DNA from: Vicingus serpentipes
Lineage (GTDB): Bacteria > Bacteroidota > Bacteroidia > Flavobacteriales_E > Vicingaceae
NCBI RefSeq assembly: GCF_007993035.1
Contig: NZ_VOOS01000001.1
Coordinates: 372,001 to 436,000 of the forward strand
Reading direction: 5' to 3'
Length of the DNA stretch: 64,000 nt
The translations under genes were made by a program, and so were the position numbers. Below are positions 1 through 64,000 of this stretch, piece after piece; the stretch's first letter is position 1, and every line of letters begins with the position of its first letter. The notes beneath the pieces are model-generated. The model saw only the letters and a list, made by a program, of their open reading frames with translations. It was not told the DNA's origin and ran no database searches.

Positions 1-36
1 TGGGTGTACTCCTATTGCTAAAATATCAATCTTCAT
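1..36 (-). CDS. bshB1: Bacillithiol biosynthesis deacetylase BshB1, N-terminal fragment
   Basis: Only the first 12 codons are inside the window, read leftwards from the ATG at 34-36: MKIDILAIGVHP. This is the typical opening of BshB1/LmbE-like PIG-L deacetylases, in which the next residues would be the zinc-binding HPDD motif (the HP is already visible). BshB1 removes the acetyl group from GlcNAc-malate during bacillithiol synthesis in the cytoplasm; this is family knowledge. The call rests on 12 residues, so another LmbE-family deacetylase is possible. It is divergent from the gene starting at 117. Confidence 0.6.
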   Translation of the reverse strand, partial: MKIDILAIGVHP

Positions 37-88
37 AATACCTGATTTAATTCATAAAATTATTAATATTTATCGGGTTAATCTTGCT

Positions 89-96
89 TATATTTG
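89..96 (+). promoter_or_regulatory. Putative -7 element (TAnnTTTG) for the beta-CASP gene
   Basis: TATATTTG lies 20 bases before the ATG at 117 and fits the Bacteroidota -7 consensus TAnnTTTG. I see no TTG at the expected -33 distance, so this is a half-match only. Confidence 0.35.
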
Positions 97-116
97 AGTA
101 AAGTAAATATCGTAGT

Positions 117-1520
117 ATGAGAATAGAATTTAAGGGGGCAGCAAGAACTGTAACAGGAAGTAAACATTTAATTACCTTATTCAATGGTAAAAAGATTTTG
201 TTAGACTGCGGGTTGTTTCAAGGTAGAGCTGCTGTTGAAATGAATGACAATAAAAATTTAGGTTTTGATGCAAGTGCTGTTGATTACTGTATTTTATCTC
301 ATGCTCATATCGACCATTCAGGAGCAATCCCTTATTTGGTAAAAAAAGGATTTAAAGGTAAAATTTATTGTACTGATGCTACACGAGATTTGTGTGAAAT
401 TATGTTGGTAGACAGTGCTCACATTCAAGAGTCTGATGTAAGGTACACGAATAGAAGAAGAGAACAAAAAGGACTTGAACCAATTGACCCTTTATACACA
501 ATAAAGGATGCTAAAACAGCATTATTACAATTTGAAAGTGTAAAATTTGAAGAATGGTTTAAAATTGACGAAGAGGTTGACTTATGCTTTACAGTGGTAG
601 GACATATTCTTGGTGCTGGAGCAATTAATTTAAAGATTAAAGAAAATGGCAAAACACATAAGCTTTGTTATACAGGTGATATAGGTCGTCAAAACCATAA
701 AATAATTAAAAACCCAAAGCCTTTCCCTCAAGCAGATTACATCATTACCGAATGTACTTATGGTGATCGATTACATGCCGATCTTTCTCATTCTGAAGGA
801 AGATTAATGGAAGTAGTACACGAAACTTGCGTAGTTAAAAAAGGTAAATTAATTATACCTGCCTTTAGCTTAGGTAGAACTCAAGAAATAGTTCATGCGC
901 TAGATAGATTGGAAACCAACGGACGTTTACCAAATATTAAAGTTTTTGTTGATAGTCCATTATCTACAAATGCAACCGAAATAATGCGAAATCATCCTGA
1001 GTGCTACAACAAAAAAGTATTGGATTATATGAAAGTAGATTCTGATCCTTTTGGTTTTAACCGATTGAAGTACATTAGAGATGTAGAAGAATCGAAAATG
1101 TTGAATGAATTAAAAGAACCTTGTATAATTATCTCAGCATCGGGTATGATGGAGGCTGGAAGAATTTTACATCATTTAAAAAATAATATTAATGATAAAA
1201 AGAATACCATTTTAGTTGTAGGATATTGTGCTCCTTCTACATTAGGAAATAAAATTGCCCGTGGCGATAAAGAAGTAAAAATTTATGGGATAGATTATGA
1301 AGTAAAAGCTGATGTAATGACTATGGATGAATATAGTGCTCATGGTGATTATGAAGAAATGATTACATATTTAAGTTGTCAAGACCCTATGAAAATAAAA
1401 GAAATGTATCTGGTTCACGGTGAATATGACGTTCAATTAAATTATCGCGAAAAATTAGAAGCTGCTGGCTTTAGAAACATTCGTATTCCTGATTTAAACT
1501 CTGAATATTTAATTGATTAA
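117..1520 (+). CDS. MBL-fold metallo-hydrolase with beta-CASP domain (RNase J/YSH1-like)
   Basis: The 467-residue protein opens with a metallo-beta-lactamase fold. The zinc motif HAHIDH is at residues 62-67, followed by GHILGAGAINL and the aspartate in YTGDIGR. The central beta-CASP insert and the SASGMMEAGRILHHL segment then lead to the C-terminal HG(E)YD/SAHGDY histidine motifs. The family includes RNA endo/exonucleases related to CPSF-73 (YSH1), so a role in RNA processing or decay in the cytoplasm is the family expectation; the substrate cannot be told from sequence. Length is normal for the single-chain bacterial version. The 3' end overlaps the convergent prmC by 12 bases. Confidence 0.88.
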   Translation: MRIEFKGAARTVTGSKHLITLFNGKKILLDCGLFQGRAAVEMNDNKNLGFDASAVDYCILSHAHIDHSGAIPYLVKKGFKGKIYCTDATRDLCEIMLVDSAHIQESDVRYTNRRREQKGLEPIDPLYTIKDAKTALLQFESVKFEEWFKIDEEVDLCFTVVGHILGAGAINLKIKENGKTHKLCYTGDIGRQNHKIIKNPKPFPQADYIITECTYGDRLHADLSHSEGRLMEVVHETCVVKKGKLIIPAFSLGRTQEIVHALDRLETNGRLPNIKVFVDSPLSTNATEIMRNHPECYNKKVLDYMKVDSDPFGFNRLKYIRDVEESKMLNELKEPCIIISASGMMEAGRILHHLKNNINDKKNTILVVGYCAPSTLGNKIARGDKEVKIYGIDYEVKADVMTMDEYSAHGDYEEMITYLSCQDPMKIKEMYLVHGEYDVQLNYREKLEAAGFRNIRIPDLNSEYLID

Positions 1521-2375
1521 TTGAGCAGAAACGATACGGTTTTTACCATTAATATCTTTTATCAATCTTGCATCAGAAAAACCTTTACTTTCTATTAAAT
1601 CTAGAGTTTCATTTCCATAATTTTCATGGATTTCGAAATACAATTTTCCGTTATTTTTCAAATTTATTTTTGCAAAATCAGCAATAGCATCATAAAACAA
1701 TAAAGGTTCATGATTAGCCACAAACAATGCTAAATGAGGTTCAAAATCTAAAACATTATTAGCCATTTCTGTTTTATCACTCCCTGGAATGTAGGGTGGA
1801 TTACTCACAATTACATCAAACTGTTGTTGAAATATTGAGTTTCTATTTTTTAAGATATCATATTCCAAAAAAGTAACTTCAACTTCGTTTAGTTGTGCAT
1901 TTTGAGTCGCAACTTTTAAAGCTTCTTTACTTACATCTACTGCAAAAACTTGGTAATTATTGTTTTGTTTTTTTAAAGTAATCGGAATGCATCCCGAACC
2001 AGTTCCAATATCTAAAATATCAACTACTTGATTGCTTTCTTTTAAAATGATATCAACCAACTCTTCAGTTTCAGGTCTTGGAATTAAAGTGCTTTCGTTA
2101 ACTTTAATTGGCAGTCCAAAAAACTCCCATTCTCCAAAAATGTAAGCAAGTGGTTTACCATTTTTTAGGTCTTTAACACAATAAATTATTTTTAAAAGTT
2201 CCGATTCAGAAAAACGCTTATCAGGTGTTAGAATAAAATCTTTCTTTTCAAAATTAAAATAGTGCGCTACAGTTATGTAAAACATGCTTTCTAACTCACT
2301 TTGCTCATAAAAAGAATTCAACTCATTTATAAAATAAGTTTTAATTGCTCTAATTGAATTTTCAGGCATTTTCAT
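1509..2375 (-). CDS. prmC: Peptide chain release factor N5-glutamine methyltransferase
   Basis: The 288-residue protein has the HemK/PrmC layout. An N-terminal helical release-factor-binding domain (about 1-90) is followed by the RPETEELVD segment, the SAM-binding motif DIGTGSGCIPI (about 122-131) and the catalytic NPPY at 192-195. The enzyme methylates the glutamine of the GGQ loop in RF1 and RF2, which raises termination efficiency. It is transcribed leftwards and its 3' end overlaps the beta-CASP gene tail to tail. Start is ATG with a second in-frame ATG two codons later (MKMPENS); either would serve. Confidence 0.93.
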   Translation of the reverse strand: MKMPENSIRAIKTYFINELNSFYEQSELESMFYITVAHYFNFEKKDFILTPDKRFSESELLKIIYCVKDLKNGKPLAYIFGEWEFFGLPIKVNESTLIPRPETEELVDIILKESNQVVDILDIGTGSGCIPITLKKQNNNYQVFAVDVSKEALKVATQNAQLNEVEVTFLEYDILKNRNSIFQQQFDVIVSNPPYIPGSDKTEMANNVLDFEPHLALFVANHEPLLFYDAIADFAKINLKNNGKLYFEIHENYGNETLDLIESKGFSDARLIKDINGKNRIVSAQLIN

Positions 2376-2436
2376 GGAGTAAAATTATAGATAAAAGCTG
2401 TTATTAACTTGTAGAAAACTTAATTCGGCTTATTTT

Positions 2437-2464
2437 TTGTAATTCAACATTATTACTATCTTAG
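2437..2464 (+). promoter_or_regulatory. Putative promoter for the TPR gene (TTG-N17-TATCTTAG)
   Basis: TTG at 2437-2439 and TATCTTAG at 2457-2464 are 17 bases apart, ending 19 bases before the ATG at 2484. The -7 differs at one position from TAnnTTTG and the spacer is two bases short of 19. Confidence 0.35.
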
Positions 2465-2483
2465 TTGATGAAAAATAAATCTT

Positions 2484-3542
2484 ATGAAAAAAATAAAAAT
2501 TTCATTTTTTGTAACGCTTTTTTGCCTTACAATATTTACTCAAGCCCAGGATGTGTCTGTTGGCGATGAAAATGCATTAAACATTGCAAAAGCTGAAGAG
2601 CTATACAATAATGGTATTACAAAATTTAATGCTAAAGACTTAAATGGAGCAATTGCTGACTTTGATTCAGCTCTGGTTTTAGTTCCTTCTTTCGAAAAAG
2701 CATTATTTAATAGAGGTTCTGTTAAATATCAATTAAAAGATTATGCAAGTGCAATTGTTGATTTTAATACGGTAGTTCAACTGAATCCAGATTCAAACAA
2801 CGCGCATTTTTTATTGGCTCGTTCACATTACGAGAGAAATGAAAAAGACTTGGCAATGGACAATTTCACAAAGGCAATAACAATAGATCCTGCTCATGCT
2901 GACGCTTATTATTACAGAGGTGGTATGCTTTTTATGGATGAAAAATATGAAGAAGCATTAAAAGATTATGACAATGCAGTTAAAAACAAACCAAACTATG
3001 CTTACGCCTTAAATGATAGAGGCAGTGTAAAAAGAATGTTAAATGATATTCCTGGTGCAATTGCTGATTACAAAAAAGCAGTAGCTGCCGATTCAAAACT
3101 TTATTTTTCTTACAACAATTTAGGTAGCGCTTTACGAATTAATAAAAATTATGATGAAGCAATTGCTAATTACTCTAAAGCAATTGAGTTAAAAAACGAT
3201 TATTACATCGCATACAATAATAGAGGTTATGCTAAACACGAGAAAGGTGATTTTAAAGGTGCAATTGCTGATTTTTCTGACGCTATTCGTTTAAAAGCAA
3301 GTTACCCACAAGCATTTAATAATAGAGCTGCTTCAAAATTGAAATTAGAAGATTATGAAGGCGCAGTAGATGATTGTAATAAAGCATTAATACTTCAAGA
3401 AGATTTTGCTCCCGCATACCTAAACAGAGGTATTGCTGAAGAAATGTTAAGAAAAGAAGATCAAGCTTGTGAAGATTGGCAAAAAGCTGCTTCTTTAGGT
3501 TTAAAAAATGGCAAGTTATTTTCTCAACAAAGCTGTAATTAA
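2484..3542 (+). CDS. Secreted tetratricopeptide-repeat protein
   Basis: A 352-residue protein with a Sec signal peptide (MKKIKISFFVTLFCLTIFTQAQ) and then an almost continuous run of about eight TPR units from residue 30 to the end. The repeats contain recognisable A-Y-N-NRG-x-A and GAIADFDKAI pieces. TPR arrays are protein-binding scaffolds; the signal peptide puts this one in the periplasm or outside. No enzymatic domain is seen and the partner is unknown. It is 114 bases upstream of a PorE-like envelope gene on the same strand, so an envelope role is likely but not shown. Confidence 0.85.
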   Translation: MKKIKISFFVTLFCLTIFTQAQDVSVGDENALNIAKAEELYNNGITKFNAKDLNGAIADFDSALVLVPSFEKALFNRGSVKYQLKDYASAIVDFNTVVQLNPDSNNAHFLLARSHYERNEKDLAMDNFTKAITIDPAHADAYYYRGGMLFMDEKYEEALKDYDNAVKNKPNYAYALNDRGSVKRMLNDIPGAIADYKKAVAADSKLYFSYNNLGSALRINKNYDEAIANYSKAIELKNDYYIAYNNRGYAKHEKGDFKGAIADFSDAIRLKASYPQAFNNRAASKLKLEDYEGAVDDCNKALILQEDFAPAYLNRGIAEEMLRKEDQACEDWQKAASLGLKNGKLFSQQSCN

Positions 3543-3656
3543 TTCTCAATATCGACTAAAAATTTTCTCATGAAACGAGCAAGCATAAAGTTTCTAACAA
3601 AAAAAAGAATGACTAAAAGCGAGTTCCATGTTTCCTCAAAAAAATATAATAACCAC

Positions 3657-5789
3657 ATGAAAAAATATATAATATTTACCCTAGCACTATTTATTTACTC
3701 TTTAACTTTTGCTCAAGATGTTCCTTTTGACAAAGGTTTGTTCAAAGAAAAAAAGGATGAGTTTAAAATAGCGAAACAACAATTAGAATTGGGTTATGAA
3801 TCATATGAATTAATGCCTGAATCTTACATTCATTTTAATCATGATGATTTTAGAATGAGAAAGATGTATCATGCAGAAGCTCTTTCTCCAATGTATGATG
3901 CTTACAAATTCAACCCAAATAATGCCCAATTAAATTATCGTATTGGTAGAGCTTATTTGGCTTCTTCTGTTTTTAAAGAAGAATGTATTCCTCACTTTCA
4001 AAAAGCAATTAAATTAAATCCAAACGTAGCGGCTGATGTTCATTTTTATTTAGGTCAAGGATATCAATTAACTATGGAGTTTGACAAAGCCATTGCAGAA
4101 TACAAAATACACCGTTCAATACTATCTGGTAAGGATCCTTTAGAAGTTGAAGAAACTGAAAAAAGAATAAAAGAGTGTGAAGTTGGAAAAAAATTAGTCG
4201 CTAAACCTGAAAGAGTATTCATTGATAATTTTGGAAAAGTTATTAACTCTAAATATCCAGAATATGGGGCTATTATCTCTGCTGATGAGTCTGTAATGAT
4301 GTTTACATCAAGAAGAAATACCTCAACAGGTGCTGATAAACAACCTGATGGCACCCCATATTATGAAGATATATACATTACAAGTAAAGTGGATGGTAAA
4401 TGGGTTTCTCCAGCTAATATGGGAACCAATGTAAATACAGATGAGCATGATGCAACTTCAGCTGTTTCTCCTGATGCTCAAAGTATGATTATTTATAAAG
4501 GTAACAAAGGAAATGGAGATTTATTTGAATGTAAATTAGTTGGCTCTACTTGGTCAAAACCACAAGCATTAAATAAAAATATCAATACTAAATATCACGA
4601 ATCATCTTGTAGTTATTCAAATGATGGCAAAACATTATACTTTGTTTCAAATAAACCTGGAGGTTTTGGAGAGCATGATATGTATGTTACAACTTGGGAT
4701 GAAGAAGCTCAAGATTGGGGTGAAGCAAAAAATTTGGGACCAACTGTAAATACAAAATACAATGAAGAAAGTGTTTTTATCCATCCTGATGGTAAAACGC
4801 TATACTTCAGCTCTCAAGCTTTTGAAACAATGGGAGGTTATGATATTTTTAAATCGACTTTACAAGACGATGGTTCTTGGAGCACTCCAGAAAATTTAGG
4901 TTACCCTATTAATAGTGTTGATGATGATGTTTTCTTCGTAATTAATGGTTCTGGAAGAAGAGGATATTATTCATCATTTAAAGCTGACGGTCATGGAGAG
5001 AAAGATATCTATCAAATTACATTCTTAGGACCAGAAAAACCTGCTCAATTAAGTGGTGAAGATAACCTATTAGCAAACATTGCCGAACCAGTAAGAGAAA
5101 AAGTAATTGAGAAGCAAGTTGATGCCGCAACAAAAAGAATTACCATTTTAAAAGGTGTTGTTCGTGATGCAAAAAGCTTAAAACCATTATTATCTAGCTT
5201 AGAGTTGATTGATGTTGAAGAGAACAAAACTTTGGCAAAATTTGAATCGAATGAAACAACTGGTAAATACTTAGTTTCACTTCCTTCTGGTAAAAACTAT
5301 GGTTTAATTGTAAGAGCTGATGGTTATTTATTCCACTCTGAAAATTTTAATATTCCAGAAACTGCTGCTTACCAAGAAGTTGAGAAAAACATTGACTTAC
5401 AAAAAGTAGAAGTTGGAAGCACAATTGTATTAAAAAATATCTTTTACGATTACAACAAAGCAACTTTACGTGATGCCTCTAAAAATGAATTGGATCGTTT
5501 AACAAAATTGTTAAAAGAAAATCCAACTATTAAAATTGAGCTTTCTGCACATACTGATTCAAGAGGTGGTGATAAATACAATCAAGACTTATCGCAACGA
5601 CGAGCACAATCTTGTGTTGATTATTTAATTAAAAATGGAATTGGAACGGATAGATTAGTTTCTAAAGGATATGGTGAAGAAAAACTGTTAATTAGTGATG
5701 CTGAAATAGCTAAATTAAAATTTGATGATGAGAAAGAAGATGCTCACCAACAAAATAGAAGAACAGAATTTAAAATATTAAGTAAATAA
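3657..5789 (+). CDS. PorE-like envelope protein: TPR, PD40 propeller, CRD, OmpA domain
   Basis: I start at the ATG at 3657 because it gives a clean signal peptide (MKKYIIFTLALFIYSLTFAQ); an in-frame ATG at 3570 would add 29 charged residues before it. In the 710-residue product the order is TPR-like helices (about 30-170), PD40/WD40-like blades with repeated TSRR, SPD, G-x-D-(I/M)-Y motifs (about 190-460), a carboxypeptidase-regulatory-like beta domain (about 500-590), and a C-terminal OmpA peptidoglycan-binding domain (NIFYDYNKATL, SAHTDSRG, LSQRRAQSCVDYL, NRRTEF). This is the domain order of PorE, a type IX secretion component anchored to peptidoglycan. The window holds three related genes at 57226-63531, so which one is the true PorE is open. 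Confidence 0.85.
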   Translation: MKKYIIFTLALFIYSLTFAQDVPFDKGLFKEKKDEFKIAKQQLELGYESYELMPESYIHFNHDDFRMRKMYHAEALSPMYDAYKFNPNNAQLNYRIGRAYLASSVFKEECIPHFQKAIKLNPNVAADVHFYLGQGYQLTMEFDKAIAEYKIHRSILSGKDPLEVEETEKRIKECEVGKKLVAKPERVFIDNFGKVINSKYPEYGAIISADESVMMFTSRRNTSTGADKQPDGTPYYEDIYITSKVDGKWVSPANMGTNVNTDEHDATSAVSPDAQSMIIYKGNKGNGDLFECKLVGSTWSKPQALNKNINTKYHESSCSYSNDGKTLYFVSNKPGGFGEHDMYVTTWDEEAQDWGEAKNLGPTVNTKYNEESVFIHPDGKTLYFSSQAFETMGGYDIFKSTLQDDGSWSTPENLGYPINSVDDDVFFVINGSGRRGYYSSFKADGHGEKDIYQITFLGPEKPAQLSGEDNLLANIAEPVREKVIEKQVDAATKRITILKGVVRDAKSLKPLLSSLELIDVEENKTLAKFESNETTGKYLVSLPSGKNYGLIVRADGYLFHSENFNIPETAAYQEVEKNIDLQKVEVGSTIVLKNIFYDYNKATLRDASKNELDRLTKLLKENPTIKIELSAHTDSRGGDKYNQDLSQRRAQSCVDYLIKNGIGTDRLVSKGYGEEKLLISDAEIAKLKFDDEKEDAHQQNRRTEFKILSK

Positions 5790-5821
5790 TTGTTGAAGTA
5801 ACGAGAAAACTTAGTAAAATT

Positions 5822-5850
5822 AAAAAAAGCCCTCAATAGAGGGTTTTTTA
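5822..5850 (+). terminator. Rho-independent terminator
   Basis: The stem CCCTC/GAGGG with a four-base loop is preceded by an A-run and followed by six T. It lies 33 bases after the stop of the PorE-like gene. Confidence 0.75.
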
Positions 5851-5867
5851 TTGAACTAAAAATCAAC

Positions 5868-6245
5868 ATGATTAAAAAAGATTATATCCAACGATACCTT
5901 GATGAACTCTCAAAAGTTTTAGCTGTTGTTTTAAAACTTAAACAAAATAATGAACCCAAAAAAGCGGATTTACAGATAGATGAGTTTGGTGAAAATTTTT
6001 TAAGCTTAAACTTAAATCAGCTTATTGAGAAATACAACGATTCAAGTATCGAAGAATTAATTAAAAATCACAATTTCGAAATCACTCACTTTAAGTTATT
6101 AGAAGAATTGCTTTATCATAAATATTTATTGAATTTAAATAATCAAAACTTGAAAAGAATTACCTTAGAGCTAATGAACTATCTAACTATAATAGATAAA
6201 GATTTTTCATTTAATAGAATTACTAGAATTAATCAATTGACATGA
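5868..6245 (+). CDS. Small conserved-looking protein of unknown function upstream of pfkA
   Basis: A 125-residue, mostly helical, charged and cytoplasmic protein without signal peptide or membrane segment. I do not recognise a domain. It is translationally linked to pfkA: the ATG of pfkA overlaps its TGA in ATGA at 6242-6245, which argues that it is a real gene and expressed together with phosphofructokinase. It starts right after the terminator of the previous gene, so the promoter should lie in the short gap at 5850-5867 or within the terminator region. Possible roles such as a regulator of the neighbouring enzyme are only context guesses. Confidence 0.7.
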   Translation: MIKKDYIQRYLDELSKVLAVVLKLKQNNEPKKADLQIDEFGENFLSLNLNQLIEKYNDSSIEELIKNHNFEITHFKLLEELLYHKYLLNLNNQNLKRITLELMNYLTIIDKDFSFNRITRINQLT

Positions 6246-7213
6246 AAAAAATAGGCGTATTTACATCTGGTGGCGATGCACCAGGAATGAATGCAGCGAT
6301 TAGAGCTGTGGTTAGAACATGTTTCTATAACAATATTGAACCTTATGGTATTTATGAAGGCTATAAAGGTTTAATAGCTGGTGAAATTTATCTGCTAACT
6401 TCCAAAGATGTAGGTAACGTTATTCAGAGAGGAGGGACTTTTCTAAAAAGTGCAAGATGTAAAGAATTTCATACCAAAAAAGGAAGACAACAAGCCTATG
6501 ATAATATAAAAAAACATGAATTAGATGGAATTGTTGCCATAGGTGGAGATGGAACTTTTACTGGCGCAAATATTTTTAACAGAGAATTTAATATTCCTTT
6601 TGTTGGTTTGCCTGGTACTATTGATAACGATTTGTTTGGAACAGATTATACCATTGGTTACGATACAGCTTTAAATACTGTTATTGAGGCTGTAGATAAA
6701 ATTAGAGACACAGCAAATTCCCACAACCGCTTATTTTTAGTTGAAGTTATGGGAAGAGATGCAGGTTTTATTGCTTTAAGAAGTGGTATTGCAGTAGGTG
6801 CCGAAGCAATTTTAATTCCTGAAACCCAAACTTACATTAACGAGCTAGTAGCTAAACTCGAAAGTGGTACTAAAAACCACAAAAATAGTATGATAGTTAT
6901 TGTTGCTGAAGGTGACGATGCTGGAGGTGCTTACGAGATAGCTGAACAAGTAAAGCAAAAATGTCCAAACTATGATGCTAGAGTAACTGTACTGGGGCAT
7001 ATACAACGAGGTGGAAGCCCATCTGCTTTAGATAGAGTTTTAGCAAGCCGTTTAGGAAATGCTGCCGTTGATGCTTTATTAGCTAACAAAACCAATTTAA
7101 TGATTGGAGTTGTAAACAATCAAATTTCATACACACCTTTTAGTAAAGCAATAAAACACCATCAAAAGTTAAATACCGATTTATTAGATTTGGCTGAAAT
7201 ACTATCTTATTAA
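6242..7213 (+). CDS. pfkA: ATP-dependent 6-phosphofructokinase
   Basis: The 323-residue enzyme phosphorylates fructose 6-phosphate to fructose 1,6-bisphosphate, the committed step of glycolysis. Visible motifs are TSGGDAPGMNAAIR at the N-terminus, GGDG at 101-104, PGTIDNDLFGTDYTIGYDT (about 124-142) with the catalytic TIDND, the MGRDAGFIAL loop, and GHIQRGGSPSALDR. Glycine in GGDG and in PGTIDND is the ATP-type signature; PPi-dependent enzymes carry Asp and Lys there. Length matches bacterial class A PFK. The start overlaps the stop of the upstream unknown gene. Confidence 0.95.
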   Translation: MKKIGVFTSGGDAPGMNAAIRAVVRTCFYNNIEPYGIYEGYKGLIAGEIYLLTSKDVGNVIQRGGTFLKSARCKEFHTKKGRQQAYDNIKKHELDGIVAIGGDGTFTGANIFNREFNIPFVGLPGTIDNDLFGTDYTIGYDTALNTVIEAVDKIRDTANSHNRLFLVEVMGRDAGFIALRSGIAVGAEAILIPETQTYINELVAKLESGTKNHKNSMIVIVAEGDDAGGAYEIAEQVKQKCPNYDARVTVLGHIQRGGSPSALDRVLASRLGNAAVDALLANKTNLMIGVVNNQISYTPFSKAIKHHQKLNTDLLDLAEILSY

Positions 7214-7253
7214 GATGATTATTGCCTTAAATTTTTAGCTTATTTTTACAAAA

Positions 7254-9743
7254 ATGAGTACCGAAACTAAATTTGTAGATGTTATTATTCCTCTATCTAT
7301 ACCCTATTTGTATACCTATAGGGTTCCTAGAGAGTTAACCAATGAAGTTATTGTTGGACAACGAGTTGTTGTACAATTTGGTAGAGGAAGAAAACTCTAT
7401 TCGGCACTTATAAAAAAAATACACAACCAACCACCCAAAGCTTATGAAGCAAAATACATCGACTCTATTTTAGATGATCAACCATTAGTAAACCAAAAAC
7501 AATTAAAACATTGGGATTGGATAGCCGATTATTACCTAAGCAACTTAGGCGAAGTTTACAGTGCTGCTTTACCTGGAGCTCTAAAATTAGCTAGTGAAAC
7601 TAAAATTGTTTTAAATGCTGATTTTGCAGGTGATTATCTTGAAGATTTAACCGATAAGGAATATCAAGTATACGAAGCTTTGAGTATTAGAAATGTATTA
7701 AGCTTAAGCGAAATAGCCGAATTACTTTTTATAAAATATACCCATAAAGTTGTAAAAGGACTTATTGATAAAAAAGTAGTCATTGTTGAGGAGGAATTAA
7801 AGCGAAAATTTAAACCAAAAGTTGTACAATATGTTCGGTTAACCGAAAACGCCAACAATGAAAAAAATCTTGAAAAACTATTTGAAGAATTAAGCAAAGC
7901 ACCTAAGCAATTAGAGTTGTTAATGAAGTTTATACAACTTAGCGAACGCTATCAAGAACAACCTAAAGAGGTTAACAAAATAGTGCTACAAAAGGCTGTT
8001 AATGCAACTTCATCTGTTATTACTCAATTGGTTAAAAAGAATATTTTTGAAGTTTACGATGTTGTTGCAAATCGATTAGATGATTACGGAAATGAAATAA
8101 TTGGTTTTAATCAACTAAACGAAGATCAAGAAAAAGCGACTGTCGAAATCAAAAATCACTTTAAAGAAAAAGATGTTGTTCTTTTACATGGAGTTACTGG
8201 CTCAGGTAAAACAGAAATCTATATCAAATTAATTCAAGAAGCTTTAGCCGAAGGAAACCAAGTTTTATATCTATTACCAGAAATCGCATTAACTACACAG
8301 TTAATTATTAGATTGCAAAAAGTATTTGGAGACGTAATTGGAGTTTACCATTCAAAATTTAACGAAAACGAACGTGTTGAAGTTTGGAATCAGGTATTAA
8401 ATTTCGAGCAAACAAAATCAAGTAAATACCAAGTTGTAATGGGAGCTCGTTCGGCTATGTTTTTACCATTTAGCAATTTAGGGTTGGTAATTGTTGATGA
8501 AGAACATGAGAACACTTTTAAACAATACGACCCTGCTCCAAGATACAATGCAAGAGATTCATCTATAGTTTTAGCAAACATTCATAAAGCAAAAATATTA
8601 ATGGGCTCTGCTACCCCATCAATAGAAAACTATTGGAATGCGCAACAAGGTAAATTTGGATTGGTAGAATTGAAAAAACGACATGGTGGAGTTCAAATGC
8701 CCGAAATTTTATGTGCAGATATAAAAGAAGCTACTCGAAAAAAGAAAATGAAATCTCACTTTTCTCCACTACTTATGGAGCAAATGGAAGAAGCCTTTAA
8801 GAATAAAGAACAAGTTATTTTATTTCAAAATAGAAGAGGCTATGCTCCTTTTATGATTTGTGAAGAATGTGGTCATGTACCTGAATGTAATAATTGTGAT
8901 GTTTCTTTAACCTATCATAAGTTTTCTAATCAATTACGTTGTCATTATTGCGGACAACATAAAAAAATGCCAAATGCTTGTGGAGCATGCGGAAGCACGA
9001 GAGTGACGTTAAAAGGATTTGGAACTGAACAAATTGAGGAAGAGTTAGCCATTTATTTTCCTAAAATAAAAGTAGCTCGAATGGATGCCGATTCTACTAG
9101 AAGTAAGAATGCTTATCACCAATTAATAACTGATTTTGAAGAAGGTAATATTGATGTATTAGTTGGAACACAAATGGTAACTAAAGGTTTAGATTTTAAC
9201 AACGTAACCTTGGTTGGGATATTAAATGCTGATACCATGCTAAACTTCCCTGATTTTAGAGCATTTGAACGTGCATACCAAATGATGAGTCAAGTTAGTG
9301 GACGTGCAGGTAGAAAAGTAAAAAGAGGAAAAGTAATTATACAGACTTACGACCCTTATCACAGAATTATTCGACAAGTAATTGAACATGATTACTTGGG
9401 GATGTATAACAATGAATTGATAGAACGTAAACAATTTAACTACCCTCCTTTTCATCGCTTAATTCACTTTAGTTTAAAGCATAGAGATAAAGATATGTTG
9501 AATGCTGGAGCATCTGAATTTACATATCAACTGCAACAAAAATTTGGTAGTCGTGTTTTAGGTCCTGAGTTCCCTGTTATTAGTCGTATTAAAAATTACT
9601 ACCACAAAAACGTGTTACTGAAAATAGAACGTGAAGGTTCTATTTCTTCTACACGAAAAATAATTACAGAAATCAAAAACAACTTCGAATCTTTTAGCGA
9701 ATATAAATCGGTAAAAATTACTATTGATGTTGATCCGATGTAA
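7254..9743 (+). CDS. priA: Primosomal protein N' (replication restart helicase PriA)
   Basis: The 829-residue protein carries the PriA order: an N-terminal 3'-DNA-binding domain (about 1-110), a winged-helix region, a helicase core with Walker A GVTGSGKTEIY, the Walker B box DEEH, GSATPS and the motif VGTQMVTKGLDFNNV, and an eight-cysteine zinc insert (CEEC, PEC, NNC, RCHYC, ACGAC) within the second helicase half. PriA loads the replicative helicase at stalled forks. It starts 41 bases after pfkA with a weak TTG/TATTTTTA promoter-like pair at 7222-7248. Confidence 0.96.
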   Translation: MSTETKFVDVIIPLSIPYLYTYRVPRELTNEVIVGQRVVVQFGRGRKLYSALIKKIHNQPPKAYEAKYIDSILDDQPLVNQKQLKHWDWIADYYLSNLGEVYSAALPGALKLASETKIVLNADFAGDYLEDLTDKEYQVYEALSIRNVLSLSEIAELLFIKYTHKVVKGLIDKKVVIVEEELKRKFKPKVVQYVRLTENANNEKNLEKLFEELSKAPKQLELLMKFIQLSERYQEQPKEVNKIVLQKAVNATSSVITQLVKKNIFEVYDVVANRLDDYGNEIIGFNQLNEDQEKATVEIKNHFKEKDVVLLHGVTGSGKTEIYIKLIQEALAEGNQVLYLLPEIALTTQLIIRLQKVFGDVIGVYHSKFNENERVEVWNQVLNFEQTKSSKYQVVMGARSAMFLPFSNLGLVIVDEEHENTFKQYDPAPRYNARDSSIVLANIHKAKILMGSATPSIENYWNAQQGKFGLVELKKRHGGVQMPEILCADIKEATRKKKMKSHFSPLLMEQMEEAFKNKEQVILFQNRRGYAPFMICEECGHVPECNNCDVSLTYHKFSNQLRCHYCGQHKKMPNACGACGSTRVTLKGFGTEQIEEELAIYFPKIKVARMDADSTRSKNAYHQLITDFEEGNIDVLVGTQMVTKGLDFNNVTLVGILNADTMLNFPDFRAFERAYQMMSQVSGRAGRKVKRGKVIIQTYDPYHRIIRQVIEHDYLGMYNNELIERKQFNYPPFHRLIHFSLKHRDKDMLNAGASEFTYQLQQKFGSRVLGPEFPVISRIKNYYHKNVLLKIEREGSISSTRKIITEIKNNFESFSEYKSVKITIDVDPM

Positions 9744-9808
9744 TGAAACTAAAATTGTTAAAGTTTAAGTATTTTAGCTTTCCATTCGAATTGATTGCAT
9801 TTATTAAA

Positions 9809-9970
9809 ATGAAAAAGCTATTTCTTATTTTTTTATTATTTCTAACGTTTAACGTTATTACTCAATTCGGAGATAAATCGTTTTATCTTATCGATTCTAT
9901 CAACCTAAAGGAAATCAATAAATATAATTTACTATTGACTTTATCCTTAAAAAACGCTAACTTCGTCTAA
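9809..9970 (+). pseudogene. Truncated secreted ORF, N-terminal remnant
   Basis: The frame opens at 9743, overlapping the priA stop, but the ATG at 9809 gives a signal-peptide-like start (MKKLFLIFLLFLTFNV) followed by about 35 residues ending SLKNANFV. The stop codon lies inside the left boundary repeat of the kinase module (9959-9999), so the gene appears cut off there. The stretch after the signal peptide (YLIDSINLKEINKYN) reminds me of the start of flavobacterial TPR-containing sensor proteins, but that is recall, not a search. A genuine short secreted peptide is the alternative. Confidence 0.45.
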
Positions 9971-9999
9971 ATCAATGTGAAAAACATTAAAACGTTTCC
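9959..9999. repeat. Left boundary repeat of the kinase module
   Basis: AACTTCGTCTAA at 9959-9970 and AAACATTAAAACGTTTCC at 9982-9999 flank a small hairpin (AATGT/ACATT). The same two blocks, with T for C in the first, recur in the same order at 54110-54153 upstream of the lipoprotein module. The spacing differs by a few bases while the hairpin is kept. Confidence 0.7.
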
Positions 10000-10021
10000 T
10001 AAATAGGCATTATAGTTTATA

Positions 10022-11023
10022 ATGAGTAGGTCAAAAAACATAAGGAATGAGCTTGTAATAGAAGGCACTAGAATTGGTATATGGGATTGGAATGTACAAA
10101 CTGGTGAGACTTATTTTAATGAGCGTTGGGCTAACATCATCGGCTATACTATTAGTGAATTGAAACCTTTGAGCATTGAAACTTGGTTGAAATTTGCACA
10201 TCCTGAAGATCTAGAAAAATCAAACCTGCTTATTCAAGAGCACTTTGAAGGTAAAACTGAATATTACGACTTTCAATCAAGAATGCGTCACAAAGATGGG
10301 CATTGGGTTTGGGTCCATGATCGCGGTAAGGTTTTCGAGTGGGACGAAGATGGCAACCCTATAAGAATGTGTGGCTCCCACATTGACATAACAGTGGAAA
10401 AGCTACAAGAAGTAAATCTGAAAAGAGCTCTAGACGAGAGAGATATTCTTTTAAAAGAAGTTCATCATCGAGTAAAAAACAACCTGCAACTTTTGTTAAG
10501 TTTATCAAGACTAAAAGATCAAGATGGAAAAATAAGCACTTCCGAAATTGAAGATTCTATAAGTTCAATAGCTACAGCTTATGAAGCGATATATAAATCA
10601 GATAGATTAGACAAAATCTCCATAAAAAAATATTTCCACCAAATATTTCTAACCATTTTAAATGTTGGTGATATTGACTATAAGATAATTTGTGATGAAT
10701 TAGAAAACAAAATTGACTTTCTAATACCTCTTGGCTTAATTGTAACTGAATTGATTAACAATTCCTTGAAGCATGCTTTTGGTAATGTTAAATTCAAAAA
10801 TATTCAAATGGAAATTCAAGAAGAAAGCAATGAGTTAGTTATTGAATACTCAGACAATGGACTTGGTTATTCTGAAGAATCTCTGAAGTCAATAAAACAA
10901 TCTAGTTCATTTGGATTATCTATAATAGAAGGTTTGGTAGATCAATTAAACGGAAACATTCAGTTCTTTAATAATAATGGAGCTCGGGCCAAAATAAAAA
11001 TAACTAACCCTAACAAAACCTAA
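10022..11023 (+). CDS. PAS-domain sensor histidine kinase (HisKA_2 type)
   Basis: A 333-residue soluble kinase without membrane segment. Residues 10-130 form a PAS_3 domain (GIWDWN, FNERWANIIGYT, DGHWVWVHDRG). The HisKA_2 phospho-acceptor box is LLKEVHHRVKNNLQLLLSL with His at 148/149, and the C-terminal HATPase carries the N-box VTELINNSLKHAF, the G1 box YSDNGLGY and a final GLSIIEGLV. It should autophosphorylate in the cytoplasm in response to a ligand or cofactor on PAS; no haem or flavin site can be assigned. No response regulator is adjacent, so it is an orphan. It is enclosed by boundary repeats also found at 54110-55085, which suggests acquisition as a single-gene module. Confidence 0.88.
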   Translation: MSRSKNIRNELVIEGTRIGIWDWNVQTGETYFNERWANIIGYTISELKPLSIETWLKFAHPEDLEKSNLLIQEHFEGKTEYYDFQSRMRHKDGHWVWVHDRGKVFEWDEDGNPIRMCGSHIDITVEKLQEVNLKRALDERDILLKEVHHRVKNNLQLLLSLSRLKDQDGKISTSEIEDSISSIATAYEAIYKSDRLDKISIKKYFHQIFLTILNVGDIDYKIICDELENKIDFLIPLGLIVTELINNSLKHAFGNVKFKNIQMEIQEESNELVIEYSDNGLGYSEESLKSIKQSSSFGLSIIEGLVDQLNGNIQFFNNNGARAKIKITNPNKT

Positions 11024-11043
11024 ACTGCATTAAAACGCAGTTT
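11022..11043 (+). terminator. Hairpin after the kinase, weak terminator
   Basis: Seven-base stem AAACTGC/GCAGTTT with an eight-base loop starts inside the stop codon of the kinase. There is no following T-run, so it may be part of the module end structure rather than a terminator. Confidence 0.4.
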
Positions 11044-11046
11044 GAC

Positions 11047-11063
11047 CAAAACGTTAAACGAAA
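11047..11063. repeat. Right boundary repeat of the kinase module
   Basis: CAAAACGTTAAACGAAA is identical over 17 bases to 55069-55085, the right end of the lipoprotein module. GTTAAAC at 11053-11059 fits the integron attC R' consensus GTTRRRY and lies 14 bases from the stop codon of the convergent receptor gene. Confidence 0.7.
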
Positions 11064-11072
11064 CACTAAAAT

Positions 11073-13508
11073 CTATCCTTCTCCTCCTCCATCATCAAAA
11101 TTAAAGTTCTTATCATCGCCTCGTTTCTTTTTCTGGTTAATACGGTACGTAAAACTTAATCTTACAAAACGAGATCGCCATTGCATTTCACTCTCTGAAG
11201 TAAAGTTTTCTCCATATGCAATTGAACGCCTCATTCTGGTATTAAAAATATCCTTAGCATTTAAACTTATGGTTCCATTTCCTTTTAATACATCCATCGA
11301 TGCACCAATATCTAACGAATAACGAGCTAGTGTTTTTCCTTGAGGCGAATTTTGTGGTGCATTATAATTAAATGATGCTTGTATGTTTAACTTCTTTTTT
11401 ATTGCCCATTTTGAGTTTAATCGAGTAGACCAAACTAAAGCATCACTATTATATTCTACTCCATCATACTCTCCGTCAGTAATTTCTCTATAAAAATTAA
11501 AACTACCTCTTAAATCCCACCATTTTGCCATTTTATACGAACCAGAAAACTCAGTTCCATAGGAATTAGTAATACCTATATTTAAAGGTAATCTTCTGGT
11601 AATTCCTTCTTCATCAGAAAATGTAATTCGCTCAATTACATTAGTAGTATATCGGTAATAAACACTCGATAAGATAGAACCTTTTTCCCAATATTTTAGA
11701 TGCCCAATCTCATAAGAGTCAGTAAATTCAGGATTCAAATTTGGATTACCTGTAAACACACTTCTTGAATCATTAAAACTAAAAAATGGCAATAACCACC
11801 AATGTCTAGGGCGTTGAATTCTTCTACTATAACCAACTTGCAACGAATTGTCTTTATTTAATTCATACGAAAAATGTGTACTTGGAAATAAGTTTAAATA
11901 GTTTCTATTGTTTACTTCGTTTGTTGTTACAAAATTTGATTTAACTTCTGAATACTCTGCTCGAACTCCCAACTGATAGGAAAACTTATTCATTTTGTTT
12001 CCAAACATTAAATAACCTGCAGAAATATTTTCATTATAAATAACTCTGTTTTTAAACCCTTCTATAAATTCCCAATTACTGATGGTATCATTAAATTGTT
12101 CTACTCCGTAATCATCAATTACTTCTCTTAGCATTGCTTTTAAACCAAATTCAATTTTACCTTTAAAAATAGGATGAATATAGTCTGTTTGGAATAACCA
12201 ATTTACCGCCCCTTCATCATTATATGCTCGTTGTTCTAAATTTTGAAAAGCATCAAATTGATTTTTTTGACTAATTGTAGAGCTCTCATTATCAATATTT
12301 TCTGATTGCTGGATATCAAAAGTTAATAACCTGTCTTTTTGCTTAAATGTTTTTCTGTAGTTAAAAGAAATATCATAAGAAGACCTATCCTTACCTTCAA
12401 TTTCAAGTCTAGTTAATTTTTGAGTATTGATTCCTAAATTATTGAAATCGGCATATTCTAAGTCGTTTTCATTATCACCATCACCAAAGGTATATTGCCC
12501 TGAAACCACAAAAGAATTATAAGGGTTTAGAAAAACTTCTGTACCTAACCTAAAATTATGGTTAAGGCTTAATCGCTCCATAGTTGTATTGCTAGTATAA
12601 CTAAAACTAGTATCTGGGTAGGTAAAATCTTGAATAGATTTACTTGATCCTGGTGAATTTCTATAATTTATTCCATAACCAGTAAAAACATTAAAATTTT
12701 TACTTTTTAAAGTTAAATTAAATCCTCCACCATAATTACTTGGGTAACCAACATCAACATTTACCACACCATTAATTCCCTCTCTCCTATCTCTTTTTAA
12801 AATAATATTTATAATTCCAACTTCTCCTTCAGCATCATATCTTGATGATGGGTTAGTAATTACTTCTACTTTTTCAATTTGATTTCCTTGTAATTGCTTT
12901 AAGGCATCAGCTGTACTTATTCCTGTTAAACCCGATGGCTTACCATTAATTAAAATACGTACATTTTCACTTCCTCTTAAACTTACATTTCCTTCAACAT
13001 CAACAGCAACCGATGGTACATTATCTAAAATTTCGGATGCATTTGCACCTTGATTAGTAATGTCTTTATCCACATTAAAAACACGCTTATCCAAATCCAA
13101 TTCCATCAACTTCTTTTCTTCAACAAACTCAAATTCATCTATATTTAACATTGATGGTTTTAATTGAATTTTTTTCAAATCTAGATCTTGGTTTTTTACT
13201 TGGATATTGTTTACAATTTTATCTTCAAAACTCAAAAAAGAAATTTTAGCATAATAGTTTCCTGAAGGTATATCCATAGAAAATTTACCATTCATTTCAG
13301 TTGCCGTTCCTTTTGCATAACTCGAATCTTTTACATGAAATAAAGCGACCGCAACGTATGGTAAGGGTTCTCCTTTATCATCTATAATTTGGCCAAGTAA
13401 TTTATATGTAGTAGATGGTTTTCCTTGGCCGTTTGGTTTATTTGGTTTTTGTGAAAAGGCACAAAAGAAAAATAAAAAAGAAAAAAATAATGTGATAAAA
13501 TATTTCAT
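11073..13508 (-). CDS. TonB-dependent receptor (outer-membrane beta-barrel family)
   Basis: The 811-residue precursor has a signal peptide (MKYFITLFFSFLFFFCAFSQ), a carboxypeptidase-regulatory-like domain (about 35-110), a plug domain with SLRGSENVRILINGKPSG and the segment RYDAEGEVGIINIILKR, and then a large beta-barrel to the C-terminus with alternating aromatic strands. The end is glycine/aspartate-rich (FNFDDGGGEG), often seen in this receptor subfamily. It should import or bind a large ligand across the outer membrane using TonB energy; the substrate cannot be told, and no SusD partner is adjacent. It is transcribed towards the kinase module, whose right repeat lies just past its stop. 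Confidence 0.9.
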   Translation of the reverse strand: MKYFITLFFSFLFFFCAFSQKPNKPNGQGKPSTTYKLLGQIIDDKGEPLPYVAVALFHVKDSSYAKGTATEMNGKFSMDIPSGNYYAKISFLSFEDKIVNNIQVKNQDLDLKKIQLKPSMLNIDEFEFVEEKKLMELDLDKRVFNVDKDITNQGANASEILDNVPSVAVDVEGNVSLRGSENVRILINGKPSGLTGISTADALKQLQGNQIEKVEVITNPSSRYDAEGEVGIINIILKRDRREGINGVVNVDVGYPSNYGGGFNLTLKSKNFNVFTGYGINYRNSPGSSKSIQDFTYPDTSFSYTSNTTMERLSLNHNFRLGTEVFLNPYNSFVVSGQYTFGDGDNENDLEYADFNNLGINTQKLTRLEIEGKDRSSYDISFNYRKTFKQKDRLLTFDIQQSENIDNESSTISQKNQFDAFQNLEQRAYNDEGAVNWLFQTDYIHPIFKGKIEFGLKAMLREVIDDYGVEQFNDTISNWEFIEGFKNRVIYNENISAGYLMFGNKMNKFSYQLGVRAEYSEVKSNFVTTNEVNNRNYLNLFPSTHFSYELNKDNSLQVGYSRRIQRPRHWWLLPFFSFNDSRSVFTGNPNLNPEFTDSYEIGHLKYWEKGSILSSVYYRYTTNVIERITFSDEEGITRRLPLNIGITNSYGTEFSGSYKMAKWWDLRGSFNFYREITDGEYDGVEYNSDALVWSTRLNSKWAIKKKLNIQASFNYNAPQNSPQGKTLARYSLDIGASMDVLKGNGTISLNAKDIFNTRMRRSIAYGENFTSESEMQWRSRFVRLSFTYRINQKKKRGDDKNFNFDDGGGEG

Positions 13509-13573
13509 TAAATAATTGATGTAAAATTATATTCAGTTAAGACTAATCAATAGCCTAAAGGGTTAAAATCGAT

Positions 13574-14629
13574 TTATAAATTTGTTAAAAAAGCCATTGT
13601 ATCCACTCCATCTGCATAATCCCATAATTTAGGTTGTTGAGCTTCTCCAAATTTTAACGATTCTATTGGTGCTTCATTAGAAACTATACATTGTATATTT
13701 TCTTTTTGAGATTGTAAATGATTTTTCAACTCTTCAATATCTTCATAATACTCATAATGTAAAACTGCTACTGGAGATGAAAAACTTTCATCTTCTTTTA
13801 ATAATACAAAGTTATTATCTAATAATTGATTATTTCCTAATAAATAAACTGCTTTATTGTAATCGTAATTATTAGCGTATTTATTATTATTAACAATGTC
13901 TTGAAAATCTTCAAATATAGCTTCAAAAAATTGATTGAAATTATAGCCCTTAGGCACATAAAGTTTTGATACATTCCTACATCCTAATCCATAATATTGA
14001 AAAATATCATTACCTAATTTATTTAAATTTTCCTTTTCATCATTATGACTAATAACTGCAACCGAATTTCTATTTTTTCGGATAATATTAGGGTATTTTC
14101 CAAAATACGATTCAAAATATCGAGCTGTATTATTACTACCGGTTGCAATTACTGCCTCAAAATTTTCTAATCGTTCAACAAATTTTATTTTGGTTGCCAA
14201 TTCAGCATCAATTTCAATCAAAATTTCAGCAATCTTTTTCAATAAAGTGTTGTCTTCAGATGAAGTTTTAGCAATAACATTATTACCAGAAATTAAAACA
14301 CTTAAAAAATCGTGAAATCCAACTAAAGGAATATTTCCTGCCATTATTACTCCTACATTTTTAGGGGTAAAATCATTAATTTCATAGTTAGAAACCCATT
14401 CTTGTAAATTTTCTTTGGTTAGCATTTCAGCAATTGCGTCAATAGATTCAAGCACAAAAACTTCAGTAAACCAGCCATTAAAAGCTTTCTGTCTTTTGAT
14501 TAAATAGTCAAAATCATCATAAAACTTTTCGTTTAAATTTTGAACCGAATCATTAATAACTTTATTTTTAAATTGCTTTAAAAAAGTTCCTAATTCTATA
14601 AAGGCATTTATTCTTTTTTCTAAACTCAT
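13574..14629 (-). CDS. LuxC-type acyl-CoA reductase
   Basis: The protein has an aldehyde-dehydrogenase-like fold of the LuxC family. Visible are [18 protein letters not shown] (about 95-112), the [13 protein letters not shown] segment, the [10 protein letters not shown] region and the probable nucleophile Cys in [15 protein letters not shown]. Family members reduce acyl-CoA or acyl groups to aldehydes with NADPH. I prefer the ATG at 14629 (MSLEKR, 351 residues) over the one at 14638, because a minus-strand -7 element at 14646-14653 would make the longer form nearly leaderless. It is divergent from a ferredoxin gene, an arrangement that may link reductase and electron carrier, but the pairing is inferred from position only. 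Confidence 0.85.
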
Positions 14630-14633
14630 TTCG

Positions 14634-14653
14634 TACATTTGTGTGCAAATTTA
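14634..14653. promoter_or_regulatory. Overlapping opposed -7 elements for reductase and ferredoxin genes
   Basis: TACATTTG at 14634-14641 fits a rightward -7 for the ferredoxin. CAAATTTA at 14646-14653 is TAAATTTG on the minus strand and fits a leftward -7 for the reductase. The two elements face each other four bases apart. No clear TTG -33 boxes are seen. Confidence 0.45.
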
Positions 14654-14674
14654 CAAACATTAAAACAGAAAACG

Positions 14675-15022
14675 ATGGCAATTATAATAACAGATGAATG
14701 TATTAATTGTGGGGCATGTGAACCAGAATGTCCAAACAACGCAATTTACGAAGGAGGAGATGAATGGCGAGTAAGTGATGGAACTTCTGTAAGTGGAGAT
14801 TATAAGTTAATGAATGGCTCTTCAATCGATGCTGACACTACTCAAGAGCCTGTTAGCATGGACTTTTACTATATCGTAGCAGATAAGTGTACAGAGTGTA
14901 AAGGATTTCACGATGAGCCTCAATGTGCTGCTGTTTGTCCAGTTGATTGTTGTGTAGATGATGAAGATGTAAGAGAAACTGAAGATGAATTATTAGCTAA
15001 AAAAGATAAATTACACTTATAA
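14675..15022 (+). CDS. 4Fe-4S dicluster ferredoxin
   Basis: Starting at the ATG at 14675 ([12 protein letters not shown]) gives 115 residues of typical size; the longer frame from 14639 adds 12 residues not expected in the family. Two clusters are predicted: [12 protein letters not shown] near the N-terminus and the later CTECKGF plus [11 protein letters not shown], with an insert of about 45 residues between them as in the long ferredoxins common in Bacteroidota. The acidic tail ends in DKLHL. It transfers electrons in the cytoplasm; the partner is unknown, though the divergent acyl-CoA reductase is the neighbour. A strong terminator follows at 15051-15084. Confidence 0.92.
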
Positions 15023-15050
15023 TATAAAAGTGGTACAATATTAGATTCAA

Positions 15051-15084
15051 AAAACCGTGTAATATTTTGCACGGTTTTTTATTT
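15051..15084 (+). terminator. Rho-independent terminator after ferredoxin
   Basis: Nine-base stem AAAACCGTG (15051-15059) with CACGGTTTT (15070-15078), loop of ten bases, followed by more T. It ends just before the next gene. Confidence 0.85.
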
Positions 15085-15093
15085 TTATACCCT

Positions 15094-15954
15094 ATGCTTA
15101 AAAAAAGTCTTTTTGCTTTATTAATAATTTCAAATCTTTTTGTTTTTGGTCAAACTATATCGTTAGCCGATTATGAAAAAGAATTGAACACACTTAGTTT
15201 AGATATTATTAATAATGATAGCGATGAAAGTAAATTAATGGCAAATGAAGAATTTAAAGCTTTACTTTTAAAAACCATCAGAACTGAAGGTTCTTTTGAT
15301 TATGATTTTAAAGGAATACAGGCTATTAGCATTTTAAAATCTAACGAAACAATAAAGATTTACAATTGGACTTTACCAAAAAAAGATTTAACCTATGAAT
15401 ACTTCGCTTATATTCAAATAAAACTAGGTAAAGATAAATTTAAGATTATCGAATTAATAGATAAATCTAGTGAACTCATAAAACCAGAATACAAATCCTT
15501 AAGCAACAACAGCTGGTATGGTGCTTTGTATCATAAAATTATTTATGATAAAAAACTAGGTAAAAACACTTATACCTTATTAGGCTGGAATGGTGGAACA
15601 AATCTTACTAATCAAAAAGTTATTGAGGTTATGACTGTTTCTAATAGTGGATCAGTTCGGTTTGGATCATCTATTCTTAAAGTAGGAAAAAAAGCTCAAA
15701 AAAGAGTTGTCTTTCACTATTCTGAAAGTGCTGTAATGTCTTTAAAATATAACTCATCGGAAAAAATAATTGTGTTTGATTATTTAGCTCCACCTAGTTC
15801 TAATCTAAATGGTGTGTTTGAATATTATGGACCTTCTTTAGACCGATTTGATTCTTTTAAAGTTGAAAATGGAAAATGGTTATTTTCTCCTAATTACGAT
15901 GCAAAACTTAACCGTAACTTGAAAGATGACATTTGGAACGATCCTAAAAAATAG
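15094..15954 (+). CDS. Secreted protein of unknown function
   Basis: The start at 15094 gives a clear signal peptide (MLKKSLFALLIISNLFVFGQ); the ATG at 15067 would sit inside the upstream terminator. The mature part of about 265 residues is beta-rich with the segments NNSWYGALYHKIIY, LLGWNGGTN and FDYLAPPSSNLNG. I recognise it as resembling a conserved Bacteroidota family without assigned role, but know no domain name. It is probably periplasmic or outer-surface. It is single, between a terminator on its left and the convergent carotenoid operon, whose last stop is 4 bases away, on its right. Confidence 0.75.
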   Translation: MLKKSLFALLIISNLFVFGQTISLADYEKELNTLSLDIINNDSDESKLMANEEFKALLLKTIRTEGSFDYDFKGIQAISILKSNETIKIYNWTLPKKDLTYEYFAYIQIKLGKDKFKIIELIDKSSELIKPEYKSLSNNSWYGALYHKIIYDKKLGKNTYTLLGWNGGTNLTNQKVIEVMTVSNSGSVRFGSSILKVGKKAQKRVVFHYSESAVMSLKYNSSEKIIVFDYLAPPSSNLNGVFEYYGPSLDRFDSFKVENGKWLFSPNYDAKLNRNLKDDIWNDPKK

Positions 15955-15957
15955 GAA

Positions 15958-16665
15958 TTAACGTGTTTTTAGTGCTGGTAGTTTAAAAAGCTTTCTAAAT
16001 TTCTCGATTAAGAAAACATTCAAAAATATCATACTAAACGCATAACCGATATCTTCAATAGGAACAGTAAACAATCTTATTCCTAAATTTTCGGCATTGT
16101 TATACCAAACCACTTCATTTTCAATAAAGCTTCCCGTTAAAATTCCATTTATAACAAAAAATGGTATTAGTATAATTAAAAATGAAAGGTAAAACCGTTG
16201 CAATAATTGCTTTCCATATAGCAACCCTACCATTAAAGTAAAAGCCAAAAAACTATAATTTACAAATGTGTAAGCTTTATCATTATTTAATATTGCAACT
16301 ATTAAAGTAAATAAAATTAAAAGTAATGTAATCCATTTTGTTGATTTCTTTGGCAACTGTGTTTTTGGGAAAAAGAAGAGAAGTGAATAGTGGATAAAAA
16401 AACTAGCATAAGGAATTAATAGAAAAAACATCCATTCTTCAATTGGTAAATGCAAAATGTTTATTCCAAGTAAATAGTCTGAATTAAAACCCCATACGCC
16501 ATTAATTGTGAAAATTACGTCCCAAATAATAAATATGGTCGACACTGAAATTAACGCTAACGCAATCGCTTTCCATTGTGAAATAAAACTCATCCGCTTT
16601 TCAAAACTATAAGCAAACGGAATGATGAAAGAAAAAAGATTGAGTATAAGATAAAGGTAATTCAA
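15958..16665 (-). CDS. crtY: Lycopene cyclase (fused CrtYc-CrtYd membrane type)
   Basis: A 235-residue integral membrane protein with about six to seven hydrophobic segments. Two related signatures, PIEEWMFFLLIPYA (about 80-95) and PIEDIGYAFSMIFLN (about 198-212), mark the two halves that are separate CrtYc and CrtYd subunits in actinobacteria. The family closes the ends of lycopene to beta-rings, giving beta-carotene. It is the last gene of the crt operon, 2 bases after crtZ, which supports the role. The FAD-dependent CrtY family is unrelated in sequence, so the symbol marks function. Confidence 0.85.
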   Translation of the reverse strand: MNYLYLILNLFSFIIPFAYSFEKRMSFISQWKAIALALISVSTIFIIWDVIFTINGVWGFNSDYLLGINILHLPIEEWMFFLLIPYASFFIHYSLLFFFPKTQLPKKSTKWITLLLILFTLIVAILNNDKAYTFVNYSFLAFTLMVGLLYGKQLLQRFYLSFLIILIPFFVINGILTGSFIENEVVWYNNAENLGIRLFTVPIEDIGYAFSMIFLNVFLIEKFRKLFKLPALKTR

Positions 16666-16667
16666 AA

Positions 16668-17108
16668 CTATTGTTTGAAGTATTTAAATGGCACAAACAA
16701 CATACCAAAACATTCTCCATGCTCTTTGCCTAAATGCTTATGGTGTACCTTGTGTGCACGTCTAATTGCTTTTAAATACTTAAGGTTAGAGTTTCTTAAA
16801 ATTTTGAAACGTTGATGAATAAAAATTTCATGCACCCAGAAATAAGCAAAACCATATAACGTAATACCCAAACCTATTGGCAAAGTATATGGAATCAAAA
16901 ATACAGTCCCTAAAAGAATACAAGTCATACCTGGAACAGCAAATATGACAAAAAAGTAATCATTTTTTTCAAAAAAAGAATTTGGATTTTTAGTGTGATG
17001 ATCCTCATGCAAGTTCCATAAGAACCCATGCATTACATATTTGTGAACCGACCAAGCTACAAACTCCATAAAGAAAAAAGTAGCTGCTAAAATTATTATA
17101 AATTCCAT
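16668..17108 (-). CDS. crtZ: Beta-carotene hydroxylase
   Basis: A 146-residue membrane di-iron hydroxylase of the fatty acid hydroxylase superfamily. The histidine boxes are complete: HKYVMH (HX4H), HEDHH (HX2HH), HEIFIHQRF and HKVHHKH. Several hydrophobic segments surround them. It hydroxylates the beta-ionone rings at C3, turning beta-carotene into zeaxanthin. It sits between idi and the cyclase with 1-2 base gaps, so all are probably on one transcript. Confidence 0.92.
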   Translation of the reverse strand: MEFIIILAATFFFMEFVAWSVHKYVMHGFLWNLHEDHHTKNPNSFFEKNDYFFVIFAVPGMTCILLGTVFLIPYTLPIGLGITLYGFAYFWVHEIFIHQRFKILRNSNLKYLKAIRRAHKVHHKHLGKEHGECFGMLFVPFKYFKQ

Positions 17109-17109
17109 G

Positions 17110-17649
17110 TTAATTTTTTACAAATTCTTGATTGATAGACGCAAATATATTCACCTTATTGTAAATAAGCTTGAACCACTCAGAATAATTCTCAGGGAAG
17201 AGTTTAACATCTCTTTCTAAATCTACAAAACTGACTGCTTCCCAATCTGCAACTTCCTCAGGATTAGGTTTAGGCAATTGAGAAGTATAACCTACAAAAA
17301 CATGGTCTAATTCATGCTCAATTAAATTATGATCTAATTCTGCTCTGTATATAAAAGAAAAAGCCTTATCAAGTTTACAATCTATTCCCATCTCTTCTAT
17401 CAATCTTCTATTTGCCGAATCAATTGTTTTCTCTCCAGGTAGTGGATGGCTACATGCTGTATTCGACCATAAATTTGCTGAATGATACTTGTGAGCTGCT
17501 CTTTTTTGCATAATCCAGTTTCCATCTAAATCAAATATAAAAACAGAAATAGCTCTATGTAATTGGCCTTGAATATGCGCCTTAAGTTTTGGCATTACTC
17601 CAATTTCATTATCATGCTTATCAACTAATATTACATTTGGTTCTATCAT
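17110..17649 (-). CDS. idi: Isopentenyl-diphosphate delta-isomerase (type I, Nudix)
   Basis: The 179-residue enzyme interconverts IPP and DMAPP. The family residues are present: the metal-binding HKYHSANLWSN segment, the catalytic cysteine in NTACSHPLPGE, the Nudix-like RRLIEEMGI, and the acidic YRAELDHNLIEHELDHVF. Its place inside the crt operon, directly between crtB and crtZ, supplies C5 precursors for the pathway. No GGPP synthase gene is present in this cluster and it must be elsewhere. Confidence 0.95.
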   Translation of the reverse strand: MIEPNVILVDKHDNEIGVMPKLKAHIQGQLHRAISVFIFDLDGNWIMQKRAAHKYHSANLWSNTACSHPLPGEKTIDSANRRLIEEMGIDCKLDKAFSFIYRAELDHNLIEHELDHVFVGYTSQLPKPNPEEVADWEAVSFVDLERDVKLFPENYSEWFKLIYNKVNIFASINQEFVKN

Positions 17650-17660
17650 AATAATCTTAT

Positions 17661-18500
17661 TTAAAGTAAATTAAATTTAAAAGCGACAAAAGATCTAGCT
17701 AACAACCCTATTTTAGCTGGATTAGAAACTCTTATTCGTGTTTCTATAATTTTACTTGAAGGTGTTCTTTTTAATTTAAGTAATAATCTTTTATAATAAA
17801 TAAAAGCCGTGTAAACGCCAAATTTTGCTTCCGATGGTAATTTTAACACTCCCTCATAGGCTACACGAAAATCTTCCTCAATTTCTTCAATAATTTTTTG
17901 TTTATTTTCTGGTGTTAGCGATTTTAAATCAATGTCTGGAAAATAAGTTCTTGACAAATCTTCAACATCATTTTTAAGGTCTCTTAAAAAATTAACTTTT
18001 TGAAAAGCAGAACCTAATCGCATTGCTGATTCTTTCAATTCATTGTATTTCTCCTGATCTCCATTCACAAATATTTGCAAACACATTAACCCAACAACAT
18101 CTGCAGAGCCATATATGTATTGTTCATATTCTTCTTTCGTTTTATATTCAGATTTAGTTAAATCCATTTTCATACTAGCTAAAAATGCTTGAACTAATTC
18201 GTCTGATATTTTATATTCTTTAACTGTTTTTTGAAAAGAGTTAAGAATTGGATTTAAGCTAATACCGTTCGTCATAGCTTTATAATATTCAATCTCAAAA
18301 TCTCGTAATAATTCTTCTTTATCATAATCATGAAAAGAATCTACAATTTCATCAGCAAAACGAACAAACCCATAAACACTATAAATAGCATTCCTTATGG
18401 AAGGAGCTAACATATTTACAGCAATAGAAAATGATGTACTATATTCTTTTGTAACCATACGGCTACTTTTAAAAGAAATATCGTCAAATAGTTGTTTCAT
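17661..18500 (-). CDS. crtB: Phytoene synthase
   Basis: A 279-residue squalene/phytoene synthase family enzyme. The two Asp-rich motifs are visible: FADEIVDSF (DExxD, about 67-75) and FLRDLKNDVEDLSRTYFP (DxxxD, about 172-189), together with SFSIAVNMLAPSIRNAIYSVYGFVR at the N-terminus. It condenses two GGPP to phytoene. The start overlaps the end of crtI by 17 bases, a typical translational coupling of these two genes in Bacteroidota carotenoid clusters. Squalene synthase activity is the alternative, made unlikely by the neighbours. Confidence 0.94.
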   Translation of the reverse strand: MKQLFDDISFKSSRMVTKEYSTSFSIAVNMLAPSIRNAIYSVYGFVRFADEIVDSFHDYDKEELLRDFEIEYYKAMTNGISLNPILNSFQKTVKEYKISDELVQAFLASMKMDLTKSEYKTKEEYEQYIYGSADVVGLMCLQIFVNGDQEKYNELKESAMRLGSAFQKVNFLRDLKNDVEDLSRTYFPDIDLKSLTPENKQKIIEEIEEDFRVAYEGVLKLPSEAKFGVYTAFIYYKRLLLKLKRTPSSKIIETRIRVSNPAKIGLLARSFVAFKFNLL

Positions 18501-19974
18501 GGTCTATGTTTAATTTTAGTTGTTTTAAGATTAAGTTCGATACAATTTTTCCTGAAATTAATGAAGGAGGAACACCTGGCCCAGGAACCGTTAATTGTCC
18601 AGTGAAAAAAAGATTTTTTACTTTTTTACTTTTTATTTTAGGTCTTAAAAATGCTGTTTGCATAAGCGTATTTGCCATGCCGTAAGCATTTCCTTTGTAT
18701 GAGTTATAATCGTTTATAAAGTCTTTAACACAATACGACTCATAGAATAAGATACTATCTTTTATATTTTGCTTTGTTAATTTTTCTAATCGATTAATAA
18801 TTAAGTTAAAATACTTTTCTCTAATTTCTGGAGTATCTTCAATACCTGGTGAAATAGGTATTAAAAATGTAGCTGCTTCATTTCCATTTGGAGCAAAACT
18901 ATCGTCAGTAATACTAGGGAAACTTGCATAAAAAAGAGGATTATCTGGCCATCTTTTATTATCGTAAATATCTTTAGCATGTAAATCAAAATCTGAATCG
19001 AAAAACAAGGTGTGATGGGATACATTTTCTAGCTTTTTGTTTAATCCAACATAAAACAATAATGATGATGGTGCAAAGGTCTTTTTCTCCCAATAAGATT
19101 GAGAGTAAACCCTATAATTTTCATCTAACAAACTTTCTGTATGTTGATAATCAGCACCACTTAATACAATATCAGCCTCTAAAAACTCTCCATTAACAAT
19201 AAGACCGTTTATTGTGTTATTATTGACAACTATTTTTTCTACATTTTGATTGGTAAGAAATTTAACACCTAGCTCCTTAGCCAAACTTTCCATAGCTTTG
19301 ACAACTTCATACATCCCTCCTTTTGGATGCCATGTGCCTAAACCAAAATCGGCATAGTTCATAAAATTGTAAAACGATGGTGTATCAGATGGTTTTGCAC
19401 CTAAAAATAAAACTGGAAATTCTAGTATTTGAATAAGTTTAGGACTTTTAATATGTCCACGAACCTGGTAACTAACTGTTGTAAAAAACTGATTAAGTTT
19501 AGTAATAGTTTGAGGGGTAATTAACTCAAAAATTGACAAGCCTGGTTTGTAAACCAAGTCTTTTATTGCAATTTCATAATTATTTTTTGCTTCATTAATG
19601 AATTTTCTTAGGAAAACGGAACTTCCTTTTTCTTCTTTCTCAAAAACTTCGCAAATCTGATCTAAGTTATCTCCAATTAATATCGATTCTAAAACATCAA
19701 AATAAACTTGATAACCTGGATTTAGCTTTTCTAATTGGTAGTAATCAGAAGTGGTTTTATTAAAATCATTAAAGAAACTATCAAACACATCTGGCATCCA
19801 ATACCATGTTGGTCCAATATCAAAAGTAAATCCGTCTTTAATAAATTGACGTGCTCTACCTCCTATTGTTGAGTTTTTTTCTAAAACAGTTACATTATAG
19901 CCAGCTTTAGCTAAATAACAAGAAGCTGATAAAGAGGAGAATCCTGCACCGATTATATATATATTCTTTTTCAT
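18484..19974 (-). CDS. crtI: Phytoene desaturase
   Basis: The 496-residue product (start ATG at 19974; an upstream ATG would add four residues) has the N-terminal dinucleotide motif IIGAGFSSLSASCYLAKAGY followed by VLEKN and GGRARQF. The C-terminal FAD signature is FFTGQLTVPGPGVPPSLISG. CrtI desaturates phytoene to lycopene. It is the first gene of the pathway operon, with an operator-like repeat and -7 element in the 67-base gap to the MerR gene. Confidence 0.95.
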   Translation of the reverse strand: MKKNIYIIGAGFSSLSASCYLAKAGYNVTVLEKNSTIGGRARQFIKDGFTFDIGPTWYWMPDVFDSFFNDFNKTTSDYYQLEKLNPGYQVYFDVLESILIGDNLDQICEVFEKEEKGSSVFLRKFINEAKNNYEIAIKDLVYKPGLSIFELITPQTITKLNQFFTTVSYQVRGHIKSPKLIQILEFPVLFLGAKPSDTPSFYNFMNYADFGLGTWHPKGGMYEVVKAMESLAKELGVKFLTNQNVEKIVVNNNTINGLIVNGEFLEADIVLSGADYQHTESLLDENYRVYSQSYWEKKTFAPSSLLFYVGLNKKLENVSHHTLFFDSDFDLHAKDIYDNKRWPDNPLFYASFPSITDDSFAPNGNEAATFLIPISPGIEDTPEIREKYFNLIINRLEKLTKQNIKDSILFYESYCVKDFINDYNSYKGNAYGMANTLMQTAFLRPKIKSKKVKNLFFTGQLTVPGPGVPPSLISGKIVSNLILKQLKLNIDHETTI

Positions 19975-19983
19975 ATTGTCAAA

Positions 19984-20018
19984 CAAATATAACTATTTTG
20001 TTTAACTTTTTAAACAAA
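19984..20018 (-). promoter_or_regulatory. crtI promoter with MerR-type inverted repeat
   Basis: On the minus strand the -7 element TATATTTG (19984-19991) is ten bases before the crtI ATG, and a TTG lies at 20015-20017 with a long 23-base spacer. Within the spacer is a perfect inverted repeat TTTGTTTAA-CTTT-TTAAACAAA at 19997-20018. MerR-family proteins typically bind such spacers. The same half-sites occur at the merR promoter. Confidence 0.65.
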
Positions 20019-20041
20019 TAATTAAACATTTTAATAATTAA

Positions 20042-20965
20042 TCACACAGATTCTAACAACGAATCGATAGAAGGATAAAACTTAATATTATCATAATCGA
20101 CAGAATCAATTTCATTAATTTTTTTACCCAGCACTAAAAACAAATCTTTCTCAGACCTCAACACCTCTTCATTGACTTTCCTTAAATAGATTGGCAAATC
20201 TTCATTTGCTGGCATTACCGTAAAGTAAGAAATAAAAGTAATGTTATCAAACAATGGATGAAAATCTTTTAATGCGTCCAATGGAATACTCTGCCCTAAA
20301 TAAATTGAATTGTACCCATTAAGGAGTAAATTTAAATGGACAAACATTAATCCTAGTTCATGTATTTCATTTTCTGGTAAAAAAAGAACAAACAATTTAT
20401 CTTTATCAACAATATCAAGAGCTTGAACCTTTTCAATTTGTAATTGAAGTTTTTGCTGAATTAAGTTTGACAAAAAATGTTCGTGAGCTGGAGATATAGT
20501 ATTTGAGAGCCAAAGCAATCCTATATCATTTAGCAACTGAACAAATATTTTTAAAAAAATCTCTCTAAAGGAACTCTTTACTAATAATTGATTGTATGTT
20601 TTATTGAATAATCGATGATCAAAGTTCATCATCGAAAGTTTAAAATCATTAATTGCATGATCATACTTATCGTTTTGAATGATAAGATCACGAACCGCAG
20701 ATAACAATGCATCATCAGTTAAATCAGCAATTTTTGAAATTTTAACCCCATTATTATTTAATAAAGAAACATTTAAAATTCGCTGTAAATCCTCACCATC
20801 ATAATATCTTATGTTAGTATCGGTACGTTTTGGTGCTAATATTTTATATCTCTTTTCCCAAATACGAATTGTATGTGCTTTAACTCCTGAAAGATTTTCT
20901 AAATCTTTAATGTTAAATTTTGTGTTTATTGGATTGTTCAACTTATTTTTATTTTGTTTAAACAA
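20042..20965 (-). CDS. CarH-like MerR regulator with B12-binding domain
   Basis: About 300 residues. The MerR winged-helix DNA-binding domain (about 17-85) contains FNIKDLENLSGVKAHTIRIW and RYYDGEDLQRI. It is followed by a four-helix B12-binding-2 region and a Rossmann-like cobalamin domain (about 190-300). The CarH light-sensing signature W-x9-E-H is exact at W152-E162-H163, and the cobalamin lower-ligand candidate H202 sits in E-I-H-E-L-G. CarH-type proteins repress carotenoid genes in the dark and release DNA in light. No ATG is available: the frame opens with TTG at 20963-20965 inside a -7-like box, so TTG at 20939-20941 (start of NNPINTKFN) is more plausible. Confidence 0.85.
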   Translation of the reverse strand: MFKQNKNKLNNPINTKFNIKDLENLSGVKAHTIRIWEKRYKILAPKRTDTNIRYYDGEDLQRILNVSLLNNNGVKISKIADLTDDALLSAVRDLIIQNDKYDHAINDFKLSMMNFDHRLFNKTYNQLLVKSSFREIFLKIFVQLLNDIGLLWLSNTISPAHEHFLSNLIQQKLQLQIEKVQALDIVDKDKLFVLFLPENEIHELGLMFVHLNLLLNGYNSIYLGQSIPLDALKDFHPLFDNITFISYFTVMPANEDLPIYLRKVNEEVLRSEKDLFLVLGKKINEIDSVDYDNIKFYPSIDSLLESV

Positions 20966-20970
20966 AATTA
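20951..20970 (-). promoter_or_regulatory. merR promoter palindrome (autoregulatory operator candidate)
   Basis: An 18-base perfect palindrome ATTTTGTTTAAACAAAAT covers 20951-20968 and overlaps TAATTTTG (minus strand, 20963-20970), which fits the -7 consensus. The half-site TTTGTTTAA/TTAAACAAA matches that at the crtI promoter, only without the four-base spacer. Confidence 0.55.
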
Positions 20971-21003
20971 GTTATATTATTTGAATAATAATCTTAAAAA
21001 TAA

Positions 21004-21027
21004 AAAAATCCCGTTTCCGGGATTTTT
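21004..21027. terminator. Bidirectional-looking Rho-independent terminator
   Basis: Ten-base stem AAAAATCCCG/CGGGATTTTT with TTTC loop. It is 136 bases past the stop of the membrane protein gene transcribed leftwards. The rest of 21028-21162 holds nothing I can recognise. Confidence 0.8.
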
Positions 21028-21162
21028 ATTGCTCTCTAGTTAAAAAGTATGTATTCAATAAAACTAGGACACCTTTTCTTTTATATCTAACAAAATAAAC
21101 TACTAACTAATGTTACAAAACCTTTTTGTACAATTTTTCTAAAAAGAGAGCTTAAATTACCC

Positions 21163-22374
21163 TTACTTTTTAATGGCTAATAGCAAGCTTGTATATTGTC
21201 GTTGAACTTCAATATTTAAAAATGTTAAATCATTTACAACTATTTCTAATGGAAAGTCATTGTATTGACTATTACTATAAATATCGAAATTAGATTTATT
21301 CATATTAACTTTATATTCTGAACCAAAAACTTGTTGAAGTAAGCCTTCAAAGTTTGTTACATCCAACATTAAATCTTCTATTGTTGCACTTCCAGATCTT
21401 ATCGCATTTAAATCTCCTTTTCCATTCATAATTGATGGATAATTATTGTCTAGTGCTTGTTTAATCTCATTTTCAGCTAGTTTTTCATTACCAGCTAACG
21501 AAAATTGAAGATTCATTACCTGTATAGTTTCATTAATTTTTGCTGCTTTTGTTTTTACCTCATTAATTAGGTTTACATCAACAGTACTATCATTTTTTAA
21601 TTCATTAAATAAAACCTCATTAAATGCAATTGTATGATCTATCTCATTATTCATATTGTAATGAATATTTGCCATTGCTTCTGTAACAACTCCACTATTG
21701 TGTAGTTTTACTAAAGCAAACAACATACTCATTGCTCCAACCACTAATACTGCAGTAGTAATTGTTGTAGTTCGCATTTCTTTGTTTCTAATATAAGCGT
21801 ATATATAAAGAGGAAGAAAAACAAATAATGCTATAATCATTCCCGCTGTTGTTAACATATTAGCGTATGGCCAATGCATAACTTTAAAGAAAATTCCATT
21901 TACCATTATAAAACCACTAAGTGTTCCTGCTACATTTAACCAAATTCTTGGTTTACTAATTTTCTCTTTTATTTTAATGGTAAGCATTAAGGGCAAGAAT
22001 ATAAAACTCAATAAAAACCCTCCTAATACGTACATCATGCCAGCTCCTGGCCAATGATAAATTTTAAAAAGTGTGGCTAACAATAATAAAATTGCCGATG
22101 TAATTCCGATGATGTGTGTTGTCTTTTTCATAGCTAATATGTTTTTGGTTAATAAAAATGTTGTTTCATCCTGTATGTTACGGATACCATTATTCCCAAA
22201 AACAGCCATTGTTTCTTGAAGAACCTTATGGAAATCGCTTTCCAAACTCATTCGGTCTTCAATCATACAACAAATGTGGTCGAGCAAATCGTTTGTTAGC
22301 TCTTCCATTTCTGCTCCTCTAGCTTCTATAAGCTGTCTTATTTCGTCTACCTGATTTTCGTTTAAACAGACCAT
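21163..22374 (-). CDS. Membrane protein with duplicated F-K-x-x-H-W-P motif, partner of PadR
   Basis: A 403-residue protein of unknown function. An N-terminal helical, cytoplasmic segment (about 1-80, with LTNDLLDHICCMIEDRM) is followed by five hydrophobic segments. After the first and third come the related motifs FKIYHWPGAGMM and FKVMHWPYANML, reminiscent of the gliding-motility protein GldL (FKIMHWPGA). The C-terminal 170 residues are soluble and helical. The start overlaps the end of the PadR gene by 13 bases. Genes paired with PadR in this way often encode membrane sensors or transport-linked proteins controlled by it; that is context only. Confidence 0.7.
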   Translation of the reverse strand: MVCLNENQVDEIRQLIEARGAEMEELTNDLLDHICCMIEDRMSLESDFHKVLQETMAVFGNNGIRNIQDETTFLLTKNILAMKKTTHIIGITSAILLLLATLFKIYHWPGAGMMYVLGGFLLSFIFLPLMLTIKIKEKISKPRIWLNVAGTLSGFIMVNGIFFKVMHWPYANMLTTAGMIIALFVFLPLYIYAYIRNKEMRTTTITTAVLVVGAMSMLFALVKLHNSGVVTEAMANIHYNMNNEIDHTIAFNEVLFNELKNDSTVDVNLINEVKTKAAKINETIQVMNLQFSLAGNEKLAENEIKQALDNNYPSIMNGKGDLNAIRSGSATIEDLMLDVTNFEGLLQQVFGSEYKVNMNKSNFDIYSNSQYNDFPLEIVVNDLTFLNIEVQRQYTSLLLAIKK

Positions 22375-22712
22375 GACAAATTTTGTGGAGCTACATTCAT
22401 TATAGCTTTAAGTGTTTCAATAAACTGCTTTAATTCATCAACCATTTCAGTTGCTTTGCTATTTCCTGTTTTAGTCAACTTGTAATACTTTCGCATACGG
22501 TTGCCTACTACTTCCTTTTCAGTCATTAGTAACCCGTCGGCTTCTAATTTGTGTAAGGCAGGATACAAAGCTCCTTCGGTTAGGTTAATTTTTCCCTCAG
22601 TTATTTCTTTCACCTTTTGGGTTATTTGATAACCATACATTCTATCATTTTCTGAGAGCAATTTCAAAATGATAGTTTTTAAGGTGCCTTTTAATAGTTC
22701 TTTTGAATACAT
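22362..22712 (-). CDS. PadR-family transcriptional regulator
   Basis: The 116-residue protein has the PadR winged helix: LKTIILKLLSENDRMYGYQITQKV, then TEGALYPALHKLEADGLL and the wing GNRMRKYYKLTKTG. It lacks the long C-terminal helix domain of two-domain PadRs, so it is the short PadR-s2-like form. It is the first gene of a two-gene unit with the membrane protein. An inverted repeat just upstream (22724-22744) is a likely autoregulatory site. Confidence 0.92.
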   Translation of the reverse strand: MYSKELLKGTLKTIILKLLSENDRMYGYQITQKVKEITEGKINLTEGALYPALHKLEADGLLMTEKEVVGNRMRKYYKLTKTGNSKATEMVDELKQFIETLKAIMNVAPQNLSWSV

Positions 22713-22716
22713 AAGA

Positions 22717-22744
22717 CAAACATATACATAATTTTCTTATGTAT
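22717..22744 (-). promoter_or_regulatory. padR promoter and operator candidate
   Basis: TATGTTTG on the minus strand (22717-22724) fits the -7 consensus. Directly upstream is the inverted repeat ATACATAA-TTTTC-TTATGTAT (22724-22744), in the spacer position where PadR binding would block transcription. Confidence 0.5.
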
Positions 22745-22816
22745 GTAATTTTTAGATGTATTTTTTTTTATGTTTTTTAAATGCACTATCTTTACACCCT
22801 TATAAATACTGAATTG

Positions 22817-24229
22817 ATGCCCGAAAAAAATATTTTTAAAATTGGTTGGATTTTTACTGCTGTAGTTTTTTCTGCTGTGTTGATTCCAATTTTAGTACAA
22901 GAGGGTATGTTTTTAGATGGTATTACCTATGCTGCCATATCTAAAAACTTGGCAAATGGTTATGGTAGTTTCTGGTTTCCTCAGTACACCCTAACACATT
23001 TTAGCAAATTTCATGAGCACCCTCCATTAGTGTTTGGTTTACAAGCTTTGTTTTTTAAATTGCTAGGTAACGGCTTTTTAACCGAACGAATATTTACTTT
23101 GTTTACTGCTTTTTTAACTGCGATGGGTATTGTTCTCAATTGGAATTTGCTTAATGCAACCAACAAAAATTATTCATGGGTTTCGATATTATTATGGATA
23201 GCTACCCCTCTTATATTTTGGTCTTACCAAAGTAATATGCTCGAAAATACCTTAGCATTTTGTTGTTTATTCTCGGTTTATTTTATTGCAAAAGGAAGTT
23301 TAAAAAACAATTTCTTCTATTTATTTATAGGGAGTTTATTTATTTTTTTAGCATTAATTACTAAAGGCCCTGTTGGATTATTTCCACTAGCTATAGTGGG
23401 TATTTTATGGCTAACACTACAACCTTTTTCTATTGTAAAAGCAATCATACATTCTTTAATTGTGATTCTTTTTTCAGGATTAATATTTTACATCACTTCT
23501 ATCCTCCAACCAGGATTAATCGAAAATTTAACCCAATATTATAATGCTCAAGTTTTACCATCATTAAATAATACCAGAGAAACAACCACAGGAAATCACT
23601 TTGCAATTTTAGGGCGCTTAATGCTTGAACTAATTATTCCAACCAGTATTTTACTTATTCTATTTATAATTAAAAAAGTAAAAAAGCAAACCACTGAAAT
23701 TACACCAAAAGCCACCGCATTATTTTTTATTTTAATAGGATTGTCTGCTTCGCTTCCTCTTATGATTACCCTTAAACAACGTGGATATTATTTAGTAACT
23801 GCATTGCCTTATTTCATTTTAGGCATCAGTGTTTTTATTGTTCCCTACCTTAAATTTTTTATTGAAAAATTAACGCAAAAACAAACAAAAAGATTAAAAC
23901 ATATTGGTTCTATTTTATTGGTGGCTACACTAGTTTTTTCTTTTTCACAGTATGGTAAATTTTCTCGCGATAGCGATAAACTTTCTGACATTTATAAGAT
24001 AAGTAGCATTGTTAATGAAGGTAGCATTATAAGTTGCTCGCCAGAACTCTATACCGAATGGGGAACAATGGCTTATTTAAGTAGAATTGGAGGAATAAGC
24101 ATAACTCCTAACCTAGAGAACGAATACTTAATTGTACTAAAAAGTACAAAGCTACCTGCAAATATAAATGAGTTTTACAGACCTTTAGATTTAAGCCTTA
24201 CCACTTATCAGTTGTATAAAAAACAATAA
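22817..24229 (+). CDS. ArnT-like glycosyltransferase, GT-C fold
   Basis: About 470 residues with roughly ten or more membrane segments. The first loop holds the acidic and histidine-rich segment MFLDGITYAAISKNLANG followed by FHEHPPLVFGLQALFF, characteristic of PMT/GT39-like lipid-linked sugar transferases. These enzymes move a sugar from a polyprenyl phosphate donor to lipid or protein outside the membrane; donor and acceptor are unknown. The ATG at 22817 is preferred over 22781 because a -7-like TATCTTTA at 22787-22794 precedes it. It is divergent from padR. A perfect hairpin follows at 24236-24255. Confidence 0.8.
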   Translation: MPEKNIFKIGWIFTAVVFSAVLIPILVQEGMFLDGITYAAISKNLANGYGSFWFPQYTLTHFSKFHEHPPLVFGLQALFFKLLGNGFLTERIFTLFTAFLTAMGIVLNWNLLNATNKNYSWVSILLWIATPLIFWSYQSNMLENTLAFCCLFSVYFIAKGSLKNNFFYLFIGSLFIFLALITKGPVGLFPLAIVGILWLTLQPFSIVKAIIHSLIVILFSGLIFYITSILQPGLIENLTQYYNAQVLPSLNNTRETTTGNHFAILGRLMLELIIPTSILLILFIIKKVKKQTTEITPKATALFFILIGLSASLPLMITLKQRGYYLVTALPYFILGISVFIVPYLKFFIEKLTQKQTKRLKHIGSILLVATLVFSFSQYGKFSRDSDKLSDIYKISSIVNEGSIISCSPELYTEWGTMAYLSRIGGISITPNLENEYLIVLKSTKLPANINEFYRPLDLSLTTYQLYKKQ

Positions 24230-24235
24230 AAGGTT

Positions 24236-24255
24236 TTGCTTATATTTATAAGCAA
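24236..24255 (+). terminator. Hairpin after the glycosyltransferase
   Basis: Perfect eight-base stem TTGCTTAT/ATAAGCAA with ATTT loop, seven bases after the stop codon. It is followed by TTATTT rather than a clean T-run. Its TGCTTA/TAAGCA arms recur four more times around the next gene, so it may belong to the repeat structure there. Confidence 0.5.
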
Positions 24256-24257
24256 TT

Positions 24258-24317
24258 ATTTAACCGACTACAAATGGATATAAAGTGCATATGCACTTTA
24301 TTCGGTTGTTGTAAGCA
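24258..24317. repeat. Nested inverted repeats upstream of the DinB gene
   Basis: ATTTAAC (24258-24264) is continued by AACCGA, which pairs with TCGGTT at 24302-24307. Between them is a perfect 22-base palindrome centred on GCAT|ATGC (24280-24301). The segment GTTGTTGTAAGCA (24305-24317) is the exact reverse complement of 24813-24825 on the other side of the gene. Confidence 0.7.
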
Positions 24318-24343
24318 ATTTGAAAAACTAAAACTGATTTAGA

Positions 24344-24808
24344 ATGAAACTTAACGAATATTTGTCCAATCGTCTAAAAGAGATCTTAACAGAAGGAAAA
24401 TGGGTTTTAGGAACAAATTTCAAAGAGCAGATAGTTAATCTTAACTGGAAACAAGCAACACAAAAAGTTGAAGATTACAACACTATTGCTGATTTGACTT
24501 TCCACATTGATTATTACTTGGATGGTATGATAAAAGTCTTTAAAGGAGGAACTCTTGACATACGAGATAAATTTAGTTTTGATTCTCCTCCCATAACATC
24601 AGAACAAGATTGGAAGAATCTAGTAAATAAATTTTGTTTTGATTCTGAAGAATTTATTGAGCTTGTATATAAGATGTCAGACAAAGAAATAATGTCGGAT
24701 TTTGTAGATAAACAATATGGAACATATTACAGAAATATAGATGTGATGATTGAACATACATACTATCATCTTGGACAAATATTGCTCCTTAAAAAACGAA
24801 TTAAATAA
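24344..24808 (+). CDS. DinB-family protein (four-helix metal-binding fold)
   Basis: A 154-residue soluble protein with the DinB/YfiT pattern of three spaced histidines: IADLTFHIDYYLDG (about 48-61), a middle helical region, and MIEHTYYHLGQILLLKK near the C-terminus. The fold binds a divalent metal. Members include bacillithiol or mycothiol S-transferases and uncharacterised stress proteins; a thiol link would suit an organism with bshB1, but this is speculative. It is isolated between core genes and surrounded by repeats, which suggests an accessory gene gained as a unit. Confidence 0.8.
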   Translation: MKLNEYLSNRLKEILTEGKWVLGTNFKEQIVNLNWKQATQKVEDYNTIADLTFHIDYYLDGMIKVFKGGTLDIRDKFSFDSPPITSEQDWKNLVNKFCFDSEEFIELVYKMSDKEIMSDFVDKQYGTYYRNIDVMIEHTYYHLGQILLLKKRIK

Positions 24809-24811
24809 AAT

Positions 24812-24869
24812 CTGCTTACAACAACGTATAAGCAGCATAAAAACGACTGCTTATACAAGACCGTTAAAT
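24812..24869. repeat. Repeat structure downstream of the DinB gene
   Basis: CTGCTTA (24812-24818) pairs with TAAGCAG (24829-24835) around the core CAACAACGTATA (24819-24830). CTGCTTATACAA at 24847-24858 is a near copy. The block ends in GTTAAAT (24863-24869), which fits GTTRRRY and contains the stop codon of the convergent M3 peptidase gene. A similar core, CAACAAGGTGTATA, is at 54889-54902. Confidence 0.65.
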
Positions 24870-26588
24870 CTTCTCCAATTCGTCCTTAATAAAATCAACC
24901 AACTCTTTTACATAAGCTTGGGTAAAATTAAACTCAATACCTGCAGCTTGGTATATTTCGCCTATCGATTTGGTATAACCTAGTTTTAAGGCTTCAATGT
25001 ATTGGTCAATAGCTTTGGTTGGGTTTTGTTTATAATTACGCCAAACTGCAATTGCTCCTAATTGTGCCATTCCATATTCGATGTAATAAAAAGGTACTTC
25101 GTATAAGTGCAATTGTTTTTGCCATAAGGCTGCCAATGCATTTTCGTTACCTGTCCAATCAATCACATTGCTACCAAATTCTTTCATAATGTTTGTCCAA
25201 GTAGCATAACGCTCCTCAACAGTATGTGTTGGGTTTTCGTACACCCAATGCTGAAATTTATCGATAGAAGCCACCCAAGGCAAGGTTTCTAATGCTTTTT
25301 CTAATTGCTCTTTTTTCGCTCTTTTTAATTCCTCTGGGTTGGTATAGAACTCATCCCAATAATCCATGGTTAGCAATTCCATACTCATTGATGCTAATTC
25401 AGCAACTTCAGATGGAGCATCTTTAAAACCAGTTAATTCTAAATCTCTTGATAAGAACGAATGAACTGCATGTCCACCTTCATGAACCATAGTTACCAAA
25501 TCTCGTTGTGAACCAACCGAATTCATGTAAATAAATGGTACTCCAATTTCATGCAAAGGGTAATTAAAACCACCTGGTGCTTTTCCTTTTTTAGAGTCTA
25601 AATCCACATATTTCATTTGCTTCATTATCTCCAAACAATCGCCAAAAAACGGACGAATTTTATAAAAACATTGAATTGATTTATCTATTAGTTCTTCACC
25701 ACCTTCAAAAGGCTTTAATGGTGCTTTTCCTGTTGGATCAACTGCTGTATCCCATGGTTTAAGCGTATCAACTCCCAACAATTGTTTTTTCTCTTGGTCA
25801 AACATGTTAGTAACTGGAACCACCTCTTTTGCTATTGCATTATGAAAATCGAAACAATCTTGTGGTTTGTAATCAAACCTACCCATTGCAGCAAACATAT
25901 AATCTCTGTAATTAGCAAATCCTGCGTTTTGAGCTACTTTATTTCTCAACTGGATTAATTCAGTGTATAAGGTATTTAATTGCTCCTCATCTTCTAATCT
26001 TCTATTGTTCGATAAATGAAAAACCTCTTCACGAATAGCTCTATCAATATTTTTAAGGTAATTGGCTGCTTGTTGCAAGGTTAATTCTTTGCCATCATAA
26101 TTAATGGTCATTTTAGCCGAAATTGCTCCGTATTTTTGAGCATCAGCTTGTAATTTGGTATTTAACGGAATATTTTCTTCTCTAAATATTTCTATTTGTT
26201 TTTTTATTCCTCTTATATAAATGTGGTATTTCTCTTTGTTTAACTCATCCACATAAGGTGAGTTCACCAATTTTAAATTAAAGTCATTATCATATGGAGC
26301 AACTTTAGGTTCTACCTCAGTAATAAAAAAGTTAAAGCTTTCGGCTAATTGTTCATCAGTTGTGTCAATATTCATTTTGATGTAACGCCAAGCCATATCC
26401 TCTTCTAAAACAGCTTCTAACTCACTTCTATCTTTCAACCATTTTTCTAATTCAGTTACATTATTAATGGTTCTCGTTTTTAAGTCTTCAAAGTAAGGTG
26501 CTATTTTCTCCCATGAATCAATAACTAAATTATCTGGTAAAAAATTTCTCTTGCCTATTGTAGGAATTGTAATTTGTGATGCTTGCAT
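24864..26588 (-). CDS. M3-family oligoendopeptidase (PepF/thimet-like)
   Basis: The 574-residue metallopeptidase has the zinc motif MVHEGGHAVHSF (HEXXH) at about residues 367-378 with the downstream glutamate in APSEVAELASMSMEL. The N-terminal helical half (LEEDMAWRYIKMNIDT) and the GGFNYPLHEIGVPFIYMN stretch are family-typical. There is no signal peptide, so it probably cleaves short peptides in the cytoplasm. Its stop codon overlaps the right end of the DinB repeat structure. A terminator for the next gene lies just upstream of its start. Confidence 0.92.
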   Translation of the reverse strand: MQASQITIPTIGKRNFLPDNLVIDSWEKIAPYFEDLKTRTINNVTELEKWLKDRSELEAVLEEDMAWRYIKMNIDTTDEQLAESFNFFITEVEPKVAPYDNDFNLKLVNSPYVDELNKEKYHIYIRGIKKQIEIFREENIPLNTKLQADAQKYGAISAKMTINYDGKELTLQQAANYLKNIDRAIREEVFHLSNNRRLEDEEQLNTLYTELIQLRNKVAQNAGFANYRDYMFAAMGRFDYKPQDCFDFHNAIAKEVVPVTNMFDQEKKQLLGVDTLKPWDTAVDPTGKAPLKPFEGGEELIDKSIQCFYKIRPFFGDCLEIMKQMKYVDLDSKKGKAPGGFNYPLHEIGVPFIYMNSVGSQRDLVTMVHEGGHAVHSFLSRDLELTGFKDAPSEVAELASMSMELLTMDYWDEFYTNPEELKRAKKEQLEKALETLPWVASIDKFQHWVYENPTHTVEERYATWTNIMKEFGSNVIDWTGNENALAALWQKQLHLYEVPFYYIEYGMAQLGAIAVWRNYKQNPTKAIDQYIEALKLGYTKSIGEIYQAAGIEFNFTQAYVKELVDFIKDELEKI

Positions 26589-26610
26589 ATCTTATTTTTA
26601 ATCAAAAAAA

Positions 26611-26638
26611 ATCCGAAACAAATGTTTCGGATTTTTTT
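26611..26638 (-). terminator. Rho-independent terminator after the DUF5606 gene
   Basis: Nine-base stem ATCCGAAAC (26611-26619) and GTTTCGGAT (26624-26632) with AAAT loop; the flanks are A-rich to the left (T-run on the minus strand) and T-rich to the right, so it may work both ways. Confidence 0.85.
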
Positions 26639-26652
26639 ATATCAATTTGTTT

Positions 26653-27189
26653 TTATCCTTTTTTAACTCCACCTGCTTTTTTAGGTGCAGCTTTTGCCGA
26701 TGCTGTTTTAGTAGCAGGCTTCTTGGCTGTAGTTGTTTTTTTAGCTGCTGCTTTTTTAGCTGGAGCTTTTTTGTCATCCTTTTTTTCAGCTTTCTTCTCT
26801 TCTTTTTCATCTGGTTTTAACAATCCTGCCTTTACTAGCAAGTTAAACCATTGAAACAATTTTTTTAAATCAGAATTATAAACTCTTTCTTGATCAAAAT
26901 CAACTATTCCAGCTAAATAAGTTCTTAACTCTTCTGGCTTTGCCTTATGATCAACTGCTTCTTTACCCTTTGTAAATTCAAACACTTTATTGTAAACTTC
27001 TGCTAAAGGCATGTCTTCAGTTGTAGTGTAAATACTTATATCTTCTAAAGCACTAACTTTATCAGAAGCATATACTGGCAATCTTTTACCTTCACCAACC
27101 GATTCTACAATTAAACCATTTTTTGTTTGAGAAACCACACTATATAGTCCTGGTTTACCTGTAATTGAAATAATAGATTTTAAATTCAT
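26653..27189 (-). CDS. DUF5606-like protein with Lys/Ala-rich tail
   Basis: The 178-residue protein has an N-terminal domain (about 1-130) beginning MNLKSIISITGKPGLYSVV, which I recognise as the Bacteroidota DUF5606 family of unknown function. The domain carries YASDKVSALEDISIYTTTEDMPL. The last 45 residues are a histone-H1-like tail made of KKAPAKKAAAKK-type repeats ending GGVKKG, suggesting nucleic acid or ribosome contact. A similar tail is found on L21 at 33133-33582. It is a single-gene unit with its own -7 (TACATTTG, minus strand 27208-27215) and terminator. Confidence 0.75.
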   Translation of the reverse strand: MNLKSIISITGKPGLYSVVSQTKNGLIVESVGEGKRLPVYASDKVSALEDISIYTTTEDMPLAEVYNKVFEFTKGKEAVDHKAKPEELRTYLAGIVDFDQERVYNSDLKKLFQWFNLLVKAGLLKPDEKEEKKAEKKDDKKAPAKKAAAKKTTTAKKPATKTASAKAAPKKAGGVKKG

Positions 27190-27207
27190 GTTTTATTTTT
27201 AGGAAAA

Positions 27208-27215
27208 CAAATGTA
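27208..27215 (-). promoter_or_regulatory. -7 element for the DUF5606-like gene
   Basis: TACATTTG on the minus strand, 19 bases before the ATG, fits TAnnTTTG. No TTG -33 element is seen at the expected spacing. Confidence 0.4.
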
Positions 27216-27252
27216 ATAAAAATAGGTTTGATATAATCGCTTTTTATATCGC

Positions 27253-28746
27253 TTAATTTATCCAACCATACGCTTTAGGAATAGCATCAATAATATCTGA
27301 AGCGATCATAGCATATTCTGTTAGGTTTTCTTTTGCAACATCACCAGCCAAACCATGCAAATAAACACCTAAAATTGCTGATTCTTTAGGCGAATATCCT
27401 TGCGCAAGAAAGCTAGTTATAATACCGGTAAGCACATCACCACTTCCTGCTGTAGCCATACCTGAATTGCCTGTAGCATTAAAATAAACATAACCATTAG
27501 GCAAAGCAATAGATGTATTTGCTCCTTTTAATACAACAATAACTTGTTGTTTAATTGCAAATTGTTTCTGCAACTCTAATCTTTCTTCATCACAATCCCA
27601 CTTACCAACTAAGCGCTCAAATTCTTTTGGATGCGGTGTTAAAATACTTTCTGATGGTAAAAATGCCAACCAAGTTTTATTTTCAGCTAAAATATTTAAT
27701 GCATCGGCATCAATTACCAAAGGGTAATTTGAGTTTTGAATTAATAACTTAAGCGTATTTTGAGTTTGTTTCTCCAGTCCTAACCCTGGTCCAACACCAA
27801 TTGCACTATACATTGACAAGTCAGGCACATCGGCTATAAAATCATTTTCACCACTAACACTACACATTGCTTCTGGAAGAGCAGTTTGCATTATTTCTAA
27901 TCCTTGAGCTGGCAAATGTACTGTAAGTAAACCCACTCCAGCTCTTAAACATGCTTTTGCAGAAAGAATAGCTGCGCCCATTTTCCCTTTACTACCTCCA
28001 ACCAATAAAGCATGACCAAAAATACCTTTGTGTGAAAATTTGGCTCTTGGCTTAAGCATAGATTTTGCATCAGAAGTTGAAACAATATGATTAGTAACAT
28101 TTAAGCCAAAAATAAAACCTTGATGCAAACCTATTGGCAAAACAATCCATTCTCCAACAAAAAAATAATTTTGAGGAAAAAGCATCGCTAATTTAGGTTG
28201 CTGAAAAGTTAAAGTAATTTTTGCTTTAACAATGTTATCAAAATTGTTTTCACGATTATCTTCAGCAAATAACCCTGAAGGCAAATCAATTGCTATTATT
28301 TCATTTTTATTGATTTGATGAACTATTTCTGCAATAAAACCATCAATTGGTCGGGTTAATCCTGAGCCAAAAATAGCATCAATTACAACTATATTTGGTC
28401 GTAAAACAATTCTAGAGTTATCCTGATTTAAATAGTTAACCTCAACTTTTTCCAATCGCCCTAAATTGGTTTTAAAATCGGAAGAATAGTTATCAGAAAA
28501 CTCAACAACAAAAACAGTTACTTTATAATTAGCTTGTTTTAATAATCGTGCAATTACTAATCCATCACCACCATTATTACCTACTCCACAAAAAATAGAA
28601 AATTCAGTTTCTGAACTGTAGTTTTTAATAATCCAATCAAAGCATTTTGTTGCCGCCCTTTCCATTAAATCAATTGATTCAATTGGTTCATTTGCTATTG
28701 TATAAGCATCGGCTTCTCTAGTTTGTTGTGCAGTTAAAATTTTCAT
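27253..28746 (-). CDS. nnrDE: Bifunctional NAD(P)H-hydrate epimerase/dehydratase
   Basis: The 497-residue protein fuses two repair enzymes. The N-terminal YjeF-type epimerase (about 1-215) has CGVGNNGGDGLVIARLL and AIDLPSGLFAED. The C-terminal ADP-dependent dehydratase (about 225-497) has ALLVGGSKGKMGAAILSAKACLRAG, LTPHPKEF and TAGSGDVLTGIITSFLAQG. Together they repair hydrated NADH and NADPH. It is the last gene of the serS-led run and its ATG overlaps the end of the DUF2752 gene by four bases. Confidence 0.95.
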   Translation of the reverse strand: MKILTAQQTREADAYTIANEPIESIDLMERAATKCFDWIIKNYSSETEFSIFCGVGNNGGDGLVIARLLKQANYKVTVFVVEFSDNYSSDFKTNLGRLEKVEVNYLNQDNSRIVLRPNIVVIDAIFGSGLTRPIDGFIAEIVHQINKNEIIAIDLPSGLFAEDNRENNFDNIVKAKITLTFQQPKLAMLFPQNYFFVGEWIVLPIGLHQGFIFGLNVTNHIVSTSDAKSMLKPRAKFSHKGIFGHALLVGGSKGKMGAAILSAKACLRAGVGLLTVHLPAQGLEIMQTALPEAMCSVSGENDFIADVPDLSMYSAIGVGPGLGLEKQTQNTLKLLIQNSNYPLVIDADALNILAENKTWLAFLPSESILTPHPKEFERLVGKWDCDEERLELQKQFAIKQQVIVVLKGANTSIALPNGYVYFNATGNSGMATAGSGDVLTGIITSFLAQGYSPKESAILGVYLHGLAGDVAKENLTEYAMIASDIIDAIPKAYGWIN

Positions 28747-29036
28747 AAGAATAATTTAATTACATAACTAACAACAACTGTAGCCATGTTAAAGATAAAA
28801 ATATACATTAGCCATTTGGCTCCGTTTTTAAATTTAAAAGCGATATGAAGAATTAAATAAAGAAACATAAAAAGCATTGGCAGCAATGCTGGATAATAAT
28901 AAAAACTATCTGCAAAATTTCCTTTTAGCAAAGCAACAAATGAACGTTGCATCCCACACCCCATACAATCCACATTAAAATACTTTTTGTATGGACAATC
29001 TAATAAGTTATTTTCTAACCAACTAATTAGCCCCAT
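28743..29036 (-). CDS. DUF2752 membrane protein
   Basis: A 97-residue protein with the family core CPYKKYFNVDCMGCGMQRSFVALLKGNF followed by two hydrophobic segments (about 43-65 and 75-95). The cysteines in DCxxCGMxR may bind a metal or be redox-active; function is unknown. It overlaps nnrDE by four bases and the TPR gene by one, so it is cotranscribed. Confidence 0.85.
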   Translation of the reverse strand: MGLISWLENNLLDCPYKKYFNVDCMGCGMQRSFVALLKGNFADSFYYYPALLPMLFMFLYLILHIAFKFKNGAKWLMYIFIFNMATVVVSYVIKLFL

Positions 29037-30892
29037 TAGTTTGCTTCAAATTCTAAATCTTCTTTTTCGGTAGTTGTTTTATCCATTTCTCGATATCGCT
29101 TTCTTGCATCTACTCCATAAATACTGTCTTGAAAATCAAACAACAATCGCTTATATAAGTTTTTTGCTCTTTCTTTCTGATTTAAAATATTGTCGAACAT
29201 CAAGGCCAAATTATAAATCGCATCATCTGCTAAAATATCATAACTATAATCATCAACAATTGCTTCTAAATTTTTAACAGCTGCTTCATAATTTTTTTGT
29301 TCGTAGTTAATTTGAAATTTTTTAAATAAAATATCGTCATTTATAGTGTGTATAGGAAATGTTTCCTGCAATGAATCCAACACTCTAATTGCTTCTTGAT
29401 ACTTATTTTGATAAGCTAACAAATCGGCTTTCGCATAGATTAACAATGGTGCTTCAGTAGTATCTATACCTATGTTATCTGTAATTAAAATTGATAACTG
29501 CATTGCATCGTTTGAAATTAATTTTGATGTTGAAGCTTTTAACACATTTAGTTGTGCTTTTGCCCAAGCAAAATCTCCTGTATAAAAAGATATTCGGGCA
29601 TTTTTAAATTTTGCTCTTTCTCCTAACTCATCATACTTATAAGCTTTTTCTACTTGCGAATATAACAATGAAGCTTCCCAAATTTCACCAGTAAATAAAT
29701 AAACATCAGCTAATTCTATCTTAGCTTCGGCAGCATCATGCGCTTTTAAACCTGGTATTTTTAAAGATTCTTGCAATAGATTTATTGCTTTGTCGGTTTG
29801 ATGCAAATAAAAAGCTTGTAAATGAGCTAAACCTGTCAATAATTTTGATGTTGCTGCTGTTTTTCCTAACTCACTAATGGTAGATAAATAATTACGCTCC
29901 AATCCTAACAAATCTTCTTGAGTGTAATTTTGAGTTTTAATTATTTTATGATTGTAAACATTTACCAATTCCATTTTTGCAGAAATATAATTGTAACTAT
30001 CAGATCCTTTATCTATAACATATTGATATGAGTTAATAGCAGTTTCATAATCACCATTAGAGCTACTCAATTGAGCGAGTGCCATTAATCTATCTCCTTG
30101 TTCTTTAAAACGTTTATCCAACGCTTTAGCTTGAATCATTGCTCCTTTATAATTTTCTTCTTGAATGTAAACCCAAATCAACATTTCTGAGAATACACGT
30201 TTGTCTGGATAACGCTGAATACTTTTTAGCAATGTTGTTTTTAGCATGCTTTTCTTCGAGCCATCATCATCTGGATATAATGCAGTTTGTAAGGCATTTT
30301 GTACGCTTTGTAAATACGATTCTTGATAAGCTAAAACTTCAATATATTCTTCAAGCATAGCCTTAGTATCTCCTTTAAGATTATATAATTGGGCTAATTC
30401 AAAATTAAACGGGTAACTTCCTTTTAACAATTTTCTCCCATGCAAGTATGTTGCTAAAGCAGCATCTAATTCCTGATAACGCATAAAAGCCATTGCCAAT
30501 TCATTAATAACTTGTTGATTTGGAATAAGTTCTTTTATTGATTTATCTATAGTTTGTTTAGCTTCATTTCCTTTACCTGAAACCTTATAAAGATTAGCTA
30601 AATCGGCATTATAAGATGGATCAAATGGATTGTTTTTAAGTTGTCTTTTAACCAACTTTTCACCGTTTTTAAACTCTTCTAACTCAATAAAACAATTGAG
30701 AAGTTTAGTATAGAAAACTTGATTAGGTGTTTTATTGTAAAGCTTTTGATAATAAACTACAGCTTTACTATATTCTTTGTTTGAAAAATATTCATTAGCA
30801 ATTTCTTGATCACTCGAATTTTGAGCATAAACAAACATAGGTGAAACACCAAACAAAATAATGAAACTAAATATGATTAGTCTTTTAACCAT
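29036..30892 (-). CDS. Large secreted TPR protein
   Basis: The 618-residue precursor has a signal peptide (MVKRLIIFSFIILFGVSPMFVYAQ) and TPR-like helices through the whole mature part, with clear units around 30-110, 250-330 and 490-600 (for example YYQKLYNKTPNQVFYTKLL). The N- and C-terminal repeats resemble BamD/YbgF-type TPR arrays, and the middle is more divergent. It probably acts as a periplasmic scaffold. Its stop and start overlap its neighbours by single bases, so it belongs with the upstream lipoprotein and downstream DUF2752 gene. Confidence 0.85.
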   Translation of the reverse strand: MVKRLIIFSFIILFGVSPMFVYAQNSSDQEIANEYFSNKEYSKAVVYYQKLYNKTPNQVFYTKLLNCFIELEEFKNGEKLVKRQLKNNPFDPSYNADLANLYKVSGKGNEAKQTIDKSIKELIPNQQVINELAMAFMRYQELDAALATYLHGRKLLKGSYPFNFELAQLYNLKGDTKAMLEEYIEVLAYQESYLQSVQNALQTALYPDDDGSKKSMLKTTLLKSIQRYPDKRVFSEMLIWVYIQEENYKGAMIQAKALDKRFKEQGDRLMALAQLSSSNGDYETAINSYQYVIDKGSDSYNYISAKMELVNVYNHKIIKTQNYTQEDLLGLERNYLSTISELGKTAATSKLLTGLAHLQAFYLHQTDKAINLLQESLKIPGLKAHDAAEAKIELADVYLFTGEIWEASLLYSQVEKAYKYDELGERAKFKNARISFYTGDFAWAKAQLNVLKASTSKLISNDAMQLSILITDNIGIDTTEAPLLIYAKADLLAYQNKYQEAIRVLDSLQETFPIHTINDDILFKKFQINYEQKNYEAAVKNLEAIVDDYSYDILADDAIYNLALMFDNILNQKERAKNLYKRLLFDFQDSIYGVDARKRYREMDKTTTEKEDLEFEAN

Positions 30893-31431
30893 TAATCAAT
30901 TTTGCTTTTTTCATCAATAAATGTTTTTACTGAATCTATTTTATAAGATTGTTCTTGAATAAATACATTAGCACTATCTGCCTCAGCAAAAGCTAATCTA
31001 ATTTTTTGGTTTAAATTAACGAATATCCTCGCTTCTTCTTTATAAAAAGTGTTAAAATTCTCCTTAGTTAATAATCCGTTCTCTAAATCTATTTTTAATT
31101 TTTCTAGTTGTTGTTGAGAAATTGATAACTCATTTAAAAAATCATGATAATGCTCTTCAACAAAAAATACTTTTCCTCTTTCTTTATAAACCTCTGCTAT
31201 TATTGAAGCAGTGTTCACATCAATAGTATCTATATTATTATGTAAAAATTTTAAATTTTGTTTTATTGTTCTTGATGATTCAAAAATAGATGTGGTATCT
31301 ATTGCTGAAATCGAATCTTTAAATTGTTGTACTTCCATTAATAAATCATTTAACTGTACTTTTTGTTCTGTAGTATTTTGTCTACATGAACTCACAATCA
31401 AAATCAGTATTAATGGAATTACATATTTCAT
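30892..31431 (-). CDS. Putative coiled-coil lipoprotein
   Basis: The 179-residue precursor has a lipoprotein signal (MKYVIPLILILIVSSCRQN) with the lipobox cysteine at 16. The remainder is helical and charged with a coiled-coil look (LLMEVQQFKDSISAIDTT, FLNELSISQQQLEKLKIDLE). No domain is recognised. It starts 7 bases after serS and its stop overlaps the start of the TPR gene in TAATG, so the two secreted proteins may act together. Confidence 0.75.
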   Translation of the reverse strand: MKYVIPLILILIVSSCRQNTTEQKVQLNDLLMEVQQFKDSISAIDTTSIFESSRTIKQNLKFLHNNIDTIDVNTASIIAEVYKERGKVFFVEEHYHDFLNELSISQQQLEKLKIDLENGLLTKENFNTFYKEEARIFVNLNQKIRLAFAEADSANVFIQEQSYKIDSVKTFIDEKSKID

Positions 31432-31438
31432 AAAACGT

Positions 31439-32710
31439 TTAGTTAATCATATCAAAACCTGTATAAGGTATCAAAGCTTTTGGTATTTTAATTCCTTCTG
31501 GTGTTTGGTTGTTTTCTAACAAAGAAGCTAAAATACGAGGCAATGCTAAAGCACTTCCATTTAATGTATGTACTAATTGCGTCTTACCCTCTGCATCTTT
31601 AAATCTACATTTTAATCGGTTTGCCTGAAAGGTTTCAAAATTTGAAATTGAACTCACTTCCAACCATTTTTCTTGAGCTGCAGAATAAACTTCCATATCA
31701 AAAGTTAATGCAGATGTAAACCCTAAATCACCTCCACAAAGTTTAGCAACTCTATAAGGCAATTCTAATTTGTTTAATAAGTTCTTTACATGATTTACCA
31801 TTACATCTAATGTCTCATAAGATTTATCTGGATGTTGAATTTGAACAATCTCTACTTTATCAAACTGATGTAGACGATTTAACCCTCTCACATCTTTTCC
31901 ATAAGAACCAGCCTCTCTTCTAAAACAAGGAGTATAACCTACATTTTTAATTGGCAAATCACTTTCCTTCAACATTACATCTCTGTACAAGTTTGTAATT
32001 GGAACTTCAGCGGTTGGTATCATATACAAATCATCTGCTTGCATATAATACATTTGCCCTTCTTTATCTGGTAGCTGTCCTGTACCATACCCAGATGCTT
32101 CATTTATCATTAATGGAGGTATAATTTCTTCGTATCCATTCTCAACAGCTTGATCAATAAAAAAGCTGATTAAAGCTCGTTGTAATCTTGCTCCTTTACC
32201 TTTATAAACTGGGAAACCAGCACCAGTAATTTTCACACCTAATTCAAAATCAATTAAATCATATTGCTTAGCTAATTCCCAATGAGGAACAGCTTTATCA
32301 TGCAAAACAGGAACTTCTCCTTCATTAAATACAATTTCATTATCAGCATCAGACTTGCCAGCTGGCACAATATCATTAGGCACATTAGGCACTTGATAAA
32401 GTAATTGCAATAACTCGTCGTTAATTAAATTTTGATCTTCTTTTAACTTATTTGATTGCTCCTTTAATTCGGTAGTTTTTGTTTTCAATTCATTTGCTTC
32501 AGCTGCTTTACCCGACTTAAATAAATCACCAATTTGTTTAGCTAATTGATTACTTTCAGCTAATAATGCATCAAGCTCATGTTGTGTTTTTTTTCTATTA
32601 TCATCTAATTCAATAATCTGTGAAATTATTGTTTCCGCTTCAAAATTTCTCTTTTTAAGTCGCTCAATAATAAGCGCTTTATTATCTCTAATATAACTGG
32701 TTTGTAACAT
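31439..32710 (-). CDS. serS: Seryl-tRNA synthetase
   Basis: The 423-residue class II synthetase has the N-terminal tRNA-binding coiled coil (about 30-110), motif 2 FRREAGSYGKDVRGLNRLHQF and motif 3 LNGSALALPRILASLLENNQ. It charges tRNA-Ser and tRNA-Sec. Upstream, TAAATTTG on the minus strand at 32736-32743 fits a -7 element, with a TTG at 32766-32768. Five genes follow on the same strand with almost no gaps, so serS probably leads the operon. Confidence 0.97.
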   Translation of the reverse strand: MLQTSYIRDNKALIIERLKKRNFEAETIISQIIELDDNRKKTQHELDALLAESNQLAKQIGDLFKSGKAAEANELKTKTTELKEQSNKLKEDQNLINDELLQLLYQVPNVPNDIVPAGKSDADNEIVFNEGEVPVLHDKAVPHWELAKQYDLIDFELGVKITGAGFPVYKGKGARLQRALISFFIDQAVENGYEEIIPPLMINEASGYGTGQLPDKEGQMYYMQADDLYMIPTAEVPITNLYRDVMLKESDLPIKNVGYTPCFRREAGSYGKDVRGLNRLHQFDKVEIVQIQHPDKSYETLDVMVNHVKNLLNKLELPYRVAKLCGGDLGFTSALTFDMEVYSAAQEKWLEVSSISNFETFQANRLKCRFKDAEGKTQLVHTLNGSALALPRILASLLENNQTPEGIKIPKALIPYTGFDMIN

Positions 32711-32770
32711 TGTATTATGCTATTAAATATATAAACAAATTTAGTAAAACTAAGGCTGATATAAACAAAA

Positions 32771-32807
32771 AAACTCCTGTATCTATAGTTTATAGATACA
32801 GGAGTTT
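32771..32807 (-). terminator. Strong terminator of the rplU-rpmA operon
   Basis: A perfect 17-base stem (32771-32787 with 32791-32807) closes on a three-base loop; on the minus strand it is followed by six T. It starts 20 bases after the rpmA stop. Confidence 0.92.
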
Positions 32808-32826
32808 CAACAATTTTGTATATAAA

Positions 32827-33090
32827 CTAAGCTTCAGTAAAAGGTTCTACCGAAACAAAGGATTTATTGTCTTTCTTTTTTCTAAAAGATACAACTCCAT
32901 CAACTAATGCATATAAAGTATGGTCTTTACCAACTCCTACATTTACACCAGGATTGTGCTTAGTACCTCTTTGACGAACAATAATATTACCTGCTATTGC
33001 AGCTTGACCACCAAATATTTTAACGCCTAAACGTTTACTATGTGATTCTCTACCATTTTTCGAACTACCTGCTCCTTTCTTATGTGCCAT
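32827..33090 (-). CDS. rpmA: 50S ribosomal protein L27
   Basis: The 87-residue protein starts [20 protein letters not shown] and continues with [23 protein letters not shown], both diagnostic of L27. The N-terminus reaches the peptidyl transferase centre. There is no cleavable N-terminal extension of the Firmicutes type. It follows rplU by 42 bases and precedes a strong terminator. Confidence 0.98.
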
Positions 33091-33132
33091 GATTCTATTT
33101 TTTTATGTTATAACCCTAAAGTTAAAACTTAA

Positions 33133-33582
33133 TTAATCTTCTTTTTTAGTTTCTTTTTTTGGTGCAGCTTTTTTAGCAGCTGGCTTTTTTGCTGGAGCTT
33201 TTTTCTCAGCTGCCTCTGCTTTTGGTGCATCTTTTACTTCTGCTTTAGGTTCAGCTTTTTTAGCAGCTCCTTTTTCAGAAATACCTTCAATTTGGATTTT
33301 AGTAAAAGCTTGACGGTGTCCGTTTTTTACTTTATATCCTTTTCTTCTTTTCTTTTTAAAGATGGTTACTTTGTCACCTTTAAGGTGTTCTAGGATCTTT
33401 GCAGATACACTAGCACCTGCTACAGCTGGGGCGCCAACATTAACTTTTCCTGCATTATCAATTAAAAGAACGTTATCAAAAGATACTTTCGCACCTTCTT
33501 TTCCTTCTAATCGATGTACAAAAAGTTGTTGATCTTTTTCTACTTTAAACTGCTGCCCTGCTATTTCAACGATTGCGTACAT
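33133..33582 (-). CDS. rplU: 50S ribosomal protein L21 with extended tail
   Basis: Residues 1-103 are a complete L21 ([35 protein letters not shown] with the family end at FTKIQIEGI). A further 45 residues form a low-complexity tail of Lys, Ala, Pro and Glu ([20 protein letters not shown]). Such tails occur on Bacteroidota L21, but their function is unknown. It leads the rplU-rpmA operon; the promoter is at 33611-33642. Confidence 0.97.
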
Positions 33583-33610
33583 GTTTATTAATTTAAATTT
33601 TTAACGGCTG

Positions 33611-33642
33611 CAAACTTACACTTTTTTTTTATAAGATTACAA
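33611..33642 (-). promoter_or_regulatory. rplU-rpmA promoter
   Basis: On the minus strand TTG (33640-33642) and TAAGTTTG (33611-33618) are 21 bases apart, close to the Bacteroidota consensus TTG-N19-TAnnTTTG, with the -7 about 28 bases before the ATG. Confidence 0.6.
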
Positions 33643-33662
33643 TCTTGTTCTATTATTTGTTT

Positions 33663-36014
33663 TTAAAAAGTAAAGGTCATACCAAAACTTGGTAAAATTG
33701 GTAATTGATATACTTTTTGATCTGTTACCCTATCTAGGTAAAATATATTTTCTCTATTGTAAACATTAGTAACACTTCCTGATAATTCAAGCTCTGTATT
33801 TTTACCCAAAACAAACTTTCTTTTAAGAGTTAAGTCTAGCCTATGGTAATATGGCAATCTTCCTTTGTTAATTTCTGCATAAGCTATTTCTAAATTTCCA
33901 TTAGCAGATGTAGGATCTTGGCTAATAGAGCTAAAATCAAGTCCTTCATAAAATGCCTGAGTTTGTGTAAAAGGGAAACCTGAGCCAAAGTTCCAACGCG
34001 CATCAAATTCCCAATTGAAATCTTTACCAAACACATAACCAACTACTACATTAACATTATGTCTTCTGTCAAATACAGGAGAATATTCTTGAATACCATC
34101 CCAACGCGTTACTTTTGATAATGAATAAATTGTCCATATATTTAAACGAGTTGAAGAATATTTCAGACTAAAATCAAGTCCATACGCATCACCTGTTTCA
34201 ATAATAAAATCTTTCTTCAATTCATCACTAATATTTTCAAAATCATCAGTATCAGGATAAATTTTATTTCTATTTGTATTAGTTAATTGTGTAAATTTCT
34301 TATAATAACCTTCAGTATTTAATGTAATTGATTTTGTTAAATCAAACTCAAAACCAGCTATAGCATGTCTTGCTTTTTGAAGTTTAGAAGTAACTTCTTG
34401 CACATCGCCGTCTTTAGTTGTAAATTCTGATTGCAAATTATCTGGCCCTGATAAAAACCCATAAAATAAATTAACAATATCACGATCTGAATTTGCACTT
34501 ATTAAGTTTTGAGAATAAAATCCTCCAGCTGCTTTAACTCTCCACCAATCGGTAAGATTAAATTTCATTCCTAGTCTAGGTTCAGGAGAAAATTCCGATA
34601 AAGAAGCATAATATTGAGTTCTGATGCTTGGTTCTAACACTAATTTCCCAATATTCCATTTAAACAATAAAAATCCACTTATTTCTGTAGTGTTTTGTTT
34701 TTGCTGAATAATTAAATCTACATCATTTTGAAAAGTATAATCTGTACTCATTCCTAATACCTCAAAACCATATTTAAACTCGTTATCTCCAGAAAAACTA
34801 GTAAAGTTCATACCTGCATTAAAACCACCTACTTCACTTGTTCTTGGCTTACCATCAGCTTCAAGCATTTCAACTGCATATTTCGAGTAAGCAAATACAC
34901 CTTCAATTAAGGTTTTTGAAGAACCAGGTATCAATACAAAGTTTGAACCACCACCATATGAATCCCATTGTATTTTAGATGCGTCAGAAAAATTAACTCT
35001 ATCTCTAAAATTAAATCCGAAAAAATTCACTTTACTTCCATTCTCTCCATTTAAAGATATTTTACCATAAATATCAGTAAATCCATAAGGTAAACCAGTA
35101 GAATCAATTCCTCTTGCATTTTCAGAATCTAACCCTTCAAAGTATGATTTATACATTTTTGATGACTGCTCTAGGTAAGAATGTTTTGCTGAAATCACAA
35201 AAGAACTACTACCTCCACCAACTTCTTTTGCTTTTTTTAGTGGCCCTTCTAATAATATTTTACCACCAAATGTACTTGCAGACAATTTACCACTTAATCT
35301 TTTCTTATTACCATCTCTAGTTGTTATATCCATAATTGAGGATACTCTCCCTCCATATTCAGCATTAAAACCTCCAGTATAAACATCCGCATTACGCATT
35401 AAGTCTGTATCAAAAACTGAGAACAAACCAATAGAGTGAAAAGGATTATAAATAATCATTCCATCTAATAAAACTTTATTTTGAATTGGAGAACCTCCTC
35501 TAATATATAATTGACCACCTTGATCTCCAGTAAAAGTAACGCCAGGCAATACCTGTATATATTGTGCTAAATCAGGATCCCCACCAATAGAAGGCATAGA
35601 CTGAATTTCTTTAGGGGTAACTTTATTTACAGACATTTTCACATCTGTTTTATCTTCAGCTTTTTCTGCAGAAAGATTAAATGTTTCCATTTGAATCATT
35701 CCTTCTTTTATGAATAGCTTTTGATTAATTAACTCATTACCTGTAATTTTAATCGAAACTTGAGCTGTATCATATCCTAATGAAGTTACCATAAGAGTAT
35801 AACTTCCTGCTGGGATTTTACTAATAGAATAAAATCCATTCACATCAGTAGCTGCACCAATTGTTGTTCCTTTTAAAAATACATTGGTAAATATTACAGG
35901 TTCACCCGATTTTTCATCATAAACAAAACCTCTTACTGTCCCTTGAGCAAATACATTTATTGTTAAAAATAACCCAACAATAATGATTAATAATTTATTC
36001 AAATTCATCATCAA
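33663..36014 (-). CDS. TonB-dependent receptor with CarboxypepD-reg domain
   Basis: The 783-residue precursor has a signal peptide (MMMNLNKLLIIIVGLFLTIN; any of three ATGs could start it), a carboxypeptidase-regulatory-like domain (about 25-100), a plug with GGDPDLAQYIQVLPGVTFTGDQGGQLYIRGG split over about 140-170 and VLLDGMIIYNP, and a beta-barrel ending in a typical aromatic residue (GMTFTF). A minus-strand -7 TAAATTTG is at 36031-36038. Ligand is unknown; there is no SusD neighbour. Confidence 0.9.
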   Translation of the reverse strand: MMMNLNKLLIIIVGLFLTINVFAQGTVRGFVYDEKSGEPVIFTNVFLKGTTIGAATDVNGFYSISKIPAGSYTLMVTSLGYDTAQVSIKITGNELINQKLFIKEGMIQMETFNLSAEKAEDKTDVKMSVNKVTPKEIQSMPSIGGDPDLAQYIQVLPGVTFTGDQGGQLYIRGGSPIQNKVLLDGMIIYNPFHSIGLFSVFDTDLMRNADVYTGGFNAEYGGRVSSIMDITTRDGNKKRLSGKLSASTFGGKILLEGPLKKAKEVGGGSSSFVISAKHSYLEQSSKMYKSYFEGLDSENARGIDSTGLPYGFTDIYGKISLNGENGSKVNFFGFNFRDRVNFSDASKIQWDSYGGGSNFVLIPGSSKTLIEGVFAYSKYAVEMLEADGKPRTSEVGGFNAGMNFTSFSGDNEFKYGFEVLGMSTDYTFQNDVDLIIQQKQNTTEISGFLLFKWNIGKLVLEPSIRTQYYASLSEFSPEPRLGMKFNLTDWWRVKAAGGFYSQNLISANSDRDIVNLFYGFLSGPDNLQSEFTTKDGDVQEVTSKLQKARHAIAGFEFDLTKSITLNTEGYYKKFTQLTNTNRNKIYPDTDDFENISDELKKDFIIETGDAYGLDFSLKYSSTRLNIWTIYSLSKVTRWDGIQEYSPVFDRRHNVNVVVGYVFGKDFNWEFDARWNFGSGFPFTQTQAFYEGLDFSSISQDPTSANGNLEIAYAEINKGRLPYYHRLDLTLKRKFVLGKNTELELSGSVTNVYNRENIFYLDRVTDQKVYQLPILPSFGMTFTF

Positions 36015-36135
36015 TTTTTAATTAAGGCTTCAAATTTATCAAAACCAAATACAATAAGTTTCCAAAAGTAGCTAAATGAAACGTTTTTTTATTACCGTTT
36101 ATCAAATTATAAAACCGACTGTATATTATATTTTG

Positions 36136-36789
36136 TTAGTCACAATTCCATTCCTTGTAAAACTGACACAAAAACATCTCCATAAATTGATGACGTTTCT
36201 CAGCAATTTCTTTAGCTGAAGAAGTATTTAACCTATCTTTTAGTAATAATAATTTTTCATAAAAATGATTTATAGTCGGTGCTTTACTGCTTTTATACTT
36301 AACAAAATCAGTATGCATTTCTGGGTTAGACTCTGGATCATAAATCATTCTATTTTTATTACCTCCATAGGCAAATGTACGTGCAATACCTATTGCTCCA
36401 ATCGCATCTATTCTATCAGCATCTTGCACAATCATTCCTTCTAGAGACAATTCTTTTTGTTCTACTCCTGCCCCTTTAAAAGATATATTTTCGATATCAG
36501 AAAGGATATCTATTATTAAATTTCCTTCAATATTTATTGACAATAAAAAATCTTCTACATTTTTTAATCCAATTTTCTCGTCTCCATCGTTCAATTTATG
36601 ATCTGCAACATCATGTAACAATGCAATCAATTCAACTTTAAAAAGATCGCCCCCTTCTTTATTACTTATTTTTTTAGCTAAATTATTAACCCGATTAATA
36701 TGAAACCAATCATGTCCTGTTGCTTCATTTTGATGAAAAGATTTAACATATTGAGTAGTTAGTTCTATCTGATGCTTTTTATTTTCCAT
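36136..36789 (-). CDS. HD-domain phosphohydrolase
   Basis: The 217-residue protein shows the metal-binding HD pattern: an early histidine in GHDWFHINRV, the HD pair in LIALLHDVADHKL, and a later aspartate in MIVQDADRIDAIGAIGIARTFAYGG. It resembles the YpgQ/YedJ group of nucleotide hydrolases. Soluble and cytoplasmic. It follows tamB by four bases, so the two are probably cotranscribed although their roles are not obviously linked. Confidence 0.88.
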   Translation of the reverse strand: MENKKHQIELTTQYVKSFHQNEATGHDWFHINRVNNLAKKISNKEGGDLFKVELIALLHDVADHKLNDGDEKIGLKNVEDFLLSINIEGNLIIDILSDIENISFKGAGVEQKELSLEGMIVQDADRIDAIGAIGIARTFAYGGNKNRMIYDPESNPEMHTDFVKYKSSKAPTINHFYEKLLLLKDRLNTSSAKEIAEKRHQFMEMFLCQFYKEWNCD

Positions 36790-36793
36790 CGTT

Positions 36794-39700
36794 TTATTTC
36801 AAGCCTTTTTTGAATAAGTCACTAAAATTATCAAACTCCTTACGGTAAAACAAACCAACTCCTTGAGTATAATTACTACTTGTTCTCTCAATATAAGACT
36901 GGTTAGATGCATTAAATGCTTTAACCCTTAATTTACCATCTTCAGTAATTTTATACTCCATAGAGAAATCTCCAATAATATTATTCGCATTTTGTGAATC
37001 TGAAGAAACCTCTTTATTATCTGAAACCCCAAAATTGCCATCCAAAATCAATCTGTCATTAAATATTTGAGTTGAAAGTGCTAATTCAATCTCTTGTCCC
37101 GACAACTCATCTCCTGGCCTGTAATTAAAACCAACATCAAAGTCATTGCTAATTTTTGACAACCAATTACTTACCTGATTTGACATTAACTCAAATGAAG
37201 TGGTACCTGCAACATTACCCGTATAACTCACCCCTTCTCTACCTGTAGGAGTCAAAAATTGATTCAACACTAACAACGAAAAAACCTGCCGATTTAACTC
37301 TTGAATATTTTCTTGTTCGTCGCTAACATAAAGTACACTTCTAACTTTACTTTTAGTTGTTTCATCTGCGGTAGGTAAATCAATATCAAATGCTATATCT
37401 GGATTTAACATTGATTTTGTCATTATCAATTTTAAATTAACTGGTGTCCTTTTTTTATAAACTAAATTAGCTGTACTATCTTCTGTACCTGCAAGTAATT
37501 CATATAAACGAGCTCTTAAACGATAAACTGCAGTTAGGTTTAGTTGAGCATCATAAGGATCACCATTCCATTTAATAACCCCACCTTCCTCTAAATCAAA
37601 TCGTTTATTAATAATGTTTTGAAGTGTGAAAAGATAATCTCCATCTTTCACCTTATAATCTCCATAAATGTTAAAATCTCCTTGCTGATTAATTCTAAAC
37701 TCTAAATTACCTTCTCCTTTAGCTTTCATAACATCTCCAATCTGCTCATCAAATACTAATCTTACCTCTGCATCAGGAGTTGCTTCTAAATCAAAATTCA
37801 TAATGAAGTTTGATAAATCGATTTCTTCTTCTACTTTTTTTACAGTGTCATTTGTTACGAATTCTATAAAATCATTTTCAGAAATCTCATCACTGTTTGA
37901 TAGAGGAATACTAATAACTGTTCCCTTTTCAGTTTTAACATCTAAATCAATACTTAATTTATTTCCATAACCTCCTATATTAACTAACCCAGAAATAAAG
38001 GCTTTACCGTAATACAAATTATTATCATTTACAGATGTATTCATCGCTAAAAAATCATTCGCATCTAACCCAACATCAAAGTTGAAATTTTTAAACCATT
38101 CATGAAATATTGTTCCATTGGTAATTGCGGTATTTTTTCCTGTACCATCAAAAAACTGAACGTTATCAAAACTTATCATATCAGGAGTAACATTAATTTT
38201 ACAAAAAGGAGTTGAAAATCCTGTTTTTAAATAATTTACTTCAAAACTTGTTTTTTGTAATTGAATATAACCGTTCAACTCAGGTTTATTTGTTGTTCCT
38301 GTTATTGCTATATCCGCAGTAATTAATCCCCTTAAATTATCAATGTAATCTTTAGTATAATTATTAACTATACTTAAATCTGTACGCTGTAGCTGAAGAA
38401 CTAAATCTAAACTTTCTGTTTCTCTAAAGGGATAATAATTCCCATTAAATATAATAGAAGGCAAATGTCCCTTATAAAATTGACCATCTAGGTATAATTT
38501 TTTTTCAATTGTACTCCAAACCGATTTAACTTCCCCTGAACCTAAATTACTTTGGTTAATAGCTAAATCATTAAAAGTTATATCTGAAGTAAAAATCAAT
38601 TCTTCTTTCTCTTTCTTTATTGAAAAAACACCATCTACCATTCCTTTAACAGTAGCTATATTAGAAGGAATAAATTTTTGAATTATAGCTAAATTAAATT
38701 TTTGCAAAGCCACATCTACTTGATCATTCTCATCTCCAGAGAGTTTACCATCAATTAAAATACTCTGATTTCCTGCTTTAAACCCTAAGTTTTTTACACT
38801 CAGTTCAAGGGTATCTTCTTTAAAGTAATCTATTTGGTTATTTTCATTTACATTCCACAATGTATCATCCACCAGAAAATAGGAATCATAAAATTGCGTT
38901 GTAAAATCATTTAACCCTCTAAAATAAGTATTGAAATTAATATCCGCTTTTGTTGGTGAAATTGTATCACTATTTACCCATTTAATATTTGTTAAGATAG
39001 AATCATTATGAACAACTGAGGAAGTTTTAAAGTTCTCTAAGTAAATACTATCCGTTTGATAAATCTTTTCAGCAAAAACATCTAAATAAAGTGTTTCAAA
39101 AGAAGTCTTACCATCAACCTTTAAATTATTAACTTTAACTAAACCAGAATTTACCGAAGGGAAATAAGCATTTAACGAGAGCGATTGTAAAGTTGAATTA
39201 TATGCTCCAAGAAGTCTTGAATTTTCACCTAATTCTACTCCTGATAAAATTAACTTTGAGATTAAGTCGGTATTTAAAACCTTAATATCAAAATTAAAAT
39301 CGTTTGATAATTTTACTTGCTTTAAATCTTCTTGATGTAGAGAAGGGATAAATTTTACGAGGTTGTTTGTGCTTGCTCCGAGCAATTCTTTAAAATAATA
39401 TCTACCTTCTATTTCAGCTTCCAAAATCGCAGAAGTAACACTTAATTTTTTTAATTCACCTATTTTTTGAGATTTAACATTAATATCAGTAACATAAATC
39501 GAATCCTTAACATCAACATAATTCAAATCTTTAAAAATTATATCTCCCTCAATATTATCAATATGATTACCAACCAAATTAACCTGAAGTTGAGTTGACA
39601 AACGTGTCTTCAAATCTTTTTCAAGGTGGATTAAATTTAAGTTTTGAAGTTTAGCATAATTAACATTTGAAATAAAATTAAAAATGGGAAGTTGATCTCT

Positions 39701-41233
39701 AAAATCAACAAATCCATTAAAATCAAAATCAATATTTTCATCCTCAACAGCTAAATAACCTTTAAAGATTTTATTTGCTAAATTTCCTTTAACCTTAACA
39801 TTATTGTATTCATAATCTTTTACTACAATTTGTTCTACATTTCCATTTAGTTTTATTTTCAATTTTTGTAAATCCGTTCCGCTTCCATCAACATCAACAT
39901 TCATTGTTATCTCTCCAAGTTCATTAGGTATTTCAAAAAATTTACCCAAATGAAAATGATTACTTTCAATTTTTCCTTTATATTTTATTTCATTATTAAT
40001 TGTTTTTAAAGAAACATCTGTAGAAACAGAACCTATAGCTGTGTTAAATTTTCCATACGCTACAAAATCATAATAAAACCCCGTTAAACTCCCTTTAAAA
40101 TATACTTTGCCTAAATGATTAAAATTATTGGTTAGCTGTAACCTTTTATCATCACAAAAAGGAAAAAGAGGAAGCTGTTCTAATTGACGTTTAGATGTTA
40201 TTAATTGGTCAACATTAATATGCATAAACATATTTTCTACATCTGGCAAACCAGATATTTTAACATTACCTTTAAATATTGTCCCATCTTCTGTCCTTAA
40301 ATCAAGTTTTCTACCTTTCAAATTACTTATCCTACCTTTAACTTCTCCTGTTAGGGTTACCTTTTTATTTAAACAGTCTAATCCTCGAGCAAAAAAGCAG
40401 ATATCTTTAAAGTTTACTTCTGATTTTTCAAAATATGACTTGATTTTCACATCATCAATAAAATTTGCTAAATCAATATATTCATTTGTAATAAAAGTTA
40501 CATCACCGTCAACTTTTGAATTTGGAGTTTTTATTTTTAAGTGTTGTGCTATTATTCCTTTTGGAGAAATATTAAATTCCGTTTTGAGGTCATTTAACAC
40601 AAAACCACTTTTTTCGACTAAACTTAATTCCTCTATATTACAATTTACTCCTGCAGTGATAAATTCGATCTTACTCGTTTTTAAATTTAAATCTTGAATA
40701 CCAACATGACTATAATCTACCCCTGTTAAAAAAGGTGCCACATCCTCATTGTTATAATCAAATCGACCATTAGAAATAGTAACTTTATCTAAACCAAATT
40801 GCCAACTACTAGGATTTGATGTTGTGTCTGTAGATTTAAAATGATCAATGATAAAAGTTAAATTTACCGTCGTATCTTCTTTATACTTTTTAAGATTAAA
40901 GTAGGTATCTTCTAATATTACTTCATCCAAAAATATTCGCTTGTCTTTTAATGAAAATTGACTTATATCAACATTTAAATAATTAATATATGCCAAAGTA
41001 TCTTGATGTAAATCTTCAACATACAACTTATGAAGCGAAACTCCTTTAAAAAAAGAGACATCAACAGACTCTACAGTAATTGTGGTTTTTAACTTTTTAG
41101 CAAGACTTGATAAATATTTTTGAATTAAAAAAGATTGAAAATTTGAACTTTTGGTTGTAGCAACACCAAAAGCGACAAGCAGTAATAGAAATACTGCTAA
41201 AAGGCCCCATATTATTCTTCTTTTTTTGATAAT
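36794..41233 (-). CDS. tamB: TamB-family translocation/assembly protein
   Basis: A very long protein (about 1,479 residues by this start). The C-terminal third is a TamB domain with the typical repeated beta strands and the ending DRLILDGNFGVSDNKE ... FRKEF, and the body is a beta-helical AsmA/YhjG-like lipid-transport groove. Translating upstream of the first TTG (41024-41026) gives an open frame back to a TAG at 41243, including a membrane anchor (IIWGLLAVFLLLLVAFGVA) that TamB needs. No ATG, GTG or TTG exists there; ATT at 41231-41233 is the best start I can offer. It probably works with a BamA-like partner in outer-membrane protein or lipid transport, and is divergent from tsaD. Confidence 0.85.
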   Translation of the reverse strand: MIKKRRIIWGLLAVFLLLLVAFGVATTKSSNFQSFLIQKYLSSLAKKLKTTITVESVDVSFFKGVSLHKLYVEDLHQDTLAYINYLNVDISQFSLKDKRIFLDEVILEDTYFNLKKYKEDTTVNLTFIIDHFKSTDTTSNPSSWQFGLDKVTISNGRFDYNNEDVAPFLTGVDYSHVGIQDLNLKTSKIEFITAGVNCNIEELSLVEKSGFVLNDLKTEFNISPKGIIAQHLKIKTPNSKVDGDVTFITNEYIDLANFIDDVKIKSYFEKSEVNFKDICFFARGLDCLNKKVTLTGEVKGRISNLKGRKLDLRTEDGTIFKGNVKISGLPDVENMFMHINVDQLITSKRQLEQLPLFPFCDDKRLQLTNNFNHLGKVYFKGSLTGFYYDFVAYGKFNTAIGSVSTDVSLKTINNEIKYKGKIESNHFHLGKFFEIPNELGEITMNVDVDGSGTDLQKLKIKLNGNVEQIVVKDYEYNNVKVKGNLANKIFKGYLAVEDENIDFDFNGFVDFRDQLPIFNFISNVNYAKLQNLNLIHLEKDLKTRLSTQLQVNLVGNHIDNIEGDIIFKDLNYVDVKDSIYVTDINVKSQKIGELKKLSVTSAILEAEIEGRYYFKELLGASTNNLVKFIPSLHQEDLKQVKLSNDFNFDIKVLNTDLISKLILSGVELGENSRLLGAYNSTLQSLSLNAYFPSVNSGLVKVNNLKVDGKTSFETLYLDVFAEKIYQTDSIYLENFKTSSVVHNDSILTNIKWVNSDTISPTKADINFNTYFRGLNDFTTQFYDSYFLVDDTLWNVNENNQIDYFKEDTLELSVKNLGFKAGNQSILIDGKLSGDENDQVDVALQKFNLAIIQKFIPSNIATVKGMVDGVFSIKKEKEELIFTSDITFNDLAINQSNLGSGEVKSVWSTIEKKLYLDGQFYKGHLPSIIFNGNYYPFRETESLDLVLQLQRTDLSIVNNYTKDYIDNLRGLITADIAITGTTNKPELNGYIQLQKTSFEVNYLKTGFSTPFCKINVTPDMISFDNVQFFDGTGKNTAITNGTIFHEWFKNFNFDVGLDANDFLAMNTSVNDNNLYYGKAFISGLVNIGGYGNKLSIDLDVKTEKGTVISIPLSNSDEISENDFIEFVTNDTVKKVEEEIDLSNFIMNFDLEATPDAEVRLVFDEQIGDVMKAKGEGNLEFRINQQGDFNIYGDYKVKDGDYLFTLQNIINKRFDLEEGGVIKWNGDPYDAQLNLTAVYRLRARLYELLAGTEDSTANLVYKKRTPVNLKLIMTKSMLNPDIAFDIDLPTADETTKSKVRSVLYVSDEQENIQELNRQVFSLLVLNQFLTPTGREGVSYTGNVAGTTSFELMSNQVSNWLSKISNDFDVGFNYRPGDELSGQEIELALSTQIFNDRLILDGNFGVSDNKEVSSDSQNANNIIGDFSMEYKITEDGKLRVKAFNASNQSYIERTSSNYTQGVGLFYRKEFDNFSDLFKKGLK

Positions 41234-41269
41234 TTTGAACGACTAAGAGAACTAACAAAAATACATTTA

Positions 41270-42295
41270 ATGCAGCAATCACCAACTATAATTTTAGGAA
41301 TTGAATCTTCTTGTGATGATACTGCTGCTGCTATTATAAAAGACGGCAAAATTCTTGCCAACATAATTGCAAATCAAGATGTTCATAAAGCTTATGGTGG
41401 GGTTGTTCCTGAGTTAGCTTCTAGAGCCCATCAACAGAATATTGTTCCGGTAGTAGATGCAGCTTTAAAAAAAGCTAATATCGATAAAAAAGATATTTCT
41501 GCTATTGCTTATACTAATGGACCTGGATTACTTGGTTCCTTATTAGTTGGCAGTTCTTTTGCAAAGGCATTTGCTATGGGATTAAACATTCCTACTATTG
41601 AAGTTAACCACATGCATGGCCATATATTAGCTCACTTTATTGAGGAAAGTGAAGGTGGAGGCAATAAACCTTCGTTTCCCTTTCTATGCTTAACAGTTAG
41701 TGGTGGACATACCCAAATTGTAAAAGTTAGCGATTATTTTAAAATGGAAATAATTGGAGAAACAATTGACGATGCTGCTGGGGAAGCATTTGATAAAGTT
41801 GCTAAAATGTTGAGTTTACCCTATCCCGGAGGACCTTTATTAGATAAATACGCTCAACTAGGAAACCCAGCAAGATTTGAATTTCCTCATCCAAGAGTTA
41901 AAGATTTAAATTATAGCTTCAGTGGTTTCAAAACTTCAGTTCTTTACTTTTTGAAAAAAGGATTAGCTGAAAACGAAAACTTTATTACTGAAAACCTAAA
42001 CGATATTTGTGCTTCAGTTCAAAAAACGATAGTGGACATTTTAATGATAAATCTTAAAAAAGCTGCTAAACAAACTGGCATAAATGCAATTGCAATTGCT
42101 GGAGGTGTTTCTGCTAATTCCGAATTGAGAAAACGTTTCCAAGATTTAACGGCTGAAAATTTTAAAGTTTATATTCCAAAATTTGAATATTGCACCGATA
42201 ATGCAGGAATGATTGCAATAACAGGATATCACCATTATTTGCAACAAAATTTTGGCACACAACAATCAGTACCAAATGCTCGAATGAAAGTTTAA
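41270..42295 (+). CDS. tsaD: tRNA N6-adenosine threonylcarbamoyltransferase
   Basis: The 341-residue protein opens with ILGIESSCDDTAAAII and has the metal-binding HMHGHILAHF (HxxxH), SGGHTQIV, the PGGPLLDKYA segment and AGGVSANSELR. TsaD transfers threonylcarbamoyl to A37 of ANN-decoding tRNAs in a complex with TsaB and TsaE. It is divergent from tamB with only 36 bases between the starts, so the two promoters must overlap the coding ends. It is followed by a pseudouridine synthase gene 2 bases downstream. Confidence 0.97.
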   Translation: MQQSPTIILGIESSCDDTAAAIIKDGKILANIIANQDVHKAYGGVVPELASRAHQQNIVPVVDAALKKANIDKKDISAIAYTNGPGLLGSLLVGSSFAKAFAMGLNIPTIEVNHMHGHILAHFIEESEGGGNKPSFPFLCLTVSGGHTQIVKVSDYFKMEIIGETIDDAAGEAFDKVAKMLSLPYPGGPLLDKYAQLGNPARFEFPHPRVKDLNYSFSGFKTSVLYFLKKGLAENENFITENLNDICASVQKTIVDILMINLKKAAKQTGINAIAIAGGVSANSELRKRFQDLTAENFKVYIPKFEYCTDNAGMIAITGYHHYLQQNFGTQQSVPNARMKV

Positions 42296-42297
42296 TC

Positions 42298-43257
42298 ATG
42301 ACAATTACAAAAGAGCAATTTAAACTTGCCTTAGCAAAAGTTTGCGATCCATTACCTGGAAGTATTCCTGCACCAACACCATATAAGCTAGCTGTAAAAC
42401 AAAAATACAATGGCTTTAATATTATTGATTTTTTTGCTGTAACCGTTCCTATGGTTGCTAAAGAAAAATGGATAGAAAAAATCGAAAACAACAATCTATT
42501 TATTGATAATAAACCGGCAAAAATTTCTTCTAAGGTTTATGGGGGAAATATCACTACTCATTTTTCCGAACCAAAAACAGAACCATTTATTAATACAGAA
42601 TTTGAATTTATTTTTTGTGATGAAAATATTTTAGTACTCAATAAGCCTGCACCAATTCCAATGCACCCAAGTGGTCGGTTTAATAAAAACTCATTAACTG
42701 AAATCCTAAAACTAGCCTTCCCTTCAGAAGATTTTAAAATAATACACCGTTTAGATGCTAATACTACAGGCGTAATTATATTAGGTAGAACAAATGAATC
42801 TGCAAATTCTATTAGTAAACAATTACAAGAAAAAACAGCTAAAAAACAATATCTAGCTTTAGTGGAAGGATTACCGAATAAAAAATATTTTTCATCAAAT
42901 ACTCAAATCAGTTTAGAGAAAACACCTGCAGGCGGAAGAGAAATTAGTAATAATGGTATTGATGCTTATACTGAATTTGAAGTAATTAAAACATATTCTG
43001 AAAAAAAACGAGCACTTTTATCAGTTACGCCACATAGTGGAAGAACAAATCAAATACGCTTACATTTAGCCGATCTGAATTTTCCAATTGTCGGAGATAT
43101 TGGCTACAAAGACCCTAATTATTTCAAAAACAATCCACTTACTTATTCTGATGATTGTTTATTTTTACACGCAAAGGCTATCAGTTTTAAGTACAAGAAC
43201 AAAGAGGTTACATTTTCTGCTGATTTACCCACCAAATTTTTAATTAACCAAAAATGA
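42298..43257 (+). CDS. RluA-family pseudouridine synthase
   Basis: The 319-residue protein has an S4-like N-terminal part and the catalytic segment IIHRLDANTTGVIILGRT, with the active Asp in HRLD, then RTNQIRLHLADLNFPIVGDIGY. It isomerises uridine to pseudouridine in rRNA or tRNA; the exact site cannot be told. The stop overlaps the ATG of the next gene in ATGA at 43254-43257. Confidence 0.92.
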   Translation: MTITKEQFKLALAKVCDPLPGSIPAPTPYKLAVKQKYNGFNIIDFFAVTVPMVAKEKWIEKIENNNLFIDNKPAKISSKVYGGNITTHFSEPKTEPFINTEFEFIFCDENILVLNKPAPIPMHPSGRFNKNSLTEILKLAFPSEDFKIIHRLDANTTGVIILGRTNESANSISKQLQEKTAKKQYLALVEGLPNKKYFSSNTQISLEKTPAGGREISNNGIDAYTEFEVIKTYSEKKRALLSVTPHSGRTNQIRLHLADLNFPIVGDIGYKDPNYFKNNPLTYSDDCLFLHAKAISFKYKNKEVTFSADLPTKFLINQK

Positions 43258-43880
43258 CAAATACCGAACGAAAAGCACATTGGGAAAACATTTATTCTAC
43301 AAAAAGTTTAAATGAAGTAAGTTGGTATCAACCGACTCCTGAAACTTCTCTTGATTTTATTAAAAAATTAAACTTACCTAAAGATGCTAGTATTATTGAT
43401 ATTGGAGGAGGAGATAGTTTTTTAGTTGATAATTTATTAGCTTTAGGTTATACCAATATTTCGGTATTAGATATTTCTGAAAAGGCAATTGAACGTGCTA
43501 AAGAAAGGCTAGGAAACAATTCAACTAAAGTAAAATGGATTGCTTCTGACATTGCAACATTTAACCCAACAGAAAAATATGACTTATGGCATGATAGAGC
43601 TGCTTTTCATTTTTTAACTAACCTAAAAGAGATTAATCATTACACTAAAATAATTACTCAAAGTTTAAGCTTAAATGGCTATGTTATTTTAGGAACTTTT
43701 TCTAAAAATGGCCCATTAAAATGTAGCGGCATAGAAATAACCCAATACAATACAGAAGATTTAATTACAACATTTAGAGAATTACGCTTAATTGAATCGA
43801 AAGCAATAGAACACTCAACACCTTTTGACACCACTCAAAATTTCACTTTTGCTTGTTTTGAGATAAAAACTAAGGTTTAA
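43254..43880 (+). CDS. Class I SAM-dependent methyltransferase
   Basis: The 208-residue protein has motif [15 protein letters not shown] (about 47-60), motif [14 protein letters not shown] and the segment [14 protein letters not shown], placing it near the TehB/thiopurine-like small-molecule methyltransferases. It is translationally coupled to the pseudouridine synthase, but an RNA substrate is not indicated. Its stop overlaps that of the convergent mutS by four bases. Confidence 0.85.
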
Positions 43881-46486
43881 ACTTTACCTCCAACCATTTT
43901 CTTAATCTCATTTAACTTCATTAAAGCCTCAACTGGAGTAAGTGTATTTATATCAATACTGATTAGTTCATCTTTAATGTTTTCCAAAACCGGGTCATCT
44001 AACTGAAAAAAGCTTAGTTGAAAATCTTCTGTTTTTTCTGATTTTATAGCTTTATTGTTTGATTGTCCTGCATGAGAGCTTTCCAATTGAGCCAAAACTT
44101 CATGAGCTCTGTTCAACATCTTTTTAGGCATACCAGCCATTTTAGCTACATGAATACCAAAACTATGGTTACTTCCTCCTGCAACTAATTTTCTTAAAAA
44201 GATAATCTTGTTATTAATTTCTTTAACCGAAACATTATAATTTTTAATTCGCTTAAAAGCATTTGTCATTTCATTTAACTCATGATAATGCGTTGCAAAC
44301 AATGTTTTTGCTCTTAATTTAGGTTGTTCATGTAAATATTCAGCAATACTCCAAGCTATTGAAATTCCATCATAAGTGCTCGTTCCTCTTCCTATCTCAT
44401 CCAACAAAATTAAACTTCTATCTGATAAGTTATTTAAAATACTTGCCGTTTCGTTCATCTCTACCATAAATGTAGATTCTCCTTGCGAAATATTATCAGA
44501 AGCTCCAACTCTTGTAAATATTTTATCTACTAAGCCAATTTTAGCATGCTTTGCAGGTACAAAGCTTCCTATTTGAGCCATTAAAGTAATCAAAGCTGTT
44601 TGTCGTAATAATGCAGATTTACCACTCATATTTGGGCCTGTAATCATCATTATTTGTTGTGTAGAATCGTCTAAATAAATATCGTTAGCTACATATTCAT
44701 CCCCAACAGCTAATTGCTGTTCAATAACTGGGTGGCGACCATCTTTAAACTCAATAATTTTTGTGTCGTTTACTTCTGGTTTAGTGTAATTGTACTGTTT
44801 TGCTATAGTTGCAAACGACAACAAACAATCCAATTGAGCTATTAGTTGAGCATTTAATTGAATTGGTGAAATATAATCGGAAAGTTCCAACACTAAATCG
44901 TTAAATAATTGTGTTTCAAGTGTTAAAATTTTATCATCTGCACCTAAAATTTTACTTTCATATTCTTTTAGCTCTTCCGTAATGTATCGTTCTGCTTGTG
45001 TTAAAGTTTGTTTACGAATCCAGTTTTCTGGTACTTTATCTTTATGCGTGTTTCTAACTTCAATGTAGTAGCCAAACACATTATTAAACGAAATTTTTAA
45101 GCTTGGAATCCCTGTGTTTTCAATTTCTCGCTCTTGTATTTCAACTAGGGCATCTTTACCAGAGTTTAATATTTTACGAAGTCCGTCCAAATCATCATTA
45201 ACCCCCTCTGCAATTACTCCTCCTTTATTGATGTGTACTGGTGGTTCATCTTGTATTTGTTGTGCAATTTTATCTCTAATAATTACACAAGGATTTAAAC
45301 GATCTCCAATTTTTTGAAGGGATTCATTTTTTGGGTTTAAACAAACTTCTTTTATGGGTTCGATAACCGACAAAGCTCGTTTTAATTGAACCACTTCTCT
45401 TGGGTTAATTCTTGAAGTTGCAACTTTAGAAATTAAGCGTTCTAAATCTCCTATTTCATTTATGTTTCGTTTTAATCCATCAGACAATTCCACATCATCT
45501 ACCAATTGACTAACAACTGTTAATCGGTCGTTAATTGGTTGAATATCTTTTAAAGGCAAAGCTACCCAACGTTTTAGCATACGCGAACCCATTGGTGAAA
45601 TGGTTTGATCCAAAACATCAATTAAAGTTTTAGCGTTTTCGTTAGGCGAGTAAATTAATTCGAGATTTCGAATTGTAAACTTATCCAGCCAAACGTATTT
45701 ATCTTCTTCAATTCTTGAAAGTGAAGTGATGTGTTGAACTTTATCGTGTTGGGTATCCGAAAGATAATGTAATGCTGCTCCTGCAGCCGAAATAGCATAA
45801 GGTAAATCTTCTATTCCAAAACCTTTAAGCGATGCCGTTTGAAAATGTTTATTTAAAATTTCTTGACCAAAATCCTGTGTAAAAGCCCAATCGTCTAAAC
45901 AAAAAGTATAAAACTGCTCTCCAAAATTTTCTACAAATTGTTTTTTATAGTTTCGTTGAAACAAAACCTCTGTTGGTTTAAAACCATGCAGGAGTTTATC
46001 GATGTATTGAACATCTCCTTGAGCAACTAAAAACTCTCCTGTTGAAACATCTAAAAAAGAAACCCCAGCTCCTTTTTTATCAAAATGAACTGCTGCTAAA
46101 AAATTGTTCGATTTATGGTCAAGTATTTGGTCGTTTAACGTAACTCCAGGTGTTACTAATTCAGTAACTCCTCGTTTAACAATCTTTTTATCCTTACTTG
46201 GGGCTTCTAGTTGATCGCATATAGCAACTCGCATTCCTGCTCTTACCAACTTAGGCAAATAGGTATTTAAAGAATGATGAGGAAAACCTGCTAATTCTAA
46301 TTTAGAACCTCCATTGTTACGAGCTGTAAGTGTAATCCCTAAAACATTAGCCGCTCTAATAGCATCTGCACCAAAAGTTTCATAAAAATCACCCACTCTA
46401 AACAACAACATCGCATCAGGGTATTTCGCCTTAATAGTGTTGTATTGTTTCATTAGTGGAGTCTCTTTATCTTTGGTTTTTGACAC
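43877..46486 (-). CDS. mutS: DNA mismatch repair protein MutS
   Basis: The 869-residue protein has the mismatch-recognition domain with [11 protein letters not shown], the connector and lever domains, and the ATPase with Walker [29 protein letters not shown] and FATHYHEL, followed by a C-terminal helical tail ending in [10 protein letters not shown]. It is full-length MutS1 rather than MutS2. A minus-strand -7 TAAGTTTG at 46513-46520 is 27 bases before the ATG. Confidence 0.98.
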
Positions 46487-46512
46487 TTTTCGAGTTTAAT
46501 TAAGTATTCACA

Positions 46513-46614
46513 CAAACTTAACTGAAAGGCTAAAAACTGCCCATTTTTTAATCCATTAGTTATAAACAGAAATTAGACAATTGTTGATAGAGAACTTATG
46601 ATTTACTAATTTCG
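46513..46614. promoter_or_regulatory. Divergent promoter region, mutS and trmH-like gene
   Basis: Leftward -7 TAAGTTTG (46513-46520) serves mutS. Rightward TTG at 46584-46586 and TAATTTCG at 46607-46614, 20 bases apart, serve the methyltransferase gene; its -7 has one mismatch. Confidence 0.45.
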
Positions 46615-46631
46615 AAATCAATTAAAAAACT

Positions 46632-47165
46632 ATGCACAAAAAACTACAAAACGAAGAATTAAACAGAATATCTGTTGAAGAATTTAAAGTCCAAGATAAA
46701 ACACCAATTATAGTTGTTTTGGATAACATTAGAAGTTTAAACAACATTGGCTCTGTTTTTCGTACTGCCGATTCGTTTTTATTAGAAGCTATTTATTTAT
46801 GTGGTATTACAGCTCAACCACCACATCGTGATATTCAAAAAACAGCTTTAGGAGCTACCGAATCGGTTACTTGGAAATATTTTGAATCTACTACTAAAGC
46901 CATTGAAGATTTAAAACAAGAGAACTATAAAATAGCAAGCATTGAACAAACCGAAAATAGCGTAATGCTAAATAAATACACCGTAAACAAAAATGAAAAG
47001 CTAGCTATTGTTTTTGGAAATGAAGTAAAAGGTGTAGAACAAGAAGTTATTAATAATAGTGATGTAGTGATAGAAATACCTCAATATGGCACCAAACATT
47101 CGTTAAACATTTCTGTTTCGGCTGGGATAGTAATTTGGGAATTGCAGAAACAATATAGAGTCTAA
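46632..47165 (+). CDS. SpoU/TrmH-family RNA 2'-O-methyltransferase
   Basis: The 177-residue enzyme has the knotted SPOUT core with all three motifs: NIRSLNNIGSVFRTADSF, IVFGNEVKGVEQEVI and IPQYGTKHSLNISVSAGIVIWE. There is no N-terminal RNA-binding extension, so it is a minimal TrmH-like form. A tRNA or rRNA ribose is the expected target; the position is unknown. A strong bidirectional terminator follows. Confidence 0.92.
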   Translation: MHKKLQNEELNRISVEEFKVQDKTPIIVVLDNIRSLNNIGSVFRTADSFLLEAIYLCGITAQPPHRDIQKTALGATESVTWKYFESTTKAIEDLKQENYKIASIEQTENSVMLNKYTVNKNEKLAIVFGNEVKGVEQEVINNSDVVIEIPQYGTKHSLNISVSAGIVIWELQKQYRV

Positions 47166-47177
47166 TATATTAATCTA

Positions 47178-47213
47178 TAAAAAAAGCCCCGATGAACATC
47201 GGGGCTTTTTTTT
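47178..47213. terminator. Strong bidirectional terminator
   Basis: Stem AAAAAGCCCCGAT/ATCGGGGCTTTTT (13 bases) with GAAC loop lies between two convergent genes, with A- and T-runs on both sides. Confidence 0.92.
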
Positions 47214-47230
47214 AATTCTATAATTATATC

Positions 47231-48949
47231 TTAATTTACAGCAGCTTGAAAATCTGCATTTTCTCTTTGCTTAATAAATTCAGCATCCCATTTTGCGTAT
47301 TCTTTCAATTTAGCATTTTTAGAAACAGCTGTTTTTAAATTGTTAATCAACATATCGTTATCTCCACTTCTTGCTCCAGCAATAGCTTTTAAGTAATAAG
47401 CTTGAGCTTCGTCTTTATCAGCAGAACCATCAATGATTGCTGCAACAGCATTATTACCATTTAATAAGTTAGCTAAAGCAGCATTGTATGAATTTACACC
47501 TGAGTAGTTTGATACTGCTGAGGCATAATCACCTTTAATAATGTTAATGATACCTTTGTTTTGACTTACTTCTGATCCAGCTCCTGAAGCTTTCTCGTAA
47601 TATTCCATAGCAGCATCTAAGTTACCGTTTAATCTTTCGCAAACACCTAAGTTATTATTTACAATAGGATTAGTTGCAGCCATTCCAGCAGCTTTATCAA
47701 ATTCAGCTTTTGCGTCAGCTATTTTGTTTTGACCTACATATAAGTAACCAATGTTATTTGGTCCTCTCCAATCTTGTGGAAATTTTGCTACAAAGCTTTT
47801 GAATATAGATTCTTTTTTAGCTTCATCATCATATAATGTAGCAGCATATAACATTTGCTCAGCATCTAAAGAGTCAATTTTAGAATCAACTAAAACTTTA
47901 ATTTCTTCGTCAGTTAAGTTATGATGCTTCATTATCACATTAACTTGAGATCTTCTTAATTGAGGAAGAATTTTTTTAGCAACCTCAGTATAAGTAGCGG
48001 CTAAATTTTTAATTTCTTCTTCTCTTTTGTTTAAGTCAGAATAAGTTTCTAAAACTCTAATGATTAATTCTTTGTCTTTAACATCTGAATTAGTCATTAA
48101 TGTTTTAAATCCACCCCAATCTTCACCTTTACCTGTTAATTTAGCAAAATCAGCAGTAGTTTCAATTTTAGCAGATTTAAATAAATTCATGATAGCTTTA
48201 GAAGCAGACTCAGCTCTTTCATTAGCTAAGTTATCATTTTTAGAAATTTCACCTTCTGGAGATGCATAAGCATCAATAACCATACTGTTAAATTCCATTT
48301 TAACATCTTCTTTGTAAGCTTTCATTTTAGCTTTCAAATCTTTGATATCAGCATCACTCATTTCACTTCCTCTAACAGAAGAGTTGTTTACTAAATAGTG
48401 AATTTCAACATTATTATCTTCTAATGTAAATTTCTTGAATTGATCAGCACCCATAATAGCTTTATCAGCCGACATTACGCCAAGTGGAGTAATAATTGTT
48501 CCATCAGCAGCTTTTCTTGGATCTAAATCTTTAGTTTTTTCTTTATACATACCTGTAGCTCTTAATTCTACAGTAGCTAAGCCCATACCATCTTTGTATT
48601 GAATTTTAGCTGTATGAGAAAAGCTTCCCCCTTTTTCATAATTGATCACTGTCCCTTCTGCTTCTGAATCTTCACCTTTTAAATTAAAAGCTTCAAACTC
48701 AACACTATTATCACCATAAACAATTACAGGAGTAATTTTTGCAGAAACTTTTTTATTAAAATATTTTTCTGGAAAACTTCCGTTGATAGAAATTGCTATA
48801 CTATCTCCATGCATTTCTACTGGATTAGGAGTTAGTTCATAGTTTACTTCTCCTTGTCTTTTTATCATTTTAGCTAATGGGTTACAAGCCATAAAGGCTG
48901 TAGATGTAACAACTGCTAACGCTAATAACTTTGCTTCTTGGTTTTTCAT
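47231..48949 (-). CDS. Lipoprotein with OmpA-like and TPR regions
   Basis: Starting at the ATG at 48949 (MKNQEAKLLALAVVTSTAFM followed by AC) gives a 572-residue lipoprotein with lipobox Cys at 21; the track start at 49012 adds 21 charged residues. After a beta-rich region (about 30-190) comes an OmpA-like segment with MVIDAYASPEGEISKNDN and LANERAESASKAI, then a helical linker and TPR-like helices (about 385-540). It looks like a periplasmic, peptidoglycan-linked scaffold. No precise family is recognised. The gene is followed by a strong terminator. Confidence 0.75.
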   Translation of the reverse strand: MKNQEAKLLALAVVTSTAFMACNPLAKMIKRQGEVNYELTPNPVEMHGDSIAISINGSFPEKYFNKKVSAKITPVIVYGDNSVEFEAFNLKGEDSEAEGTVINYEKGGSFSHTAKIQYKDGMGLATVELRATGMYKEKTKDLDPRKAADGTIITPLGVMSADKAIMGADQFKKFTLEDNNVEIHYLVNNSSVRGSEMSDADIKDLKAKMKAYKEDVKMEFNSMVIDAYASPEGEISKNDNLANERAESASKAIMNLFKSAKIETTADFAKLTGKGEDWGGFKTLMTNSDVKDKELIIRVLETYSDLNKREEEIKNLAATYTEVAKKILPQLRRSQVNVIMKHHNLTDEEIKVLVDSKIDSLDAEQMLYAATLYDDEAKKESIFKSFVAKFPQDWRGPNNIGYLYVGQNKIADAKAEFDKAAGMAATNPIVNNNLGVCERLNGNLDAAMEYYEKASGAGSEVSQNKGIINIIKGDYASAVSNYSGVNSYNAALANLLNGNNAVAAIIDGSADKDEAQAYYLKAIAGARSGDNDMLINNLKTAVSKNAKLKEYAKWDAEFIKQRENADFQAAVN

Positions 48950-49043
48950 TTTTATAGAATTATTCTTTAAAAGGTTGTGTTTCTTAATTTTTTTAACTGC
49001 AATGATAATCAATGTTTTTCAGATATAAAAGAAATTAATACGA

Positions 49044-49556
49044 TTAAAATACCTTAGTTACCTCAAGTGGGTCATTACATTCATTTTTTAAAACTGAAAT
49101 AAGCCTATCTAATTGAGGATGAATTAAATCACTACATATTTCAGCTAACGGTATTAATATAAAATTTCTATCTTGAATAAAAGGATGTGGTATTTTTAAA
49201 TGAGGTGAATCAATAATTTCACTTCCGTAAAATAAAATATCAATATCAATTACTCTTTCTCCCCATTTTTTTCCAGTCCTGATTCTTCCTAATTCAATCT
49301 CTAATGCTAAAATTAACTCTAAACATTTTTCAGGCTTATACTCGGTTTCTATTTCTAAAATTTGGTTTAAAAAGTCTGGTTGATTTTCTACTCCCCATGC
49401 TGCAGTAGCGTATAAAGAAGATTTTTTAACAATAGTTCCTAATTCTTCTTCAACTCTACTTATGGCTTTAATAAATAGAGCCTTAACATCGCCAACATTA
49501 CCACCTAAAGAAAGTATTAAGGTATTATTTATCCGTTTATCAATAGTTAATGCCAT
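49044..49556 (-). CDS. folK: 2-Amino-4-hydroxy-6-hydroxymethyldihydropteridine pyrophosphokinase
   Basis: The 170-residue folate enzyme has LILSLGGNVGD, ATAAWGVENQPDFLNQ and the ATP/metal-binding RTGKKWGERVIDIDILFYG, followed by PHPFIQDRNFILIPLAEI. It transfers pyrophosphate to 6-hydroxymethyldihydropterin. It is divergent from sppA and separated from the lipoprotein gene by 94 bases. Confidence 0.96.
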   Translation of the reverse strand: MALTIDKRINNTLILSLGGNVGDVKALFIKAISRVEEELGTIVKKSSLYATAAWGVENQPDFLNQILEIETEYKPEKCLELILALEIELGRIRTGKKWGERVIDIDILFYGSEIIDSPHLKIPHPFIQDRNFILIPLAEICSDLIHPQLDRLISVLKNECNDPLEVTKVF

Positions 49557-49640
49557 TGGTGTATTTAATCTATTTAGTGCATTAATGTTAAATTACATTT
49601 GTAAAATTATATTACTTAAACAAATAACAAAACAATAGTT

Positions 49641-51449
49641 ATGAAACAATTTTTTAAATTCATGTTTGCAAGTATGATTGGTACTTTTATCACAATTATG
49701 CTTGCTAGTATTATTTCAATGGTCATCTTTTTTGGAATGATTGGCTCTCTGATATCTTCGGCATCTGAAGGAAAAAAAGATAAAATTGAAAAAGTGGAAG
49801 CAAACTCAATTTTACACATTAAATTAGATTATCCAATAAACGATCGTTCATCAAACAATCCTTTCGAAAGTTTCGATTTTTCATCATTCGAATCTAATGA
49901 AGGTCCTGGTTTAGATAAAATTATAAAATCACTTAGAAAAGCAAAAACTGATGATAAAATAAAAGGAATTTACCTTGATTTAACTACCATTAATGGAGGT
50001 ATGGCTACTCTAGAAGAAATTAGACTCGCTCTTTTAGATTTTAAAAAATCTGGTAAATGGATAATCAGTTATTCTGAAATTTATACGCAAGGAACGTATT
50101 ATTTAGCTTCTGTTTCTGATAAAGTTTACTTAAACCCTGCAGGAATTGTTGAGCACAGAGGTTTATCGTCTGAATTAATGTTTTTTAAAAATGCATTAGA
50201 AAAATTAGATGTTGAAATGCAAATTATTCGTCATGGTAAATTTAAAAGTGCTGTAGAACCTTACATACTTGAAAAAATGAGTGATGCTAACCGTGAGCAA
50301 TACGAATTACTTTTAAATACAGCATGGGGAAGCATGACAAAAGATGTTGCTGCAAGTAGAAATATAAGCGTAGAAAAATTGAATGAATTAGCTGACAACA
50401 TGACTATACAAGATGCAAAAATAGCTAAAGCAGAAGGTTTAGTTGATGATATTTTATTTAAAGACGAATTACTTGCGAAACTTAGAGAGAAATTAAAAAT
50501 TGAAGCTGATGAAGAAATTAAGAGTGTAAGCTTGAAAAAATACAGTAAATCAGCACATAAAAATCCTTTTATTCCTAAGAAAGAAAAAAAATCAGACAAC
50601 CAAATAGCTGTTATTTATGCTAGCGGTGAAATTAACAGTGGGAAAAGCAAAAATGATGTAATGGGTTCTGAAACTATTTCTGAAGCAATTAGAGAAGCAA
50701 GATTAGACGAAAATGTAAAAGCAATTGTTTTAAGAGTTAATTCTCCTGGAGGAAGTGCTATGGCTTCTGACATTATGTGGAGAGAAGTTGTATTGGCTAA
50801 ACAAGCAAAACCAGTAATTGTTTCAATGGGTAATGTTGCTGCAAGTGGTGGTTACTATATTTCTTGTGCTGCTGATAAAATTGTTGCTGATGAAAAAACC
50901 ATTACAGGTTCTATTGGTGTATTTGGTGTAATTCCTAATGCTCAAGGACTTATGAATAATAAACTTGGCATTACTTTCGACAGAGTTAAAACAAATAAAC
51001 ATGGTGATATTATGTCCGTTTTTAAACCTCTAACTGCCGAAGAAAGAGATATTATACAAATAGGAGTTGAAAAAATATATGACGACTTTATTACAAAAGT
51101 AGCTGAAGGAAGAGGTATGACTAAAGAAGAAGTTGATGCTATTGGACAAGGTAGAGTTTGGACTGGACTAGATGCCTTAAAAATTGGATTAGTAGATGAA
51201 ATTGGCGGGTTAGAAAGAGCAATCGAAATTGCAAAAACTTCAGCAAAATTAGATGATTACAATTTGATTGATTATCCAAAAAGAAAAGATCCATTTGAAG
51301 AAATAATGGAAGAACTAACTAGTAACATTGAAGCTAAAATTTTAACAAAAACTTTAGGCAACGAATATAAGTACTATAAAAAGGTACAAGATATTAGTCA
51401 TCAGTCGGGTGTAATGGCCCGTATGCCTTTAGACATAGAATTACATTAA
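49641..51449 (+). CDS. sppA: Signal peptide peptidase SppA (67K type)
   Basis: The 602-residue protein has an N-terminal membrane segment (about 7-40) and two tandem ClpP-like domains. The catalytic lysine candidate is in RHGKFKSAVEP in the first half, and the nucleophile serine is in NVAASGGYYISCAADKIVA in the second, as expected for the long form. It degrades remnant signal peptides in the membrane. A strong terminator follows. Confidence 0.95.
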   Translation: MKQFFKFMFASMIGTFITIMLASIISMVIFFGMIGSLISSASEGKKDKIEKVEANSILHIKLDYPINDRSSNNPFESFDFSSFESNEGPGLDKIIKSLRKAKTDDKIKGIYLDLTTINGGMATLEEIRLALLDFKKSGKWIISYSEIYTQGTYYLASVSDKVYLNPAGIVEHRGLSSELMFFKNALEKLDVEMQIIRHGKFKSAVEPYILEKMSDANREQYELLLNTAWGSMTKDVAASRNISVEKLNELADNMTIQDAKIAKAEGLVDDILFKDELLAKLREKLKIEADEEIKSVSLKKYSKSAHKNPFIPKKEKKSDNQIAVIYASGEINSGKSKNDVMGSETISEAIREARLDENVKAIVLRVNSPGGSAMASDIMWREVVLAKQAKPVIVSMGNVAASGGYYISCAADKIVADEKTITGSIGVFGVIPNAQGLMNNKLGITFDRVKTNKHGDIMSVFKPLTAEERDIIQIGVEKIYDDFITKVAEGRGMTKEEVDAIGQGRVWTGLDALKIGLVDEIGGLERAIEIAKTSAKLDDYNLIDYPKRKDPFEEIMEELTSNIEAKILTKTLGNEYKYYKKVQDISHQSGVMARMPLDIELH

Positions 51450-51464
51450 TTCATTATTGGTAAC

Positions 51465-51500
51465 AAAAAAAGGAGCTAAAATATTTTAGCTCCTTTTTTT
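51465..51500 (+). terminator. Rho-independent terminator after sppA
   Basis: A 16-base stem AAAAAAAGGAGCTAAA/TTTAGCTCCTTTTTTT with ATAT loop, 15 bases after the stop. Confidence 0.92.
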
Positions 51501-51532
51501 GTTGCAAATGTTTACCTTCGCTTTACATTAAG

Positions 51533-52237
51533 ATGAATATTTTTTACACACCAAATATTACCAACACGAATACCTTTGTTTTAGATGAAACAGAATCTAA
51601 ACATGCTATTAAAGTATTACGCCTAAACCAAGGTGATGAAATTTGCTTAGTAGATGGTAAAGGGTCTTTTTACATAGCTGAAATTAATAATGCCCACCAA
51701 AAAAAATGTGAGGTTAAAATTATTAAGCACGAAAAAGAGGAAAACAATAAGCCGAGAATTCATATTGCAATAGCTCCTACAAAAAACAACGATAGACTTG
51801 AATGGTTTATCGAAAAAACAACTGAAATTGGAATTTCTGAAATTAGTCCGATTATTTGTGACCATTCAGAAAGAAAATTTTTGAAAACGGAACGACTTGA
51901 AAAAAGAGCAATTTCGGCAATGAAACAATCTTTAAAAGCTACTCTACCTTTAATTAATGATTCAATAAACTTTAAAAACTTTGTAAACTCTATCCCCGAA
52001 ACAACAGAGAAATATATCGCTCATTGCTATAATGAAAACCAAAAACATTTAAAAGAAATCTACCCAGGAAGCAAAGATTGCGTGGTATTAATCGGACCAG
52101 AAGGAGATTTTAGTTTACAAGAAGTTGAATTGGCTTTAAACAATGGTTTTACTCCTATTTCGTTAGGAAAAAGTAGATTAAGAACGGAAACAGCAGGACT
52201 AGTTGCATGTAATATCTTAAATTTAATTAATGAGTAA
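51533..52237 (+). CDS. rsmE: 16S rRNA m3U1498 methyltransferase
   Basis: The 234-residue SPOUT enzyme has an N-terminal PUA-like domain (FVLDETESKHAIKVLRLNQGD), IAPTKNNDRLEWFIEKTTEIG, and the C-terminal knot VVLIGPEGDFSLQEVELALNNGF and LGKSRLRTETAG. It methylates U1498 of 16S rRNA. The stop overlaps the next gene by eight bases, so they are coupled. Confidence 0.96.
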   Translation: MNIFYTPNITNTNTFVLDETESKHAIKVLRLNQGDEICLVDGKGSFYIAEINNAHQKKCEVKIIKHEKEENNKPRIHIAIAPTKNNDRLEWFIEKTTEIGISEISPIICDHSERKFLKTERLEKRAISAMKQSLKATLPLINDSINFKNFVNSIPETTEKYIAHCYNENQKHLKEIYPGSKDCVVLIGPEGDFSLQEVELALNNGFTPISLGKSRLRTETAGLVACNILNLINE

Positions 52238-52907
52238 GTTTTTAAACCAAATATTATTTATTCTCATTCTTGTGATTTTCATTAATCCAAGTACACTTTT
52301 TGCTCAAACAAGTAGTTATCAAGTAGCAGTAGTTAAATATAATGGTGGTGGAGATTGGTATGCTAATTTAGAAACCTCACTACCTAATCTTATCAAGTTT
52401 TGTAATCAAAACTTAAAAACAAATATTAATACCGAACAAGCAATTGTAGAGCTTAGCAGTCCAGAATTATTTAACTATCCTTTTATCCATTTAACTGGTC
52501 ATGGGAATATCATTATTAATAACGAAGAAGCTGAAAATTTAAAAAACTATTTAATTGGAGGCGGATTCTTACACATATCAGATAATTATGGAATGGATAA
52601 ATTTCTTCGCTCTCAAATGAAATTGGTTTTCCCTGAGTTAGAATTTGTTGAATTACCTTATTCTCACCCTATCTATCATCAGAAATATGATTTTAACAAA
52701 GGATTACCGAAAATACATGAACACGATGACAAATCACCTCAAGGTTTTGGTATAATTTACGAAGACCGATTAGTTTGCTTTTACGATTTTGAATGTGATT
52801 TAGGTGATGGCTGGGAAGATTCGGAAGTGCATAACGATTCTGAAGAAAAAAGAACAAAAGCCTTACAAATGGGTGCAAATATTATTAGTTATGCCTTTAC
52901 TCAATAA
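52230..52907 (+). CDS. Secreted DUF4159-family protein
   Basis: The 225-residue precursor has a signal peptide (FLNQILFILILVIFINPSTL) and the DUF4159 core, including VAVVKYNGGGDWYANLETSLPNL, FIHLTGHGNI, YLIGGGFLHISDNYGMD, LPYSHPIYH and DGWEDSEVHND. The fold is glutamine-amidotransferase-like but function is unknown. It is translationally coupled to rsmE and six bases from the next methyltransferase, a recurring order in Bacteroidota by my recall. Confidence 0.88.
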   Translation: MSKFLNQILFILILVIFINPSTLFAQTSSYQVAVVKYNGGGDWYANLETSLPNLIKFCNQNLKTNINTEQAIVELSSPELFNYPFIHLTGHGNIIINNEEAENLKNYLIGGGFLHISDNYGMDKFLRSQMKLVFPELEFVELPYSHPIYHQKYDFNKGLPKIHEHDDKSPQGFGIIYEDRLVCFYDFECDLGDGWEDSEVHNDSEEKRTKALQMGANIISYAFTQ

Positions 52908-52913
52908 TTAGCG

Positions 52914-54089
52914 ATGGAAAAAGAAATTGCTTTTATTGAAATTAACAAAACAAAATCGTTACCAGAAATCGCTTTAACATTAAGCAAACATCCCGAATTA
53001 GATAAAAATTTTATCATTAACCAAATAAACGGATTACAAAAAGCGCAAAAAAAACTTCCTGAGTTTTACCAAAATAACAACATAATTTACCCGGCAACAA
53101 TTAGTATTGAGCAATGTTCAAGCGAACAAACTGCCACTTTTAAAACTAAAATCATACGTCATTCAGGGCTTACCCCTGAATCTCATTTAATTGACCTAAC
53201 CGGTGGTTTTGGCATAGATACTTACTACTTTTCTAAACAATTTAAAGAGGTAACTTATCTTGAACCAAATGTTGAATTATTTAATGTGGTTCAACAAAAC
53301 TTTAAAACTTTAGGTGCAATAAACATTAATTTTAAAAATACTACTACCGAAGATTTTCTAAACAACAACACACAACATTTCGATATTGCCTATATTGACC
53401 CTAGCCGAAGAAATGAAAGTGAAAAAGTATTTATGCTCTCGGATTGTATTCCTAATATAATTGATTTACAAGAGGAAATTTTAAAAATTGCTGATAAAAT
53501 TTTAATTAAAACCTCACCAATTTTAGACATAAAACAATCTATAAAAGAATTAGAAAATGTTAGTGAAATATGGGTTGTATCGTTAAACAACGAATGCAAA
53601 GAAGTATTATATTTAGTTGATAAAGAAACGCCATCAGAACCTAATATTAACACTATTAATATTGGAAAAATAAATCAAGTATTTTCTTTTAATTATACCA
53701 ATGAAGAAAATTGTAGTACCCACTTTTCTGAACCTTTAAATTACCTTTACGAACCAAACACTTCCATTTTAAAAGCTGGAGCTTTTAAAAGTATTGCCCA
53801 AAAATACCAACTCAAAAAAATAGCTCAACATACACATCTTTATACTTCAGAAAATTTAGTGGGAAATTTCCCTGGTAGATGCTTTAAAATAAATACCGTT
53901 TTGCCCTACCAACCTAAAGCTTTTAAAAAATTAGGTATAAAAAAAGCCAATATTACTTGTCGAAATTTTATAGATTCTGTAGCTCAAATTAAAAAGAAAC
54001 TAAACTGTACTGATGGCGGTAACAATTATGTTTTTGCGGCTACAGATTTAAATGACAATCCTATTATTATAGTTACTAACAAAGCTTGA
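52914..54089 (+). CDS. SAM-dependent methyltransferase with THUMP-like domain
   Basis: The 391-residue protein has a class I methyltransferase domain with motif I LIDLTGGFGIDTYYFSK (about 98-114) and AYIDPSRRNESEKVF in the motif IV position. The C-terminal region (about 290-391, LGIKKANITCRNF) matches the THUMP-like domain of RNA-modifying enzymes. An RNA substrate is probable but unidentified. It is the last gene before the inserted-looking module at 54110. Confidence 0.85.
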   Translation: MEKEIAFIEINKTKSLPEIALTLSKHPELDKNFIINQINGLQKAQKKLPEFYQNNNIIYPATISIEQCSSEQTATFKTKIIRHSGLTPESHLIDLTGGFGIDTYYFSKQFKEVTYLEPNVELFNVVQQNFKTLGAININFKNTTTEDFLNNNTQHFDIAYIDPSRRNESEKVFMLSDCIPNIIDLQEEILKIADKILIKTSPILDIKQSIKELENVSEIWVVSLNNECKEVLYLVDKETPSEPNINTINIGKINQVFSFNYTNEENCSTHFSEPLNYLYEPNTSILKAGAFKSIAQKYQLKKIAQHTHLYTSENLVGNFPGRCFKINTVLPYQPKAFKKLGIKKANITCRNFIDSVAQIKKKLNCTDGGNNYVFAATDLNDNPIIIVTNKA

Positions 54090-54109
54090 CTTTATCCCTA
54101 AAATTCTCG

Positions 54110-54153
54110 AACTTCGTTTAACAAAATGTTTTAAGAAACATTAAAACGTTTCC
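54110..54153. repeat. Left boundary repeat of the lipoprotein module
   Basis: AACTTCGTTTAAC (54110-54122) and AAACATTAAAACGTTTCC (54136-54153) match the left boundary of the kinase module. The interior forms the hairpin AATGTTT-TAAG-AAACATT. GTTTAAC (54116-54122) fits the attC R'' consensus RYYYAAC and is the exact complement of GTTAAAC at 55075-55081. Confidence 0.7.
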
Positions 54154-54162
54154 AAGAACAAC

Positions 54163-54171
54163 GTTGGCAAC
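54163..54171. repeat. Left arm of module inverted repeat
   Basis: GTTGGCAAC here is the reverse complement of GTTGCCAAC at 54884-54892, across the lipoprotein gene. Both are followed by AAG after a further A or two. Confidence 0.55.
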
Positions 54172-54192
54172 AAGCTAAAAAAACAAAAACTT

Positions 54193-54855
54193 ATGAAGTA
54201 TAAATTTCATCGTAAAACAAAATTTAAATCACATTATTTAATAGTCGTTTCAACCATTTTTATGGTTCTATTATTCTTTTCCTGTAAGGAAGAATCCAAC
54301 TCGGAAAAAAACACAGAAAGTGATTTAATGATGAAAATAAATGCTGTTCAGGAACAAGTTATGGCACAAGGAAATATGACGGAAGAAGAGGAACAGGCTT
54401 TATTAAGTTTATGTAGCATAGTTTCGCATGATGACGGTTTAGCAACTTATACTAGTGACAATAGTATGATATTAAAAGATGTAGAACTTGCCCCAGTGTA
54501 TAATGGTTGTGAAGATCTCTCAATAGAAGAAACAAGAGAATGTTTTAATGAAAAAGTATCGACATTTATTAAGCGAGAGTTTAACTTGAGTGTATCTAAA
54601 GATTTAAATCTTTCAGAGCCAAAACAGGTAGAAGCATTTTTTATAATCAACGAAAAAGGAAATTTAACTGGTATGAAAGTGAGGGATTCAGAAGTAACTG
54701 TTCAGGCAGAAATCTTAAGAGTGCTTAGAAAAACACCTGTGATGAAACCTGCTACCCAAAATGGGGAAAGTGTTTCTGTATTATGTTCAATAGTAATAAC
54801 ATATGGAAATAATATAGAAGTTGATGTTGTTTATATTCCTGAAAGACCCGATTAA
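54193..54855 (+). CDS. Lipoprotein with TonB-C-like domain (accessory)
   Basis: The 220-residue precursor has a lipoprotein signal (LIVVSTIFMVLLFFSC; lipobox Cys at about 31). The last 80 residues resemble the C-terminal domain of TonB/energy-transducer-like proteins: VEAFFIINEKGNLTGMKV, then ILRVLRKTPVMKPATQNGESV and a final beta strand. In Bacteroidota this domain occurs on many small secreted proteins of unknown role. Codon use looks like its neighbours. It sits inside module boundary repeats shared with the kinase at 10022, which suggests it came as a unit. Confidence 0.7.
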   Translation: MKYKFHRKTKFKSHYLIVVSTIFMVLLFFSCKEESNSEKNTESDLMMKINAVQEQVMAQGNMTEEEEQALLSLCSIVSHDDGLATYTSDNSMILKDVELAPVYNGCEDLSIEETRECFNEKVSTFIKREFNLSVSKDLNLSEPKQVEAFFIINEKGNLTGMKVRDSEVTVQAEILRVLRKTPVMKPATQNGESVSVLCSIVITYGNNIEVDVVYIPERPD

Positions 54856-55085
54856 TCTTTAATAATACTAACTAAAAAAGCCAGTTGCCAACAAGGTGTA
54901 TAGCCAATAGGGCAATTAGCGATAAATTGAAGTCCTGTTCTTTGAGCAGGCAACGCCAAAACAAAGTTTTGACGTTTAACAAAAAGAAAATCAAAAGTAA
55001 AAACGTTTGTTTTGGCTAAGTGGTAATCCGAAAGTGAAGTGTTTCGAACCTGCCCTACTGTCCATACACAAAACGTTAAACGAAA
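54856..55085. repeat. Structured non-coding tail of the lipoprotein module
   Basis: This 230-base gap has no ORF but many short hairpins: TTGCC...GGCAA around the core CAACAAGGTGTATA (54889-54902), CCTG...CAGG, CAAAAC-AAA-GTTTTG, AAAAC-GTTT-GTTTT and CGAAA...TTTCG. GTTTAAC (54974-54980) and GTTAAAC (55075-55081) bound a 108-base stretch of attC-like length. The last 17 bases equal 11047-11063. It ends at the stop codon of the convergent gene. Confidence 0.6.
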
Positions 55086-55697
55086 TCACTCATTACTACT
55101 TACCAAACACTTTTTATTATCCCACTTTCCTATTAAGCTTTCCGTTGAAATTACATTAGCATCGCAATCTAAAAAGTTACCATTTTCGTCTTTTTTAATT
55201 ATTTTACAACTGCCTTTTTTTATTTCCTTCACAATCAGTTGCTCTAGATTTTTTGGACTCTCTTTTCCAATTTTCAGACCTACTTCATTATTAAATAAAT
55301 CCATTTCAGAACTTATTTTATCTGGCAAACTTCCCTCCTCTTTATTCCCATTTTTAAAATCTCTTTTATTCCCTTTTTCATGTGCAATGCCCAATCGTTT
55401 TGCTTTTCGCTGTCCAATAATTTGAGTTAAACTTGCCATCCAATAAGTATGTCTAAATGCATCTAATTGATCGCCATTACCAACACCTTTTAAAATATTG
55501 TTTGTTTTAATTGAATCTGTTTTTAAACGAGCTATTTGAGAAACTTTTAATGCCTTTTTTGCCACAAACGGATGAGTAATAACCCACCATTTTTCAGGGC
55601 AACTTATTTTTTTAAAACTCTTTATGGCATTTTTTTGGCCTATAAGCGTTAAACTTTGAACAAAAAAACTAGTTATTAAAAGGAATTTAAAAAGCAT
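55086..55697 (-). CDS. Secreted DUF6973-like protein
   Basis: The 203-residue precursor has a signal peptide (MLFKFLLITSFFVQSLTLIG). The centre, DAFRHTYWMASLTQIIGQRKAKRLGIAHE and SEMDLFNNEVGLKIG, carries the D-x-x-R-H-x-Y-W and MDLxNNxxG motifs I associate with the DUF6973 family, of unknown role. The conserved histidines suggest a metal-binding or hydrolytic function. It is convergent with the lipoprotein module, whose right repeat abuts its stop. Confidence 0.7.
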   Translation of the reverse strand: MLFKFLLITSFFVQSLTLIGQKNAIKSFKKISCPEKWWVITHPFVAKKALKVSQIARLKTDSIKTNNILKGVGNGDQLDAFRHTYWMASLTQIIGQRKAKRLGIAHEKGNKRDFKNGNKEEGSLPDKISSEMDLFNNEVGLKIGKESPKNLEQLIVKEIKKGSCKIIKKDENGNFLDCDANVISTESLIGKWDNKKCLVSSNE

Positions 55698-55774
55698 TTA
55701 CAAGTAGTTGTACCAAGGGTAATTTAAAAACGAAAATACAGCTTTTTATTTATGGAAAAATAGAATTTTTACCC

Positions 55775-55782
55775 TATTTTTG
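55775..55782 (+). promoter_or_regulatory. -7 element for the E2 gene
   Basis: TATTTTTG fits TAnnTTTG, 42 bases before the ATG at 55825. No TTG -33 element is seen at about 19 bases. Confidence 0.4.
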
Positions 55783-55824
55783 TGACTTTCAGAAAAAAAC
55801 TAGACTTACATAAAACAATATAGC

Positions 55825-57147
55825 ATGGCACAAGTAGAATTAATTATGCCTAAGATGGGCGAGAGTGTTGCAGAAGCAACGATTACAAACTGGTTAAAAG
55901 AAGTTGGAGATACGATTGAAGCAGATGAAGCAGTTGTAGAAATAGCGACTGACAAAGTTGACTCTGAAGTACCATCTACAAGCGAAGGTATTTTAATTAA
56001 AAAATTATTTAATGAAGGTGATGTAGTTCAAGTAGGGCAAGCCATTGCAATTATTGGTTCAGAAGGTGATACTGCAGAACCAGTAGCTTCAAGTACTCCT
56101 GCAGCCGCTCCCGCTGCAGAGGTTGCTACCACTCCTACTATTGCATCTGTTTCAACAGAGAAAATTACTGCATCTTCTTCAAATAAATTTTTCTCTCCTT
56201 TAGTAAGAAGTATAGCCGAAAAAGAAGGAATTTCTATTAGTGAATTAGAGGGTATAAATGGAACTGGTGCCGAGGGCAGAGTTACTAAAAAAGATATTTT
56301 AAATTATTTACCTAACAGAAGTAATGGACAAGTTGCTGCTCAACCAACAGTTGCGTCAACTCCTGCTCCAGCTGCTGCTCCACAAGTTGAAAAATCAGCT
56401 GCTGCTCCAGTTAAAAAAGCAAGCGTTCCTGTAATGGAAGGTGATGAAATTATTGAGATGGACAGAATGAGAAAACTTATTTCTGAACATATGGTAATGT
56501 CTAAACATACTTCTCCCCATGTTACTTCTTATGTAGAAGCAGATGTTACAAATATTGTAATGTGGAGAAACAAAGTAAAAGATAAATTCCAAAAACAAGA
56601 AAACGAAAAAATCACGTTTACTCCTATATTCATGGAAGCAATTGTTAAAGCAATTAAAGATTTTCCAATGATAAATGTCTCTGTTGATGGTGATAACATT
56701 ATTAAACGTAAGAACATTAATTTAGGAATGGCAACAGCTTTACCAAGTGGTAATTTAATTGTTCCTGTAATTAAAAACGCAGATCAATTAAACTTGGTTG
56801 GAATTACAAAACAAGTAAATGGGCTAGCCAGCAAAGCTAGAAATAACAAATTAGCTCCAGACGATATTCAAGGTGGAACATATACAGTTACAAATGTTGG
56901 TACATTTGGTAATGTAATGGGTACTCCAATTATTAATCAACCTCAAGTTGCAATTTTAGCCTTAGGAGCTATTCGTAAAATACCTGCTGTTATTGAAACT
57001 CCGCAAGGAGACGCTATTGCAATAAGACACAAAATGTTCCTATCACACGCATACGATCATAGAGTTGTTGATGGTGCTTTAGGAGGTATGTTTGTAAGAA
57101 GAGTGGCTGATTATCTTGAAGAATTTGATGTTAATCGAGAAATATAG
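55825..57147 (+). CDS. 2-Oxo acid dehydrogenase E2 acyltransferase
   Basis: The 440-residue protein has one lipoyl domain (about 1-78; lipoyl lysine in EIATDKVDSEV), an Ala/Pro-rich linker, an E3-binding domain (FFSPLVRSIAEKEGISISELEG ... GAEGRVTKKDIL, about 120-160), a second linker and the catalytic domain ending in HAYDHRVVDGALGGMF. It transfers acyl groups to CoA within a dehydrogenase complex. The substrate (pyruvate, 2-oxoglutarate or branched-chain) cannot be fixed, because no E1 or E3 gene is adjacent; MAQVELIMPKMGESVAEAT is common in the branched-chain type. Confidence 0.93.
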   Translation: MAQVELIMPKMGESVAEATITNWLKEVGDTIEADEAVVEIATDKVDSEVPSTSEGILIKKLFNEGDVVQVGQAIAIIGSEGDTAEPVASSTPAAAPAAEVATTPTIASVSTEKITASSSNKFFSPLVRSIAEKEGISISELEGINGTGAEGRVTKKDILNYLPNRSNGQVAAQPTVASTPAPAAAPQVEKSAAAPVKKASVPVMEGDEIIEMDRMRKLISEHMVMSKHTSPHVTSYVEADVTNIVMWRNKVKDKFQKQENEKITFTPIFMEAIVKAIKDFPMINVSVDGDNIIKRKNINLGMATALPSGNLIVPVIKNADQLNLVGITKQVNGLASKARNNKLAPDDIQGGTYTVTNVGTFGNVMGTPIINQPQVAILALGAIRKIPAVIETPQGDAIAIRHKMFLSHAYDHRVVDGALGGMFVRRVADYLEEFDVNREI

Positions 57148-57173
57148 TTAATTGGTAGTTGAAATTATAAATT

Positions 57174-57203
57174 TTGTTAAGTACTTCAAATAAAATATAT
57201 TTG
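57174..57203 (+). promoter_or_regulatory. Consensus Bacteroidota promoter for the PorE-like array
   Basis: TTG (57174-57176), exactly 19 bases, then TATATTTG (57196-57203), 22 bases before the ATG. This is the best match to TTG-N19-TAnnTTTG in the window. Confidence 0.75.
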
Positions 57204-57225
57204 TAAGAATTATAGAGAAAAACCG

Positions 57226-59607
57226 ATGAAAAAAATATTACTACTATTACTTGTTTGTTTAAGCGTTACCTTAACTAAAGCTCAAGATTCTTTTAATGAG
57301 AAATTTCTTGAAGCAAATACTTTAATGGAAGAGAGTACTTATAACCTAGCTCTACCTATATGGCTAGAGTTAAATCTTGAGCAGCCTGACAACAATAATG
57401 TTAATTATAAAATTGGTGTTTGTTATATGCATTCTGCAAATGAAAAAAATAAGTCATTACCATATTTAGTAAAAGCTGCAGAAAATACAACAAACAACTA
57501 CGATCCATTTTCAAATGGAGAAAAACAAGCTCCAGTTGAATCTTATTTTTATCTAGCTCAGGCTTACCATCTTAACTATGAGCTTGATAAAGCCATGGAA
57601 AACTATACAACTTTTCAAGGAAAAATTTCTAAGAAGCACTATCTTTTTGATGAGTTAGAGCACTATAAACAACAATGTGCAAATGCACAATTAGCGGTTA
57701 AAAACCCAGTAAATATTATTGTAAATAACTTAGGTAATAAAATAAATACTGAATACCCAGAATACAGTCCTATTCTTTCATTAGATGAGTCAATAATCTA
57801 TTTCACTTCAAGAAGATTAAGACCAGATAGCTCAAATTATTTCTTTAAAGATGAAAATGATGGAATGTATTATGAAGATATTTTTATGTCTGAAAATATT
57901 GATGGAACATGGAGTGATCCACAACCATTATCGATTAATACAGAATACCATGAAGCTACGATTAATATGTCTATGGATGGACAAACTTTATTTATTTACA
58001 AAGACGATAATGGAAACGGAAACTTATACTCTTCAAATAATGTAGATGGTGAATGGACAACTCCATCATTGTTAGGATCTGATATTAATTCAGATGCAGA
58101 TGAAACTCATGCAGCAATTTCCCCAGATGGAAAAATCCTTTATTTTGTAAGTGATAGAGAAAATGGCATCGGAGGTCAAGATATTTATTTTTGTAAAAAA
58201 TTACCTAATGGAGAATGGGCTAAAGCTCAAAATTTAGGTACTGCTATAAATACAAAGTATGATGAAGATGGTATTTTCATACACCCAGATGGGAAAACAT
58301 TATACTTCAGTTCAAAAGGACATACAAGTATTGGTGGCTTTGATGTTTTTTACTCTGAGTTTGATGAAGAAACAGAAACTTGGGGAGTTCCTGTTAATTT
58401 AGGCTACCCAGTTAATTCAACTGATGATGACGTATTTTTTGTTACTTCTGCTGATGGAAAAAGAGGTTATTACTCATCAACACAAGATAAAGGAATGGGA
58501 GAAAAAGATATCTATATGATTTCACTTGTAGATGCAGAGGAAAAACCACTAACCTTGTTAACTGGTATTATTAGAGTTATTGGAGAAGAAACATTACCTG
58601 AGAATGCTCAAATTACCGTTACTGACAATGCTACAGGAAATTTAATCGGAATTTTCAAGCCTAGAAAAAGAGATGGTAAATTCAGTATCATATTAGAGCC
58701 TAATATGGACTATCATATAGTTTATGCTGCAGCTGAATATACACAAGAGGAAGATTTATATGTACCTCCAGTATCTTCATTTAAAGAAATTAATAGAGGA
58801 ATTGAATTACAAGATGTTGTTTTTGGTGAACAAAATGATATGATAACTTATTTGAAAGGATTCATTGAATATAAAAAATTATTAGCATCAGGAACTAAAA
58901 TTAGCTTATTGGATGAAAATGACAACCTTTTAGAATCAACGACTTCTGATGATAAAGGATTTTTTGAATTCAAAAACTTAAAACCTGACGAATATTATCT
59001 AGTTAAACTAGATGGTGTAGATGATGATTTCGTTAATAATGCTAAAGTATATGTTGTTAATTCTAATGGTGAGAAAGTAATGCTAGCTATTAAAAAGAAT
59101 AAAAATAGAAGGTTATTTAAAGCTTTACCAGCTGGCGCAGCAGATAAATTACCAATATTAAACGAAAGCGATGATACTGAAATAGCTACTAATGAAGATA
59201 ATTCAACAAATGATCCTTCAATAAATGATATTTCTACTAATAATAAAGAATTAGCTTCATATCAAGAATTTTTCAACTATAATATTAAAACTATTAACAC
59301 TTCTAATACTAAGTATATTGATTTAATCAATAAGGCAAAAATTGGTAGTAAAATTACTATTGAAATAGAAGCCAGTGCATCGAAAGTTCCAACAAGAACT
59401 TACAAAACAAATAAACACTTAGCTGAAAATAGAGCTCAAGAAGCTAAAAATGTTATCCTAAAATCATTAAAGGATAATGGCATTAGTGAAAGTAACATTA
59501 CGTTTAAAAAAGCTAAGAGCTTAGTTCAAGGACCTAAGTATAATGGTGACTATGAGAATAAGTCAATATATGAAAAATATCAATACGTTATTATTAGATT
59601 AAAATAA
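57226..59607 (+). CDS. PorE-like envelope protein, paralogue 1
   Basis: The 793-residue precursor has a signal peptide (MKKILLLLLVCLSVTLTKAQ), TPR-like helices (about 25-160), PD40 propeller blades (about 165-440, with FTSRR, SPDGKILYFVSDR, GGQDIYFCKK, HPDGKTLYFSSKGH), two carboxypeptidase-regulatory-like beta domains (about 450-640) and an OmpA-like C-terminus that is degenerate: NKHLAENRAQEAKNVIL is kept but the usual G-x-x-D and NRR(V/I) positions are not. It is the first gene of a three-gene unit and should be periplasmic. Confidence 0.82.
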   Translation: MKKILLLLLVCLSVTLTKAQDSFNEKFLEANTLMEESTYNLALPIWLELNLEQPDNNNVNYKIGVCYMHSANEKNKSLPYLVKAAENTTNNYDPFSNGEKQAPVESYFYLAQAYHLNYELDKAMENYTTFQGKISKKHYLFDELEHYKQQCANAQLAVKNPVNIIVNNLGNKINTEYPEYSPILSLDESIIYFTSRRLRPDSSNYFFKDENDGMYYEDIFMSENIDGTWSDPQPLSINTEYHEATINMSMDGQTLFIYKDDNGNGNLYSSNNVDGEWTTPSLLGSDINSDADETHAAISPDGKILYFVSDRENGIGGQDIYFCKKLPNGEWAKAQNLGTAINTKYDEDGIFIHPDGKTLYFSSKGHTSIGGFDVFYSEFDEETETWGVPVNLGYPVNSTDDDVFFVTSADGKRGYYSSTQDKGMGEKDIYMISLVDAEEKPLTLLTGIIRVIGEETLPENAQITVTDNATGNLIGIFKPRKRDGKFSIILEPNMDYHIVYAAAEYTQEEDLYVPPVSSFKEINRGIELQDVVFGEQNDMITYLKGFIEYKKLLASGTKISLLDENDNLLESTTSDDKGFFEFKNLKPDEYYLVKLDGVDDDFVNNAKVYVVNSNGEKVMLAIKKNKNRRLFKALPAGAADKLPILNESDDTEIATNEDNSTNDPSINDISTNNKELASYQEFFNYNIKTINTSNTKYIDLINKAKIGSKITIEIEASASKVPTRTYKTNKHLAENRAQEAKNVILKSLKDNGISESNITFKKAKSLVQGPKYNGDYENKSIYEKYQYVIIRLK

Positions 59608-59610
59608 TCG

Positions 59611-61926
59611 ATGAAACGAATTTTGAATTACATTATCAAAAACCTCTTTTTAAGAGGTTTTTGCATTTTCTTGTTAGTATTAAATTTTAACAGTAATGCT
59701 CAAGAGAGCATAAAAGAAAAAAAAATACTACGTCAAGCTAGAAAAAGTTTAACAAAAGAAAAATATAAAGATGCCCAAGAAAAGTACTTGAAATTAGTAA
59801 ATGCTTCTCCATCAAATAGCATCTATAATTTTGAAGCTGGATTGAGTTATTATTTTTCAACTTTTGAAAGAGGAAAATCTACACCTTTATTTGAAGCTGC
59901 TATTGAAAATTTAAAGGGAGATACAATTCCTGAAATGTATTATTATCTTGGTAAATCTTACCAATTAAATAGTGAGTTTGATAAATCTAGTAAGACTTTT
60001 ACTAAGTTCGATCCTTACATAATTTATGGTAAAAAAGTTGGTGATGAACTCAAAAATGAAATTGTTGATGAAACTACTTATAATGAAAACGGAATAAAGT
60101 ATACAAACGAAATTGATCCAAACATTAAAATTTCTAACCTTGGAAGTACAATAAACACAATAGATAGAGAGTATGCTCCTGTGTTATATAAAACAGACAA
60201 TGTTTTATTATTTACATCTAGAAGAAAAATTAATGGCAATAGATTAGATAAAGGAGATTTACTTCCATACGAAGATATTTATGTAGCCAAAAAAACAGAG
60301 AATGGTTGGGTTATGGTAACAGACCAAAATGAGGTTAAAAAATATTTGCCAGATAATGTAAATACAAAAAAACATGATGCTAGTATTACTTATTCATTAG
60401 ATGAAAAAACTTTATATACTTATAAGAATGATGCTGTTTGGGAATCGACTTATGATGGAAGTACTTGGAGTGGTTTAAAAAAGTTAGACGATAATGTAAA
60501 TGCAAGTAAATTCAATGTTCCTAGTGTTACATTAACAGCAGATGGTAATACTGCTTTTTTCGTTGCTGAGAAAAAAGATGGAATTGGTGGTAAGGATATT
60601 TACAAATCAATAAAATCTAGTAATGGAGAATGGAGTGATCCTGTAATTTTAAGTACAAATATTAACTCAAGTAAAGATGAAGATGCTCCATATTTAACTG
60701 AAGATGGTAAAACGCTTTTCTTTTCTTCAAAGGGACATACTAGTGTTGGAGGTTACGATATTTTTAAATCTGAATTAATAAATGAGGAGTGGACAACACC
60801 TACTAATTTAGGAATCCCAATAAATTCTCCTGCTGATGATATTTATTACACTGCTGACGTTGAACAAAAAAACGGATTCTTTTCTTCTTCTAGAGAAGGA
60901 GGAAATGGAGATATGGATTTATACTCTTTTAGTTTTGACTGTGACAATCTAGAAAACACAGAAATTAGAGGGATAGCATACAACAATAAAACAAAAGAAC
61001 CTTTAATTGGAAAACTAACTCTTACATCTATTGAAGACAACAATCTAGTGAATACAGTTACATCAAACGAAGATGGGACATTTTTGTTAGTAACAAAACC
61101 TGAAAATGAATATACTTTAGCTATTGAAGTTGAGGGCTTCAAAAAACATTCAATTTCAATCAACTTACCTAAACAATGTGAATATTTTCAACAGTATAGT
61201 GAAATTGCTTTAGAACAAATAGAAATTGATTCTCAATACTATCAAGTTGCAACAGTTAAGAATTCATTTTTTGATGTAACCAAAGAAGTTGATAACTATA
61301 AAAAAAGTGGTGCTTTAGAAACTAGTTCAATTACTAATGAACTTCCTTTTGTTTTAGATCCTGACAAAGAAATTTTAGCATTATCTAGAACAATAGATCC
61401 TAACAATACAGAACTAAACTATATTGTTGTTTCTGATACAATTAAAACTGAAAAGCCAATAGAAATTATTGCTGGAGTTGAAATACCATCTTTTGAAGAT
61501 ATTTATTTTGATTTTGATAAATCATCTTTGAAAACAGATAGTAAAAAAGAGTTAAATAAAATTATCGATTTCTTAAAGTCTGAAAATGGTAAAACTGTTA
61601 ATATAACTATTAACGGATATACTGATGGAAAACGTGATATCGAATTGAATAATAAAATATTTGCAAAACGTAAAGTACCATTTACTATTGAAGCATCTGA
61701 AAAAAGAAGTAAAGAGTACAATATTGAATTATCAAAAAAGAGAGCAGATAATACAGTTAAATACTTAACGAGTAAAGGGATAGATAAAAATAAAATTACA
61801 GTTAATTACAAAGGAGAAGAAAATCCTGTAGCACCTAACACTAATGCAGACGGTTCTGATAATCCTGTTAATAGAGCTAAAAACAGACGAGTTTCTTTTT
61901 CATTTAGCAATGCAAACGTGCTGTAA
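59611..61926 (+). CDS. PorE-like envelope protein, paralogue 2 (OmpA domain intact)
   Basis: The 771-residue precursor starts three bases after paralogue 1, with a signal peptide reaching NFNSNAQ. Domains are TPR-like helices (about 35-150), PD40 blades (about 170-440), a carboxypeptidase-regulatory-like domain (about 450-540) and a complete OmpA peptidoglycan-binding domain (DIYFDFDKSSL, NGYTDGKRD, ELSKKRADNTVKYL, NRAKNRRVSFSF) with a small insert. A terminator-like hairpin (59637-59663) lies inside its signal-peptide codons. It is the best peptidoglycan anchor of this array. Confidence 0.85.
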   Translation: MKRILNYIIKNLFLRGFCIFLLVLNFNSNAQESIKEKKILRQARKSLTKEKYKDAQEKYLKLVNASPSNSIYNFEAGLSYYFSTFERGKSTPLFEAAIENLKGDTIPEMYYYLGKSYQLNSEFDKSSKTFTKFDPYIIYGKKVGDELKNEIVDETTYNENGIKYTNEIDPNIKISNLGSTINTIDREYAPVLYKTDNVLLFTSRRKINGNRLDKGDLLPYEDIYVAKKTENGWVMVTDQNEVKKYLPDNVNTKKHDASITYSLDEKTLYTYKNDAVWESTYDGSTWSGLKKLDDNVNASKFNVPSVTLTADGNTAFFVAEKKDGIGGKDIYKSIKSSNGEWSDPVILSTNINSSKDEDAPYLTEDGKTLFFSSKGHTSVGGYDIFKSELINEEWTTPTNLGIPINSPADDIYYTADVEQKNGFFSSSREGGNGDMDLYSFSFDCDNLENTEIRGIAYNNKTKEPLIGKLTLTSIEDNNLVNTVTSNEDGTFLLVTKPENEYTLAIEVEGFKKHSISINLPKQCEYFQQYSEIALEQIEIDSQYYQVATVKNSFFDVTKEVDNYKKSGALETSSITNELPFVLDPDKEILALSRTIDPNNTELNYIVVSDTIKTEKPIEIIAGVEIPSFEDIYFDFDKSSLKTDSKKELNKIIDFLKSENGKTVNITINGYTDGKRDIELNNKIFAKRKVPFTIEASEKRSKEYNIELSKKRADNTVKYLTSKGIDKNKITVNYKGEENPVAPNTNADGSDNPVNRAKNRRVSFSFSNANVL
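59637..59663 (+). terminator. Terminator-like hairpin inside the start of paralogue 2
   Basis: Perfect 12-base stem CAAAAACCTCTT/AAGAGGTTTTTG with a three-base loop, ending in a T-run. It encodes KNLFLRGF of the signal peptide. It may attenuate transcription between paralogues 1 and 2. Confidence 0.55.
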
Positions 61927-61995
61927 TATTTACTAAAAAGTAATATATTTATGTTTTGGTATAAACTTTGCCTATAACTTAGAAATTTTACTTTT

Positions 61996-63531
61996 TTGAA
62001 ACCGTTTAAAAATTACATATTACTCCTTACTTGCTTTAGTTTATCCTTTTATGGTTATTCACAAAAAGCAATACCTGAAGATGCTGCAGAACATTTTAAA
62101 TTTGGGAATTATATTGATGCTCTAGTAGTTTATAAGAAATTAATCGAGAAAGATCCTAAGAATATCGACTATCCATATAAAGCAGGATTGTGTGTTTTAT
62201 TTACAGATAGAGATAAAAGAGAAGCTGTTAAATTTTTAGAAATAGCTTCAGAAAGAAAATCTGACCCAGATGTTAATTTTTTCTTAGCCAAGGCATACCA
62301 TCTTAATTTAAAGTTAGATGAAGCGTTAGATTCTTATGAAAAATACAAATCTTCTGGAGAAGGTACTAGACAAAATGAAGTTGACCGTGAAATTGAAATG
62401 GTTAAAAATGCTCAAAAGCTAGTTAATGCTCCTGTTGACATTACTTTTGAAAATGCAGGCGATGAAATAAATACAGAATATCCGGACTACTATCCTTTTA
62501 TTACTCCCGACGAATCTTTCATGGTATTTACCTCTAGACGTAAAAGTGGTGTTAGAGAATTTGATGGATACTACCCTTCTGCTATTTATTATAGTAAAGT
62601 AGATAGTGGACAGTTTGATAAATCCAAAAAAGCAAGTTCTTTAATAAATTCAACTTATGATGATCAGGCTGTAGGATTGTCATATAATGCAGATAAATTA
62701 TTTATCTATTTTGATGACATCAATAATGTAGGTGATATTTACGAAGCAGATATCAAAGATTTTAAGTTTAAAAAGAAGGTGAAAATGGGAGAAAATGTAA
62801 ATTCTAAAGGTTTTGAAAGTTCTGCATCAATTTCTGCTGATGGAAATACTTTATTTTTTGCAAGTGACAGGGATGGAGGATTAGGCAAAAAAGACATTTA
62901 TATGACTAAAAAACTTCCTACTGGAGAATGGGCCGAACCACAAAATTTAGGTGAAAATATCAATACTCCATATGATGAAGATTTTCCAAATCTATTTTAT
63001 GACGGAAAAACACTTTACTATTCATCAAAGGGACACAATAGTATGGGTGGATTCGATTACTTTAAGTCTACATGGAATACTGAAACTAATTCATGGTCTA
63101 AACCAGAAAATTTAGGATACCCACTAAATACTCCTGATGATGATATTTGTATTTCATTTTTAGAAGACCAAGCAAGTGCCTATATTTCTGCTTGGAGACC
63201 AGACAGCAAAGGTGATAAAGATATTTATAGAGTTACATTTAATGAAATTGATACAAGACAAACCGTATATAAATCAAAAATTATTCCTTCTGGTTCTACA
63301 GAAGCAGTTACTGATGCTTTTGTAAGTGTTATTGACAATAGAACGCAAGAAGAAATTGGAACATACACTCCAAACCCTAAAAATGGTAGCTTTGTTATGA
63401 TATTAAAACCTGGTAGCTATAATATTTTAATTGACGCTCCTGGATTTGCACCAAAAAATCAAGATGTTTATGTAATTGGTAAAAGTGACTTCGTTCCATT
63501 TACTACTATAGAATTTACTGTTACACCTTAA
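61996..63531 (+). CDS. PorE-like envelope protein, paralogue 3 (no OmpA domain)
   Basis: A 511-residue precursor with signal peptide (FKNYILLLTCFSLSFYGYSQ), TPR-like helices (about 22-140), PD40 blades (about 145-415) and a short carboxypeptidase-regulatory-like domain (about 420-510), where it stops. The OmpA domain is absent and there is no frameshifted remnant downstream. The start codon is TTG at 61996-61998; I see no ATG in frame nearby. It follows paralogue 2 by 69 bases. Confidence 0.8.
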   Translation: MKPFKNYILLLTCFSLSFYGYSQKAIPEDAAEHFKFGNYIDALVVYKKLIEKDPKNIDYPYKAGLCVLFTDRDKREAVKFLEIASERKSDPDVNFFLAKAYHLNLKLDEALDSYEKYKSSGEGTRQNEVDREIEMVKNAQKLVNAPVDITFENAGDEINTEYPDYYPFITPDESFMVFTSRRKSGVREFDGYYPSAIYYSKVDSGQFDKSKKASSLINSTYDDQAVGLSYNADKLFIYFDDINNVGDIYEADIKDFKFKKKVKMGENVNSKGFESSASISADGNTLFFASDRDGGLGKKDIYMTKKLPTGEWAEPQNLGENINTPYDEDFPNLFYDGKTLYYSSKGHNSMGGFDYFKSTWNTETNSWSKPENLGYPLNTPDDDICISFLEDQASAYISAWRPDSKGDKDIYRVTFNEIDTRQTVYKSKIIPSGSTEAVTDAFVSVIDNRTQEEIGTYTPNPKNGSFVMILKPGSYNILIDAPGFAPKNQDVYVIGKSDFVPFTTIEFTVTP

Positions 63532-63568
63532 TCTTATTATCAATAAACAAATTACCCTTTAAATTTAA

Positions 63569-64000
63569 ATGAAATTAAAATTAAGTAAACCACTTGCTTT
63601 TTTCGATTTAGAAACAACTGGAATAAACATCGCTACAGACAGAATTGTAGAAATCTCAATTGTGAAAATTCTTCCTGATGGAGGGAAAGAAATCAAAACA
63701 AAATTAATTAACCCTACTATCCCAATTCCGATAGAATCATCAGCCGTTCATGGCATTACAGATGCCGATGTAGCTGACAAACCAACATTTAAAGAAGTTG
63801 CTAGAGAATTTTCTGCATTTATTGAAGGTTGTGATTTAGGTGGTTTTAATTCAAACAAATTTGATGTACCTCTTCTTGCTGAAGAATTTTTAAGAGCTGA
63901 TGTAGATTTTGATATTTCTAAAAGAAAGTTAGTTGACGTTCAAAATATTTTCCATAAAATGGAGCAAAGAACCTTATCTGCTGCATATAAGTTCTATTGT
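63569..64000 (+). CDS. DnaQ-like 3'-5' exonuclease, N-terminal part
   Basis: The gene starts at the ATG at 63569 and runs off the window after 144 codons. The DEDD motifs ExoI FFDLETTG, the VHGITD segment and ExoII GFNSNKFDVPLL are present, so the family (DNA polymerase III epsilon or a related DEDDh exonuclease) is secure. The third motif lies beyond the edge, so the precise member is open. It is 37 bases after the PorE-like array. Confidence 0.9.
   Translation, partial: MKLKLSKPLAFFDLETTGINIATDRIVEISIVKILPDGGKEIKTKLINPTIPIPIESSAVHGITDADVADKPTFKEVAREFSAFIEGCDLGGFNSNKFDVPLLAEEFLRADVDFDISKRKLVDVQNIFHKMEQRTLSAAYKFYC

What the first reader, a model, noticed from the sequence alone, without database searches (positions are those of the whole stretch)
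9959..11063. Orphan histidine kinase enclosed by the same pair of boundary sequences as an unrelated gene 44 kb away
The left edge (AACTTCGTCTAA, small hairpin, AAACATTAAAACGTTTCC) and the right edge (17 identical bases, CAAAACGTTAAACGAAA) of this 1.1-kb region recur in the same order around the lipoprotein gene at 54110-55085, while the genes inside are unrelated. Left TTCGTTTAAC (as at 54113-54122) and right GTTAAACGAA are reverse complements. Two unrelated single genes with shared ends point to a mobile cassette-like unit. The ends loosely fit integron attC R''/R' rules (RYYYAAC, GTTRRRY), but no integrase is visible and the arrangement is not a standard cassette array.
Basis: partly seen in the sequence, partly recalled or inferred. 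Interest (0 to 1): 0.75.

Follow-up and report, generated by a model that had tools for sequence, protein, structure and literature searches.

The report
Scattered docking sites for gene cassettes
Two unrelated genes in this bacterium share the same edges because each was slotted into a copy of a conserved docking site, with what looks like its own start signal, that is scattered around the chromosome: apparently a genome-wide version of the integron systems with which bacteria swap genes.

Summary
The shared edges are real, but they are not the ends of a mobile unit. They are the two halves of an ~87-bp acceptor site ("pad"), split at G|TT by an inserted gene cassette. This genome has 13 pads by my reading, 4 empty and 9 filled; a relative has 23. 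Pads carry a promoter-like element running into a long hairpin with strong covariation. The inserts look like integron cassettes: in 9 of 10 examined closely, an R'' near the right end complements the insert's own first bases. Pads lie at matching places in different species, empty in one and filled in another, or filled with different genes (next to priA: a histidine kinase, a two-gene insert, a 151-aa protein). A tyrosine recombinase ~114 kb away is followed by a palindromic attI-like site and a cassette; homologs in Aquimarina and Xanthomarina are followed by chains of 7 and 6 cassettes. It lacks the insert that defines IntI. I read this as a divergent Flavobacteriales integron that also serves dispersed, mostly single-cassette sites. 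Recombination, the enzyme assignment and expression are inferred. No description was seen in the papers searched.

The parts
9935..10003 (+). Left half of pad 1. Promoter-like TTG (9935-9937), 20 nt, TAACTTCG (9958-9965); R''-like arm and apical hairpin. The last ~10 nt before the cut are lost, so this copy is degenerate
   Evidence: R1 47.5 bits
10004..11053 (+). Histidine-kinase cassette (about 1050 bp)
   Evidence: left boundary approximate because pad 1 is degenerate
10022..11023 (+). Cassette gene: PAS_3 + HisKA_2 + HATPase_c sensor kinase, 333 aa
11008..11053 (+). attC-like end of the kinase cassette: R'' CCCTAAC 11008-11014, hairpin AAACTGC-ATTAAAAC-GCAGTTT, cut after 11053
   Evidence: by eye; the script found no R'' here. 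The overlapping R1 hit 10978-11058 (24.3 bits, E 0.041) is no better than a probable chance hit
11054..11063 (+). Right half of pad 1 (TTAAACGAAA)
54086..54163 (+). Left half of pad 2: TTGACTTT, R'' arm TTCGTTTAAC 54113-54122, apical hairpin, G before the cut at 54163
   Evidence: R1 73.9 bits, E 2.7e-11
54164..55075 (+). Lipoprotein-gene cassette, 912 bp, starting TTGGCAAC
54193..54855 (+).
54884..55075 (+). attC-like end of cassette 2, 192 nt; R'' GTTGCCAAC complements cassette start G+TTGGCAAC
55076..55085 (+). Right half of pad 2 (TTAAACGAAA)
7254..9743 (+). Conserved neighbour of pad 1, PriA by my recognition of the sequence (name recalled, not from a family search); same neighbour in G040 and G047

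Best explanation
The two regions are integron-type gene cassettes, each inserted at G|TT inside a conserved, promoter-bearing hairpin site (pad). A tyrosine recombinase encoded elsewhere in the genome (G000:C1:541189-542337) most likely acts in trans: it binds the folded strand of a cassette's attC and of a pad and joins them, so that a gene without a promoter lands behind the pad's promoter. The same enzyme has a home site, a palindromic attI directly behind its gene, where arrays build up in other Flavobacteriales. Shown by sequence: pads, empty and filled states, the cut position, R''/start complementarity, matching positions across species with different contents, and integrase-palindrome-cassette organisation. 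Inferred: that this integrase inserts into pads, the single-stranded mechanism, and expression from the pad promoter.
For: Empty and filled copies of one site (44 empty and 53 filled of 97 examined, totals). R'' complementary to the cassette's own start: 9 of 10 inserts (seven at 8-9 bases, two at 6); over all 53 filled sites, 23 at 7 or more bases, control mean 0.44, max 4. Hairpin covariation: 96 doubly changed cells against 36.4 in shuffles, 0 of 500. Promoter-like element in 59 of 97 sites against 12 of 1940 random 50-mers. Largest cassette ORF runs with the promoter in 28 of 30. Matching loci with different occupancy. Integrase, covarying palindrome, cassette chains. More pads in genomes with the integrase, p = 0.005.
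Against: Five genomes have pads (1-4 each) without a close integrase, and at least ten family genomes outside the two pad genera have a 52-83% identical integrase without pads. 24 of 53 filled sites gave no R'' match; four of these run off the contig within 250 nt, others remain unexplained. The attI palindrome and the pads differ in sequence. The pad -7 element is TTCG where the published consensus is TTTG. No recombination was observed, and the integrase lacks the IntI-specific region.
Confidence: 0.82

Rival explanations
1. Pads accept cassettes, but another recombinase inserts them (host XerC/XerD, or an integrase arriving transiently with incoming DNA); the resident integrase serves only its own attI.
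For: G002, G015, G045, G046 and G050 have pads, some filled, without a close integrase homolog. The attI and pad sequences differ.
Against: The six genomes with 9 or more pad rows all have the integrase. Pad inserts and platform cassettes end alike: R'' complementary to the cassette start. The drafts without it are incomplete or may have lost it.
Confidence: 0.12
2. The pads are primarily structured 3'-end elements (terminator-like repeats) that cassettes hit as secondary, attG-like targets.
For: 30 of 44 empty pads abut the 3' end of a neighbouring gene. Insertion of cassettes into bacterial genomes at attG sites is reported for classical integrons (PMC12901181, passages).
Against: More than half of the examined pads are filled; the cut is at the equivalent G|TT in nearly all read; arms fit GTTTAAC/GTTAAAC; a promoter-like element is conserved. 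attG sites are described as divergent from classical att sites, whereas pads are conserved.
Confidence: 0.08
3. A transposon or MITE family whose inverted ends are the shared edges and which carries cargo genes.
For: The ends contain 10-bp reverse complements, and unrelated genes lie inside.
Against: Empty copies keep both ends; inserts carry their own boundaries; the sites sit at matching loci in other species.
Confidence: 0.02

Closest known systems
Classical integrons (IntI + attI + attC cassette array)
   Same: Cut at G|TT, attC-like folded ends with R''/R' pairing, integrase gene next to an attI-like site followed by cassettes, promoter-like element in front of captured genes.
   Different: Integrase lacks the IntI-specific region and has an extra N-terminal domain; attI is a perfect-type palindrome behind the integrase gene, in line with it; most cassettes studied here sit singly at many dispersed, conserved, promoter-bearing sites.
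CALIN (attC clusters without integrase) and single attC sites
   Same: attC cassettes away from an integrase gene.
   Different: Not clusters: usually one cassette per site, inside a conserved acceptor that also exists empty.
attG insertion sites
   Same: Cassettes entering the chromosome outside the array.
   Different: attG sites are described as divergent (PMC12901181, passages); pads are a conserved, structured family at fixed loci.
Xer-like and IS91-linked tyrosine recombinases (XerA; plasmid tpnF/xerD genes)
   Same: The integrase's catalytic part is closest to XerA among solved structures and, in the plasmid collection, 53% identical over residues 148-381 to a truncated tpnF and 36.5% to a recombinase beside an IS91-family transposase.
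   Different: Here the gene is followed by an attI-like palindrome and attC-type cassettes; tpnF beside tet(X3) has the palindrome too.

Membership tests
Integron (classical) | IntI clade with the IntI-specific additional domain around patch III (PMC9668308, passage) | tested here: not met
   23 residues between the matched parts where VchIntIA has 65; TIGR02249 194.7 bits, cut-off 265; tree does not place it
Integron (classical) | attC-like sites at cassette ends with paired R''/R' | tested here: met
   9 of 10 inserts; 23 of 53 at 7 or more bases against control mean 0.44. Bases 4-7 of R' often depart from RRRY
Integron (classical) | Recombination point G|TT | tested here: met
   Position of the interruption in pads; L068 degenerate, a few show A|TT
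Integron (classical) | attI next to the integrase gene, followed by cassettes | tested here: met
   several loci gave no chain, often at contig ends
Integron (classical) | Promoter driving captured cassettes | tested here: inconclusive
   Sequence motif in 59 of 97 pads; no transcription data
Integron (classical) | Integrase-catalysed recombination of folded bottom-strand attC | not testable with these tools
   Folding predictions only
CALIN | At least 2 attC sites clustered without an integrase (PMC9024848, passage) | tested here: not met
   Pads that could be closed hold mostly one cassette; an attC model of the IntegronFinder type was not run
attG insertion | Target divergent in sequence and structure from classical att sites (PMC12901181, passage) | tested here: not met
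   Pads are conserved and structured
DNA transposon with inverted ends | Ends travel with the cargo; empty loci lack them | tested here: not met
   Empty pads keep both halves
pdif modules (XerC/XerD) | 28-bp sites with two 11-bp Xer arms at module ends | not tested
   No dif search was made; the G|TT cut and attC pairing do not suggest it

The most novel reading that the evidence does not exclude
A second integron lineage, built on a Xer-like integrase rather than IntI, runs through Bacteroidota. In two genera of one family it has become a distributed system: up to about two dozen promoter-bearing landing pads at fixed chromosomal loci, each holding none or usually one exchangeable cassette, served in trans. 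The plasmid tigecycline-resistance gene tet(X3) lies behind a relic of the same kind of integrase and attI, so it may have left Bacteroidota as such a cassette.
Probability: 0.5. Interest if true: 0.95.

Novelty: new variant of a known kind. Interest (0 to 1): 0.88.

Why it matters
Integrons are known as one platform with one array, and a survey of complete genomes found only In0 elements and later one complete integron in Bacteroidetes (PMC9024848, passages). Here a platform is joined by a genome-wide set of single-gene slots with a likely promoter, slots kept between species and contents exchanged. That makes testable how a bacterium takes in and expresses foreign genes without disturbing neighbours, and whether capture of folded-DNA cassettes arose with more than one recombinase lineage. 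The same integrase-palindrome layout upstream of tet(X3) gives a concrete hypothesis for how that gene was first mobilised; papers seen here call the gene xerD or tpnF and credit ISCR2 (passages).

Tried and rejected
Transposon with the shared edges as ends: rejected because empty sites keep both edges. Counting copies by pattern: the 2-3 mismatch hits are mostly background, so a covariance model was used. An automatic empty/filled classifier misread L064, L184 and L224 as empty; classes were reassigned by reading, so the 44/53 split is a manual reading. A first attC finder that paired R'' with the following R' found almost nothing at integrase loci, because in an array R'' pairs with the start of its own cassette; corrected, for which no shuffled control was run (L303's second link looks like chance). 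Chain tracing at pads often stopped or overshot and is used only as support; two right ends (L064, L095) are wrong choices, the true ones being those. Structure prediction gave mean pLDDT 61; only about residues 8-75 are usable, and the fold search matched XerA- and IntI-like catalytic parts. A Pfam scan of 12 homologs found nothing for the N-terminal domain. The tree of 17 rows has long branches and does not place the integrase against IntI; five intended rows gave no sequence and were left out. The 'order' search covered the same 46 genomes as the family search. Pad counts against integrase presence use raw rows except for G000 and G040; G049's 5 includes one reverse-strand duplicate. The R1 alignment A4 mixed in reverse-strand duplicates and was replaced by A5, from which L172 was left out for the same reason and L189, L231 and L238 were not included.

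Full report
What was claimed and what is there. The two shared edges are real and exact. Searching the whole genome (G000, 2.92 Mb, 34 contigs; the window is C1:372001-436000) found more copies of both edges. Lining them up showed that in three places the left and right edges lie directly together, for example TTGACTTTATCATAAAAATACTCGAACTTCGTTTAACAACAGTTTTAAGAAACATTGAAACGTTTCCAAGAACAGCG|TTAAACGAAA. Elsewhere the same sequence is interrupted at the bar by 0.7-1.7 kb of other DNA. BLAST of the empty copy and a covariance model brought the number in G000 to 13: 11 by the model and two by BLAST only. By reading I class 4 as empty (L062, L063, L066, L165) and 9 as filled.

The site. Ten sites were aligned and a structure tested: outer arm TTCGTTTAAC/GTTAAACGAA, inner stem, conserved apical loop. 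88.8% of cells pair and six pairs have changes on both sides (0 of 500 shuffles as high). On 40 empty sites aligned by the model, an alignment that leans towards the structure, 96 cells are doubly changed against 36.4 (sd 4.1) in shuffles, 0 of 500 as high, and at most 29 when partners are slid. In front stands TTG-N17..23-TAnnTT[T/C]G in 59 of 97 sites, 55 of them with spacing 20, against 12 of 1940 random 50-mers. The Bacteroidetes consensus is TTTG/TANNTTTG, refined to TAHHTTTG (PMC6847099, passages), so the pads usually differ by one base, TTCG for TTTG. The -7 element overlaps the R'' arm, so folding and transcription might compete; that is inference.

Distribution. Model R1 searched in 46 genomes of the family gave 125 rows in 15 of 46 genomes, only in the window's genus (G000 and G002; none in G001 and G003) and in one other genus (13 of 14 genomes). 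At least five rows are reverse-strand readings of the palindrome. G040 has 23 distinct sites, 12 empty and 11 filled by reading. In a sample of the class 1 of 198 genomes matched, the window's own. I examined 97 sites (82 plus 15 earlier) of about 122 distinct ones: 44 empty, 53 filled. A few weak ones (for example L189, E 0.005) may be attC-like rather than pads. Of 29 empty pads with a minus-strand gene on the right, 22 end within 20 nt of its stop or overlap it; of 25 with a plus-strand gene on the left, 17 begin within 26 nt of its stop; 30 of 44 abut at least one 3' end.

The cassettes. For ten filled sites the insert ends were compared (eight in G000, one each in G015 and G002). In nine, an R'' near the right end is the exact complement of G plus the insert's first bases: seven at 8-9 bases, two (L094, L105) at 6. 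For the kinase cassette L068 the script found none; by eye it has R'' CCCTAAC and a hairpin with the pads' loop, and its left boundary is degenerate, so it may be trapped. Over all 53 filled sites, 29 gave a match of 5 or more bases near a right end and 23 of 7 or more; permuting starts among the 29 gave a mean of 0.44 and a maximum of 4 at 7 bases. Of the 24 without a match, four run off the contig within 250 nt. Of 31 inserts cut out, 30 had an ORF of at least 50 aa; the largest runs with the pad promoter in 28. The only protein matches between cassettes were three weak ones. Families were searched only for the window's two cassette genes (PAS/HisKA_2/HATPase kinase; the other without a family) and the platform cassette; my impression that other cassettes include a permease, restriction-modification proteins and regulators is recognition, not a search.

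Same place, different contents. Comparing neighbouring proteins, sites lie at matching places in different species. Supported on both sides: L061 G000 filled / L201 G046 empty; L166 G000 filled / L195 G049 empty / L238 G039 empty / L202 G046 filled; L171 G040 empty / L240 G039 filled; L167 G015 empty / L204 G045 filled; L223 G047 filled / L227 G051 empty. The window's second site (L069) matches L203 in G046, filled there by a 172-aa protein without similarity to the lipoprotein. At the window's first site, the 3' end of a PriA-like gene, G040 and G047 carry pads 3 and 2 nt behind the stop codon with other cassettes; G048 has a degenerate pad; in G000 the pad starts 191 nt behind the stop. Of the 30 loci printed, ten were uninformative (contig end or another ORF picked); in the other 20 I see three pads, one degenerate pad, and none within 330 nt in 16.

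The integrase. G000 has six matches to Phage_integrase. One, 382 aa at C1:541189-542337, is followed by GCGAATAAACGTACCGGTACGTTTATTCGGTTG|TTAGGCGC, then a gene with an Rce1-like domain and an R'' GCGCCTAAC. Homologs at E <= 1e-40 occur in 32 of 46 family genomes, 32-83% identical. Behind several of them stands the same kind of palindrome with different sequence: in 11 aligned, RNAalifold predicts 14 pairs, 11 with compensatory changes. Tracing cassettes from the palindrome gave 7 in Aquimarina mytili KCTC 23302 (L301), 6 in Xanthomarina sp. F2636L (L309), 3 in an uncultured Cellulophaga (L307), one or two in eight others; the rest of the 47 loci gave no chain, many because the contig ends or the search failed. 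The likely catalytic residues (R237, K262, H326, R329, H352, Y361; roles recalled) are invariant in 12 homologs. NCBIfam NF040815, 'site-specific tyrosine recombinase/integron integrase', scores 228.3 (cut-off 220), but the genome's XerD scores 230.2, so that name is not diagnostic. TIGR02249 (integron integrase) scores 194.7, below its cut-off 265, above XerD (147.7) and XerC (113.8). Between the two parts matched to VchIntIA there are 23 residues here and 65 there. Best solved relatives are XerA enzymes. In plasmids IntI2 is 30.8% and IntI1 26.5% identical over partial matches, a truncated tpnF 53% over residues 148-381.

Integrase and pads. Counting homologs of at least 50% identity, ten genomes of the two pad-bearing genera have one (pads 13, 9, 23, 1, 6, 20, 14, 1, 5, 18) and eight do not (0, 1, 0, 0, 3, 4, 4, 1); Mann-Whitney p = 0.005, not corrected for relatedness or draft completeness. 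Outside those genera such integrases occur without pads, for example G038 at 83%.

Literature. PMC9024848 (passages): only In0 in Bacteroidetes earlier, then one complete integron in Salinibacter. PMC8618304, PMC9668308 and PMC2426708 (passages) list Bacteroidota or the Bacteroidetes/Chlorobi group among integron carriers; PMC9668308 gives the IntI-specific domain as defining. attG sites are known here from PMC12901181 (passages). No paper describing dispersed promoter-bearing acceptor sites or this Flavobacteriales integron was seen in the listings; most subscription papers are not held, so this is weak evidence of novelty.

A side finding. On plasmid pHH1107 (FJ012881) tpnF, a truncated relative of the integrase, is followed by GTGGATATATACGCCATTTGGCGTATAGCCACTTG|TTATGTGCC, which fits the attI layout of this class, and then by tet(X3). 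Behind tet(X3) an R''-like GGCTACTAAC complements the cassette start at only 7 of 10 bases (by eye), which speaks against an intact cassette. Passages of PMC8635130 and PMC7530245 call the gene xerD or tpnF within ISCR2-xerD-tet(X3)-res-ISCR2 and credit ISCR2. A Chryseobacterium plasmid (L325) has a 39% identical integrase followed by cassettes that chain.

Verdict. The mobile-unit idea is right in kind and wrong about which sequence moves. Recombination, enzyme assignment and expression remain to be shown.

Noticed in passing
L324 (FJ012881.1 plasmid pHH1107), 3043-5064: A truncated relative of the integrase (tpnF, 53% over residues 148-381), an attI-like palindrome and then tet(X3): the layout of integrase, attI, first cassette. 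The R'' behind tet(X3) matches the start at only 7 of 10 bases.
   Followed up: partly
L325 (NZ_CP041688.1, Chryseobacterium sp. SNU WT5 plasmid), 3983-8300: A 39% identical integrase followed by cassettes that chain by R''/start complementarity, with one stretch (TTGGGAAAAATCGCCC...) present twice.
   Followed up: partly
Pads at matching loci, e.g. L063 (G000) and L102 (G015): In 14 matching pairs compared, the first member's best paralog in its own genome was more similar than the ortholog in 13 (one tie), the second member's in 12 of 14. This suggests homogenisation or re-seeding, but best-of-many comparison biases it upward.
   Followed up: partly
L067, L094, L095 (G000:C2:321553, C2:384786, C3:385621): In three filled pads the apical hairpin is replaced by a sequence containing CCTGAGCTTG.. 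GAAGG, like a REP-type repeat (recalled).
   Followed up: no
window 9744-9934: Short reading frame between the PriA-like gene and pad 1 (ending NLLLTLSLKNANFV*, running into the pad), absent at the same place in G040 and G047; possibly a gene remnant.
   Followed up: no
L097 4190-4500 (integrase residues 1-105): Extra N-terminal domain, fairly confident in the model over about residues 8-75, without a Pfam match in 12 homologs.
   Followed up: partly
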